Assembly: GCA_017856115.1 (NCBI GenBank)
Contig: JAFMFM010000020.1
Span: 1 to 32,690, forward strand
Source of the DNA: Actinomycetota bacterium
Lineage (GTDB): Bacteria; Actinomycetota; Acidimicrobiia; Acidimicrobiales; Ilumatobacteraceae
Direction of reading: 5' to 3'
DNA: 32,690 bases
Shown here: positions 1 to 32,690 of the stretch, one piece after another
Position numbering within the stretch: the first letter of the stretch is position 1
How the letters are laid out: each line of letters starts with the position of its first letter
Notes under the pieces: generated by a model
What the model was told of the DNA's origin: nothing
Databases searched by the model: none
The model's input: the letters and a program-made list of their open reading frames with translations, nothing else
Position numbers and translations under genes: made by a program

Positions 1-63
1 TTTCGCGATCGGCGTCCCGATTTGTACGGTGCCATCACCAGCCTCGATGGCATGCGGCACTAA
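1..63 (+). CDS. aguB: N-carbamoylputrescine amidase, C-terminal end (partial)
   Basis: The first 63 bases read open in frame 1 and end in TAA, giving the last 20 residues of a protein that begins outside the window. The segment FRDRRPDLYGAIT resembles the C-terminus of nitrilase-superfamily N-carbamoylputrescine amidases, which hydrolyse N-carbamoylputrescine to putrescine, CO2 and ammonia. Agmatine deiminase, the enzyme that makes this substrate, follows 12 bases later on the same strand, which supports the call. The catalytic Glu-Lys-Cys residues are outside the window. Another carbon-nitrogen hydrolase of the same fold is possible. Confidence 0.65.
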   Translation, partial: FRDRRPDLYGAITSLDGMRH

Positions 64-75
64 CCGGTTCGGATC

Positions 76-1053
76 ATGATGCGAATGCCCGCCGAGTTTG
101 CTCGGCACGAGCGAACCGTGATGTGCTGGCCAACTCGTCGCGATTTGTACGAGCACCGACTTGGCGACGCAAAGCGGGCTCACGCCACCGTGGCAAAGAC
201 CATCTCCGGGTTCGAGCCGGTCACGATGATCGTGAATTCCAGTGACGCAGAGGAAGCAGCGTTGCTATGTGGTGGAACCGTGGATGTGGTGGTGTTGCCG
301 ATCGACGACTCGTGGTTTCGTGACACCGGTCCGACGTACGTCGTCGGAGACGGTGCACGAGAGGGAACCTGCTGGGTGTTCAACGGTTGGGGAAACAAGT
401 TCGTGCCACACGACAACGATGCCGTGATTGCCGAGGCATGGCTGACATCACAGGGACACGCCGTACGACACGTGGACATGGTGTTGGAGGGCGGCTCGAT
501 AAACGTGGATGGTGCGGGCACCTTGGTGACCACCGAGCAGTGTTTGCTGCACGAGAACCGCAATCCACACCTGACGCGCGAGCAGATCACGGCGCGCCTA
601 TGTGGCGAGTTGGGTCAGGAGCGTGTCGTGTGGTTGCCGTACGGACTTGCGCTCGATGATGACACCGACGGACATGTCGACAACGTTGCGGCATTCTGCG
701 CCGCAGGAGTGCTGGTGCTACAAGGTTGCGACGACTCTCGTGAAGCCGACCATGGCCGCTGTGCAGCCAATCGTGCCGTAGCCGAGCAAGCCGGACTTGA
801 GGTTCGTGAGATTCCGGTGCTTCCGTTCGTCACCACCGATGGGCGACGAATGGTGGTGCCGTACTTGAACTTCTACGTGGTCAACGGAGGCGTGATCGTG
901 CCGGTGTGCGGACATGATGCGGATGACGACATGATGGCGTTGATCTCGGAATGCTTCCCTGAACGCCAGGTTGTCGGGCTTGACGTTGGCGAAATTCTCG
1001 CGTTCGGCGGTGGAGGAATCCACTGCATCACCCAGCAAGTCCCCGCGCCGTAG
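76..1053 (+). CDS. aguA: Agmatine deiminase
   Basis: Cytosolic enzyme of the guanidino-group-modifying fold that converts agmatine to N-carbamoylputrescine and ammonia. At 325 residues it is slightly shorter than typical AguA. Visible family landmarks are WPT (18-20), WFRDTGP (80-86, with Asp83), EGGS (138-141), the DTDGHVDN block with His200, and the C-terminal GGGGIHCITQQ with the nucleophile Cys317. ATG codons at 76, 79 and 85 are all possible starts. I keep 76, which lies 12 bases after the preceding amidase stop, so the pair is probably one operon for putrescine synthesis or agmatine use. The gene converges on the sulfatase with a 9-base gap. Distant peptidyl-arginine deiminases share the fold, but the amidase neighbour favours agmatine. 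Confidence 0.9.
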   Translation: MMRMPAEFARHERTVMCWPTRRDLYEHRLGDAKRAHATVAKTISGFEPVTMIVNSSDAEEAALLCGGTVDVVVLPIDDSWFRDTGPTYVVGDGAREGTCWVFNGWGNKFVPHDNDAVIAEAWLTSQGHAVRHVDMVLEGGSINVDGAGTLVTTEQCLLHENRNPHLTREQITARLCGELGQERVVWLPYGLALDDDTDGHVDNVAAFCAAGVLVLQGCDDSREADHGRCAANRAVAEQAGLEVREIPVLPFVTTDGRRMVVPYLNFYVVNGGVIVPVCGHDADDDMMALISECFPERQVVGLDVGEILAFGGGGIHCITQQVPAP

Positions 1054-1062
1054 CGCCTGGGT

Positions 1063-2631
1063 CTACACGGGGGCGTCGCACGAACGAAGCGGAAGCACGC
1101 GAGTAGGCAGTGACGACCACATGTCGTCGAGGAGTGAGGCCCGTTGGGCGGCATGTTGGGCGCTGTTCCACAGATTGTTGTGCTGCAGCGGATCATTGGC
1201 CAGGTCGTACAACTCGCCCTCGGTGCCGTCGTGCACCGTACCCGACAACATCGCGGTGCAGATCCAACCGTCACGACAGATGGTCCGCGCATGAACGATC
1301 TTGCCGAAGAGCACACTGTCCCATTCCGTGAGCACACGCTCGTGACCCAGCTCGCGTGCTTCCTCGTCATTCGTTGGAAGGCGGGCCGACTCCGTGTAAT
1401 CGGGCCGGGCAATGCCGGCGATGTCGGCGAAGGTGGCGGCAAGGGAAACCAATCCGACTGGTGCAGACACTCGGGCGGGCGCCACCATCGCCGACTTGGC
1501 CGGGCTCCATACCAGCGGCAATCGCATCAGTGAATCCGTGTGGTACGGACCCTTGAACAACAGACCGTAGTCACCCTGTAGTTCACCGTGGTCGGTGGTG
1601 TACAGCACGTCGACATCGTCGCCCCAGCCACGTGATGCTACGGATGCCAGCACCCGACCGATTGCCTCGTCGATCAACTCGTTCTCGATGTGTGCCATGG
1701 CGTTGACTTCTCGTACGTTGTCGGCGGTGAGGGTCTTCGGCACCCACTTGGCGGGTGCCTCGTAATTGGACACGAACGTGCCCTCGTACCACATGCGCCA
1801 GTGTCGTGGCTTGGCGTCTAGTACGCGCTCACGTTCGGTGGCATCGACGATGTAGCCGTCGGGTAGATCCAAGTCGCGCCAGTTCACGCGACCAATCTCC
1901 GACTTCGGGGGATCCCACGGATGGTGTGGATCGGGGAAACTCATCCAGCAGAACCAATCCGCGTCCGCGGGAAGCGAGGACAACCAGTCGATGGTCTGAT
2001 CGGCCACCCACTCCGTGTGGTACAGCTCGCGCGGAATGTCATTGTGCTTGACCTGCGGTGCATTGGTATCGCCGCCGCCTCCTGCATTCACCTGCAACTG
2101 TTGATCGAGCACCTGGAAGAACATTGCTGCTGCAGAAGGGTTCTTCTCGCGCAGCCATCGTGCGTAGTGGAATGGCCCCATTCCGCCGTGCGTGGCGAGG
2201 GCAAAATGTTCGAATCCGCGGTGTGGCGTCGGCAGGCCATCCTCACCGACGACCATCTCGGTTTCCAGTCCCGCGGAGCCGATTCGATTCTCTGCGAATC
2301 GCAGGAACGGGTCGATGAACGGTTCGAAGTGCGCTTTGCCGATGAGTGCAGTTCGGTAGCCGGCACGTCGTAAGTCGCTGGCAATGCTCGGGGCGTCACT
2401 GGCGAGTGGTACGCCATTCATCCACACTCCGTGAGTGCTCACATGCTGACCCGTGAGCATGGTGCTGCGCGACGGCATACATACCACGTTCTGAGGGTGC
2501 GCTCGGTCGAACACGATGCCGTTCGCCGCCAAACCATCGATGACCGGAGTGCGTGCCACCCGACCACCGTTACAACCGAGCGCGTCGTATCGCTGCTGAT
2601 CGGTGGTGATGAACAGGATCTTTCGACCCAT
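1063..2631 (-). CDS. Type I sulfatase (arylsulfatase/choline-sulfatase-like)
   Basis: Alkaline-phosphatase-superfamily hydrolase of sulfate esters, 522 residues. The N-terminus FITTDQQRYDALG carries the metal-binding Asp11. CMPSR at 51-55 is the C-x-P-S-R signature whose Cys51 must be oxidised to formylglycine, so a formylglycine-generating enzyme is needed elsewhere in the genome. A later YTTDHGELQGDYG block supplies further metal ligands. The open frame extends about 100 residues upstream, but that extension is Arg/His-rich shadow sequence over the SRPBCC gene. The true start is ATG at 2631, whose A is also the last base of the upstream TAA stop (TAATG), so the two genes are translationally coupled. 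No signal peptide is visible, so the enzyme is probably cytosolic. The substrate cannot be read from sequence. Confidence 0.88.
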   Translation of the reverse strand: MGRKILFITTDQQRYDALGCNGGRVARTPVIDGLAANGIVFDRAHPQNVVCMPSRSTMLTGQHVSTHGVWMNGVPLASDAPSIASDLRRAGYRTALIGKAHFEPFIDPFLRFAENRIGSAGLETEMVVGEDGLPTPHRGFEHFALATHGGMGPFHYARWLREKNPSAAAMFFQVLDQQLQVNAGGGGDTNAPQVKHNDIPRELYHTEWVADQTIDWLSSLPADADWFCWMSFPDPHHPWDPPKSEIGRVNWRDLDLPDGYIVDATERERVLDAKPRHWRMWYEGTFVSNYEAPAKWVPKTLTADNVREVNAMAHIENELIDEAIGRVLASVASRGWGDDVDVLYTTDHGELQGDYGLLFKGPYHTDSLMRLPLVWSPAKSAMVAPARVSAPVGLVSLAATFADIAGIARPDYTESARLPTNDEEARELGHERVLTEWDSVLFGKIVHARTICRDGWICTAMLSGTVHDGTEGELYDLANDPLQHNNLWNSAQHAAQRASLLDDMWSSLPTRVLPLRSCDAPV

Positions 2632-3020
2632 TACGTCGTCTCCATCAAGCGTTTCAACTTGCCGAGACCTTCTCCTGCCGCACCGGCCACGACGATTGCC
2701 AGCGCCTCCGGTTCCATGTCGGTCGAGTACACCACGGTGGAGCCACCGTGTCCGTCGTCGATGACGTCGCACGTACCCAGATGCGATGTGATCCCTGGAT
2801 TGCCGACGATGCGGTATTGGAACCTGCGCAGTGCGTGATCGTGCGTGATGATGTCTTCTTCGAAGGTGATGCCACTTGGTGTCGTCATCCACCGCTTGTT
2901 TCCCTCGACGCGACAACTGCTGAACGGGAACCATTCGTGCTGACGGGCAAGGTCACCCACCAATGCCCAAACGGTGTCGGGATCTCGGTTGATGTGAACG
3001 TGACGACGCACCGAACCCAT
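2631..3020 (-). CDS. SRPBCC (START-like) ligand-binding protein
   Basis: A 129-residue protein of the SRPBCC/polyketide-cyclase fold, which forms a hydrophobic pocket. Landmarks are an N-terminal strand (RRHVHINRDPDTVWALVGD), an early helix followed by HEWFPF, and a long C-terminal helix with GEGLGKLKRLME. Most such proteins bind small hydrophobic ligands, and some catalyse cyclisation or hydrolysis; the ligand here is unknown. I start at ATG 3020, 16 bases after the ung stop. An ATG at 3080 would add 20 residues inside ung and spoil the typical N-terminus. Its stop codon overlaps the sulfatase start by one base. Confidence 0.75.
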   Translation of the reverse strand: MGSVRRHVHINRDPDTVWALVGDLARQHEWFPFSSCRVEGNKRWMTTPSGITFEEDIITHDHALRRFQYRIVGNPGITSHLGTCDVIDDGHGGSTVVYSTDMEPEALAIVVAGAAGEGLGKLKRLMETT

Positions 3021-3036
3021 GCGAGCAATGTAGCGG

Positions 3037-3693
3037 TTAGTCGAGACTCCACTCCACGTGGGGAAGTCCGGCATCGCCAAGTGCGGCGTTGATTCGTGAA
3101 AACGGTCGGGAACCGAAGAATCCTTGGTGTGCCGACAACGGCGACGGATGAGGAGCCTCGATCACTGCATGTCGCGTGACATCGATGAGGTCCTTCTTCC
3201 TTCGCGCATGTGCTCCCCAGAGAACGAAAACCACGAACGGCTTGTCGTTGACCGCTCGAATCACTTGGTCGGTGAAGGTTTCCCATCCTTTACCCTGGTG
3301 CGATCCTGCAACTCCGGCTCGCACGGTCAACGTGGTGTTGAGGAGGAGTACGCCGCGCCGTGCCCATGCCGACAAATCTCCGTGGTGAGGTACGGGAACG
3401 TCGAGATCGGAATGGAGCTCTTTGAAGATGTTCACCAGTGAGGGGGGTGGGCGAACTCCGCGCTGAACCGAAAAACACAATCCGTGAGCCTGGCCCGGCC
3501 CGTGATACGGGTCTTGTCCGAGCACCACCACCTTTGTTTCGGCGTGCGACGTTCGGTGAAGTGCGGCAAAGACATCCGCCTGGGGCGGATACACCGAATG
3601 ATGCTGACGTTCGAGTGCGACGAAGGATTGCAGCGACTTCCAATAGGGTTGCTCGAACTCGTGACGAAGCAGCGGGTTCCAATCGGTGGTCAT
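3037..3693 (-). CDS. ung: Uracil-DNA glycosylase (family 1)
   Basis: Removes uracil from DNA as the first step of base-excision repair. The 218-residue protein has the water-activating motif GQDPYHG (59-65, catalytic Asp61), the AHGLCFSV segment, the NTTLTVR strand and the minor-groove loop HPSPLSAHQGFFG with His182. The length is normal for bacterial Ung. No -10 hexamer sits at the leaderless spacing and no clear Shine-Dalgarno is present, so it is probably read through from kynA, 45 bases upstream on the same strand. The unrelated SRPBCC and sulfatase genes follow closely. Confidence 0.97.
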   Translation of the reverse strand: MTTDWNPLLRHEFEQPYWKSLQSFVALERQHHSVYPPQADVFAALHRTSHAETKVVVLGQDPYHGPGQAHGLCFSVQRGVRPPPSLVNIFKELHSDLDVPVPHHGDLSAWARRGVLLLNTTLTVRAGVAGSHQGKGWETFTDQVIRAVNDKPFVVFVLWGAHARRKKDLIDVTRHAVIEAPHPSPLSAHQGFFGSRPFSRINAALGDAGLPHVEWSLD

Positions 3694-3708
3694 GACCGGA
3701 CCGACTAC

Positions 3709-3723
3709 TCCGAAACGTTCGGA
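3709..3723. repeat. Perfect 6-bp inverted repeat between kynA and ung
   Basis: TCCGAA (3709-3714), ACG, TTCGGA (3718-3723) form a tight hairpin in the 45-base gap upstream of ung. It may be a pause or RNA-processing site between kynA and ung, or an operator. No T run follows on the minus strand. Confidence 0.4.
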
Positions 3724-3738
3724 AACGGGAAGGAGCGA

Positions 3739-4515
3739 TCAGAAGTCGTTTCGGACATTCCACAGCTCCGGAAAGACCGGTCGAAACAACGTCGACATCA
3801 AGTACTCGGCTCCGGACGAGCCGCCAGTGCCATGCTTTCGTCCGATGGTTCGCTCGACCATCTTCACGTGTCGGTAACGCCACTCCTGGAGTCCTTCGTC
3901 GATGTCCACCAGTCGCTCCAACACCAATGCGGCCTCCGGGTCGTTTCGGTAGGCGTTCAGCACGACGTCACGAACTTCCGCCGAATCGGCTTTTTCCAGC
4001 GCGCTGGAATTCGATCGCGACGCCAGATAGGTCAGCGTGTGGTGCCATAGGCCGGGACGGGTGAGTGCCCCGGAAAGCCGATCATGCTCGGGCGAACCAG
4101 GCAGAAAACTTGCAAGGACCGCGTCGTCGCGTCGACCGAGGACTATCTCCAGTTCACGGAACTGCGCGGATTGAAACCCACTTGCTGCATCCAGCCGATC
4201 ACGAAACGTACCGAACTGAAGGGGTGTCATCGTTTCGAGGATGTCCACTTGTGACACGAGTGTCTTGAAAATCGTACGGATCCTGCCCAGCGTCGCCACT
4301 GCATCGTGCGACCTACCGACCTGAAGGAGTTCCGCTGCCCGAGACAGTTCGTGGAGCAGTGTTTTGAACCACAACTCGTACGTCTGATGTATGACGATGA
4401 ACAACAACTCATCGTGTTCGGGGCCGCTGGCTCGGGGCTGTTGCAGGGAGAGCAACTCCGGAATCTGCAGGTACGTGGCGTAGGTCGTGGCGCTCTGTGA
4501 GTGCGTACCGCTCAT
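3739..4515 (-). CDS. kynA: Tryptophan 2,3-dioxygenase
   Basis: Heme enzyme that opens the indole ring of L-tryptophan with O2 to give N-formylkynurenine, the first step of the kynurenine route. The 258-residue sequence shows the distal HDELLFIVIHQTYELWFK block with His34, the FGTFRDRL segment, the proximal heme ligand in WRYRHVKMVERTIG (His216), and GTGGSSG (230-236), which closes over the substrate. The gene is divergent from kynU with only 11 bases between the two ATG codons. A -10 hexamer TAGTGT sits at -12 to -7, so the mRNA should be leaderless. The formamidase needed between KynA and KynU is not in this window. Confidence 0.97.
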   Translation of the reverse strand: MSGTHSQSATTYATYLQIPELLSLQQPRASGPEHDELLFIVIHQTYELWFKTLLHELSRAAELLQVGRSHDAVATLGRIRTIFKTLVSQVDILETMTPLQFGTFRDRLDAASGFQSAQFRELEIVLGRRDDAVLASFLPGSPEHDRLSGALTRPGLWHHTLTYLASRSNSSALEKADSAEVRDVVLNAYRNDPEAALVLERLVDIDEGLQEWRYRHVKMVERTIGRKHGTGGSSGAEYLMSTLFRPVFPELWNVRNDF

Positions 4516-4529
4516 AACGTGACACTATG
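4513..4529. promoter_or_regulatory. Interlocked divergent leaderless promoters of kynA and kynU
   Basis: The block CATAACGTGACACTATG contains both start codons. On the plus strand TAACGT (4515-4520) is at -12 to -7 of kynU. On the minus strand TAGTGT (4527 down to 4522) is at -12 to -7 of kynA. Each hexamer begins on the A position of the other gene's ATG. No Shine-Dalgarno can fit for either gene. Two polymerases could not occupy both sites at once. Confidence 0.7.
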
Positions 4530-5789
4530 TCATCCGTGGCTTTACCCGACGTTGACGCCCTCGATCGTCACGACCCGTTGGCGTCGTATCGCGAGCAGTT
4601 CGTGATGGCCGACCCCGACGTGTGTTATCTCGACGGAAACTCGTTGGGTCGATTGCCGAAGCGAACGGTCGACATCGTGCATCGGTACCTCGTCGAGGAG
4701 TGGGGCAGGGAACTGGTGGCAGGTTGGTCGCATTGGATTGATGAAGCCCAGCAGGTGGGCGACCTCATCGGCGACGTCGCGCTCGGGGCTGCACCGGGGC
4801 AGGTACTTGCAGTGGACACCACGAGCGTGAATTTCTATCAGCTGTGTGATGCCGCGCTTCGTGCCCGACCGGATCGAAGCAGGGTGGTGAGTGACCTCGC
4901 CAATTTTCCGACCGATCGGTACGTTCTCGAGGGTCTCTGCGATCGTCATGGCAAGCGACTTGAGCTGATTGATGACGAGTTCGGGGCGGAGTACGTGAGC
5001 CCCGCGATGCTCGCGGAGCACCTCGACGACGACACCGCTCTCGTCACGCTGTCCGTGGTGCAGTACCGCTCGGGTGCGCTGCACGACGTGGCAGAACTCA
5101 CCCGGTTGGCACACTCCGTCGGGGCACTGGTGGTGTGGGATGCAAGTCACGCAGTGGGCGCGGTGAATCTTCACTTCGATCAACACGACGTCGACTTGGC
5201 GGTGGGCTGCACCTACAAGTACTGCAACGCCGGACCCGGTTCGCCAGCGTGGTTGTACGTCAACCAGCGACTGCAGGGGGAGCTTCGAGTTCCGATCCAA
5301 GGTTGGTTCGCCCAGCGCGACCAGTTTGCGATGGGGCAAGGGTTCGAGCGCGCCGACGGGATGCGAGGCTTCCAGATTGCCAGCCCGTCGATCGTCGGCA
5401 TGCGTTGCATCCAGGCGTCGTTCTCAATGATCGCCGAAGCGGGGCTGCCCGCGATTTCGGCAAAGGCGGCACAGGGAACCGAATTGATGGTGCAGTTGCA
5501 CGACGCATGGCTTGCACCACTTGGATTCGAACTGATTACACCTCGTGAACCCGAGCGGCGGGGAGGTCACATAACGTTGCGCCATCCCGATGCAAAACGG
5601 ATCGCCGCCGCGATGCGCGAATTGGTGAAAGTGATTCCCGATTACCGCGAACCGTCAAGCATTCGCCTGGCAATTTCTCCACTTGCGACGAGTTTTCGTG
5701 AAGTTTGGGACGGTTTCGAGCGCATTCGCGACCTGGTGTCGAGTGGTCGCTATCAGTCAGTGCAACACTCGGTGAATCGGGTTACCTGA
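4527..5789 (+). CDS. kynU: Kynureninase
   Basis: PLP-dependent hydrolase that cleaves L-kynurenine to anthranilate and alanine (or 3-hydroxykynurenine to 3-hydroxyanthranilate). The 420-residue length is normal. Landmarks are YLDGNSLG (34-41), ANFPTDRYVLEGL, the cofactor-binding Asp205 in VVWDASHAVGA, and CTYKYCNAGPGSPAW with the Schiff-base Lys231. With divergent kynA it forms a tryptophan-to-anthranilate catabolic pair. The start is ATG 4527, preceded by TAACGT at the leaderless spacing. The gene converges on the racemase-like gene with a 32-base gap holding a small inverted repeat. Confidence 0.96.
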   Translation: MSSVALPDVDALDRHDPLASYREQFVMADPDVCYLDGNSLGRLPKRTVDIVHRYLVEEWGRELVAGWSHWIDEAQQVGDLIGDVALGAAPGQVLAVDTTSVNFYQLCDAALRARPDRSRVVSDLANFPTDRYVLEGLCDRHGKRLELIDDEFGAEYVSPAMLAEHLDDDTALVTLSVVQYRSGALHDVAELTRLAHSVGALVVWDASHAVGAVNLHFDQHDVDLAVGCTYKYCNAGPGSPAWLYVNQRLQGELRVPIQGWFAQRDQFAMGQGFERADGMRGFQIASPSIVGMRCIQASFSMIAEAGLPAISAKAAQGTELMVQLHDAWLAPLGFELITPREPERRGGHITLRHPDAKRIAAAMRELVKVIPDYREPSSIRLAISPLATSFREVWDGFERIRDLVSSGRYQSVQHSVNRVT

Positions 5790-5791
5790 AC

Positions 5792-5809
5792 GTTCCGCAA
5801 CCGTGGAAC
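5792..5809. terminator. Short inverted repeat between convergent kynU and racemase-like gene
   Basis: GTTCC (5792-5796) and GGAAC (5805-5809) form a 5-bp stem with an 8-base loop in the 32-base convergent gap. There is no T tract on either side, so it is at best a weak bidirectional transcription end or an mRNA 3' hairpin. Confidence 0.3.
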
Positions 5810-5821
5810 CATCCGTACGCG

Positions 5822-6769
5822 CTAGCGCCATACCACCTGGTCGGGATGAACTCGCGTGAGTGGCTGTTGCACGTCGACCCAGTCACCTGGTTGCGGACAC
5901 GGACTGGTGGCAACGCTCAACATGGTGGTGTGCATGTGCGGGGCCTCGAGCATGTCGAGGCGTTTGCGAGCAAAGTGAAACGGGCTTCGACCATCGTCGA
6001 GACGTCCAACACCGTGAGCCGAGCCGCAGCCCACCATCACCAACTGCGTACCGGGAGCGCTGGGGATGGTCGCAGCCCGGTAACCGGCCGTGGAGAATGC
6101 TGCCGGGCGAACGGCAATCACGTCGGCGTGAAGGCCGAACATGGATTTGTCCCCCAACCACAAGTGGGTTCCGGTTCGTACCACCACGCGATGCGCCACG
6201 GATGCTCGAACCTGCCGTACCGCTGCTCCGATGTGGCTGAGATGCAGGGGGAGATCGTCGCTGAGTTCACGTGCGATGGCAATGGCTTCGTGCGCACGGG
6301 AGTCGTCGCTGCCTGACAGTGGCAAATGAACGGACCAGGCCACCACGTGATGACCGGTGGCTTCTGCCGCCCGTCGAAGGTTGGCGGCGTCGGCGACATC
6401 CACCCCGTATCGGTGCATCGACGATTCCACCTTGATGACGACGGGATTCGAGACATGGAGCATCGCGAGTACGTCGAGGTCGCGACGTGATGCAACCGTC
6501 AGTACCGCATCGGCACGGGGGAAGTCTTCGATGCCAACCCCGACGGGAGTCAGGACGAATGGTCGCAGGTCATGAGGGACCTCCATCAGTTCGTGAATCG
6601 AGCCAACCGCAACGTCGCGTGAAACAACCCTTGCATGTTCGATCAGTTGCGATCGTCCGAATCCGTAGCCATTTCCCTTCACCACGGGTAGCACTTCGAC
6701 GAGCTCCGAGACGACGTTACGTACGTGGGTGTTCCAAGCACCGGACTCGACCGTGAGTCGCAAGGTCAT
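5822..6769 (-). CDS. Alanine-racemase-like PLP enzyme
   Basis: A 315-residue protein with the alanine racemase N-terminal barrel. VLPVVKGNGYGFG contains the lysine expected to bind PLP (Lys30), and VVIKVESSMHRYGV matches the conserved Met-His-R-x-G region. The C-terminal part is short: GYRAATIP followed by VGCGSAHGVGR replaces the usual P-V-GYADG block, a pattern I associate with a divergent actinobacterial subgroup. It could therefore be an amino-acid racemase of altered specificity rather than housekeeping Alr. Its ATG overlaps the dedA stop (ATGA), so the two are translationally coupled at the end of a cell-envelope gene run. Substrate unknown. Confidence 0.75.
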   Translation of the reverse strand: MTLRLTVESGAWNTHVRNVVSELVEVLPVVKGNGYGFGRSQLIEHARVVSRDVAVGSIHELMEVPHDLRPFVLTPVGVGIEDFPRADAVLTVASRRDLDVLAMLHVSNPVVIKVESSMHRYGVDVADAANLRRAAEATGHHVVAWSVHLPLSGSDDSRAHEAIAIARELSDDLPLHLSHIGAAVRQVRASVAHRVVVRTGTHLWLGDKSMFGLHADVIAVRPAAFSTAGYRAATIPSAPGTQLVMVGCGSAHGVGRLDDGRSPFHFARKRLDMLEAPHMHTTMLSVATSPCPQPGDWVDVQQPLTRVHPDQVVWR

Positions 6770-7389
6770 GCAGTTTCACGGTATCTGGCGCGCTTCAATA
6801 GCCAGCGAACGAATTCGATCAACGCCGTAATGCTGAACGCGGTGACGAAAGCGATGATGAATGCGGTCGTGTGATCTTCTTCGAAGGACTTTCCACCGAT
6901 GAAGCCGAGCAGGGCCGCATAGTTCCCCCAGATGACCGCCGCTATCGCCGACCACCCGACGAACCATCGCCGCGGTTGGCGCGTGACACCGCACGACAAC
7001 GTCAGCGCAGTGCGTCCGCCCGGGATGAAACGTGCGGTGATGAGCAGCAGTCCTCCTCGCTCGTGCACCTGCTCGACGATCTTTGCCATGCGTGCCGCGC
7101 CCTTCTCCGTGCGGGTCTGTCGACGAATCACCCAGTCGCTTGCCTCACGACCTATGAGGTAGCTCATGTTGTCACCGATGAATGCACCACTCGAGGCGAC
7201 CAAGATGACGAGTGGTATCCACAGATTGCCGAGCCCGGCACTGACGCCGCCGATGATGACCAACGTTTCACTCGGAACGATCGGCAGTACCGAGTCGAGC
7301 ACTGCAATGACGAAGATGATGACGTAGAACCAGGGTCCTGACGAGAAGTCCTTCAGCCAGTCGAAAGCCTGAGTAACGAACTCGAGCAT
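6766..7389 (-). CDS. DedA/SNARE-associated family membrane protein
   Basis: A 207-residue integral membrane protein of the DedA (VTT) family, whose members act as lipid flippases or affect membrane homeostasis. Landmarks are the hydrophobic N-terminal segment after FSSGPWFYVIIF, the P-x-E motif in VLPIVPSETLVIIGG, IGDNMSYLIGREA, and the signature RFIPGGRTALTLSCG. Four to five hydrophobic segments are visible. It lies between plsY (29-base gap) and the racemase-like gene (4-base overlap). TAGCGT at -12 to -7 of its ATG suggests an internal leaderless promoter inside this gene run. Confidence 0.9.
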   Translation of the reverse strand: MLEFVTQAFDWLKDFSSGPWFYVIIFVIAVLDSVLPIVPSETLVIIGGVSAGLGNLWIPLVILVASSGAFIGDNMSYLIGREASDWVIRRQTRTEKGAARMAKIVEQVHERGGLLLITARFIPGGRTALTLSCGVTRQPRRWFVGWSAIAAVIWGNYAALLGFIGGKSFEEDHTTAFIIAFVTAFSITALIEFVRWLLKRARYRETA

Positions 7390-7395
7390 TACCGC

Positions 7396-7401
7396 ACGCT
7401 A
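7396..7401 (-). promoter_or_regulatory. -10 hexamer of the DedA gene (leaderless)
   Basis: TAGCGT on the minus strand lies at -12 to -7 of the ATG at 7389, inside the 29-base plsY-dedA gap. No Shine-Dalgarno is present, so transcription probably begins at the start codon. Confidence 0.55.
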
Positions 7402-7418
7402 CAGCGACGGTCGATTTC

Positions 7419-8006
7419 CTAGAGCGACGGTTCGGTCTTCGAGCGGAGACGTCGGATGTTGGGCAGGTGTTTGATGATCACGAATCCAACCACGCCGAGG
7501 ACGACGTACAACTCCCAGGGCCGAGCGTCATCGATGAGCATGCCAACGGGTGTTGCAATGGTGATTGCGAGCGACGCAACCGATGCCTTGCGTGTGATCT
7601 TGCTGATGACGAACCACGACACGAACAACACCGCACTCACTTCCGGAAACAGCACGAAGAGTGCCCCACCGCCCGATGCAACTCCCTTACCACCGCGAAA
7701 CTTTCGCCAGACGGGGGCAACGTGTCCGACGATTGCTCCGCACATGGCGGCATACGCAAGTGGCCCTCGTTGCTCACCACTCACCGCCCAGGCAATACCG
7801 ACTGCAATCGCGGCCTTCGCCATGTCCATGAGGAAGACGGCCATCCCCGCCTTCCAGCCGAGTTCACGAATGACGTTCGATGCCCCGGGATTTCCCGACC
7901 CCACCTTGGTGATGTCCTTACCGAATCGCTTGGCGACCAGGTCCGCACTCGGAAATGTGCCGAGAAGGTATGCCGCAACCACAACGACGACATCAGATAG
8001 GTCCAT
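7419..8006 (-). CDS. plsY: Acyl-phosphate:glycerol-3-phosphate acyltransferase
   Basis: Integral membrane enzyme that transfers an acyl group from acyl-phosphate to glycerol-3-phosphate, giving lysophosphatidic acid, the first step of phospholipid synthesis. The 195-residue protein has the three PlsY motifs: GTFPSADLVAK near the N-terminus, GSGNPGASNV in the middle, and KFRGGKGVASGGG. Hydrophobic helices separate them. Unlike several neighbours it has a leader: GGGAG lies about 10 bases before the ATG, and TACACT (8028 down to 8023) could be its -10. It precedes dedA in the minus-strand envelope run. Confidence 0.95.
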   Translation of the reverse strand: MDLSDVVVVVAAYLLGTFPSADLVAKRFGKDITKVGSGNPGASNVIRELGWKAGMAVFLMDMAKAAIAVGIAWAVSGEQRGPLAYAAMCGAIVGHVAPVWRKFRGGKGVASGGGALFVLFPEVSAVLFVSWFVISKITRKASVASLAITIATPVGMLIDDARPWELYVVLGVVGFVIIKHLPNIRRLRSKTEPSL

Positions 8007-8022
8007 GGCTGCTCCCGAGGTG

Positions 8023-8028
8023 AGTGTA
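8023..8028 (-). promoter_or_regulatory. Possible -10 of plsY
   Basis: TACACT on the minus strand, 17-22 bases before the plsY ATG, would give a leader of about 10 bases carrying the GGGAG ribosome-binding sequence. It lies in the 60-base gap after the LCP gene. Confidence 0.35.
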
Positions 8029-8066
8029 GTTGTTGCCGTCGTTTCGAAGGTGTTGCGGGAGGCGAA

Positions 8067-9377
8067 CTAGCGGCACGCTGGATCGTTCGGTGGAAACACT
8101 CCAAGACGCTCTTGCACGGGGAGCGGTGGCAACGTGGTGTCGGTGGTCGCCACCTCATCGTTCCCGTCCATGCGGGAGAGTAGGCCAGCCAGCACCTGTG
8201 CTACGGGTGCGATGCTGATGGTTGCGCTACGCAGTGATGGTGCACCGGCGGCATCGCCCTCGGTACCTAGGTCCTCAGACGGTCCGGACGGATCCAGTGA
8301 ACCGCGAAATATCGCGAAGATGGCCTGCATCGATTCCGTGTCGATCACCGGGATGAGCACGGACTCTCCACCGATTCGCCGCATCGACCATTCCACCGTG
8401 TACGAACTCACGCCGCTGGTGTCCAGGTTGCGCATCGCCTGGGCCAGGCTGAGGAGATCACGCGGAGTGAGACGATCATCCGTAATCACACGGGTGAGCG
8501 CCACGTTGAGCAGCGCATTTGCGGTTGCCGGGTTGGTGGTGCCGCGGTCCAGTGCACGTTGCATGGAACGTCGCAGAAAATCCTGTTGTCGGTTGATTCG
8601 TCCGATGTCGCCGGTCGGGTCGCTCGACCACTTCTGTTTGGTTTCGTCGAAGTAGCGGTATCCGGTTCGCGAACGGACGTATGCGAGGGCTTGTGAGCCG
8701 CGCAGTTCCACGCATCCGGGACCAACCTCGCGGAATCCGACCTTTTCGTCCTTGGTGCGGTAGGCGAAGGGAATCTTCACGCCGCCGACGGAATCAACGA
8801 TCTCCTTGAATGCACACAGGTTGACGTTGACGTAGTGGTCGATGGGTACGCCGAAGTTGTCGTTGATCGTTCGAATGAGGCGATTCGGGTCCTTGCTGTC
8901 GAATGCCGAATTGATGCGTGCTTGTCGCGTGGTGCCGGCGATGCTCACCCACAGGTCGCGAGGAAAGGACAGGACGGCAACGTCGTTGATCGTGGGGTCG
9001 ACGCGCAACACCATGATGGTGTCGGATCGCTCACCGAACGATTCTCGATCGCCGATACCTCCGGCGGTTCCATCACCCTTGTCGGGGCACGCGCCGTTGT
9101 CGGATCCGGTGAGGAGGAAATTCTTGGCGCGCAACGAACTGGTGTCGTACTCCCAACCATCCACCGGAGCGCCATCCGGTGTGGTCGCCGGCGTGGTTGC
9201 TTCGTCGATGCTCACCACCAGTCGCTCGCCGACCTTGTTGTTGGCCCAAAGTACGAGCAAGCCCGTGACGATGAGTGCACTCGCGACAACCAGGTTCACC
9301 CCGAGCACCACCAGTTGCGACCTCGGACGCGTGGCACCGTGCGATCGAGTGGCCATCGAGTGGTTGGCCCCGCTCAT
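8067..9377 (-). CDS. LytR-CpsA-Psr (LCP) family cell-wall glycopolymer ligase
   Basis: Membrane-anchored phosphotransferase family that attaches lipid-linked glycopolymers (arabinogalactan or teichoic-acid-like) to peptidoglycan. The 436-residue protein has one N-terminal transmembrane segment (about residues 22-44) and an extracytoplasmic LCP domain with ERSDTIMVLRVDP, SFPRDLWVSI, RINSAF and the later GSQALAYVRSR, the Asp and Arg residues that coordinate Mg and pyrophosphate. The C-terminal 80 residues are Ser/Pro/Asp-rich and probably disordered. Its ATG overlaps the valS stop by four bases (ATGA), so its translation depends on a tRNA synthetase gene. The polymer it transfers is not known from sequence. 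Confidence 0.9.
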   Translation of the reverse strand: MSGANHSMATRSHGATRPRSQLVVLGVNLVVASALIVTGLLVLWANNKVGERLVVSIDEATTPATTPDGAPVDGWEYDTSSLRAKNFLLTGSDNGACPDKGDGTAGGIGDRESFGERSDTIMVLRVDPTINDVAVLSFPRDLWVSIAGTTRQARINSAFDSKDPNRLIRTINDNFGVPIDHYVNVNLCAFKEIVDSVGGVKIPFAYRTKDEKVGFREVGPGCVELRGSQALAYVRSRTGYRYFDETKQKWSSDPTGDIGRINRQQDFLRRSMQRALDRGTTNPATANALLNVALTRVITDDRLTPRDLLSLAQAMRNLDTSGVSSYTVEWSMRRIGGESVLIPVIDTESMQAIFAIFRGSLDPSGPSEDLGTEGDAAGAPSLRSATISIAPVAQVLAGLLSRMDGNDEVATTDTTLPPLPVQERLGVFPPNDPACR

Positions 9378-11998
9378 GATCCTTGCGCGAGCGTGACGTT
9401 GATCGACAAGTGGTCACCATTGACGATGTTGAGTTCGGTGACGTTACCCGCATTTACCAAGTCCACCTTCGCCTGCGCGATGATTTCGGCGCGGGCGGGG
9501 TCCGTCTTGACCACAACCAGCGATACTTCGGCGCGTTGCGAGACCTTGGCTTCGGTCTTGCTACGACGAATGTCTGCGAGCACGTTGCAGACCGTGTCGA
9601 GAAACAGGTCGGCATCCGTCGTGCCGTGAGCGGCGGACGTCGTCGTGATGGTCGGCCAGGCTGCGCGGTGCACGCTGTCGTCATGCCACCACGACCACAC
9701 TTCGTCGGTACAGAACGGCATGTGTGGAGCAAGGAGACGTTGCATCACGCTCATTGCTCGAGTGAGGGCGTTGCGCGCCGACCGTGACTCGGGGGAGATG
9801 TCGACCATTGCCGGCACTCCGTGTTCTCCGCCCACCCCGTACGCTCGCGTCTTCACCAGTTCCACGTAGTCGTCGCAGAACCACCAGAAGAATTCCTCGG
9901 TGCGCTCCAGGGCACGCGCATAGTCGAGCTCCTCGAATGCAGCGGTTGCATCGGCCGTTACTTGCGAGAGCCGTTCGAGCATGGCGAGGTCGATGGGTTG
10001 ATTGATGTCTCCACGAGATCCGGCATCCGGACCTTCGCCATCGATTCCTTCGAAACTCAGCACCAGCCTGGTGACGTTCAGCAACTTGTTGGCCAGCTTT
10101 CCGCCGACCTTCATCTGGTCTTCGCTGAATGCGGTGTCGACGCCTGGTCGCGCGGATGCCGCCCAGTAGCGAACGGCGTCACTGCCGTACTTGTCGAACA
10201 AGTCGATGGGTGTCACCACGTTGCCCTTCGACTTGGACATCTTCTTTCGGTCTGGATCCAGAATCCACCCGGAGAGGGCGGCGCGTTTCCAGGGGCTCGC
10301 ACCGTGCGCGAAGTGCGATCGAACGGTGGTGGAGAACAGCCATGTGCGGATGATGTCGTGGCCTTGTGGCCGCATGTCCATGGGGAAGACACGAGCAAAC
10401 AATTCGTCACCATCCACCCAGTGCGATGCAATCTGTGGAGTGAGTGATGACGTCGCCCAGGTATCCATTACGTCGGGATCGCCGACGAAGCCACCGGCGA
10501 CACCGCGCTGTTCGGCCGTGAAACCATCGGGCACATCGGTGCTCGGATCGACCGGGAGTTGGTCGCGGTTCGGCACCAACGGTGTGGAGTAGTCGGGTAT
10601 TCCGTCGGCATTGAGGCGGTACCACAGCGGAATCGGCACCCCGAAGTATCGCTGACGTGATACCAACCAGTCACCATTCAACCCCTGCACCCAGTTGGAG
10701 TAGCGATGCTTCATGTGGTCGGGGTACCACGCGATCTCCTCGCCGCGGGCGAGCAACGCCGACCGCAACGATTCGTCCCGCCCACCATTGCGGATGTACC
10801 ACTGGCGACTGGTGACGATTTCCAGCGGGCGATCCCCTTTTTCGTAGAACTTCACCGGGTGCGTGATGGCACGCGGCTCGGCCCTCAAGTCGCCGGACTC
10901 GCGCAATGATTCGACGATTGCACTCTGCGCCTGCTTCACCGATTTTCCGGCCAATGTTGCGTACTGGGCGCGTCCACGATCGGAAACGATCGCGCCGGGT
11001 GGTTCGGCAAGTATTCGGCCGTCACGTCCGATGATGGCACGAGTAGGAAGATCGAACTCGCGCCACCACACCACGTCGGTGAGATCACCGAAGGTGCAGA
11101 TCATGGCGATGCCGGTGCCCTTGTCTGGCTGGGCGAGGGGATGTGGGTACACCCCGACTTCGACATCGAACAAAGGGGAACGAACGGTCTTGCCGAAGAG
11201 CGGCGCGTAACGCGCATCGTCGGGATGAGCGACCAAACCAACACAGGCTGGGATCAACTCCGGACGCGTGGTTTCGATGACGACGTCGCCATTCGGACCG
11301 TGGAATGACACCGCGTGATAAGCACCGGGTCGTTCGCGATCCTCCAACTCTGCTTGCGCAACGGCGGTGCCGAAGTCCACGTCCCACAGCGTTGGTGCTT
11401 CCTGTGTGTAGGCCTCGCCGCGCGCCAAGTTGTCGAGAAATGCCTGCTGCGAGGTACGGCGTGCGTGTTCGGAGATGGTGGTGTACAACAAGGTCCAATC
11501 CACCGAGAGACCGAGTCGTCGGAAGAGGTCCTCGAAGACCTGCTCATCTTGTGCAGTGAGTTCGTCGCACAACTCGATGAAGTTCGGGCGCGACACCGGT
11601 ACGGCTCGGTGATCCTTGGGTGGATTGCCGCGAAACGGCGGAGTGAAGCCGGCAATGTAGGGCAGCGAGGGATCGCACGTCACACCGAAATAGTTCTGCA
11701 CTCGTCGCTCGGTCGGAAGACCGTTGTCGTCCCAACCCATCGGGTAAAACACGTGCTTGCCTCGCATGCGCTGATAACGGGCAATGGTGTCGGTATGGGT
11801 GTAGGAAAACACGTGTCCCATGTGCAGTGAACCACTCACGGTGGGGGGTGGTGTATCGATGGCGAACACGGTGTCGCGCGTGGCGGTGCGATCGAATGCG
11901 TAGACGTTGTTGTCGCTCCAGCGTTCGATGAAACGGGCTTCCACCCCGGAGAGTGTCGGTTTCTCGGGAACTCTGCGCGTCGGGGAACCGTTCGACAT
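9374..11998 (-). CDS. valS: Valyl-tRNA synthetase
   Basis: Class I aminoacyl-tRNA synthetase charging tRNA-Val, 874 residues. Visible motifs are PPPTVSGSLHMGH with the HIGH-type signature HMGH (59-62), an editing domain around GDVVIETTRPELIPACVG, SRQWYIRNG, DVMDTWATSS, and KKMSKSKGNV with KMSKS at 586-590. The sequence style (TVSGSLHMGHVFSYTHTD) is closer to the archaeal-like second bacterial ValRS type than to E. coli ValS. A C-terminal coiled-coil-like tail ends the protein. GAGAG lies 3-8 bases before the ATG, and TACCGT at -15 to -10 may be the -10 of a very short leader. It is divergent from cysS and overlaps the LCP gene downstream. Confidence 0.97.
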   Translation of the reverse strand: MSNGSPTRRVPEKPTLSGVEARFIERWSDNNVYAFDRTATRDTVFAIDTPPPTVSGSLHMGHVFSYTHTDTIARYQRMRGKHVFYPMGWDDNGLPTERRVQNYFGVTCDPSLPYIAGFTPPFRGNPPKDHRAVPVSRPNFIELCDELTAQDEQVFEDLFRRLGLSVDWTLLYTTISEHARRTSQQAFLDNLARGEAYTQEAPTLWDVDFGTAVAQAELEDRERPGAYHAVSFHGPNGDVVIETTRPELIPACVGLVAHPDDARYAPLFGKTVRSPLFDVEVGVYPHPLAQPDKGTGIAMICTFGDLTDVVWWREFDLPTRAIIGRDGRILAEPPGAIVSDRGRAQYATLAGKSVKQAQSAIVESLRESGDLRAEPRAITHPVKFYEKGDRPLEIVTSRQWYIRNGGRDESLRSALLARGEEIAWYPDHMKHRYSNWVQGLNGDWLVSRQRYFGVPIPLWYRLNADGIPDYSTPLVPNRDQLPVDPSTDVPDGFTAEQRGVAGGFVGDPDVMDTWATSSLTPQIASHWVDGDELFARVFPMDMRPQGHDIIRTWLFSTTVRSHFAHGASPWKRAALSGWILDPDRKKMSKSKGNVVTPIDLFDKYGSDAVRYWAASARPGVDTAFSEDQMKVGGKLANKLLNVTRLVLSFEGIDGEGPDAGSRGDINQPIDLAMLERLSQVTADATAAFEELDYARALERTEEFFWWFCDDYVELVKTRAYGVGGEHGVPAMVDISPESRSARNALTRAMSVMQRLLAPHMPFCTDEVWSWWHDDSVHRAAWPTITTTSAAHGTTDADLFLDTVCNVLADIRRSKTEAKVSQRAEVSLVVVKTDPARAEIIAQAKVDLVNAGNVTELNIVNGDHLSINVTLAQGS

Positions 11999-12082
11999 GC
12001 TCTCTCAACGGTAGTGGCGAACAACATGCTGACCCCCGACGTGTCTCGGTGCGTGTTACCGCTCGATTCGTAGGATTATTGC
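11999..12082. promoter_or_regulatory. Divergent promoter region valS/cysS
   Basis: This 84-base spacer holds promoters for two tRNA synthetases. Minus strand: TACCGT (12013 down to 12008) at -15 to -10 of valS. Plus strand: TAGGAT (12071-12076) at exactly -12 to -7 of the cysS GTG. No T-box, long leader or attenuator is visible. Confidence 0.6.
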
Positions 12083-13438
12083 GTGTTCGCGCTCTATGAC
12101 ACCCTGACGCGCGAGGTTCGACCGCTGGAAATGCGCGAGCCGGGCAAGCTTGGCGTGTATCTGTGTGGTCCAACCGTCTACGGCCCGCCGCACCTGGGGC
12201 ACGGTCGAGCCACGTTGGTGTACGACATCTTGCGCAGGTATCTCGAGTGGCGAGGTATCGACGTGAGACTGGTCTCCAACATCACGGACATCGACGACAA
12301 GATCATTGATCGCGCCAATCGGGAGAACCGACCTTGGCAGGACATCACGCACAAATGCGAGTCGGTGTGGTTCGATGCGATGGGTCGTCTTGGCGTGAAG
12401 CGTCCGACGGACGTTCCACATGCAACTGACTACGTGGAGCAGATGGTACGCATGATCGGCACACTCGTCGAGCGCGGTGCTGCGTACACCACCAGTGACG
12501 GCGTGTACCTCTCCGTACAGAGCGTGTCCGACTATGGCGCATTGGCACATCAATCGTTGGACGACATGCTTGCCGGCGGTGGTGACCGCGACGTGCTCGG
12601 CGCCCAAGAGAAACGCCACTCCGCCGACTTTGCACTGTGGAAGTTCTCCAAGCCCGGAGAGCCGGCCTGGCCGTCGCCGTGGGGCGATGGTCGGCCTGGA
12701 TGGCACAGCGAGTGCGTGGTGATGAGTCTGGAGTTGTTGGGGGAAGGGTTCGACCTGCACTGTGGTGGTGCCGACCTGCGGTTTCCGCACCACGAGAACG
12801 AACGCGCACAAGCCGTGGCACTTGGCAAGCAATTCGCACGACATTGGATGCACAACGGCTTCGTCGTCGACCTCGAGGGCGAAAAGATGTCGAAGAGTTT
12901 GGGCAACGTGACCAACTTGTTGGACCTGCTCGATCAGTTCGATCCGCGTGCGTATCGAATGTTGCTGCTGCAAACGCACTATCGCTCGCCGGTGAAGGTG
13001 GGGCAGGACAACATCGATGCCTCGGTGAAGGCACTCTCAGGACTCGACTCGTTCGTGGCACGAAGCGCGGGGCGAAACGCACCGGGTGACGCCGACACGA
13101 TGGCCCGATTCGTTCAGATCATGGACAACGACCTCGACACACCGAACGCCATGGCGCTCGTTTTCGACACGGTGCGGCGTGCCAATATCGCGATCGACGC
13201 AGGCGATTCTGCCGCCGACGCGCTCGTCGGCGCGGTACGTGAGATGTGCAGTGCGTTGGGTCTTGAACTTGGTTCCACGGGTGAGGTCGCGACTGATGCA
13301 CGAGCGCTGGCGGATGCCCTCGACGCGGCTCGCTCGGCGAAAGATTTCGTGCGAGCCGATGCACTGCGCGCCGAGTTGCAGGCACTCGGTTACGTGGTGG
13401 AAACCACCAAAGCGGGTACATCACTTCGTCGTGCTTGA
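12083..13438 (+). CDS. cysS: Cysteinyl-tRNA synthetase
   Basis: Class I synthetase charging tRNA-Cys, 451 residues (E. coli CysS is about 460). The N-terminus has the zinc ligand in YLCGPTVYG followed by the HIGH-type HLGHGR. Other zinc-site residues lie in WHSECVVMS and GADLRFPHHENERAQ, and the KMSKS loop is in EGEKMSKSLGNV. A C-terminal DALR-type helical domain follows. The related mycothiol ligase MshC is an alternative, but the full length, GPTVY motif and C-terminal domain favour CysS. The start is GTG at 12083, fixed by TAGGAT at -12 to -7. No Shine-Dalgarno is present. Confidence 0.95.
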   Translation: MFALYDTLTREVRPLEMREPGKLGVYLCGPTVYGPPHLGHGRATLVYDILRRYLEWRGIDVRLVSNITDIDDKIIDRANRENRPWQDITHKCESVWFDAMGRLGVKRPTDVPHATDYVEQMVRMIGTLVERGAAYTTSDGVYLSVQSVSDYGALAHQSLDDMLAGGGDRDVLGAQEKRHSADFALWKFSKPGEPAWPSPWGDGRPGWHSECVVMSLELLGEGFDLHCGGADLRFPHHENERAQAVALGKQFARHWMHNGFVVDLEGEKMSKSLGNVTNLLDLLDQFDPRAYRMLLLQTHYRSPVKVGQDNIDASVKALSGLDSFVARSAGRNAPGDADTMARFVQIMDNDLDTPNAMALVFDTVRRANIAIDAGDSAADALVGAVREMCSALGLELGSTGEVATDARALADALDAARSAKDFVRADALRAELQALGYVVETTKAGTSLRRA

Positions 13439-13484
13439 ACGGAGCCACGACAGCCACGCCACATGGAGAGTTGCTACTCGCTGG

Positions 13485-13490
13485 TAACTT
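13485..13490 (+). promoter_or_regulatory. -10 hexamer of acyl-CoA dehydrogenase 1 (leaderless)
   Basis: TAACTT lies at -12 to -7 of the ATG at 13497, in the 58-base gap after cysS. This indicates a separate promoter. The GGGG just before the ATG is too close to act as a Shine-Dalgarno. Confidence 0.6.
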
Positions 13491-13496
13491 GGGGAC

Positions 13497-14711
13497 ATGG
13501 CCGAATTTTCCCTTGCGCTCAATGACGATCAGCTCCAACTGAAGGACTGGATACACGAGTTCGCAGTCGACGTCATTCGACCGGCAGCACACGAGTGGGA
13601 CGAGCGCGAAGAGTTCCCCTGGCCGATCGTGCAAGAAGCAGCAAAGATCGGCTTGTACGGAATCGACTTCATCATGAATGCGATGGGCGACCAGAGCGGA
13701 CTGACGCTTCCGGTGGCGATCGAGGAGATCTTCTGGGGAGATGCCGGTATCGGCATGGCAATCATGGGTTCGGGGTTGGCAGCGGCCGGAATCGCTGGCA
13801 ACGGCACTCCAGAGCAAGTGATGGAGTGGGTGCCGCAATGTTACGGCACCGCCGACGACGTGAAGATCGGCGCGTTCTGCGTGAGTGAGCCGGATGCAGG
13901 TAGCGACGTGAGCTCCCTGCGCACCCGTGCCGTGTACGACGAAGCGACCGACGAGTGGGTATTGAACGGCACCAAGGCATGGATCACCAACGGTGGCATC
14001 GCGAACGTGCACGTGGTGGTTGCAGCCGTCGACCCCGAGTTGAAGGGCCGTGGACAGGCAAGTTTCGTCGTTCCGCCGGGAACCAAGGGACTCTCACAAG
14101 GCCAGAAGTATCTGAAGCACGGCATCAAGGCGTCGCACACTGCCGAAGTGGTGCTCGACGACGTGCGCGTGCCGGGGCGGTGCTTGCTCGGTGGAAAGGA
14201 GAAGTTGGACGCCAAGCTGGCGCGTGCTCGCGAGAAAGGCAAGTCGGGTGAGGCGCAACCGGCGATGAAGACGTTCGAAGCCACACGCCCTGCGGTGGGT
14301 GCTCAAGCACTCGGTATCGCGCGAGCGGCGTACGAGTACGCGCTCGACTATGCGAAAGAGCGCAAGGCGTTCGGCAAGCCCATCATCATGCACCAAGCGA
14401 TTGCCTTCAAACTCGCCAACATGATCACCCGTGTTGATGCATCGCGGTTGTTGATTTGGCGTGCGGCCTGGTTGGCCAGGAACGGTGGCTTCAAGAACGG
14501 TGAAGGTTCGATGAGCAAGTACTACGCGTCGGAAACAGCCGTTCGTGTAACCGAGGAGGCCATCCAGATCCTCGGTGGTTATGGCTACACGCGCGAGTAT
14601 CCGGTGGAACGCTGGCACCGCGACGCCAAGATTCACACCATCTTCGAGGGCACCTCAGAGATTCAGCAGCTGGTGATCGCCCGCGCAATCAGCGGGATGC
14701 GGGTGGAGTAA
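13497..14711 (+). CDS. Acyl-CoA dehydrogenase 1
   Basis: FAD flavoenzyme that introduces the alpha-beta double bond in acyl-CoA, passing electrons to ETF. The 404-residue protein has the N-terminal helical domain, FCVSEPDAGSDVSSLRT and WVLNGTKAWITNGG of the middle beta domain, and the C-terminal GGYGYTREYPVERWHRDAKI. IFEGTSEIQ supplies the expected catalytic base, Glu384. An extra Lys/Arg/Glu-rich loop at about 235-265 (KLDAKLARAREKGKSG) precedes the helix that normally follows the beta domain. Substrate chain length cannot be judged. The last 23 bases overlap the convergent membrane-protein gene. Confidence 0.93.
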   Translation: MAEFSLALNDDQLQLKDWIHEFAVDVIRPAAHEWDEREEFPWPIVQEAAKIGLYGIDFIMNAMGDQSGLTLPVAIEEIFWGDAGIGMAIMGSGLAAAGIAGNGTPEQVMEWVPQCYGTADDVKIGAFCVSEPDAGSDVSSLRTRAVYDEATDEWVLNGTKAWITNGGIANVHVVVAAVDPELKGRGQASFVVPPGTKGLSQGQKYLKHGIKASHTAEVVLDDVRVPGRCLLGGKEKLDAKLARAREKGKSGEAQPAMKTFEATRPAVGAQALGIARAAYEYALDYAKERKAFGKPIIMHQAIAFKLANMITRVDASRLLIWRAAWLARNGGFKNGEGSMSKYYASETAVRVTEEAIQILGGYGYTREYPVERWHRDAKIHTIFEGTSEIQQLVIARAISGMRVE

Positions 14712-15237
14712 CACATTCACCTTGTCGAGCGAAGGTCTGGTGACTGGCCAAGGCGAGACCGCCCCAGATGACGACGAGCCCGAAAACGCCGAGCCACCAA
14801 CGCCACGACCAACCGTGGTCATCGTAGATCTGCACGGCAACGAACACCGCCGGGGCTGACGCAACAAGGCCGAGCAGCAATCGGTAGGTGGATTTCCACT
14901 CACTTCGATGGATTGCCAGTCCGCCAAGAATCACCGTTGGTGCCAGGATTCCCCCCGCACCAAAGAAGAGCGGCAGCGTTCCCAAGACACCGAATGTACG
15001 TGTCAACGAAACGGTCCATCGCCGCGACGTGCGATGTCGCACGACGATGACGACTCCCTGGGTGAACCCCCACAACGTGAAGCCCCCGACGATGAACATC
15101 GTTCCAGTCCAACTGAATTCAGGATCGTTGGAGATGAGGCGCATCCAGCACCGAGCGACGACGCCGAGCAGTGCTCCGGCAATCAAGCTGCGCGTCAGGA
15201 CTGTTGCCACTGGTGTCCGGAGGCTCGCCAGTGGCAT
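14689..15237 (-). CDS. Small integral membrane protein of unknown function
   Basis: A 182-residue protein I do not recognise. It shows about five hydrophobic segments (roughly residues 15-33, 43-66, 80-105, 118-138 and 145-165) separated by short basic loops such as RHRTSRRW. There is no signal cleavage site or catalytic motif. Codon use and the continuous membrane pattern argue that it is real. It starts 35 bases after the EthD gene stop on the same strand, has no leaderless -10 of its own, and probably shares that transcript. Its 3' end overlaps the end of acyl-CoA dehydrogenase 1 by 23 bases. Confidence 0.7.
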   Translation of the reverse strand: MPLASLRTPVATVLTRSLIAGALLGVVARCWMRLISNDPEFSWTGTMFIVGGFTLWGFTQGVVIVVRHRTSRRWTVSLTRTFGVLGTLPLFFGAGGILAPTVILGGLAIHRSEWKSTYRLLLGLVASAPAVFVAVQIYDDHGWSWRWWLGVFGLVVIWGGLALASHQTFARQGECVTPPASR

Positions 15238-15272
15238 CGGCGTCGCGGCGTAACGAGCGCGTTGCAGTTTCG

Positions 15273-15560
15273 TTAGCCGACGATTTCGGAGATTTGCATC
15301 ACGGGTGCGATGTTGGTGTAGTTGGCCACGTCGGTCATGACGTCACCCGTGAGTGGTGAACCCATCGCGGCATTGAAGGCATCCATCGATGCGAACGTCA
15401 CGTGTACTGCGGCGACGTGCGGCCCATTGACACCCTTTTCGACCATGGTGGAGACTGGGTTCCAGGCCTTTTGTACGAGCGGTACGTGCGTATTGCGGTA
15501 GTAGTCGTGGTCGAAGGTGGATCCTTCGCTCGATGGGTAGTACACGCTCACTTGGATCAT
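15273..15560 (-). CDS. EthD-family protein
   Basis: A 95-residue ferredoxin-like-fold protein of the EthD family. It opens with IQVSVYYPSSEGSTFDHDYYRNTHVPLV, the typical pattern of a strand, then D-x-D-Y-Y and H-x-P-L, and ends with NIAPVMQISEIVG. EthD proteins are small dimeric alpha-beta barrels; one is needed alongside a P450 system in ether degradation, and others are decarboxylases or cyclases. It is divergent from a Baeyer-Villiger-type monooxygenase across 33 bases, which suggests that both act on the same compound. TACGGT lies at -13 to -8 of its ATG, one base off the leaderless spacing. Confidence 0.8.
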   Translation of the reverse strand: MIQVSVYYPSSEGSTFDHDYYRNTHVPLVQKAWNPVSTMVEKGVNGPHVAAVHVTFASMDAFNAAMGSPLTGDVMTDVANYTNIAPVMQISEIVG

Positions 15561-15593
15561 GTCGTCGACCGTATCATCACGTACTCTGACGTC
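15561..15593. promoter_or_regulatory. Divergent leaderless promoters EthD/monooxygenase
   Basis: Plus strand: TACTCT (15582-15587) is at -12 to -7 of the monooxygenase GTG at 15594. Minus strand: TACGGT (15573 down to 15568) is at -13 to -8 of the EthD ATG. The 33-base spacer leaves no room for ribosome-binding leaders, so expression is probably linked. Confidence 0.6.
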
Positions 15594-17399
15594 GTGACTA
15601 CCGGGCTTACCGACAGCGACCGGGCAGCATTACGTGCTCGGTATCGAGCCGAGCGCGACAAGCGGATGCGATCCGACGGCAACGACCAGTACTTGGAGGC
15701 CACCGGTCGGTATGCACATCTCCTCGACGATCCGTACACACCGGTTGCTCCGCGAGAGCCGATCACCGCTGATGTGCAGGTACTCGTGGTCGGTGCCGGA
15801 TTCGGCGGACTCGTCACTGCTGCACGTCTCCGACAAGCCGGTGTCAGTGACATTTGGGTCATCGACAAGGCGGGTGACGTGGGAGGTGTGTGGTACTGGA
15901 ATCGATATCCCGGAGCGATGTGCGATACCGCAGCGATGGTGTACCTCCCGCTCTTGGAGGAAACCGGCACGGTTCCTTCAGCGAAGTACGTGCCGGCTCC
16001 CGAGATTCAGGCACATGCACGGCGAATCGCAACCACGTTCGACTTGTATCGCGATGCGCTCCTCTCCACGGACGTGAAGTCGATTGCGTGGGATGAGTCC
16101 GCTGCGCGTTACATCGTGCGCACCGACCGTGGTGATGTTCTGCGAGCGAGGTACGTGTGTGCGAGCACGGGTCCGCTCCATCGACCAAAGTTGCCGGGAA
16201 TTCCCGGAATCCATTCCTTCGCGGGCCATACGTTCCACACGAGTCGTTGGGACTATGCGTATACGGGTGGTGATCCGGCAGGAGCATTGATGTCGGGTCT
16301 CTCCGACAAACGTGTCGGCATCATCGGGACGGGGGCAACGGCGGTGCAATGCATTCCCCATCTGTCGCGTGCCGCCGGTGAGCTGTACGTGTTTCAGCGC
16401 ACGCCATCATCGATCGACGTTCGCAACAACCAGTCGATCGATCCGCAATGGTTCGCCGGTCTTGCACCGGGCTGGCAACGCGAGTGGATGTCCAATTTCA
16501 CGGTGCTACAGACCCTTGGATTCGCCGAGGACGACTTCGTCAAGGACGGCTGGACCGACATCTCCATTCGAATCCGAGATCGGATGGCCCGAATGGTGAA
16601 GGCCGGTGCGGAGATTGGTCCCGCCACGCTGCTGCAAGCGTACGAAGACTCCGATGACGAAAAGATGAGCGAGATTCGTGCCCGGGTCGACGCCATCGTG
16701 CGTGATCGGCGAACGGCGGAGGCACTCAAACCCTGGTACCGACAACTCTGCAAGCGACCGTGCTTCCATGACGAGTACCTGCAGTCGTTCAACAACCCGA
16801 CGACGCATCTCGTCGATACGGACGGCAAGGGAGTGGAACGAATCGACGAGCACGGTGTGTGGGTCGGTGGCACCCATTATCCGCTCGACTGCCTCATCGT
16901 TGCCTCGGGATTCGAGGTGGGAACGCCGTACACGCGACGAAGTGGTTTCGACGTGATAGGGCGGAACGGCGTCGCGCTGTCCGACTACTGGGCGGAGGGT
17001 ATGCGCAGTTTGCATGGAATCCATGTCCACGGGTTTCCGAACTTCTTCGTCATCGGATTCACACAGGGGGCGAACCAGATCGCCAACGTTCCTCAGAATT
17101 ATGTCGAGAACGGGCTCGCGATTGCCGATGTGGTTCGTCACGCCGAGTCGAAGGGGGCTACTCGCGTGGAGCCGACACCTGAAGCCGAGAATGATTGGCT
17201 TACCTTCATTACGAGCAGTCAACGTGGGTTGCGCGGCAATCCTGACTGCACACCCGGCTATTACAACAACGAGGGCAAACCGATTTCTCGAAGCGATATG
17301 TTCAACGGAAGTGGCCATCCGGGTGGTCCGGTGGCGTTCTTTGAGTTCCTCGACTCATGGCGTCAGACGGGCGAGTTCGTCGGTTTGACCTTCACCTGA
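15594..17399 (+). CDS. Baeyer-Villiger-type flavin monooxygenase
   Basis: Predicted FAD- and NADPH-dependent monooxygenase of 601 residues, inserting one oxygen into ketones (or oxidising other soft nucleophiles). VLVVGAGFGG (FAD Rossmann motif, 67-72), DVGGVWYWNRYPGAMCD, and the second nucleotide motif VGIIGTGATA are present. FAGHTFHTSRWD (209-220) matches the class fingerprint F-x-G-x3-H-x3-W-(P/D). An N-terminal extension of about 55 residues precedes the FAD domain, as in larger members. The frame stays open back to 15402, but that segment is antisense to the EthD gene; GTG at 15594 is fixed by TACTCT at -12 to -7. Its TGA overlaps the deoC ATG (TGATG). Substrate unknown. Confidence 0.9.
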   Translation: MTTGLTDSDRAALRARYRAERDKRMRSDGNDQYLEATGRYAHLLDDPYTPVAPREPITADVQVLVVGAGFGGLVTAARLRQAGVSDIWVIDKAGDVGGVWYWNRYPGAMCDTAAMVYLPLLEETGTVPSAKYVPAPEIQAHARRIATTFDLYRDALLSTDVKSIAWDESAARYIVRTDRGDVLRARYVCASTGPLHRPKLPGIPGIHSFAGHTFHTSRWDYAYTGGDPAGALMSGLSDKRVGIIGTGATAVQCIPHLSRAAGELYVFQRTPSSIDVRNNQSIDPQWFAGLAPGWQREWMSNFTVLQTLGFAEDDFVKDGWTDISIRIRDRMARMVKAGAEIGPATLLQAYEDSDDEKMSEIRARVDAIVRDRRTAEALKPWYRQLCKRPCFHDEYLQSFNNPTTHLVDTDGKGVERIDEHGVWVGGTHYPLDCLIVASGFEVGTPYTRRSGFDVIGRNGVALSDYWAEGMRSLHGIHVHGFPNFFVIGFTQGANQIANVPQNYVENGLAIADVVRHAESKGATRVEPTPEAENDWLTFITSSQRGLRGNPDCTPGYYNNEGKPISRSDMFNGSGHPGGPVAFFEFLDSWRQTGEFVGLTFT

Positions 17400-18100
17400 T
17401 GTCACCACGAACCGCCGGTGAGCTGGCTCGATTCATCGATCACACCTTGCTTGCACCTGAAGCAACGCGCGACGAGGTGCTCGACGCGTGTCGCAACGCC
17501 ATACGGTGGCATGTGGCGGCGGTTTGTATCTCGCCGTCCTGGTTACCGCTGCCTGCGGGCACGATGCCAGCAGCGAATGGTGGTGGTGAGTCGGAGACGG
17601 CTCTCTGCACCGTGGTGGGTTTTCCGTCGGGCGCACATGCATCGCTCACAAAGTCGCACGAAGCGAGCCTTGCCGTGATGAATGGTGCAACCGAAGTCGA
17701 CATGGTGGTGAACCTCGGATCGGTGCGCGACGAGCGGTGGCTTGAAGTGCAGGATGAGGTACGGATGGTGAGGAGTGCCGTGGATGCCGTTCGGCGTGAC
17801 GTGGTGTTGAAGGTGATTTGTGAGTCGGCTGCCTTGAGTGATCACGAATTGCGGACGACGTGCAAGGCGGTCGTCGCCGGTGGTGCCGACTTCGTCAAGA
17901 CGAGTACCGGATTCCACAAGGCGGGAGGCGCCACGGAACGTGCAGTCATGATCATGCGTGAGACGGTTGGTGCGGACATCGGCGTGAAGGCGAGTGGCGG
18001 AATACGCACGACCGCGGCAGCACTGTCGATGATCGCGGCTGGTGCAACGCGAATCGGGGCTTCCGCGACGCGAGAAATCCTGGCGGGGCTACCGGACTAG
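17399..18100 (+). CDS. deoC: Deoxyribose-phosphate aldolase
   Basis: Class I aldolase cleaving 2-deoxyribose-5-phosphate to glyceraldehyde-3-phosphate and acetaldehyde, the last step of deoxynucleoside catabolism. The 233-residue protein has FIDHTLL (12-18), TVVGFPSG, EVDMVVN (Asp101), the Schiff-base Lys167 in ADFVKTSTGF, and the relay Lys197 in GVKASGGIRT. The start ATG at 17399 overlaps the monooxygenase stop by one base, so the pair is coupled; the link could be incidental or could concern acetaldehyde metabolism. It ends on CTAG, which is also the stop of the convergent purine nucleoside phosphorylase gene, another nucleoside-salvage enzyme. Confidence 0.95.
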   Translation: MSPRTAGELARFIDHTLLAPEATRDEVLDACRNAIRWHVAAVCISPSWLPLPAGTMPAANGGGESETALCTVVGFPSGAHASLTKSHEASLAVMNGATEVDMVVNLGSVRDERWLEVQDEVRMVRSAVDAVRRDVVLKVICESAALSDHELRTTCKAVVAGGADFVKTSTGFHKAGGATERAVMIMRETVGADIGVKASGGIRTTAAALSMIAAGATRIGASATREILAGLPD

Positions 18101-18918
18101 TTCGCGGCGTCGATTGCAACGAGAACGTCGCGCAACACCGCACCAGCCCGGGCTGCGGCACGCTTGCCGACGGCGATGACTTCCTCTCCTGACAGAGGCG
18201 TCGGTGAGATACCAGCGGCAAGGTTGGTGGGCAATGACAAGCCGAGCACTTCCAGTCCCACGTGTCTGGCCGCAATCACATCGAGCACCGTCGACATGCC
18301 GACCAAGTCGGCGCCCCAACTTCTTGCCGCGCGGATCTCGGCCGGCGTCTCGTAATGCGGGCCGTGCAGCCCGAGATAGACGCCTTCATTCATCGGGACC
18401 GCGCGGTTCGCGATGGCACGTAGACGCTTGCTGTAGGCGTCGGTGAGGTCGACGAATCGCCCCGCAAACGGTGCAGGGGGATTTTCGCCGGTGAGTGGGG
18501 AGTGGCCCGTGAGGTTGATGTGATCGCTGATCATCACCGGCTCGGCGATCTTCCAGTCTTCTCGCAACACGCCGGCGCCGTTGGTGATGACGGCGACACC
18601 ACAACCGAGCGCCGCGGCAGTCCGAACTCCGTGTGCAACCGGCGCGACACCGTACCCCTCGTAGAGATGCGTACGTCCCGTGAGTACCAGCACCCGCGAC
18701 GTACCAACGGTGATGGACACGGCTTCGCCACCGTGGCCGAGGGCGGATGGTTTCTTGAAGCCGGGCACGTCTCCGATCGGACAGCGATCACCCGAACCGA
18801 GCATGTCGATGGCATCGGCCCAACCCGAACCGAGCACGGCAACGATGTCATGACTTCCGTCGAAGCGGTTACGAAGAAACGTGGCAGCTTCGGCGGCGAG
18901 ATCAAACGGCGAGGTCAT
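18097..18918 (-). CDS. punA: Purine nucleoside phosphorylase (trimeric type)
   Basis: Phosphorolyses purine (deoxy)nucleosides to base and (deoxy)ribose-1-phosphate. At 273 residues it fits the low-molecular-weight trimeric PNP family. Seen: VAVLGSGWADAI (phosphate loop), LTGRTHLYEGYG with the conserved His, LHGPHYETPAEIRAARSWGADLVGMST, and SLPTNLAAGI with the base-binding Asn. Two places differ from the usual pattern: ITNGAGVL where most have TNAAGG, and SLPTN where SLVTN is common; both lie near the active site. The gene has a leader with GAGGG about 12 bases upstream and a possible -10 TAGCAT at 18962-18957. It shares its CTAG stop region with convergent deoC. Confidence 0.92.
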   Translation of the reverse strand: MTSPFDLAAEAATFLRNRFDGSHDIVAVLGSGWADAIDMLGSGDRCPIGDVPGFKKPSALGHGGEAVSITVGTSRVLVLTGRTHLYEGYGVAPVAHGVRTAAALGCGVAVITNGAGVLREDWKIAEPVMISDHINLTGHSPLTGENPPAPFAGRFVDLTDAYSKRLRAIANRAVPMNEGVYLGLHGPHYETPAEIRAARSWGADLVGMSTVLDVIAARHVGLEVLGLSLPTNLAAGISPTPLSGEEVIAVGKRAAARAGAVLRDVLVAIDAAN

Positions 18919-18956
18919 CGTCCAACCCTCGTGCCGTGGCCATCGAGCATTCGACG

Positions 18957-18962
18957 ATGCTA
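18957..18962 (-). promoter_or_regulatory. Possible -10 of punA
   Basis: TAGCAT on the minus strand would start transcription about 32 bases before the ATG, leaving a leader with GAGGG as ribosome-binding sequence. It lies in the 51-base gap after the flavin-reductase-like gene. Confidence 0.35.
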
Positions 18963-18969
18963 CGCAGCA

Positions 18970-19548
18970 TTACTCGTCGTCGGTATCTTCGTCGGCAACG
19001 GTGGCAAAACCCGCTGCTGCCAGCCGAGCGAGTAGCTCGTCGCGAGGACTTGCGCCAGGTGCACGTGCCTTGTCGTTGGCGACTCGCCAGCCGTGTCTGG
19101 ACGAATATACGAGTGGCGGTTCGCGTAGGCGGCCATATCCGTATTCCACGACTTCGGCAAACATCAACTCATGGTCCCGCATCGGCATCGTCTGGAAGAC
19201 ACGAGCATGTACCCACGCGAGGCAATCGGGTACCACGGGATGACCGTCAACCTCCGCGAGGTACTCGGGTGCGATGTAATGGAACTTGCGCCCGGGGTAC
19301 GAGAAGTACTGCCCAATGTGCACCTGATCCCCGGCGAGGAACGACACGGTGTACTCACCACTTGCCTTCATCAGCGGGTAGGTGTCGTGCTTCGGTGAGA
19401 CACTCGCCATGATGATCGGCTCCTCGAAGGAAACTTGGGTAACCCAGTGCGAGGTATAGGCGCGAGTGATGCCGTCGTGAGTTGCAGCGACCACCTCGAC
19501 ACCCTTCACCGCCTGGCCGAGTGCACGCTTGAGTTTTGGATCGATCAT
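18970..19548 (-). CDS. Flavin-reductase-like FMN-binding protein
   Basis: A 192-residue split-barrel protein of the flavin reductase domain family. The N-terminal half has the expected order: GVEVVAATHDGITRAYTSHWVTQVSFEEPIIMASV (a strand pair with flavin-contacting Thr/Ser), then YTVSFLAGDQVHIGQYFS, and the domain-closing C-L-A-W-V-H-A-R strand. The C-terminal 40 residues are acidic and may be unstructured. Such proteins reduce FMN/FAD for two-component monooxygenases or act as FMN-dependent oxidoreductases; the partner is unknown. The start ATG 19548 has a good Shine-Dalgarno (AAGGA). It is divergent from acyl-CoA dehydrogenase 2 and 51 bases upstream of punA. Confidence 0.82.
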   Translation of the reverse strand: MIDPKLKRALGQAVKGVEVVAATHDGITRAYTSHWVTQVSFEEPIIMASVSPKHDTYPLMKASGEYTVSFLAGDQVHIGQYFSYPGRKFHYIAPEYLAEVDGHPVVPDCLAWVHARVFQTMPMRDHELMFAEVVEYGYGRLREPPLVYSSRHGWRVANDKARAPGASPRDELLARLAAAGFATVADEDTDDE

Positions 19549-19599
19549 GCCGTCCTTCTCGGCTCAGCGTATTGGGAACGCCACGATTAGGGTGAGCGC
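19549..19599. promoter_or_regulatory. Divergent promoters, flavin-reductase-like gene / acyl-CoA dehydrogenase 2
   Basis: Plus strand: TAGGGT (19588-19593) at -12 to -7 of the dehydrogenase ATG at 19600, without Shine-Dalgarno. Minus strand: TACGCT (19571 down to 19566), giving an approximately 11-base leader with AAGGA before the ATG at 19548. The spacer thus shows one leaderless and one leadered promoter side by side. Confidence 0.55.
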
Positions 19600-20922
19600 A
19601 TGACTCGACCTGGAATGTACTCCGGTGTGGCAACCGATGACGCAATGAACCTCGCAATGTCGGCCAAGGCCGTGCCGTTGTACGAGGCGGTGAAGAAGTT
19701 CATCGCCGAGGAGATCGAGCCGGTCACTCGCACGTACTTCGAGTTGGGTGAAGGACGTGCCGAGCGCTGGAGTTACGGCGAAGGTCAGCTGGAGCTCCTC
19801 GAGCAATTGAAGAACAAGGCAAAGAAGGCCGGTTTGTGGAATTTCTTCCTGCCCAATGCCGAGACCGGTGAGGGATTGTCGAACCTCGACTACGCATACA
19901 TCGCCGTGGAGTTGGGGAAGAACCCCATTGCATCCGAGGTGATGAATTGCAGCGCACCCGACACCGGCAACATGGAGGTGCTCGAGCGCGTTGGTACGCC
20001 CGAACAGAAGGAGAAGTGGTTGAAGCCGCTCCTCAACGGTGAGATTCGCTCGGCGTATGCGATGACCGAGCCCGACGTGGCATCGTCCGATGCAAAGAAC
20101 CTCGAATGTCGTGCGGTGCGTGACGGGGACGAGTGGGTCATCAACGGAGAGAAGTACTACATCTCCGGCGCGGGTGATCCTCGCTGCAAAATCATGATCT
20201 GCATGTTGCTCACCAGTCCCGACGCACCGCCGCACAAGCGACACTCGCAGATTCTCGTCCCGATGGATACGCCCGGCGTGGAGATTCTCGGTCCGATGGA
20301 AGTGTTCGGTGAGGATGACGCACCACACGGACACATGCATCTTCGTTTCAACAACGTGCGCGTGCCAGCCAGCAACATGTTGCTCGGCGAAGGACGCGGA
20401 TTCGAGATCTCCCAGGTACGACTCGGACCCGGGCGAATCCACCACTGCATGCGGTCCATCGGTGCCGCGGAACGTGCGTTGGAGTTGATGGTTCGTCGCG
20501 GGTTGTCACGTGAAGCGTTCGGCAAACCGATCGCACGACTCGGCAAGAACACCGAGACGATCGCCAAGGCTCGAATTGAAATCGAAGCGATGCGTCTGAT
20601 GGTGTTGCGTGGCGCAAAGGCCATGGACACCATGGGCAACGCCGAGGCCCGCATTTGGGTGAGTGCGGTGAAGGCCATGGTGCCCGAGCGAGTGTGCAAG
20701 ATCATCGACGAAGCCATCCAGATTTTCGGTGGTACTGGGATTTCGCAGTGGACCCCGCTGGCGCGCATGTATGCGGGACAACGCACCCTGCGATTGGCCG
20801 ACGGCCCCGACGAGGTGCACTGGCACGTGGTCGGTCGCGCGGAAATCAGCCGGTTCGAAGACGATAAGCAGCCCGTTACCGAACACGACCAACGGCACCA
20901 GCGGTTCTCTGGGCCATCCTGA
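19600..20922 (+). CDS. Acyl-CoA dehydrogenase 2 (ACAD10/11-like)
   Basis: FAD-dependent acyl-CoA dehydrogenase of 440 residues. Landmarks are GLWNFFLP, YAYIAVELGKNPIASEVMNCSAPDTGNMEVL, YAMTEPDVASSDAKNLEC (FAD/substrate loop), WVINGEKYYISGAG and QIFGGTGISQWTPLARMY. Where the classical enzyme has IFEGTSE, this one has LADGPDEVH, putting Asp401 at the catalytic-base position, as in the ACAD10/11-type subgroup. Long or unusual (for example hydroxylated) acyl-CoAs are possible substrates; this is inference. The start is fixed by TAGGGT at -12 to -7. The lysine-tailed alcohol dehydrogenase follows 73 bases downstream with its own Shine-Dalgarno. Confidence 0.92.
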   Translation: MTRPGMYSGVATDDAMNLAMSAKAVPLYEAVKKFIAEEIEPVTRTYFELGEGRAERWSYGEGQLELLEQLKNKAKKAGLWNFFLPNAETGEGLSNLDYAYIAVELGKNPIASEVMNCSAPDTGNMEVLERVGTPEQKEKWLKPLLNGEIRSAYAMTEPDVASSDAKNLECRAVRDGDEWVINGEKYYISGAGDPRCKIMICMLLTSPDAPPHKRHSQILVPMDTPGVEILGPMEVFGEDDAPHGHMHLRFNNVRVPASNMLLGEGRGFEISQVRLGPGRIHHCMRSIGAAERALELMVRRGLSREAFGKPIARLGKNTETIAKARIEIEAMRLMVLRGAKAMDTMGNAEARIWVSAVKAMVPERVCKIIDEAIQIFGGTGISQWTPLARMYAGQRTLRLADGPDEVHWHVVGRAEISRFEDDKQPVTEHDQRHQRFSGPS

Positions 20923-20938
20923 GGTGCGGCTGCTTTGC

Positions 20939-20967
20939 TACCGTGACCGCTACGGGTGCGAGCACCC
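20939..20967 (+). promoter_or_regulatory. Candidate promoter and 5' hairpin of the alcohol dehydrogenase gene
   Basis: TACCGT (20939-20944), preceded by TGC, resembles an extended -10. About ten bases later GGGTG (20954-20958) and CACCC (20963-20967) form a 5-bp hairpin with loop CGAG. It could be an operator or a 5'-UTR stem. No T tract follows, so a terminator is unlikely. Confidence 0.4.
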
Positions 20968-20977
20968 ATAGTCGTCC

Positions 20978-20987
20978 GGGAGGGAAC
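20978..20987 (+). promoter_or_regulatory. Strong Shine-Dalgarno of the alcohol dehydrogenase gene
   Basis: GGGAGGGAAC ends about 8 bases before ATG 20996. It is the clearest ribosome-binding site in the window. It fixes the start upstream of the lysine-rich tail, so the tail is translated. Confidence 0.75.
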
Positions 20988-20995
20988 ACAGCACC

Positions 20996-22396
20996 ATGGC
21001 AGCGAAGAAGAAATCGTCGAAGAAGAAGTCCGTCAGGAAGTCGGTAAAAAAGACCAACAAGAAGTCGGCAAAGAAGACACTGAAGAAGAAGGCGACAAAG
21101 AAGAAGTCGGCGAAGAAGTCAGCCAAGAAGGCCGCGCAGGCGAAGAAGGCGGCCCCGGCCAAAGCCTCACGCACGACCGGACCCGTGGTGTCCGCCCAGC
21201 GAATGTTCAACCTTGCGGCATTGTCGGAAACGGTGTCGGGCCCGGGAGTTGCGGCGTCGCTGCCGCAACACGTGATGAAGCGCGGTCAGAAGGCCTTCAT
21301 CGTCACCGACCACGGCGTGCGTGGCGCTGGAATCGTTGCACCGATCGTGGAGAACTTGGAGAAGGCCGGTGTGAAGACGTTCGTCTTTGATGAGGTTTCA
21401 CCGAACCCGACGGATGTCAACGTGGCGGCCGGTGTCGCTGCCCTCAATCGTTTCGGTATCGACGGCACCGTGGTGGTGTTCATCGGTGGTGGTTCGGTCA
21501 TGGATTGCGGAAAGTACATTGCACTCGCGGCACCGAACGGTGTCGACAATTTGCACCTGGCGTTCGCCCCCAATTTGGATGCAAACGACCGGATCGACTT
21601 CGGCACACTTGCGCCGAAAGCACAGGCCTCCAAACCTGGTTTGCCCACCATCGCAATTCCCACCACGTCGGGTACGGCGTCGGAAACCAATGGTGGTGGT
21701 CTCATCACCGACACGCTCACCAACCCGGCGGTGCATCGCAAGTTGACCTTCAGCAACCCGTCCGTTGCGCCGGTGGCGATTCTGCTCGATCCGACACTCA
21801 CCGTTGGCATGCCGGCTCGCGGTACGGCTGCATGCGGCATGGACGTACTGACTCATGCCATCGAGTGCTACACGTCGGCCGGATCAAATCCGTACGCCGA
21901 TGCCCTCGCGTTGCATGCCATTCGATTGACGGGTCAGTGGTTGCCGAAGGCGGTAGCCAACGGCAGCGACCTCGAGGCGCGAGCACAAATGCAGGTTGCT
22001 TCGCATCTCGCTGGTCGTGCGTTCTCGTCGGGTCCGCTGCTCGGTCTCGTGCACGCAACCGGTCATCCGATTTCCGGGCAGTTGCACCAGGCTCACGGCC
22101 AAACGTTGGCCACGATGCTGCCGCACGTCATGCGATTCAACCGTGACGTGGTGGCCGAGCGCTATGCCGACGTGGGCGAGGCGCTCGGCTCCGAACACGA
22201 CCCCGAGGCGGGCATCGCAGCGGTCGAGAAGTTGTCTGCAACGGTGGGAACCAACAAGCGTTTGCGTGAGTTGGGAGCCACCAGTGACAACATCGCCGAC
22301 CTCACACAGGATGCATTGCGCGACCTCATCATCCTGAACACGGCGAAGTATCCAACCCGCGGGGACGTGCACGAGTTGTACGCCCGCGCGTTGTAG
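20996..22396 (+). CDS. Iron-type alcohol dehydrogenase with lysine-rich N-terminal tail
   Basis: A 466-residue protein in two parts. Residues 1-56 are a tail with 26 lysines, built from irregular 4-5 residue units such as KKSA, KKTL and KKAT, like a histone-H1 or HupB tail. From about residue 62 it is a group III (Fe-type) alcohol dehydrogenase: GGGSVMD (164-170, NAD(P) binding), PTTSGTASE (222-230), GMDVLTHAIE with metal ligands Asp283 and His287, and GLVHATGHPISGQLHQAHG with His353 and His367. All four metal ligands are kept, so it should be active on an alcohol/aldehyde pair. The tail probably binds nucleic acid, polyphosphate or another polyanion; this is inference. It has its own promoter and Shine-Dalgarno and ends 9 bases from the convergent Nudix gene. 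Confidence 0.93.
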   Translation: MAAKKKSSKKKSVRKSVKKTNKKSAKKTLKKKATKKKSAKKSAKKAAQAKKAAPAKASRTTGPVVSAQRMFNLAALSETVSGPGVAASLPQHVMKRGQKAFIVTDHGVRGAGIVAPIVENLEKAGVKTFVFDEVSPNPTDVNVAAGVAALNRFGIDGTVVVFIGGGSVMDCGKYIALAAPNGVDNLHLAFAPNLDANDRIDFGTLAPKAQASKPGLPTIAIPTTSGTASETNGGGLITDTLTNPAVHRKLTFSNPSVAPVAILLDPTLTVGMPARGTAACGMDVLTHAIECYTSAGSNPYADALALHAIRLTGQWLPKAVANGSDLEARAQMQVASHLAGRAFSSGPLLGLVHATGHPISGQLHQAHGQTLATMLPHVMRFNRDVVAERYADVGEALGSEHDPEAGIAAVEKLSATVGTNKRLRELGATSDNIADLTQDALRDLIILNTAKYPTRGDVHELYARAL

Positions 22397-22405
22397 ACCC
22401 ACCGG

Positions 22406-22882
22406 TCAACTCATGAGTTGTTTGCGCACGAGTTCGGCGATGTCGGTCCAATGTGCCGCAAGACCCGGGTGGAGGTCGTAACTCCCCACCTCGTGGAGCG
22501 GCACCCATCGGGTTTCTGCGGACTCATGATTCGCGGCGTAGACGCCCGCGTCGTCGTTGGTGAAGGCGATGACGGTGTCGTATCTCCAGCTGCCGTGGTC
22601 GTCGGTGAATACGTGACGCACCGCGATACGCGTCGAGTCAACCCCGACCTCCTCATGCGCCTCGCGAATCGCCGCCGACACGATGTCCTCGTGCGAATCG
22701 CGGGCACCGCCGGGAAGGGCCCACGTTCCGCCTCCGTGCGTCCAACCTGCGCGCAACTGCAACAACACGTGTGCAGCATCGAGGTCGGTTCGCACGAGCA
22801 GCAGCCCGGCGGCTCCGTGCAAACCCCAGTGCTCGCGACCGCAGTCGCAGAAGAGAAATCCGTCGCCATCCCGATGGGCCAT
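22406..22882 (-). CDS. Nudix hydrolase
   Basis: Hydrolase of nucleoside diphosphates linked to another moiety, 158 residues. The Nudix box is complete at 59-81 (G-x5-E-x7-RE-x2-EE-x-G-V, read as GARDSHE...REAHEEVGV). The N-terminus has a CDCG pair followed by HWGLHGAAGLLLVR, typical of actinobacterial members often annotated as 8-oxo-dGTP diphosphatase-like. The C-terminal WVPLHEVGSYDLHPGLAAHW is also usual. The substrate is not determined. It follows the MFS gene by 28 bases on the same strand and has no clear promoter of its own. Confidence 0.92.
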   Translation of the reverse strand: MAHRDGDGFLFCDCGREHWGLHGAAGLLLVRTDLDAAHVLLQLRAGWTHGGGTWALPGGARDSHEDIVSAAIREAHEEVGVDSTRIAVRHVFTDDHGSWRYDTVIAFTNDDAGVYAANHESAETRWVPLHEVGSYDLHPGLAAHWTDIAELVRKQLMS

Positions 22883-22910
22883 GGTGATCTACCGGTCTGC
22901 GCCGATCGCC

Positions 22911-24092
22911 CTAGGCGTGCACGGGTTGTTGGGGGGTGCCACCGCGAACTACCCAACGATCTCCTGCCAGTAATCGCGCACCGGCAACGAGCGACGTCAT
23001 GACCACCCCGGCGATCACGAACGTGGTGGTGCGTCCCAACACCTCGTATGACACACCGGCGAACGACGCCGACACACCGCCCGTGAGCGTTTGCATTCCA
23101 CCCAACAGGCCCTGTGCACCAGCCTGGCGTTCCGTGGGTGCCACCATTCCCACCGCAACCCCGGAACTGGTCACCGTCATACCGTCGTTCAATGTGTGAA
23201 CCAGAAATACTGCCATGAGAAGCCATGGAATCGAGAGCGCTCCGTACAGGGTCATGCAAGCGGCACCGAACAGCATTCCGAATCCTCCGGCTCGGAAGGG
23301 TCCGATGTGCTGCACGAACCGGCCACCGTACGGCGCCATGAACACCATCGGCAGCACGAAGAGTGTCACACCAGTGTTCGCCATCCATGTTGGAGCATCG
23401 AGATCTTTCATCATCAGGGCCCACAACGAATCGAACGTACCGATCATGAAGAACACGGCAATACCGATGAGCACGCCCGCGGCAATGGCCCGGTCACGCA
23501 GCAGGTCGACGGCGAAACGTTCGGTCGGGTGGTCCTCCGCGGCGGTCTCGGGGATCCGCATGGTGAAGATCACGATCGAAATCACCAGGAGGACCGTTCC
23601 GATAAGTAGGAACGGCGCCGGGATGCCGAAAGAGTCGACCAGGAAGAGTGAGATGACCGGTCCGGCCGCGAAGCCTCCAACTTCGCACGACAGTACTCGT
23701 CCCAGATTTCGGCCGAGGTTGTCCGGCTCGCTCACGATGATGACGCGGCGCATCGCGGGCAGGGCACATCCCAGCCCGATGCCCGAGAGGAATCGAGCCC
23801 CGAGCAATTCCGGCAATGAATTCGAGAACGCCATGGCGAAGTTCCCGATGATGGCGAGTGACAAACCAAGGAAGATGAGCTGGCGCGAGCGACCTCGGTC
23901 GGCCATCGGCGCGATGGTGAGTTGGGCGAAGAACGAGGTGAAGAAGCCGATTGCAATCACCAAGCCGAGCGCACCCTCACTGATTCCGAACTCCTCGCGA
24001 TAATCATCCAGCATGGTGAACATCACCCCGTAGGCGGATGACTTCACGGCAATGGCCACGAACAATGCGATGAGCAATCGCCTGCGTGGCAC
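22911..24092 (-). CDS. Major facilitator superfamily transporter
   Basis: A 393-residue inner-membrane transporter with about 12 hydrophobic segments in two halves. Between helices 2 and 3 the loop APMADRGRSRQLIFLGL matches the MFS G-x3-D-R-x-G-R/K signature, and helix 4 has GARFLSGIGLGCALPAMRRVI. The sequence resembles drug or metabolite efflux members, but the substrate cannot be told. The start is GTG at 24092, set by TAGCCT at -12 to -7. It is divergent from an aldehyde dehydrogenase and probably co-transcribed with the Nudix gene downstream. Confidence 0.9.
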   Translation of the reverse strand: MPRRRLLIALFVAIAVKSSAYGVMFTMLDDYREEFGISEGALGLVIAIGFFTSFFAQLTIAPMADRGRSRQLIFLGLSLAIIGNFAMAFSNSLPELLGARFLSGIGLGCALPAMRRVIIVSEPDNLGRNLGRVLSCEVGGFAAGPVISLFLVDSFGIPAPFLLIGTVLLVISIVIFTMRIPETAAEDHPTERFAVDLLRDRAIAAGVLIGIAVFFMIGTFDSLWALMMKDLDAPTWMANTGVTLFVLPMVFMAPYGGRFVQHIGPFRAGGFGMLFGAACMTLYGALSIPWLLMAVFLVHTLNDGMTVTSSGVAVGMVAPTERQAGAQGLLGGMQTLTGGVSASFAGVSYEVLGRTTTFVIAGVVMTSLVAGARLLAGDRWVVRGGTPQQPVHA

Positions 24093-24129
24093 GCAGCGAG
24101 GCTACTGACCCATCTGCGACAATGGAGGC
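24093..24129. promoter_or_regulatory. Divergent promoters MFS/aldehyde dehydrogenase
   Basis: Minus strand: TAGCCT (24104 down to 24099) at -12 to -7 of the MFS GTG. Plus strand: GACAAT (24118-24123) at -12 to -7 of the aldehyde dehydrogenase GTG, one mismatch from TANNNT but preceded by TGC, an extended -10. GGAGG ends only one base before that GTG, too close to serve as a ribosome-binding site. Confidence 0.5.
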
Positions 24130-25509
24130 GTGAGCGTCATCGAGGTACTCAATCCGTTCGACCAATCCCTGGTTGGCACGGTTCCTCGCGCCGGTACTGG
24201 TGATTGTCTCGCCGCCGTCGACACGGCGCACGATGCGTTTCCCGCATGGCGTACGACGGCACCGCGCGTGCGGGCGGAAGTGCTGCGCAAGGCCTTCGAG
24301 TTGATGGTTGCCGAGCACGACGCGCTGTCGCGACTGATCGTTCGTGAAAATGGCAAGGTCCTCGCCGATGCGAGGGCGGAGGTCACCTATGCCGCAGAGT
24401 TCCTGCGCTGGTTCAGCGAGGAGGCCGTGCGAATCGACGGTGACTATCGACGTGCGCCATCCGGTTCCAACTGGCTGTTGGTATCACGTCAGCCAGTCGG
24501 CGTGTCGTTGCTGGCGACTCCGTGGAACTTTCCCGCGGCCATGGCCACCCGCAAGATAGGACCCGCCCTCGCAGCGGGTTGCACCGTGGTGTTGAAGCCG
24601 GCAAGCGACACGCCGCTAACGGCACTTGCCATCTGCGACATCCTTCGTCGCGCAGGCGTACCCGATGGCGTGGTCAACGTCGTCGTGCCCGACCCACCAG
24701 GTGACGCGGTGTCAGCGATGCTGGCCTCGGGCAAGGTGCGAAAGTTGTCGTTCACCGGCTCCACCCGGGTTGGTGCATTGTTGTTGGCGCAAGCCGCTCA
24801 GCGGATCATCAATTGTTCGATGGAGTTGGGTGGCAATGCTCCGTTGGTGGTGTTCGACGATGCCGACGTGGAGGTGGCAGTCGACGGTGCAATGCTGGCC
24901 AAGATGCGCAATGGAGGGGCCGCGTGTACGGCGGCCAACCGCTTCTTCGTCCACGAAACCATCCACGACAGATTCGTCGAAGCATTTACACAACGGATGT
25001 CGTCGTTGGTGCTCGGCAACGGCATGGATGCCGCAACGCACGTGGGACCACTCATCACTCGAGCACAACAAGACAACGTTGCATCCCTGGTCGACGAAGC
25101 CGTCGCGAGTGGAGCAACCGTGGTGTGTGGAGGCAGGCGCGCGAGCGACGAGTCGTTTGGCTACCACCCAACGGTGCTCACCGATGTGGGATTCGATGCA
25201 GCGATCCTGAAGGATGAGGTGTTCGGCCCGGTTGCTCCGATCGTGAGGTTTCGTGATGCCGACGACATCGTCACCCACTGCAATTCGGTGGAGCACGGAC
25301 TGGTGTCGTACGTATTCACCCGCGATGTGGCCAAGGGATTGCGATTCGCCGAAGCATTGGAGACCGGAATGGTCGGACTCAACCGTGGTCTCGTCAGCGA
25401 CCCAGCCGCACCGTTCGGTGGGGTCAAGGCTTCGGGCATCGGACGAGAAGGCGGCCATGACGGCTTGCTGGCGTTCCTTGAAACCAAGTATGTAGCGGGT
25501 AATTGGTAG
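24130..25509 (+). CDS. NAD(P)-dependent aldehyde dehydrogenase (succinate-semialdehyde type)
   Basis: A 459-residue aldehyde dehydrogenase oxidising an aldehyde to the acid. Motifs are TPWNFPAAMATRKIGPAL (oxyanion Asn133), VLKPASDTP (Lys156, coenzyme), FTGSTRVG, MELGGNAPLVVFDDADV with the general base Glu232, and GGAACTAANRFFV with the nucleophile Cys266. The overall pattern resembles GabD-type succinate-semialdehyde dehydrogenases, although the usual GQTC is GAAC here, so the substrate is uncertain. The start is GTG at 24130. It is 103 bases upstream of the cyclopropane synthase gene, too far to assume one operon. Confidence 0.9.
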   Translation: MSVIEVLNPFDQSLVGTVPRAGTGDCLAAVDTAHDAFPAWRTTAPRVRAEVLRKAFELMVAEHDALSRLIVRENGKVLADARAEVTYAAEFLRWFSEEAVRIDGDYRRAPSGSNWLLVSRQPVGVSLLATPWNFPAAMATRKIGPALAAGCTVVLKPASDTPLTALAICDILRRAGVPDGVVNVVVPDPPGDAVSAMLASGKVRKLSFTGSTRVGALLLAQAAQRIINCSMELGGNAPLVVFDDADVEVAVDGAMLAKMRNGGAACTAANRFFVHETIHDRFVEAFTQRMSSLVLGNGMDAATHVGPLITRAQQDNVASLVDEAVASGATVVCGGRRASDESFGYHPTVLTDVGFDAAILKDEVFGPVAPIVRFRDADDIVTHCNSVEHGLVSYVFTRDVAKGLRFAEALETGMVGLNRGLVSDPAAPFGGVKASGIGREGGHDGLLAFLETKYVAGNW

Positions 25510-25612
25510 ACGAATTCCTCGATGTCCCACCGTTGTGGCACCGTTTCATTTCGGGTGCTGTCGCGTTGCCACTGAGTAGCAACCGCGGAGATTCGCTGGC
25601 ACACTAAAAAAC
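25510..25612 (+). promoter_or_regulatory. Intergenic region with hairpins and cfa promoter candidate
   Basis: The longest gap in the window. GCACC (25538-25542) pairs with GGTGC (25554-25558) around a T-rich loop. A second hairpin pairs GCGTTGC (25563-25569) with GCAACCGC (25579-25586) with one bulged base. Near the cfa ATG, TGG-CACACT (CACACT at 25600-25605, -13 to -8) resembles an extended -10 with one mismatch. No Shine-Dalgarno is close to the ATG. Confidence 0.4.
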
Positions 25613-26728
25613 ATGGGAGCCGGCGCTCGCAGGATTTGCACCGATTTGTTGTCGGAAGCGGGAGTGCCGATCGACGGCGATGCTTCGTTCGCGGTGAAGG
25701 TTCATGATGAGCGTCTCTGGTCGCGCATCGTCGCGCAACGCCAACTGGGTCTGGGTGAGGCCTACATGGATGGCTGGTGGGACTGCGACCAGTTGGACGA
25801 GATGCTCACGCGAGTAATCGCCATCGACGCAGCACAGCGAATTCCGCTTCGACCACGAATTGCGTGGCATGCGGCCATGTCCACCATCGCCAACTATCAG
25901 ACCAGACGCCGCGCGACGCAGAATGCCCGTCATCACTACGACATCGGCAACGACCTCTACGAGCGCATGCTCGACAAGCGGATGATCTACTCGTGCGGCT
26001 ATTGGCAGCACGCCGAGAATCTCGACTCGGCGCAGGAAGCGAAGTTGGATCTCATCTGTCGAAAGCTCGAACTCGAGCCGGGGATGCGGCTACTCGACAT
26101 CGGCTGTGGGTGGGGTGGTTTCCTGCAGTTCGCGGCCGAACGCTATGGCATCATCGGTACCGGCATCTCCCCGGCGGTGCACCAGGTGTCGAAGGCCCGG
26201 GAGCGATGCGCCGGATTGCCGGTGACCATCCATGCAATGGAGTATCGCGACCTGACGGGGGAATTCGATCGGATCGTGTCCGTCGGGATGTTGGAGCACG
26301 TTGGTCCAAAGAATCTGGGGACCTTCTTCGACACGTGCGATCGATTGCTGGTGGACGGCGGGATGATGTTGCACCACACCATCGGGTCGACGGTGTCGAA
26401 GCATCACAGTGATCCTTTCTTCGATCGCTACATCTTCCCGGGAGGCGTGCTTCCGTCACTCGCGCAGTTCACCGAGGCGGCCGAACCAAAGTGGGTGATT
26501 GAAGACGTCCACAACTTCGGACCGGACTACGACCGAACGCTCATGGCATGGAACACCAACATCGAGGCACGTTGGGCGGAAATTCCGCATTACGACGAGC
26601 GTTTCCGCCGAATGTGGAGGTTCTACGTGTTGGGTTCGGCGGCCGGTTTTCGCGCGCGATCGCTGCAACTCTGGCAGGTGGTGCTACGACGCAAGGGCCG
26701 AGCACCCCGCTACAGCGCCGCCCGCTGA
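25613..26728 (+). CDS. cfa: Cyclopropane-fatty-acyl-phospholipid synthase family methyltransferase
   Basis: SAM-dependent enzyme that adds a methylene (or methyl) group across the double bond of phospholipid acyl chains at the membrane surface. The 371-residue protein has GEAYMDGWWDCDQLDE, HYDIGNDLYERML (108-120), MIYSCGYW (124-131), the SAM loop LDIGCGWGGF (161-170), VSVGMLEHVG with the bicarbonate-binding Glu228, and PGGVLPSLAQ near the C-terminus. The length is close to E. coli Cfa. Mycolic-acid-type methyltransferases are related but shorter. The last 19 bases overlap the convergent DoxX gene. Confidence 0.93.
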   Translation: MGAGARRICTDLLSEAGVPIDGDASFAVKVHDERLWSRIVAQRQLGLGEAYMDGWWDCDQLDEMLTRVIAIDAAQRIPLRPRIAWHAAMSTIANYQTRRRATQNARHHYDIGNDLYERMLDKRMIYSCGYWQHAENLDSAQEAKLDLICRKLELEPGMRLLDIGCGWGGFLQFAAERYGIIGTGISPAVHQVSKARERCAGLPVTIHAMEYRDLTGEFDRIVSVGMLEHVGPKNLGTFFDTCDRLLVDGGMMLHHTIGSTVSKHHSDPFFDRYIFPGGVLPSLAQFTEAAEPKWVIEDVHNFGPDYDRTLMAWNTNIEARWAEIPHYDERFRRMWRFYVLGSAAGFRARSLQLWQVVLRRKGRAPRYSAAR

Positions 26729-27081
26729 CGGCGAGCCATTACGACCGTCCACCAGATGAGTGGTATCTGGAGTGGCAGTCGCCCGTAGGCGACGAGTCGC
26801 TCCGACAATTCCCGATCACGCCAATCCCAGGCCATATAGATGTTGGCCGGGTACACCGCCAGGAAGAGTGCCGCCGCGGCCCACAACGCCGTTCGACGTG
26901 TGCGGCGTACGAGCACACCAACCCCAACGATGACTTCGGCGACACCACTCAGATACGTGGCGAGTCGCTCCGAACCGGGGAGCGCAGGAGGAACGATGGC
27001 ATCGAAGAATTCAGGATTCACAAAGTGTGAAATCCCCGCACCGAGCAGGAAGAAAGCGAGTAGTTTCTCTCCACGAGTCAT
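26710..27081 (-). CDS. DoxX-family membrane protein
   Basis: A 123-residue protein with about four hydrophobic segments, starting EKLLAFFLLGAGISHFVNPEFFDAIVPP, the DoxX/DUF6640-like opening (G-x-x-HF-x-x-P-x-F-F). GVAEVIVGVGVLVRRTRR matches the second helix motif of the family. DoxX-like proteins are small membrane subunits linked to quinone or thiosulfate redox chemistry in some organisms; here the function is unknown. TAGTCT at -12 to -7 of the ATG predicts a leaderless mRNA. It is convergent with cfa (19-base overlap) and divergent from the DUF4916 gene. Confidence 0.8.
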   Translation of the reverse strand: MTRGEKLLAFFLLGAGISHFVNPEFFDAIVPPALPGSERLATYLSGVAEVIVGVGVLVRRTRRTALWAAAALFLAVYPANIYMAWDWRDRELSERLVAYGRLPLQIPLIWWTVVMARRQRAAL

Positions 27082-27087
27082 GCGCGA

Positions 27088-27110
27088 AGACTAGGTCGTC
27101 GTGCACGACC
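27088..27110. promoter_or_regulatory. DoxX -10 next to an inverted repeat
   Basis: TAGTCT (27093 down to 27088, minus strand) is the DoxX -10. Directly adjacent, GGTCGT (27094-27099) and ACGACC (27105-27110) form a perfect 6-bp dyad with a 5-base centre. It covers about -13 to -29 of DoxX and lies upstream of the DUF4916 gene, a suitable place for a repressor or activator site. Confidence 0.45.
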
Positions 27111-27143
27111 CCGCCCCGACGGAGGACGCCGAGAACCCACCAC

Positions 27144-27680
27144 ATGACTGATCGCATCGACACACGCACGAATTGGTTGGACCCGCAACAGTTGAACGCC
27201 GTCCGCGATCAAGTGCCCCTGGTGTACGTTGACGCCGTCCCGGTGCGAATCGATGACCAAGGCAACGTGACCCATGTCGGGATGTTGCTGCGACAAGCTC
27301 CCGACGGGAGCATCTCGCGTACCGTCGTATCGGGTCGTGTGTTGCTGAACGAGAGAATTCGTGAAGCATTGTTGCGTCACTTGGAGAAGGATCTCGGACC
27401 ACTTGCACTTCCCAAGATTCCACCGGAGCCCGCTCCCTTCACCGTGGTGGAGTATTTTCCGGATCCCACCATGTCGGGTTTTCACGACCCCCGTCAACAC
27501 GCGGTGAGCCTTGCCTTCGTCGTACCGGTCTCGGGGGATTGTCAGCCCACTCAAGCCGCCCTCGACTTGGCGTGGTATTCACCCGTCGAGGCGGTGAGCG
27601 ATCAAGTTCGTCGCGAGATGACGAGTGGACACGATCGACTCATCCGACTGGCCTTGGCGTCCGTCGGCGTGCTGCCGTAG
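27144..27680 (+). CDS. DUF4916 Nudix-fold protein
   Basis: A 178-residue actinobacterial protein of the DUF4916/Nudix group. VPLVYVDAVPVR, GMLLRQAPDGSISRTVVSGRVL, LRHLEKDLGPLALP, FTVVEYFPDP and HDPRQHAVSLAFVVPV are recognisable family blocks. The Nudix-box position (64-86) is degenerate: G64 and E70 are kept, but REUxEE reads RHLEKD, so two of the usual acidic metal ligands are His79 and Lys82. It may not be a conventional pyrophosphohydrolase. The start ATG 27144 matches the family N-terminus; the open frame extends upstream into the DoxX promoter and was rejected. GGAGG lies 18 bases upstream, too far for a normal Shine-Dalgarno, and no leaderless -10 is seen. Confidence 0.8.
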   Translation: MTDRIDTRTNWLDPQQLNAVRDQVPLVYVDAVPVRIDDQGNVTHVGMLLRQAPDGSISRTVVSGRVLLNERIREALLRHLEKDLGPLALPKIPPEPAPFTVVEYFPDPTMSGFHDPRQHAVSLAFVVPVSGDCQPTQAALDLAWYSPVEAVSDQVRREMTSGHDRLIRLALASVGVLP

Positions 27681-27711
27681 GGCAGCCGTCGCTCGGGGGC
27701 GACTACGGCTG
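27671..27711. terminator. Two mutually exclusive hairpins at convergent gene ends
   Basis: GCTGCC (27671-27676) pairs with GGCAGC (27681-27686), with the DUF4916 stop codon in the loop. An alternative stem pairs CAGCCGTCGC (27683-27692) with GCGAC-TA-CGGCTG (27699-27711), ten pairs with a short bulge. The two share bases 27683-27686, so only one can form at a time. No T tract follows. It is probably a bidirectional transcription end or 3'-end stabiliser. Confidence 0.4.
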
Positions 27712-28026
27712 TCGTCGGCGACGTCGAACCCGGGACCTACGTCGACCAGGGGGTGGGGCGAACACCTCGAGTGCCTCGCCATTGGGTTGCTCGAGGGTGA
27801 GCGAGATTCCGTCACCAATGTCCTCGGGCTCGGTTGACGCTTCGATCACGACGGCGGGTTCTTCCTTGGGTTTTCGCCCCAGGAGACGATCGAAGGCCAC
27901 CATTCCACCCGCCAACATTGCGCCGACGGTTCCGTAACGCTGGGCGGCACGACGCACCATGTGAGCGGATTCAGGCAGTGCCGCGGGTTCGGTCGGGTTG
28001 GTCGGCTCCGTTGATTCATTCGTCAC
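27703..28026 (-). CDS. Small hypothetical protein with arginine-rich C-terminus
   Basis: A 107-residue protein not recognised as a named family. It has a Thr/Glu/Pro-rich N-terminus, a single hydrophobic or amphipathic stretch at about 31-47 (YGTVGAMLAGGMVAFDR), an acidic middle, and a C-terminus with nine arginines in the last 14 residues. I start it at GTG 28026 because TAGTTT lies at -13 to -8, near the leaderless spacing used in this genome. An ATG at 28068 would add 14 residues without a promoter signal. It is divergent from nei2 and shares an operator-rich spacer with it. The basic tail could contact nucleic acid or membrane phosphates; this is speculation. Confidence 0.65.
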   Translation of the reverse strand: MTNESTEPTNPTEPAALPESAHMVRRAAQRYGTVGAMLAGGMVAFDRLLGRKPKEEPAVVIEASTEPEDIGDGISLTLEQPNGEALEVFAPPPGRRRSRVRRRRRQP

Positions 28027-28092
28027 GAAGTCCAAACTATTGAGAAAAGTGATCGAACAATCACTCATCGTCCGGTTCGTGACGAATACTCT
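28019..28092. promoter_or_regulatory. Divergent regulatory region with two copies of an 11-bp palindrome
   Basis: TTCGTCACGAA (28019-28029) overlaps the GTG of the small basic-tailed gene. TTCGTGACGAA (28076-28086) abuts the nei2 -10 TACTCT (28087-28092). The two are the same palindrome, differing only in the central base, with centres 57 bp apart. Between them AGTGAT (28048-28053) and ATCACT (28060-28065) form a second, unrelated dyad. TAGTTT (28039 down to 28034) is the opposing -10. Neither palindrome matches the actinobacterial LexA box GAAC-N4-GTTC. Confidence 0.5.
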
Positions 28093-28098
28093 TTCCGT

Positions 28099-28983
28099 AT
28101 GCCAGAAGGCGACACGATCTACCGCAGTGCTGCGGCACTACGAATTGCGCTGATCGGCAAGAAGATGGTGCGGTTCGAGGCCACACGACTCGACGGAGCC
28201 TCGCCCCGCGTGGGACAAACCATCGAAGAGGTTCGAAGTCACGGAAAACACCTGGAAATCGTGTGGGACGACGGGGTGGTGCTTCACACGCACATGCGGA
28301 TGACCGGTTCGTGGCACGTGTACCGAGTTGGCGAGCGTTGGCGCAAACCGCCGCATCGTGCGCGCGCGGTGATCGGTGTCGCCGACTGGGTGGCCGTCTG
28401 CTTCTCGGCACCGGTCGTTGAAACGTACCGGGACTTCGACCCACGGCGGCACCCGATCCTCGGGCGACTCGGTCCGGATTTGTGCCATGAGCGCCCTGAT
28501 ATCGACGAGTGTGTGGCGCGGATGCGAGCCTACGAACCATCCGACTGCACCATCGCGGAGGTTCTGTTGGATCAGCGGGTGATGTGTGGTGTCGGCAATG
28601 TGTATCGCTGCGAACTTCTCTGGGCATGCGAACTGAACCCATGGGCGAGGGTCGGTGAATTGTCGACCGACGAGTGTCGCGAGCTGGTGTCGCTCGCCCA
28701 CGAGATGTTGCGGGCGAACCTGGAGCGCGTGAATCGAATCACGACGGCGGCCGTGGACGGTGGCCTTGCGGTGTACGGACGACAGGGGAAATCATGCGGT
28801 CGATGCGGTGATCTGGTCCGGGTGACGCACCACGGTGAAGCAAATCGAGTGTTGTACTGGTGCGCTGGTTGCCAGACGATGCACACCCCATCGGTTACCG
28901 CTCCGCGACGACTCGCCGACGATACCCCGACGGATCAACACCCGGCAGCGAGAATGTTCGCCGAGCCGCTCGAGGAGCGCTAG
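28099..28983 (+). CDS. nei: Nei2-type DNA glycosylase / AP lyase (endonuclease VIII family)
   Basis: Bifunctional glycosylase that removes oxidised bases and nicks the strand. MPEGDT places the catalytic N-terminal Pro2 and Glu3, which are exposed after removal of Met1. Lys50 lies in the conserved HGKHL. MCGVGNVYRCE (162-172) is the helix-two-turn-helix motif, and C233-x2-C236...C255-x2-C258 is the zinc finger. The MPEGDT start and sequence style fit the actinobacterial Nei2 branch rather than Fpg (MPELPE). About 35 residues follow the zinc finger, longer than usual and of unknown role. The leaderless start is fixed by TACTCT at -12 to -7. Its stop shares CTAG with the convergent permease gene. 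Confidence 0.93.
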   Translation: MPEGDTIYRSAAALRIALIGKKMVRFEATRLDGASPRVGQTIEEVRSHGKHLEIVWDDGVVLHTHMRMTGSWHVYRVGERWRKPPHRARAVIGVADWVAVCFSAPVVETYRDFDPRRHPILGRLGPDLCHERPDIDECVARMRAYEPSDCTIAEVLLDQRVMCGVGNVYRCELLWACELNPWARVGELSTDECRELVSLAHEMLRANLERVNRITTAAVDGGLAVYGRQGKSCGRCGDLVRVTHHGEANRVLYWCAGCQTMHTPSVTAPRRLADDTPTDQHPAARMFAEPLEER

Positions 28984-31562
28984 ACGGCGGCGATCGCCTC
29001 CACGACGTTGACCTTGGTGGCGCGCCATGCGGGATAAACGGCGGCCACCACGCCGAGTACGAACGAGATGAACACGATCCAGAGGGTTTCGTTGACGGGC
29101 AATCGGAAGGCGATGTCGCCCTCGTCGCTCAGCGCGGCCACGACGACGATGCCCATCACGATGCCCAGCACCACTCCGGAAACCGCACCGAGCAGCGAGG
29201 TAATGACGCTCTCCCATCGCACCGTGGTGCGAACCTGGGACTTGGTCATGCCAACCGCGCGCAACAATCCGATTTCACGGCGGCGCTCGAACACCGACAG
29301 GAGGAGTGTGATGACGATTCCAACGATGGCGATGATGATGGACAGGCCGAGGAGACCGTAGATCAGGGCCAGAATCTGGTTGATTTGTGCCGCCTGGTCG
29401 TCGATGAATTCATCCTTGGTTTGCAGGGTTCCGATGCCTGCGTCGCTACTGATGGCGGCGATGCGATCACGAACCGTGTCGAAGACCGCATCGTCAGCAA
29501 CCTTGATATACACGAAGGCATCGAAGATCGGCGATGGGGCGTCGGCGAACATCTCGCGACTGGCGACGTAGTTGGCAAAACTCGTGTCGCCGGACATCAG
29601 TCCGCGAACGACGGCATCCACCTCGACGCCGTCGATTCGAATGACCTTGAGCCGCGTGCCGACCTCCCAACCCTTGCTCTCGGCGCGACCAGCGTTTACG
29701 AAGAGACCATCACTACCCAGCGTGGTGAGATCACCCTCGGTTACACCGAGGTCGAAGAGGCCCGTGATGGTCGCGGGATTGATCGTTTGCACGAATACAC
29801 CGCGCTGGTCGGCGCCGGTTGGTGTCGCCGGAGTGGCTTCGCTCGGGTCGACCAGCCGTACCGAGGTGAATCCGACACCGGTTGCTTGGGCCACACCATC
29901 GAGTTGCGCGATCCGGTCCGTGAGCGAGAGCGGAATTCCGCCGAAACCCTGCGAATCCACCGTGAGCGCGATGTCACCGCTGAACGCATCGCCGAACGTG
30001 TCGCGAACCTCGGCACGAATGCTGGCTGCGAGCGCGGTGAAGGCGGTTACCAGCGCAACACCGAGGAGTACCGGAGCAGCGGTGCGTGACGTGCGTTTGG
30101 GATTGCGGGCGGCGTTCTGTCGTGCCATCACACCGCTGGCCCCACGCATTGCAGCCACGGGAATTCCGATGAAGAGGGCGACGGGTCGCGCGATGGCCGG
30201 TCCGAGCACCAAAATGCCCGAGAACACCCCAAGTACCCCGAGACCAAGCACCTGAATCGGCGCATCGTTCATGGCAGCAACCATGGCTGCGCCGCCGGCA
30301 GCCACCAGGATCAGCCCAATGACGATGCGACGCGAGATGCTGCCGGCAGTATCAAGCGCGGTGTCGCGGAGGGCGGCGAGCGGGGGAACCCGACCGGCGC
30401 GCCGGGCCGGAAACCATGCAGCAAAGACGGTGACGAGTACGCCGGCCACGAGGGTGTTGATGAACGAGCCGGGGGCGATGGCCAAACCCTGGGTGGGAAC
30501 TTCGAAACCGGTCGCCTTCAGCAACGCATTCAGCAACTGCGAGAGCAGGATGCCGATACCGAATCCGATGACCGAACCGACGATTCCCATGGCCGTCGAC
30601 TCAACGAGCAACGCACGCGACACTTGACGTCGGCTTGCACCAATGGCACGCAACAAGGCGTTCTCGCGTTGGCGTTGTGCTGCGGTGATGGAGAACACGT
30701 TGTAGATGACGAACGATCCGATTCCGAGCGCAATGTACGAAAAGACGATCAGGAACGTGGAGAAGATGTTGAGCACATCCTTGATTTGCCCCTGCACCTC
30801 CGCGGTGATTTCTGCCCCCGTCAATGTCTCGAGTTTCAGGTCGGCCGGGAGTGCGGCATCGATTCGGCGTGCCAGAACCTCGTCAGAGACGGAGTCGTCG
30901 CCTTCGATGAGAATTGCGTCGACGAAGCCAGGCTGCAGGAGGAACTCCGACGCCGTTGGTTGATCGAACAACGCGAACGTTGCCCCGCCGGGTGACGAAA
31001 TGTCGCCATAGCTGGCGACTCCAACGAGCGTGAACTCACGGGTGCCTCGCACCGCGACCACCCGGACGTTGTCCCCGACGACGAATTCGCCGTTGTCGGC
31101 GGTGGCCGAGTCGAGGACCACCTCGTTGGGTCCAATCGGTAGGCGACCTTCGGTGATCGACCACAGACCCGCCGAGTCGGACGAAGCGATACCGCCGAAC
31201 GTTGGTGGACCATTGCCTTCGCTGCCGAGCGGTTCGCCATCCTTGCCGATGACTCGAGCGAAGGCTTGGATGTCGCCTGTTGCCGACGTGACACCCTCGA
31301 CGCCACGAACGGTATCGAGTACCTCGATTGGCGTTGCTGCACGTTGTTCGCCACCGAAATTCAGTTCCAGGAACGTGGTGGAACGAACGTAGGCATTGAC
31401 ATCACGAAAAACATCGGCAAAGAGTCGATCGAACGTTTGGTTGATCGTGTCGCGGAAGACGAACGTTCCAGAAAGGAATGCAGTGCCGAGGATGACGGCC
31501 AGCGACGTAAGGATGAGTCGACCCGTGCGGGCGAGCGTCATCTTCGCTGCGAGACGAAACAT
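28980..31562 (-). CDS. ABC transporter permease with two FtsX domains
   Basis: An 860-residue MacB/LolC-class permease fused in tandem. The N-terminal helix (about 15-38) is followed by a large extracytoplasmic domain (to about 260). A first FtsX domain follows (about 265-385, with NVFSITAAQRQRENALLRAIGASRRQV), then several further helices (about 405-515) and a second extracytoplasmic domain. The second FtsX domain (about 730-860) repeats the coupling motif as LLSVFERRREIGLLRAVGMTKSQV. These mechanotransmission-type transporters extract lipids, lipoproteins or peptides, or act in antibiotic resistance. The ATPase gene lies 7 bases upstream. The substrate is unknown. Confidence 0.92.
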   Translation of the reverse strand: MFRLAAKMTLARTGRLILTSLAVILGTAFLSGTFVFRDTINQTFDRLFADVFRDVNAYVRSTTFLELNFGGEQRAATPIEVLDTVRGVEGVTSATGDIQAFARVIGKDGEPLGSEGNGPPTFGGIASSDSAGLWSITEGRLPIGPNEVVLDSATADNGEFVVGDNVRVVAVRGTREFTLVGVASYGDISSPGGATFALFDQPTASEFLLQPGFVDAILIEGDDSVSDEVLARRIDAALPADLKLETLTGAEITAEVQGQIKDVLNIFSTFLIVFSYIALGIGSFVIYNVFSITAAQRQRENALLRAIGASRRQVSRALLVESTAMGIVGSVIGFGIGILLSQLLNALLKATGFEVPTQGLAIAPGSFINTLVAGVLVTVFAAWFPARRAGRVPPLAALRDTALDTAGSISRRIVIGLILVAAGGAAMVAAMNDAPIQVLGLGVLGVFSGILVLGPAIARPVALFIGIPVAAMRGASGVMARQNAARNPKRTSRTAAPVLLGVALVTAFTALAASIRAEVRDTFGDAFSGDIALTVDSQGFGGIPLSLTDRIAQLDGVAQATGVGFTSVRLVDPSEATPATPTGADQRGVFVQTINPATITGLFDLGVTEGDLTTLGSDGLFVNAGRAESKGWEVGTRLKVIRIDGVEVDAVVRGLMSGDTSFANYVASREMFADAPSPIFDAFVYIKVADDAVFDTVRDRIAAISSDAGIGTLQTKDEFIDDQAAQINQILALIYGLLGLSIIIAIVGIVITLLLSVFERRREIGLLRAVGMTKSQVRTTVRWESVITSLLGAVSGVVLGIVMGIVVVAALSDEGDIAFRLPVNETLWIVFISFVLGVVAAVYPAWRATKVNVVEAIAAV

Positions 31563-31569
31563 GCGTGAA

Positions 31570-32331
31570 CTACTCGCCGAGGCGCTTCAAGTAGTCGAGA
31601 ACCTTCTGTGCAGTCGGCGAGAACATCTCACCCGCGACGCGACCGTCGGCCAGGAAGACGATTCGGTCGGCGTAACTCGCGGCGACTGCGTCGTGGGTAA
31701 CCATGACGATGGTTTGGCCGAGATCGGTCACCGCGCGTCGCATGAAGGTGAGTACTTCGGAGCCAGTCTTTGAGTCGAGATTGCCCGTCGGTTCGTCGGC
31801 AAAGATGATGTCGGGTTGGCTGGCGAGTGCGCGAGCCACCGCAACTCGTTGCTGCTGCCCACCGGAGAGTTCGCTCGGGCGATGATCGAGACGGTCGCGC
31901 AACGAGATGGAGTCGACGACTCGGTCGATCCACGTTGGATCGCCCTTCTTCTTGCCCAACGTGAGCGGCAGCGTGATGTTTTCATATGCGTTGAGGGTAG
32001 GAATCAGGTTGAACGCCTGGAAAATGAAGCCGATCTTTTCGCGACGTAGTTCGGTGAGTTGTTTGTCGCTGAGGGTGGAGAGATCGGTATCGCCGATGAA
32101 CACGCTCCCGCTTGTTAGCCCATCAAGACCGGCGATGCAGTGCATCAGGGTGGACTTTCCCGAACCACTCGGGCCCATGATGGCCGTGAACTTGCCCTTC
32201 TCGAAGCTGACATCCACACCGTCGAGCGCTCGAACCTCGCTGTCACCCGACCCGTACACCTTGCAGGCATTTGCTGCGCGCGCAGCAGCGTTTGTAGTTG
32301 GTTGCAATGTCGGCGGTGGAAGTGTGGTCAC
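31570..32331 (-). CDS. ABC transporter ATP-binding protein (MacB/LolD class)
   Basis: Cytoplasmic ATPase subunit of 253 residues partnering the FtsX-type permease directly downstream (7-base gap). Walker A GPSGSGKS (53-60), Q-loop Gln105, signature LSGGQQQR (155-162), Walker B IIFADE (175-180) and the switch His213 are intact. The order V-R-A-L-D-G-V and P-T-G-N-L-D-S are typical of the LolD/MacB/FtsE class. About 20 extra residues precede the domain. The start is GTG at 32331, supported by TAGTCT at -12 to -7. The hexamer overlaps the stop codon of the upstream dehydrogenase, so the transporter has its own promoter despite the 9-base gap. Confidence 0.94.
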   Translation of the reverse strand: MTTLPPPTLQPTTNAAARAANACKVYGSGDSEVRALDGVDVSFEKGKFTAIMGPSGSGKSTLMHCIAGLDGLTSGSVFIGDTDLSTLSDKQLTELRREKIGFIFQAFNLIPTLNAYENITLPLTLGKKKGDPTWIDRVVDSISLRDRLDHRPSELSGGQQQRVAVARALASQPDIIFADEPTGNLDSKTGSEVLTFMRRAVTDLGQTIVMVTHDAVAASYADRIVFLADGRVAGEMFSPTAQKVLDYLKRLGE

Positions 32332-32337
32332 CTTTTC

Positions 32338-32343
32338 AGACTA
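32338..32343 (-). promoter_or_regulatory. -10 hexamer of the ABC transporter operon (leaderless)
   Basis: TAGTCT at -12 to -7 of GTG 32331, identical to the DoxX hexamer. It overlaps the TAG stop (32343-32341) of the preceding short-chain dehydrogenase. Confidence 0.55.
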
Positions 32344-32690
32344 TTGCTGTGGTCGAATATCGAGACCGAATCGCGCAAGAAATTCGTCATAGTACGCCTC
32401 GTCATCTAGATGTCGTCCGAACGACACCCATTCTTCATCGCTCATCGCAGCCCGCGCATTGAGAAGTGCCTCTGCACCCCATGAACAATTCCATCGAAGT
32501 CGCGGTACGGATGTGGTTGCTGCTTCGAGAATGGTGGCGGCGGCTTCTTCCGCGGGTGTGGCGTTGGTGATGCCTGCGGCGTAGAACGCAAAGAGACGTC
32601 GGTAGTGGGCGTCGTATGCCCCCGACTGATTCGGGGCATCGATGTTCTTGCCGAATATGGAACTGCGTGTGATACCGGGTTCCACGATTG
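32341..32690 (-). CDS. Short-chain dehydrogenase/reductase, C-terminal part (partial)
   Basis: About 115 residues open to the window edge on the minus strand; the start and the Rossmann and Y-x3-K motifs lie outside. IVEPGITRSSIFGKN is the conserved SDR segment after the catalytic helix (P-G-x-x-x-T/S), followed by a helix with YDAHYRRLFAFYAAG, then a PAEEAAATILEAA helix and a substrate-cap-like end (WGAEALLNARAAMSDEEW). It resembles classical NAD(P)-dependent oxidoreductases of unknown substrate. An apparent GTG start at 32685 is internal. Confidence 0.7.
   Translation of the reverse strand, partial: IVEPGITRSSIFGKNIDAPNQSGAYDAHYRRLFAFYAAGITNATPAEEAAATILEAATTSVPRLRWNCSWGAEALLNARAAMSDEEWVSFGRHLDDEAYYDEFLARFGLDIRPQQ

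Follow-up and report, generated by a model that had tools for sequence, protein, structure and literature searches.

A bidirectional, -10-only promoter proposed for the divergent, predicted leaderless kynA and kynU genes of Ilumatobacteraceae

How can two divergent genes be served by separate promoters when their start codons lie only 11 bp apart? The question is raised by kynA and kynU in the stretch of actinobacterial DNA analysed here (32,690 nucleotides, hereafter the window), where the kynA ATG stands at 4515 (minus strand) and the kynU ATG at 4527 (plus strand). An earlier, sequence-only reading had described an 11-base gap with a TANNNT hexamer at -12 to -7 on each strand, which proved correct to the base in the sequence of positions 4513-4529, CATAACGTGACACTATG. 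It had also placed the beginning of each hexamer on the start codon of the partner gene (TAACGT from 4515, TAGTGT from 4527), and this too is seen in the window. The features of the locus are the following:

3739..4515, minus strand: kynA, tryptophan 2,3-dioxygenase, 258 aa, predicted leaderless (PF03301, 4.5e-60; TIGR03036, 1.3e-68; PDB 2nox, 1e-45)
4515..4520, plus strand: putative -10 hexamer of kynU, TAACGT, at -12..-7 (from the sequence; TANNNT at -12 in 34/35 loci, at -14 in one)
4515..4527, no strand assigned: shared 13-bp core TANNNTNANNNTA, predicted bidirectional promoter whose two outer bases are the predicted transcription starts (intact in 34/35 loci)
4521..4521, no strand assigned: lone base separating the two hexamers (G in most loci, C in G202)
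4522..4527, minus strand: putative -10 hexamer of kynA, TAGTGT, at -12..-7 (from the sequence; TANNNT at -12 in 12/35 loci, at -14 in 23/35)
4527..5789, plus strand: kynU, kynureninase, 420 aa, predicted leaderless (TIGR01814, 2.8e-72; PF22580, 1.2e-22; PDB 1qz9, 3e-83)

The TIGR scores of both proteins fall below the curated equivalog cut-offs (that of kynU narrowly, 243.8 against 246.4), and the two gene names are therefore to be taken at family level. The annotated neighbours encode a uracil-DNA glycosylase and sulfatase-like, alanine racemase-like and DedA-like proteins; no regulator gene was identified among them. In the window, the 120 bp upstream of each gene contain no further TANNNT. 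A sigma-70 -35/-10 scan of positions 4200-4900 returned no match, as expected, since promoters of the type discussed below carry no -35 motif in this organism. On the pathway itself, that of tryptophan breakdown, the 95%-complete genome G000 gave no match to PF04199 (KynB-type formamidase) although the first and third steps are present, while its congeners G003 and G009 gave one match each; G000 may use another hydrolase for the second step.

Leaderless genes preceded by a lone -10 element are ordinary in this clade. The genome to which the window belongs was surveyed in stretches totalling 880 kb, with 834 genes called by a simple codon-usage finder; because its start calls are approximate, the candidate starts near each call were pooled. 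Among 209 genes with a divergent upstream neighbour, 48 carry TANNNT at -12, against about 4 per offset between -30 and -16, and offsets -13, -14 and -15 show a slighter excess. The same sharp peak at -12 is found in two congeners. No -35 motif was detected in the 115 genes with a -12 hexamer, and it is from this absence together with the peak that we conclude leaderless, -10-only promoters to be commonplace here. The survey agrees with the figure of about 20% leaderless genes in Actinobacteria and with the TAnnnT form reported for high-GC genomes (PMC3160421). In the genes with a -12 hexamer the base at -1 is C in 64% and T in 18%; the start codons of genes with TANNNT at -12 (G000, G003 and G006) are GTG in 59% and ATG in 41%. 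Both kynA and kynU bear the hexamer at the enriched position of about -12, and the Shine-Dalgarno cores GGAG, GAGG and AGGA are absent before both genes in all 35 loci compared below.

Conservation among relatives carries the larger part of the argument. A search of 221 genomes of the family with kynA yielded a match in 70, and among the loci read 34 have the divergent pair, to which comes one contig (L005) that holds kynU and the block and ends inside kynA, 35 in all: 10 in genus g1, 3 in g6 and 22 in g4 (Ilumatobacteraceae). Where relatives are named, most are Ilumatobacteraceae or metagenome assemblies of unclassified Actinomycetota. One record (L037, CAMAWR010000005.1) is labelled 'Bifidobacterium breve'; its kynU is 79% identical to that of the window and it is very probably a mislabelled Ilumatobacteraceae metagenome assembly. 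In this group of freshwater actinobacteria the gap between the genes measures 11 to 13 bases, and TANNNT is kept on both strands in 35 of 35 loci across the three genera. The sequence-only reading had named hexamer loss in relatives that keep the pair as the sign against it; no such loss was found in the 35 loci.

The 11-bp gap occurs in 12 loci with seven distinct sequences. Positions 4516, 4520, 4522 and 4526 never vary among these, and each of the other seven intergenic positions does. The invariant columns are exactly the four intergenic positions that the two-hexamer model requires, a split with a probability of 1/C(11,4) = 1/330 if columns are exchangeable. A maximum-likelihood tree of 31 loci places 17 changes in the seven free columns (2, 4, 2, 1, 4, 2 and 2) and none in the key columns, an outcome for which (7/11)^17 gives about 5e-4; both tests treat the columns as independent. 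Every locus has T at -1 of kynU, the base that the kynA hexamer needs as its A-11, despite the preference for C at -1 among genes with the -12 hexamer. The 22 g4 loci, with a 13-bp gap, keep the core TANNNTNANNNTA intact and the same hexamer-to-hexamer geometry, with the kynA ATG 2 bp further out. A natural spacing variant is found in G011 (L088), the one locus in which 3 bp separate the hexamers (CATAAGGTGAGACACTATG), two more than elsewhere, and where the start spacing predicted from the hexamers is 10 bp, one of the common start spacings reported in E. coli (PMC12825309). Beyond the two hexamers, no motif common to the genera was found among the 35 loci.

All 35 loci matched with ATG on both sides, which in the 11-bp form the shared -12 base requires; the search with the 13-bp block itself demanded ATG. 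Frame breaks adjoin the block in three genomes: G009 (L082) has a tandem-repeat-like insertion at a contig end, after which kynU and the ATG of the block are in different frames; kynU of G017 (L107) meets an in-frame TGA at codon 11; and in G071 (L091) the kynA frame is broken after six codons. These may be assembly errors.

From this evidence we read the kynA-kynU gap as a bidirectional, -10-only promoter that gives rise to two leaderless mRNAs, with a probability of roughly 0.85. RNA polymerase with the housekeeping sigma factor would read TANNNT on either strand of the core and would begin transcription on the start codon of whichever gene lies ahead, or no more than about 2 nt away from it; both mRNAs would be translated with no Shine-Dalgarno leader. 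In the window the first A-T pair of each start codon would double as the T at -12 in the partner's promoter, and the predicted start of each gene thereby falls on the first base of its partner's -10 element. The earlier proposal of two overlapping leaderless promoters, with starts predicted, thus gains strong support from the comparative and genome-wide sequence evidence. Its description of them as 'face-to-face' has to be replaced: the promoters are divergent and stand back to back, their transcripts leading apart. The melted regions of the two promoters would coincide, and therefore only one polymerase at a time should occupy the site; we infer this mutual exclusion from the geometry.

Whether such exclusion serves as a regulatory device, strong initiation at one promoter repressing the other and fixing the kynA:kynU ratio, is a further step that we consider unlikely. 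The hexamer geometry is unchanged in 34 of 35 loci, those whose gap went from 11 to 13 bp included, steric constraints are reported to bar two polymerases from being on a bidirectional promoter at once (PMC12825309), and the EcoRV system uses overlapping divergent promoters in this way (PMC5333194). Against this, two promoters can be conserved in a short gap without being coupled, and the annotated neighbours include no identified regulator gene. In E. coli, moreover, five bidirectional promoters whose starts are separated by 10-23 bp had basal activities too low for any appreciable competition, which set in only on strong activation (PMC12825309). The narrower proposal, that abutting -10 elements, each drawing on the other gene's start codon, were selected because exclusion or template sharing sets the enzyme ratio, and not merely for a short gap, seems to us more doubtful again.

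The block might instead be the operator of a transcription factor, conserved for protein binding rather than as two -10 elements, and near-palindromes are indeed present: GTGACAC-like in most g1 loci, and TACG...CGTA in g4 and G017. The half-sites, however, are not the same from genus to genus and are disrupted in G009, G202 and G209, whereas the four -10 positions never change; there is also no regulator gene among the annotated neighbours. A palindrome GTGNCAC was rejected as the operator, not being common to the genera. An operator in place of the promoters is thus very improbable, while one overlapping them, alongside the two -10 elements, may be present. Marginally less probable still is the view that the conserved bases represent a kynU Shine-Dalgarno sequence (AAGGTGA before the ATG), with transcription starting inside kynA. 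A weak AGGT/GGTG does lie at the right distance before kynU in 25 of 35 loci, including most of those in g1 and g4. It is lost, though, in the window (CGTGA), G009 (CTGA), G005, G017 and G209, in four CCGTGA loci and in one CTTTGA locus, while G202 reads GGTCA; none is present on the kynA side in any of the 35 loci, and no alternative TANNNT upstream recurs in most of them. Given these losses, and with the invariance of T4526 and A4522 left unexplained, a Shine-Dalgarno sequence was discarded as the principal constraint. That two weak motifs coincide by chance, for which one may cite the weakness of TANNNT and the near-control rate of the other CATANNNTNANNNTATG matches in relatives, none of them at a divergent gene pair, is refuted by the conservation pattern, the hexamers being kept in 35/35 loci while all surrounding intergenic positions changed (a chance match of the four non-start-codon positions is expected at about 0.0013 per start-codon pair, with A and T at about 0.19 each).

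The bidirectional promoter proposed for kynA and kynU has looser counterparts in the same genome. Leaderless-type hexamers lie on both sides in 31 of 106 sampled divergent pairs, the smallest gap being that of kynA-kynU. In the next tightest pairs the predicted starts lie 18 bp (L149) or 23 bp (L151, L137; L074 in a congener) apart. These divergent pairs, with hexamers on both sides, are located at about 7758-7772 (L149), 2717-2734 (L151), 7606-7633 (L137) and 17814-17849 (L074). To judge from these predicted sites, double-leaderless bidirectional promoters look common in the clade and, as the next pairs fall at the classical 18- and 23-bp spacings, the kyn arrangement appears as the extreme of a series and not as an isolated oddity. 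Its exact geometry is another matter: the palindromic double-ATG pattern CATANNNTNANNNTATG has one match in the 1.67-Mb genome (none for the reversed control), and of five other matches fetched from relatives none lies between two open divergent genes. Within the set searched the geometry is therefore peculiar to kynA-kynU, and its use as a general device in the clade was rejected.

Several known systems invite comparison. Bidirectional promoters (Warman et al. 2021, cited in PMC10268837; Warman et al. 2026, PMC12825309) have starts on opposite strands 7-25 bp apart, with reciprocally overlapping -10 positions and starts, are said to generate 19% of E. coli RNAs, and often drive divergent genes with linked functions, bioA/bioB being among the test cases (PMC10268837; PMC12825309). 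The kynA-kynU promoters resemble them in their predicted start spacing (12 bp; 10 bp in G011) and in the reciprocal overlap of -10 positions and predicted starts, a geometry present in 34 of 35 loci. They differ from the commonest class, which has 18-bp spacing and shared -11A/-7T base pairs: no such pairs are shared here, and the kyn hexamers are adjacent, with one bp between them, not superposed, and so do not belong to that class. Further differences are that both kyn mRNAs are predicted to be leaderless, their start codons forming part of the partner's -10 element, and that the kyn starts are predicted from sequence and not mapped. With the leaderless genes described in Actinobacteria (PMC3160421; PMC3898074 for M. 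tuberculosis) the locus has in common TAnnnT, its distance to the start codon and the lack of a strong Shine-Dalgarno core; those genes, however, were described one by one, whereas the kyn locus has two such elements within 17 bp. At the EcoRV CR/M promoters (PMC5333194) overlapping polymerase sites likewise make the transcription of linked divergent genes mutually exclusive, as we infer for the kyn pair, but EcoRV is regulated by a C protein and has a C transcript with a leader; at kynA-kynU neither a regulator gene among the annotated neighbours nor a conserved operator was found.

The sequence-only reading had held promoters packed this tightly to be 'not commonly described'. As a general statement this falls, bidirectional promoters of 7-25 bp being a named class (PMC12825309, PMC10268837). 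Of the double-leaderless form with start codons in the partner's -10 element we found no description in the literature searched on leaderless and on divergent or overlapping promoters, a coverage that is incomplete. Bidirectional promoters and leaderless genes are each well described, and the kyn block belongs to a known kind of system, of which it is an unusually compact example; its peculiarity is a packing so tight that part of each -10 element comes from the start codon of the partner gene.

The kyn block is close to the smallest space that could give two genes separate promoters, its 35 natural variants show which bases are kept, and it joins two usually separate fields, leaderless translation and bidirectional promoters. 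With neither a -35 element nor a leader nor an identified regulator to complicate matters, it offers a clean test case for polymerase competition. For the organism itself, we think that the main consequence is simple co-expression of two pathway enzymes from one minimal site.

Follow-up and report, generated by a model that had tools for sequence, protein, structure and literature searches.

In the window analyzed here (the whole 32,690-nucleotide [nt] stretch of an Ilumatobacteraceae genome of 1.67 Mb that is 95% complete), an ordinary group-III Fe-type alcohol dehydrogenase (ADH) is encoded behind an added lysine-rich N-terminal tail, which is most simply explained as having been gained once, in this lineage, and is not an artifact of start calling. 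By analogy with known lysine-tailed proteins, we tentatively propose that the tail acts as a nonspecific electrostatic tether to nucleic acid, i.e., nucleoid DNA or RNA, a role to which we assign a little less than an even chance. The ADH open reading frame (ORF) comprises 466 amino acids (aa), lies at window positions 20996 to 22396 on the plus strand, and begins MAAKKKSSKKKSVRKSVKKTNKKSAKKTLKKKATKKKSAKKSAKKAAQAKKAAPAKASRTTGPVVSAQRMFNLAA; its parts and flanking genes are as follows.

19600..20922, plus strand: acyl-CoA dehydrogenase, directly upstream of ADH with a 73-nt gap
20978..20984, plus strand: Shine-Dalgarno motif GGGAGGG, 11 nt 5′ of the tail ATG, from the sequence
20996..21178, plus strand: lysine-rich tail, residues 1 to 61, with 26 K, 2 R, and 0 D/E, predicted to be disordered
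21179..21202, plus strand: linker GPVVSAQR, residues 62 to 69, with the genus-wide form GPxV[ST]AQR
21203..22396, plus strand: Fe-type ADH core, residues 70 to 466 plus stop, from profiles, alignment, and fold
22406..22882, minus strand: NUDIX-like ORF, the downstream neighbor, labeled from sequence and synteny
22911..24092, minus strand: MFS-like ORF, a conserved neighbor, labeled from sequence and synteny
24130..25509, plus strand: aldehyde (succinate-semialdehyde-like) dehydrogenase, a conserved neighbor, from profiles and synteny

Translation of the ORF bears out the 26 lysines that the initial annotation had counted in the first 56 residues, a density with a binomial chance of ~5e-25 given the lysine frequency of the core (3.0%). 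The densest 20-aa stretch of the tail holds 12 lysines, and the longest lysine run is KKK. The motif units are more varied than the KKSA-, KKTL-, and KKAT-like ones listed in that annotation, and the tail proper reaches residue 61 (position 21178) before the linker GPVVSAQR begins. AlphaFold2, run with a 22-row alignment, yielded pLDDT values of <50 for residues 1 to 70 and mostly >85 for the core. Being predicted as disordered, dense in lysine, and low in acidic residues, the tail has the histone-H1-like composition ascribed to it earlier, and it is conserved as a polycation in the genus. A start-codon error, with M70 as the real start, was rejected because a Shine-Dalgarno motif stands at the tail start, with none comparable visible before M70, and because tail and linker are kept in frame across 11 genomes. 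A G/A-rich Shine-Dalgarno-like motif also lies 5′ of the tail starts in congeners. The tail is apparently translated, as had been supposed.

The protein behind the tail is a complete Fe-type dehydrogenase, in agreement with the initial annotation. Its core matches the Fe-ADH N- and C-domain profiles (PF25137, 4.3e-50; PF00465, 3.1e-37), and in a 22-sequence alignment both the GGGS-x-x-D motif (GGGS being G164 to S167) and D283, H287, H353, and H367 are invariant, the latter four occupying what we take, based on FucO numbering and spacing, to be the metal-ligand positions. In a Foldseek comparison, the core matched Bacillus methanolicus methanol dehydrogenase 2 (8zrl_A; TMt 0.91, E 2e-34), and matches to 1,3-propanediol oxidoreductase and FucO were obtained as well. 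No NCBIfam equivalog reached its cut-off for ADH, the best being lactaldehyde reductase at 251 bits versus 523.

We found ADH in 11 of the 13 genomes of the genus (in one of them in two pieces), with no match in G005 and a weak match in G012. The lysine tail was present in all 11 congeners having a readable ADH N-terminus, our own genome counted. Isolate names of several of these genomes point to lakes, and two records (L040 and L045) are titled Bifidobacterium breve yet hold the locus of this freshwater lineage, so that they are probably mislabeled metagenome-assembled genomes. In contrast to the congeners, 24 sister orthologs (L042 to L064 and L096), which are 77 to 83% identical and occupy the same syntenic place, have no tail and start at the core with MD[PA]-x4-FGLxPM. 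Close homologs starting at the core, which the initial annotation had held would speak against the tail, therefore do occur, but only outside the genus. Members read from the group at 60 to 66% identity start at about the same place and lack the tail too. In a maximum-likelihood tree of 54 ADH cores, the tailed rows formed one group (support, 99/99) with one change; given the untailed outgroups, one gain is the simplest account, and the tailing of 11 congeners against 24 sister orthologs starting at the core argues against a mis-called start. The four genes flanking ADH are identical in type in the tailed genus and the untailed sister lineages.

Lysine tails also occur on other proteins. Our own genome was surveyed at the DNA level with a pattern matching recurrent lysine pairs, which can miss sparser tails. 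At one contig end (G000:C60; L137 and L141), the survey identified an AMP-binding acyl-CoA synthetase that bears a lysine tail at its N-terminus. It also recovered HU and TopA, both tailed C-terminally, along with a small number of ribosomal-type proteins and of other proteins whose short C-termini are rich in lysine. A 37-aa histone-H1-like protein, MAKKRKAAKKATKKKATKKATKKAAPKRRKKAAKKKK, is encoded on the minus strand at contig positions ~34421 to 34501 (L138; G000:C26:32500-36500), and mini-proteins resembling it were seen at L201, L204, L207, L210, L212, and L213. Fusion with a neighboring histone gene is not supported: the gene for the H1-like protein sits separately elsewhere, and the tails are on unrelated genes. 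Among relatives, the survey was opportunistic, in that loci selected by the pattern were read and not all genes. Tailed proteins of related genera were identified with Pfam and NCBIfam, except for an FtsH-like protein identified by eye; they are listed below together with the further acyl-CoA synthetase loci.

Acyl-CoA synthetase, further N-terminally tailed loci: L216, L217, L218, L220, L224, L229, and L233 (this genus and g4)
Thiol peroxidase (Tpx), N-terminal tail: L222, L226, L232, L234, and L253 (genera g4 and g6)
Endonuclease III: C-terminal tail in L225, L228, and L231 (g4); N-terminal tail in L248 (g6)
RidA-family protein: N-terminal tail in L250 and L255 (g6); C-terminal tail in L241 (g22)
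GlnII-type glutamine synthetase, C-terminal tail: L221 (one g4 genome)
PafC-like WYL regulators, N-terminal tail: L203, L206, L208, L211, L214, and L223

The initial annotation had not noted that the ADH tail has counterparts on a number of other enzymes among related genera. The acyl-CoA synthetase has its long N-terminal tail both in this genus and in its sister g4, but not in g6. The corresponding tree contained two label changes, the second of them solely an effect of the contig end that truncates L144, and the simplest history would be one gain before the g1/g4 split, earlier than that of the ADH tail. Since the tails of endonuclease III and RidA are at opposite ends in different genera, the tail itself seems to be the selected feature, as opposed to one domain fusion. 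We found no pathway explanation for the tailed set, the ADH neighbors being the same in untailed sisters. In a class-wide count for family f35 (1.0 to 1.1 Mb), the pattern matches were probably due to chance, because the matched sequences were AT-rich and the controls gave equally high counts.

As to what the ADH tail may do, its likeness to the tails of Dps, HU/HupB, TopA, and Ku points to an enzyme held on nucleic acid or polyphosphate (polyP), and we tentatively favor the former. DNA-binding proteins are enriched in lysine-rich low-complexity regions (PMC6821194), and Dps of Escherichia coli binds DNA via lysine-bearing N-terminal tails (PMC8999374). Known actinobacterial carriers of lysine tails are TopA, Ku, and HupB/HupS; Ku and HupB need their lysine-rich C-termini to interact with DNA, and TopA owes its processivity to lysine repeats (PMC7398561). 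By the same principle, the disordered polycation in front of the ADH core would hold the enzyme on nucleic acid, and with several tails exposed on each ADH particle, binding would gain from avidity. We expect several tails per particle because the closest solved relatives crystallize with many subunits, the oligomer state of ADH being deduced from chain counts of these PDB relatives together with general family knowledge.

Several considerations weigh against a nucleic-acid tether. ADH orthologs do without the tail, and we know of no nucleic-acid role for the Fe-ADH core enzyme. There is also no obvious reason for acyl-CoA synthetase or glutamine synthetase to reside on DNA. Our guess is that protection of DNA could be a task of tailed Tpx, RidA, and endonuclease III, and perhaps of ADH if it handles aldehydes, an idea that fits neither glutamine synthetase nor acyl-CoA synthetase. 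Moreover, the same sequence facts would fit polyP.

That polyP is the main partner, with the tail binding chains or granules noncovalently and thereby storing, concentrating, or regulating ADH according to phosphate or stress state, strikes us as rather unlikely, though worth serious consideration. The polyphosphate kinase gene ppk1 (PF02503) was detected in 13 of 13 genus members, but it is equally common in untailed relatives (39 of 41 genomes), so its presence does not discriminate. The lysine density of the tail, with its KKK runs, compares well with that of Pseudomonas aeruginosa proteins positive for lysine polyphosphate modification, which have nine lysines in 20 aa, including four consecutive ones, in a study whose targets were picked for at least three consecutive lysines (PMC12077175). 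Set against the published values, ADH has 12 lysines per 20 aa versus at least nine, and a longest run of three versus four; the lack of a four-lysine run speaks against polyP. A precedent for both partners is the H1-like protein AlgP, which goes to polyP granules and, without polyP, to the nucleoid (PMC9239181).

A quite different account, which we consider improbable, is that the tails arise through neutral or nearly neutral slippage of AAG-rich triplet repeats near gene ends and are tolerated as harmless, soluble extensions. ADH tails do vary in sequence and length (45 to 61 aa, 40 to 49% basic), differing by whole codons and repeat units, whereas the core is far better conserved. Even close species differ in tail length by whole codons, as do G000 and L041, in which only 1 of 405 core codons differs at the protein level. 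The V and A contents of the ADH and acyl-CoA synthetase tails from the same genome covary (Spearman 0.70 and 0.73, p 0.04 and 0.02, respectively; n=9; five residues tested, uncorrected), perhaps owing to a shared ligand or to a shared mutational bias, the latter being in keeping with slippage. Against slippage stands the near absence of acidic residues, with 250 K versus 4 D/E in 588 residues summed over the 11 ADH tails and none among 557 residues of the acyl-CoA synthetase tails. Of the four acidic residues, two precede the true start of L037 (its second ATG, the start having been called too far upstream), and the other two are the D of SRDL/SRDF adjoining the linker. When six pairs of tails were compared codon by codon, alignment gaps were whole codons, and changes at lysine codons were mainly between AAA and AAG, followed by replacements with R, S, T, A, P, V, or N; none led to GAG or GAA, though these are one transition away. 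The synonymous AAA/AAG exchange was the commonest lysine-codon change in most pairs. In addition, all 11 orthologs have kept the tail, and most repeat loci examined read as lysine in an ORF, with few in other frames. We regard the codon pattern as good but informal evidence that charge on the ADH tail is probably under selection.

Less probable still are membrane anchoring, in which the tail would attach ADH to anionic lipid, and recruitment to RNA-rich condensates. RNA and lysine-rich disordered peptides do coacervate (PMC6606616), but we see nothing hydrophobic or amphipathic among the segments of the tail. We consider it very doubtful that the tail is a platform for pupylation or acetylation controlling turnover or activity: Pup (PF05639) was detected in 11 of the 13 genus genomes, and in mycobacteria the lysine stretches of both HupB and Ku undergo acetylation (PMC7398561), but untailed relatives carry Pup equally, and one or few lysines would be enough. 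Packaging of ADH as encapsulin cargo, i.e., the encapsulating shell suggested in the initial annotation, and tethering to polyhydroxyalkanoate (PHA) granules in the manner of PhaF are both disfavored, as neither encapsulin (PF04454) nor a PhaC-type PHA synthase (PhaC_N, PF07167) was found in the 13 genus genomes (64 to 95% complete).

Extending the nucleic-acid tether beyond ADH, we can envisage, as an unlikely generalization, a localization code in small-genome freshwater Ilumatobacteraceae, consisting of interchangeable, independently acquired lysine tails on unrelated enzymes. Such tails would place ADH, acyl-CoA synthetase, Tpx, RidA, endonuclease III, and glutamine synthetase on the nucleoid or polyphosphate, thereby grouping metabolism and protection around the chromosome in a zone that needs neither membrane nor shell. 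If true, a simple electrostatic tail would be a portable localization signal in bacteria, which one lineage has placed on a number of metabolic and protective enzymes on separate occasions and at either terminus. In the open-access literature, we found nothing on a lysine-rich N-terminal extension of an alcohol dehydrogenase in Actinobacteria, nor on lysine-rich tails in Ilumatobacteraceae; lysine tails are familiar from DNA-binding proteins, and their repeated acquisition by metabolic enzymes appears to be novel. Tailed and untailed ADH orthologs, which are 77 to 83% identical, share a neighborhood, and are separated by one gain, provide a clean natural experiment.

Compared with known systems, the ADH core shares its fold, NAD motif, and metal-ligand positions with group-III Fe-ADHs (FucO, B. 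methanolicus Mdh, 1,3-propanediol oxidoreductase, and Zymomonas mobilis ADH2). It is 32 to 37% identical to PDB entries 8zrl, 3bfj, 3owo, and 1rrm, which align only from about residue 66 of ADH onward; the untailed orthologs that were read begin with the core. As for the tail, EngA and SrmB, both targets of lysine polyphosphate modification, similarly contain at least nine lysines per 20 aa (PMC12077175), but they have a run of four lysines that the ADH tail does not. PhaF and AlgP of Pseudomonas resemble tailed ADH in that an H1-like repeat tail links a particle in the cytoplasm with either the nucleoid or polyP (PMC9239181), although theirs is C-terminal and built of KPAA repeats. Dps of E. 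coli is likewise an oligomeric, redox-active protein whose N-terminal tails are flexible (PMC8999374), but those tails are short, with three K and one R, and Dps is related to ferritin and has no homology to ADH. The tails of actinobacterial HU/HupB, TopA, and Ku are K/A/P/S/T-rich and of low complexity, like that of ADH; they form the C-termini of DNA-binding proteins, whereas the ADH tail forms the N-terminus of a metabolic enzyme.
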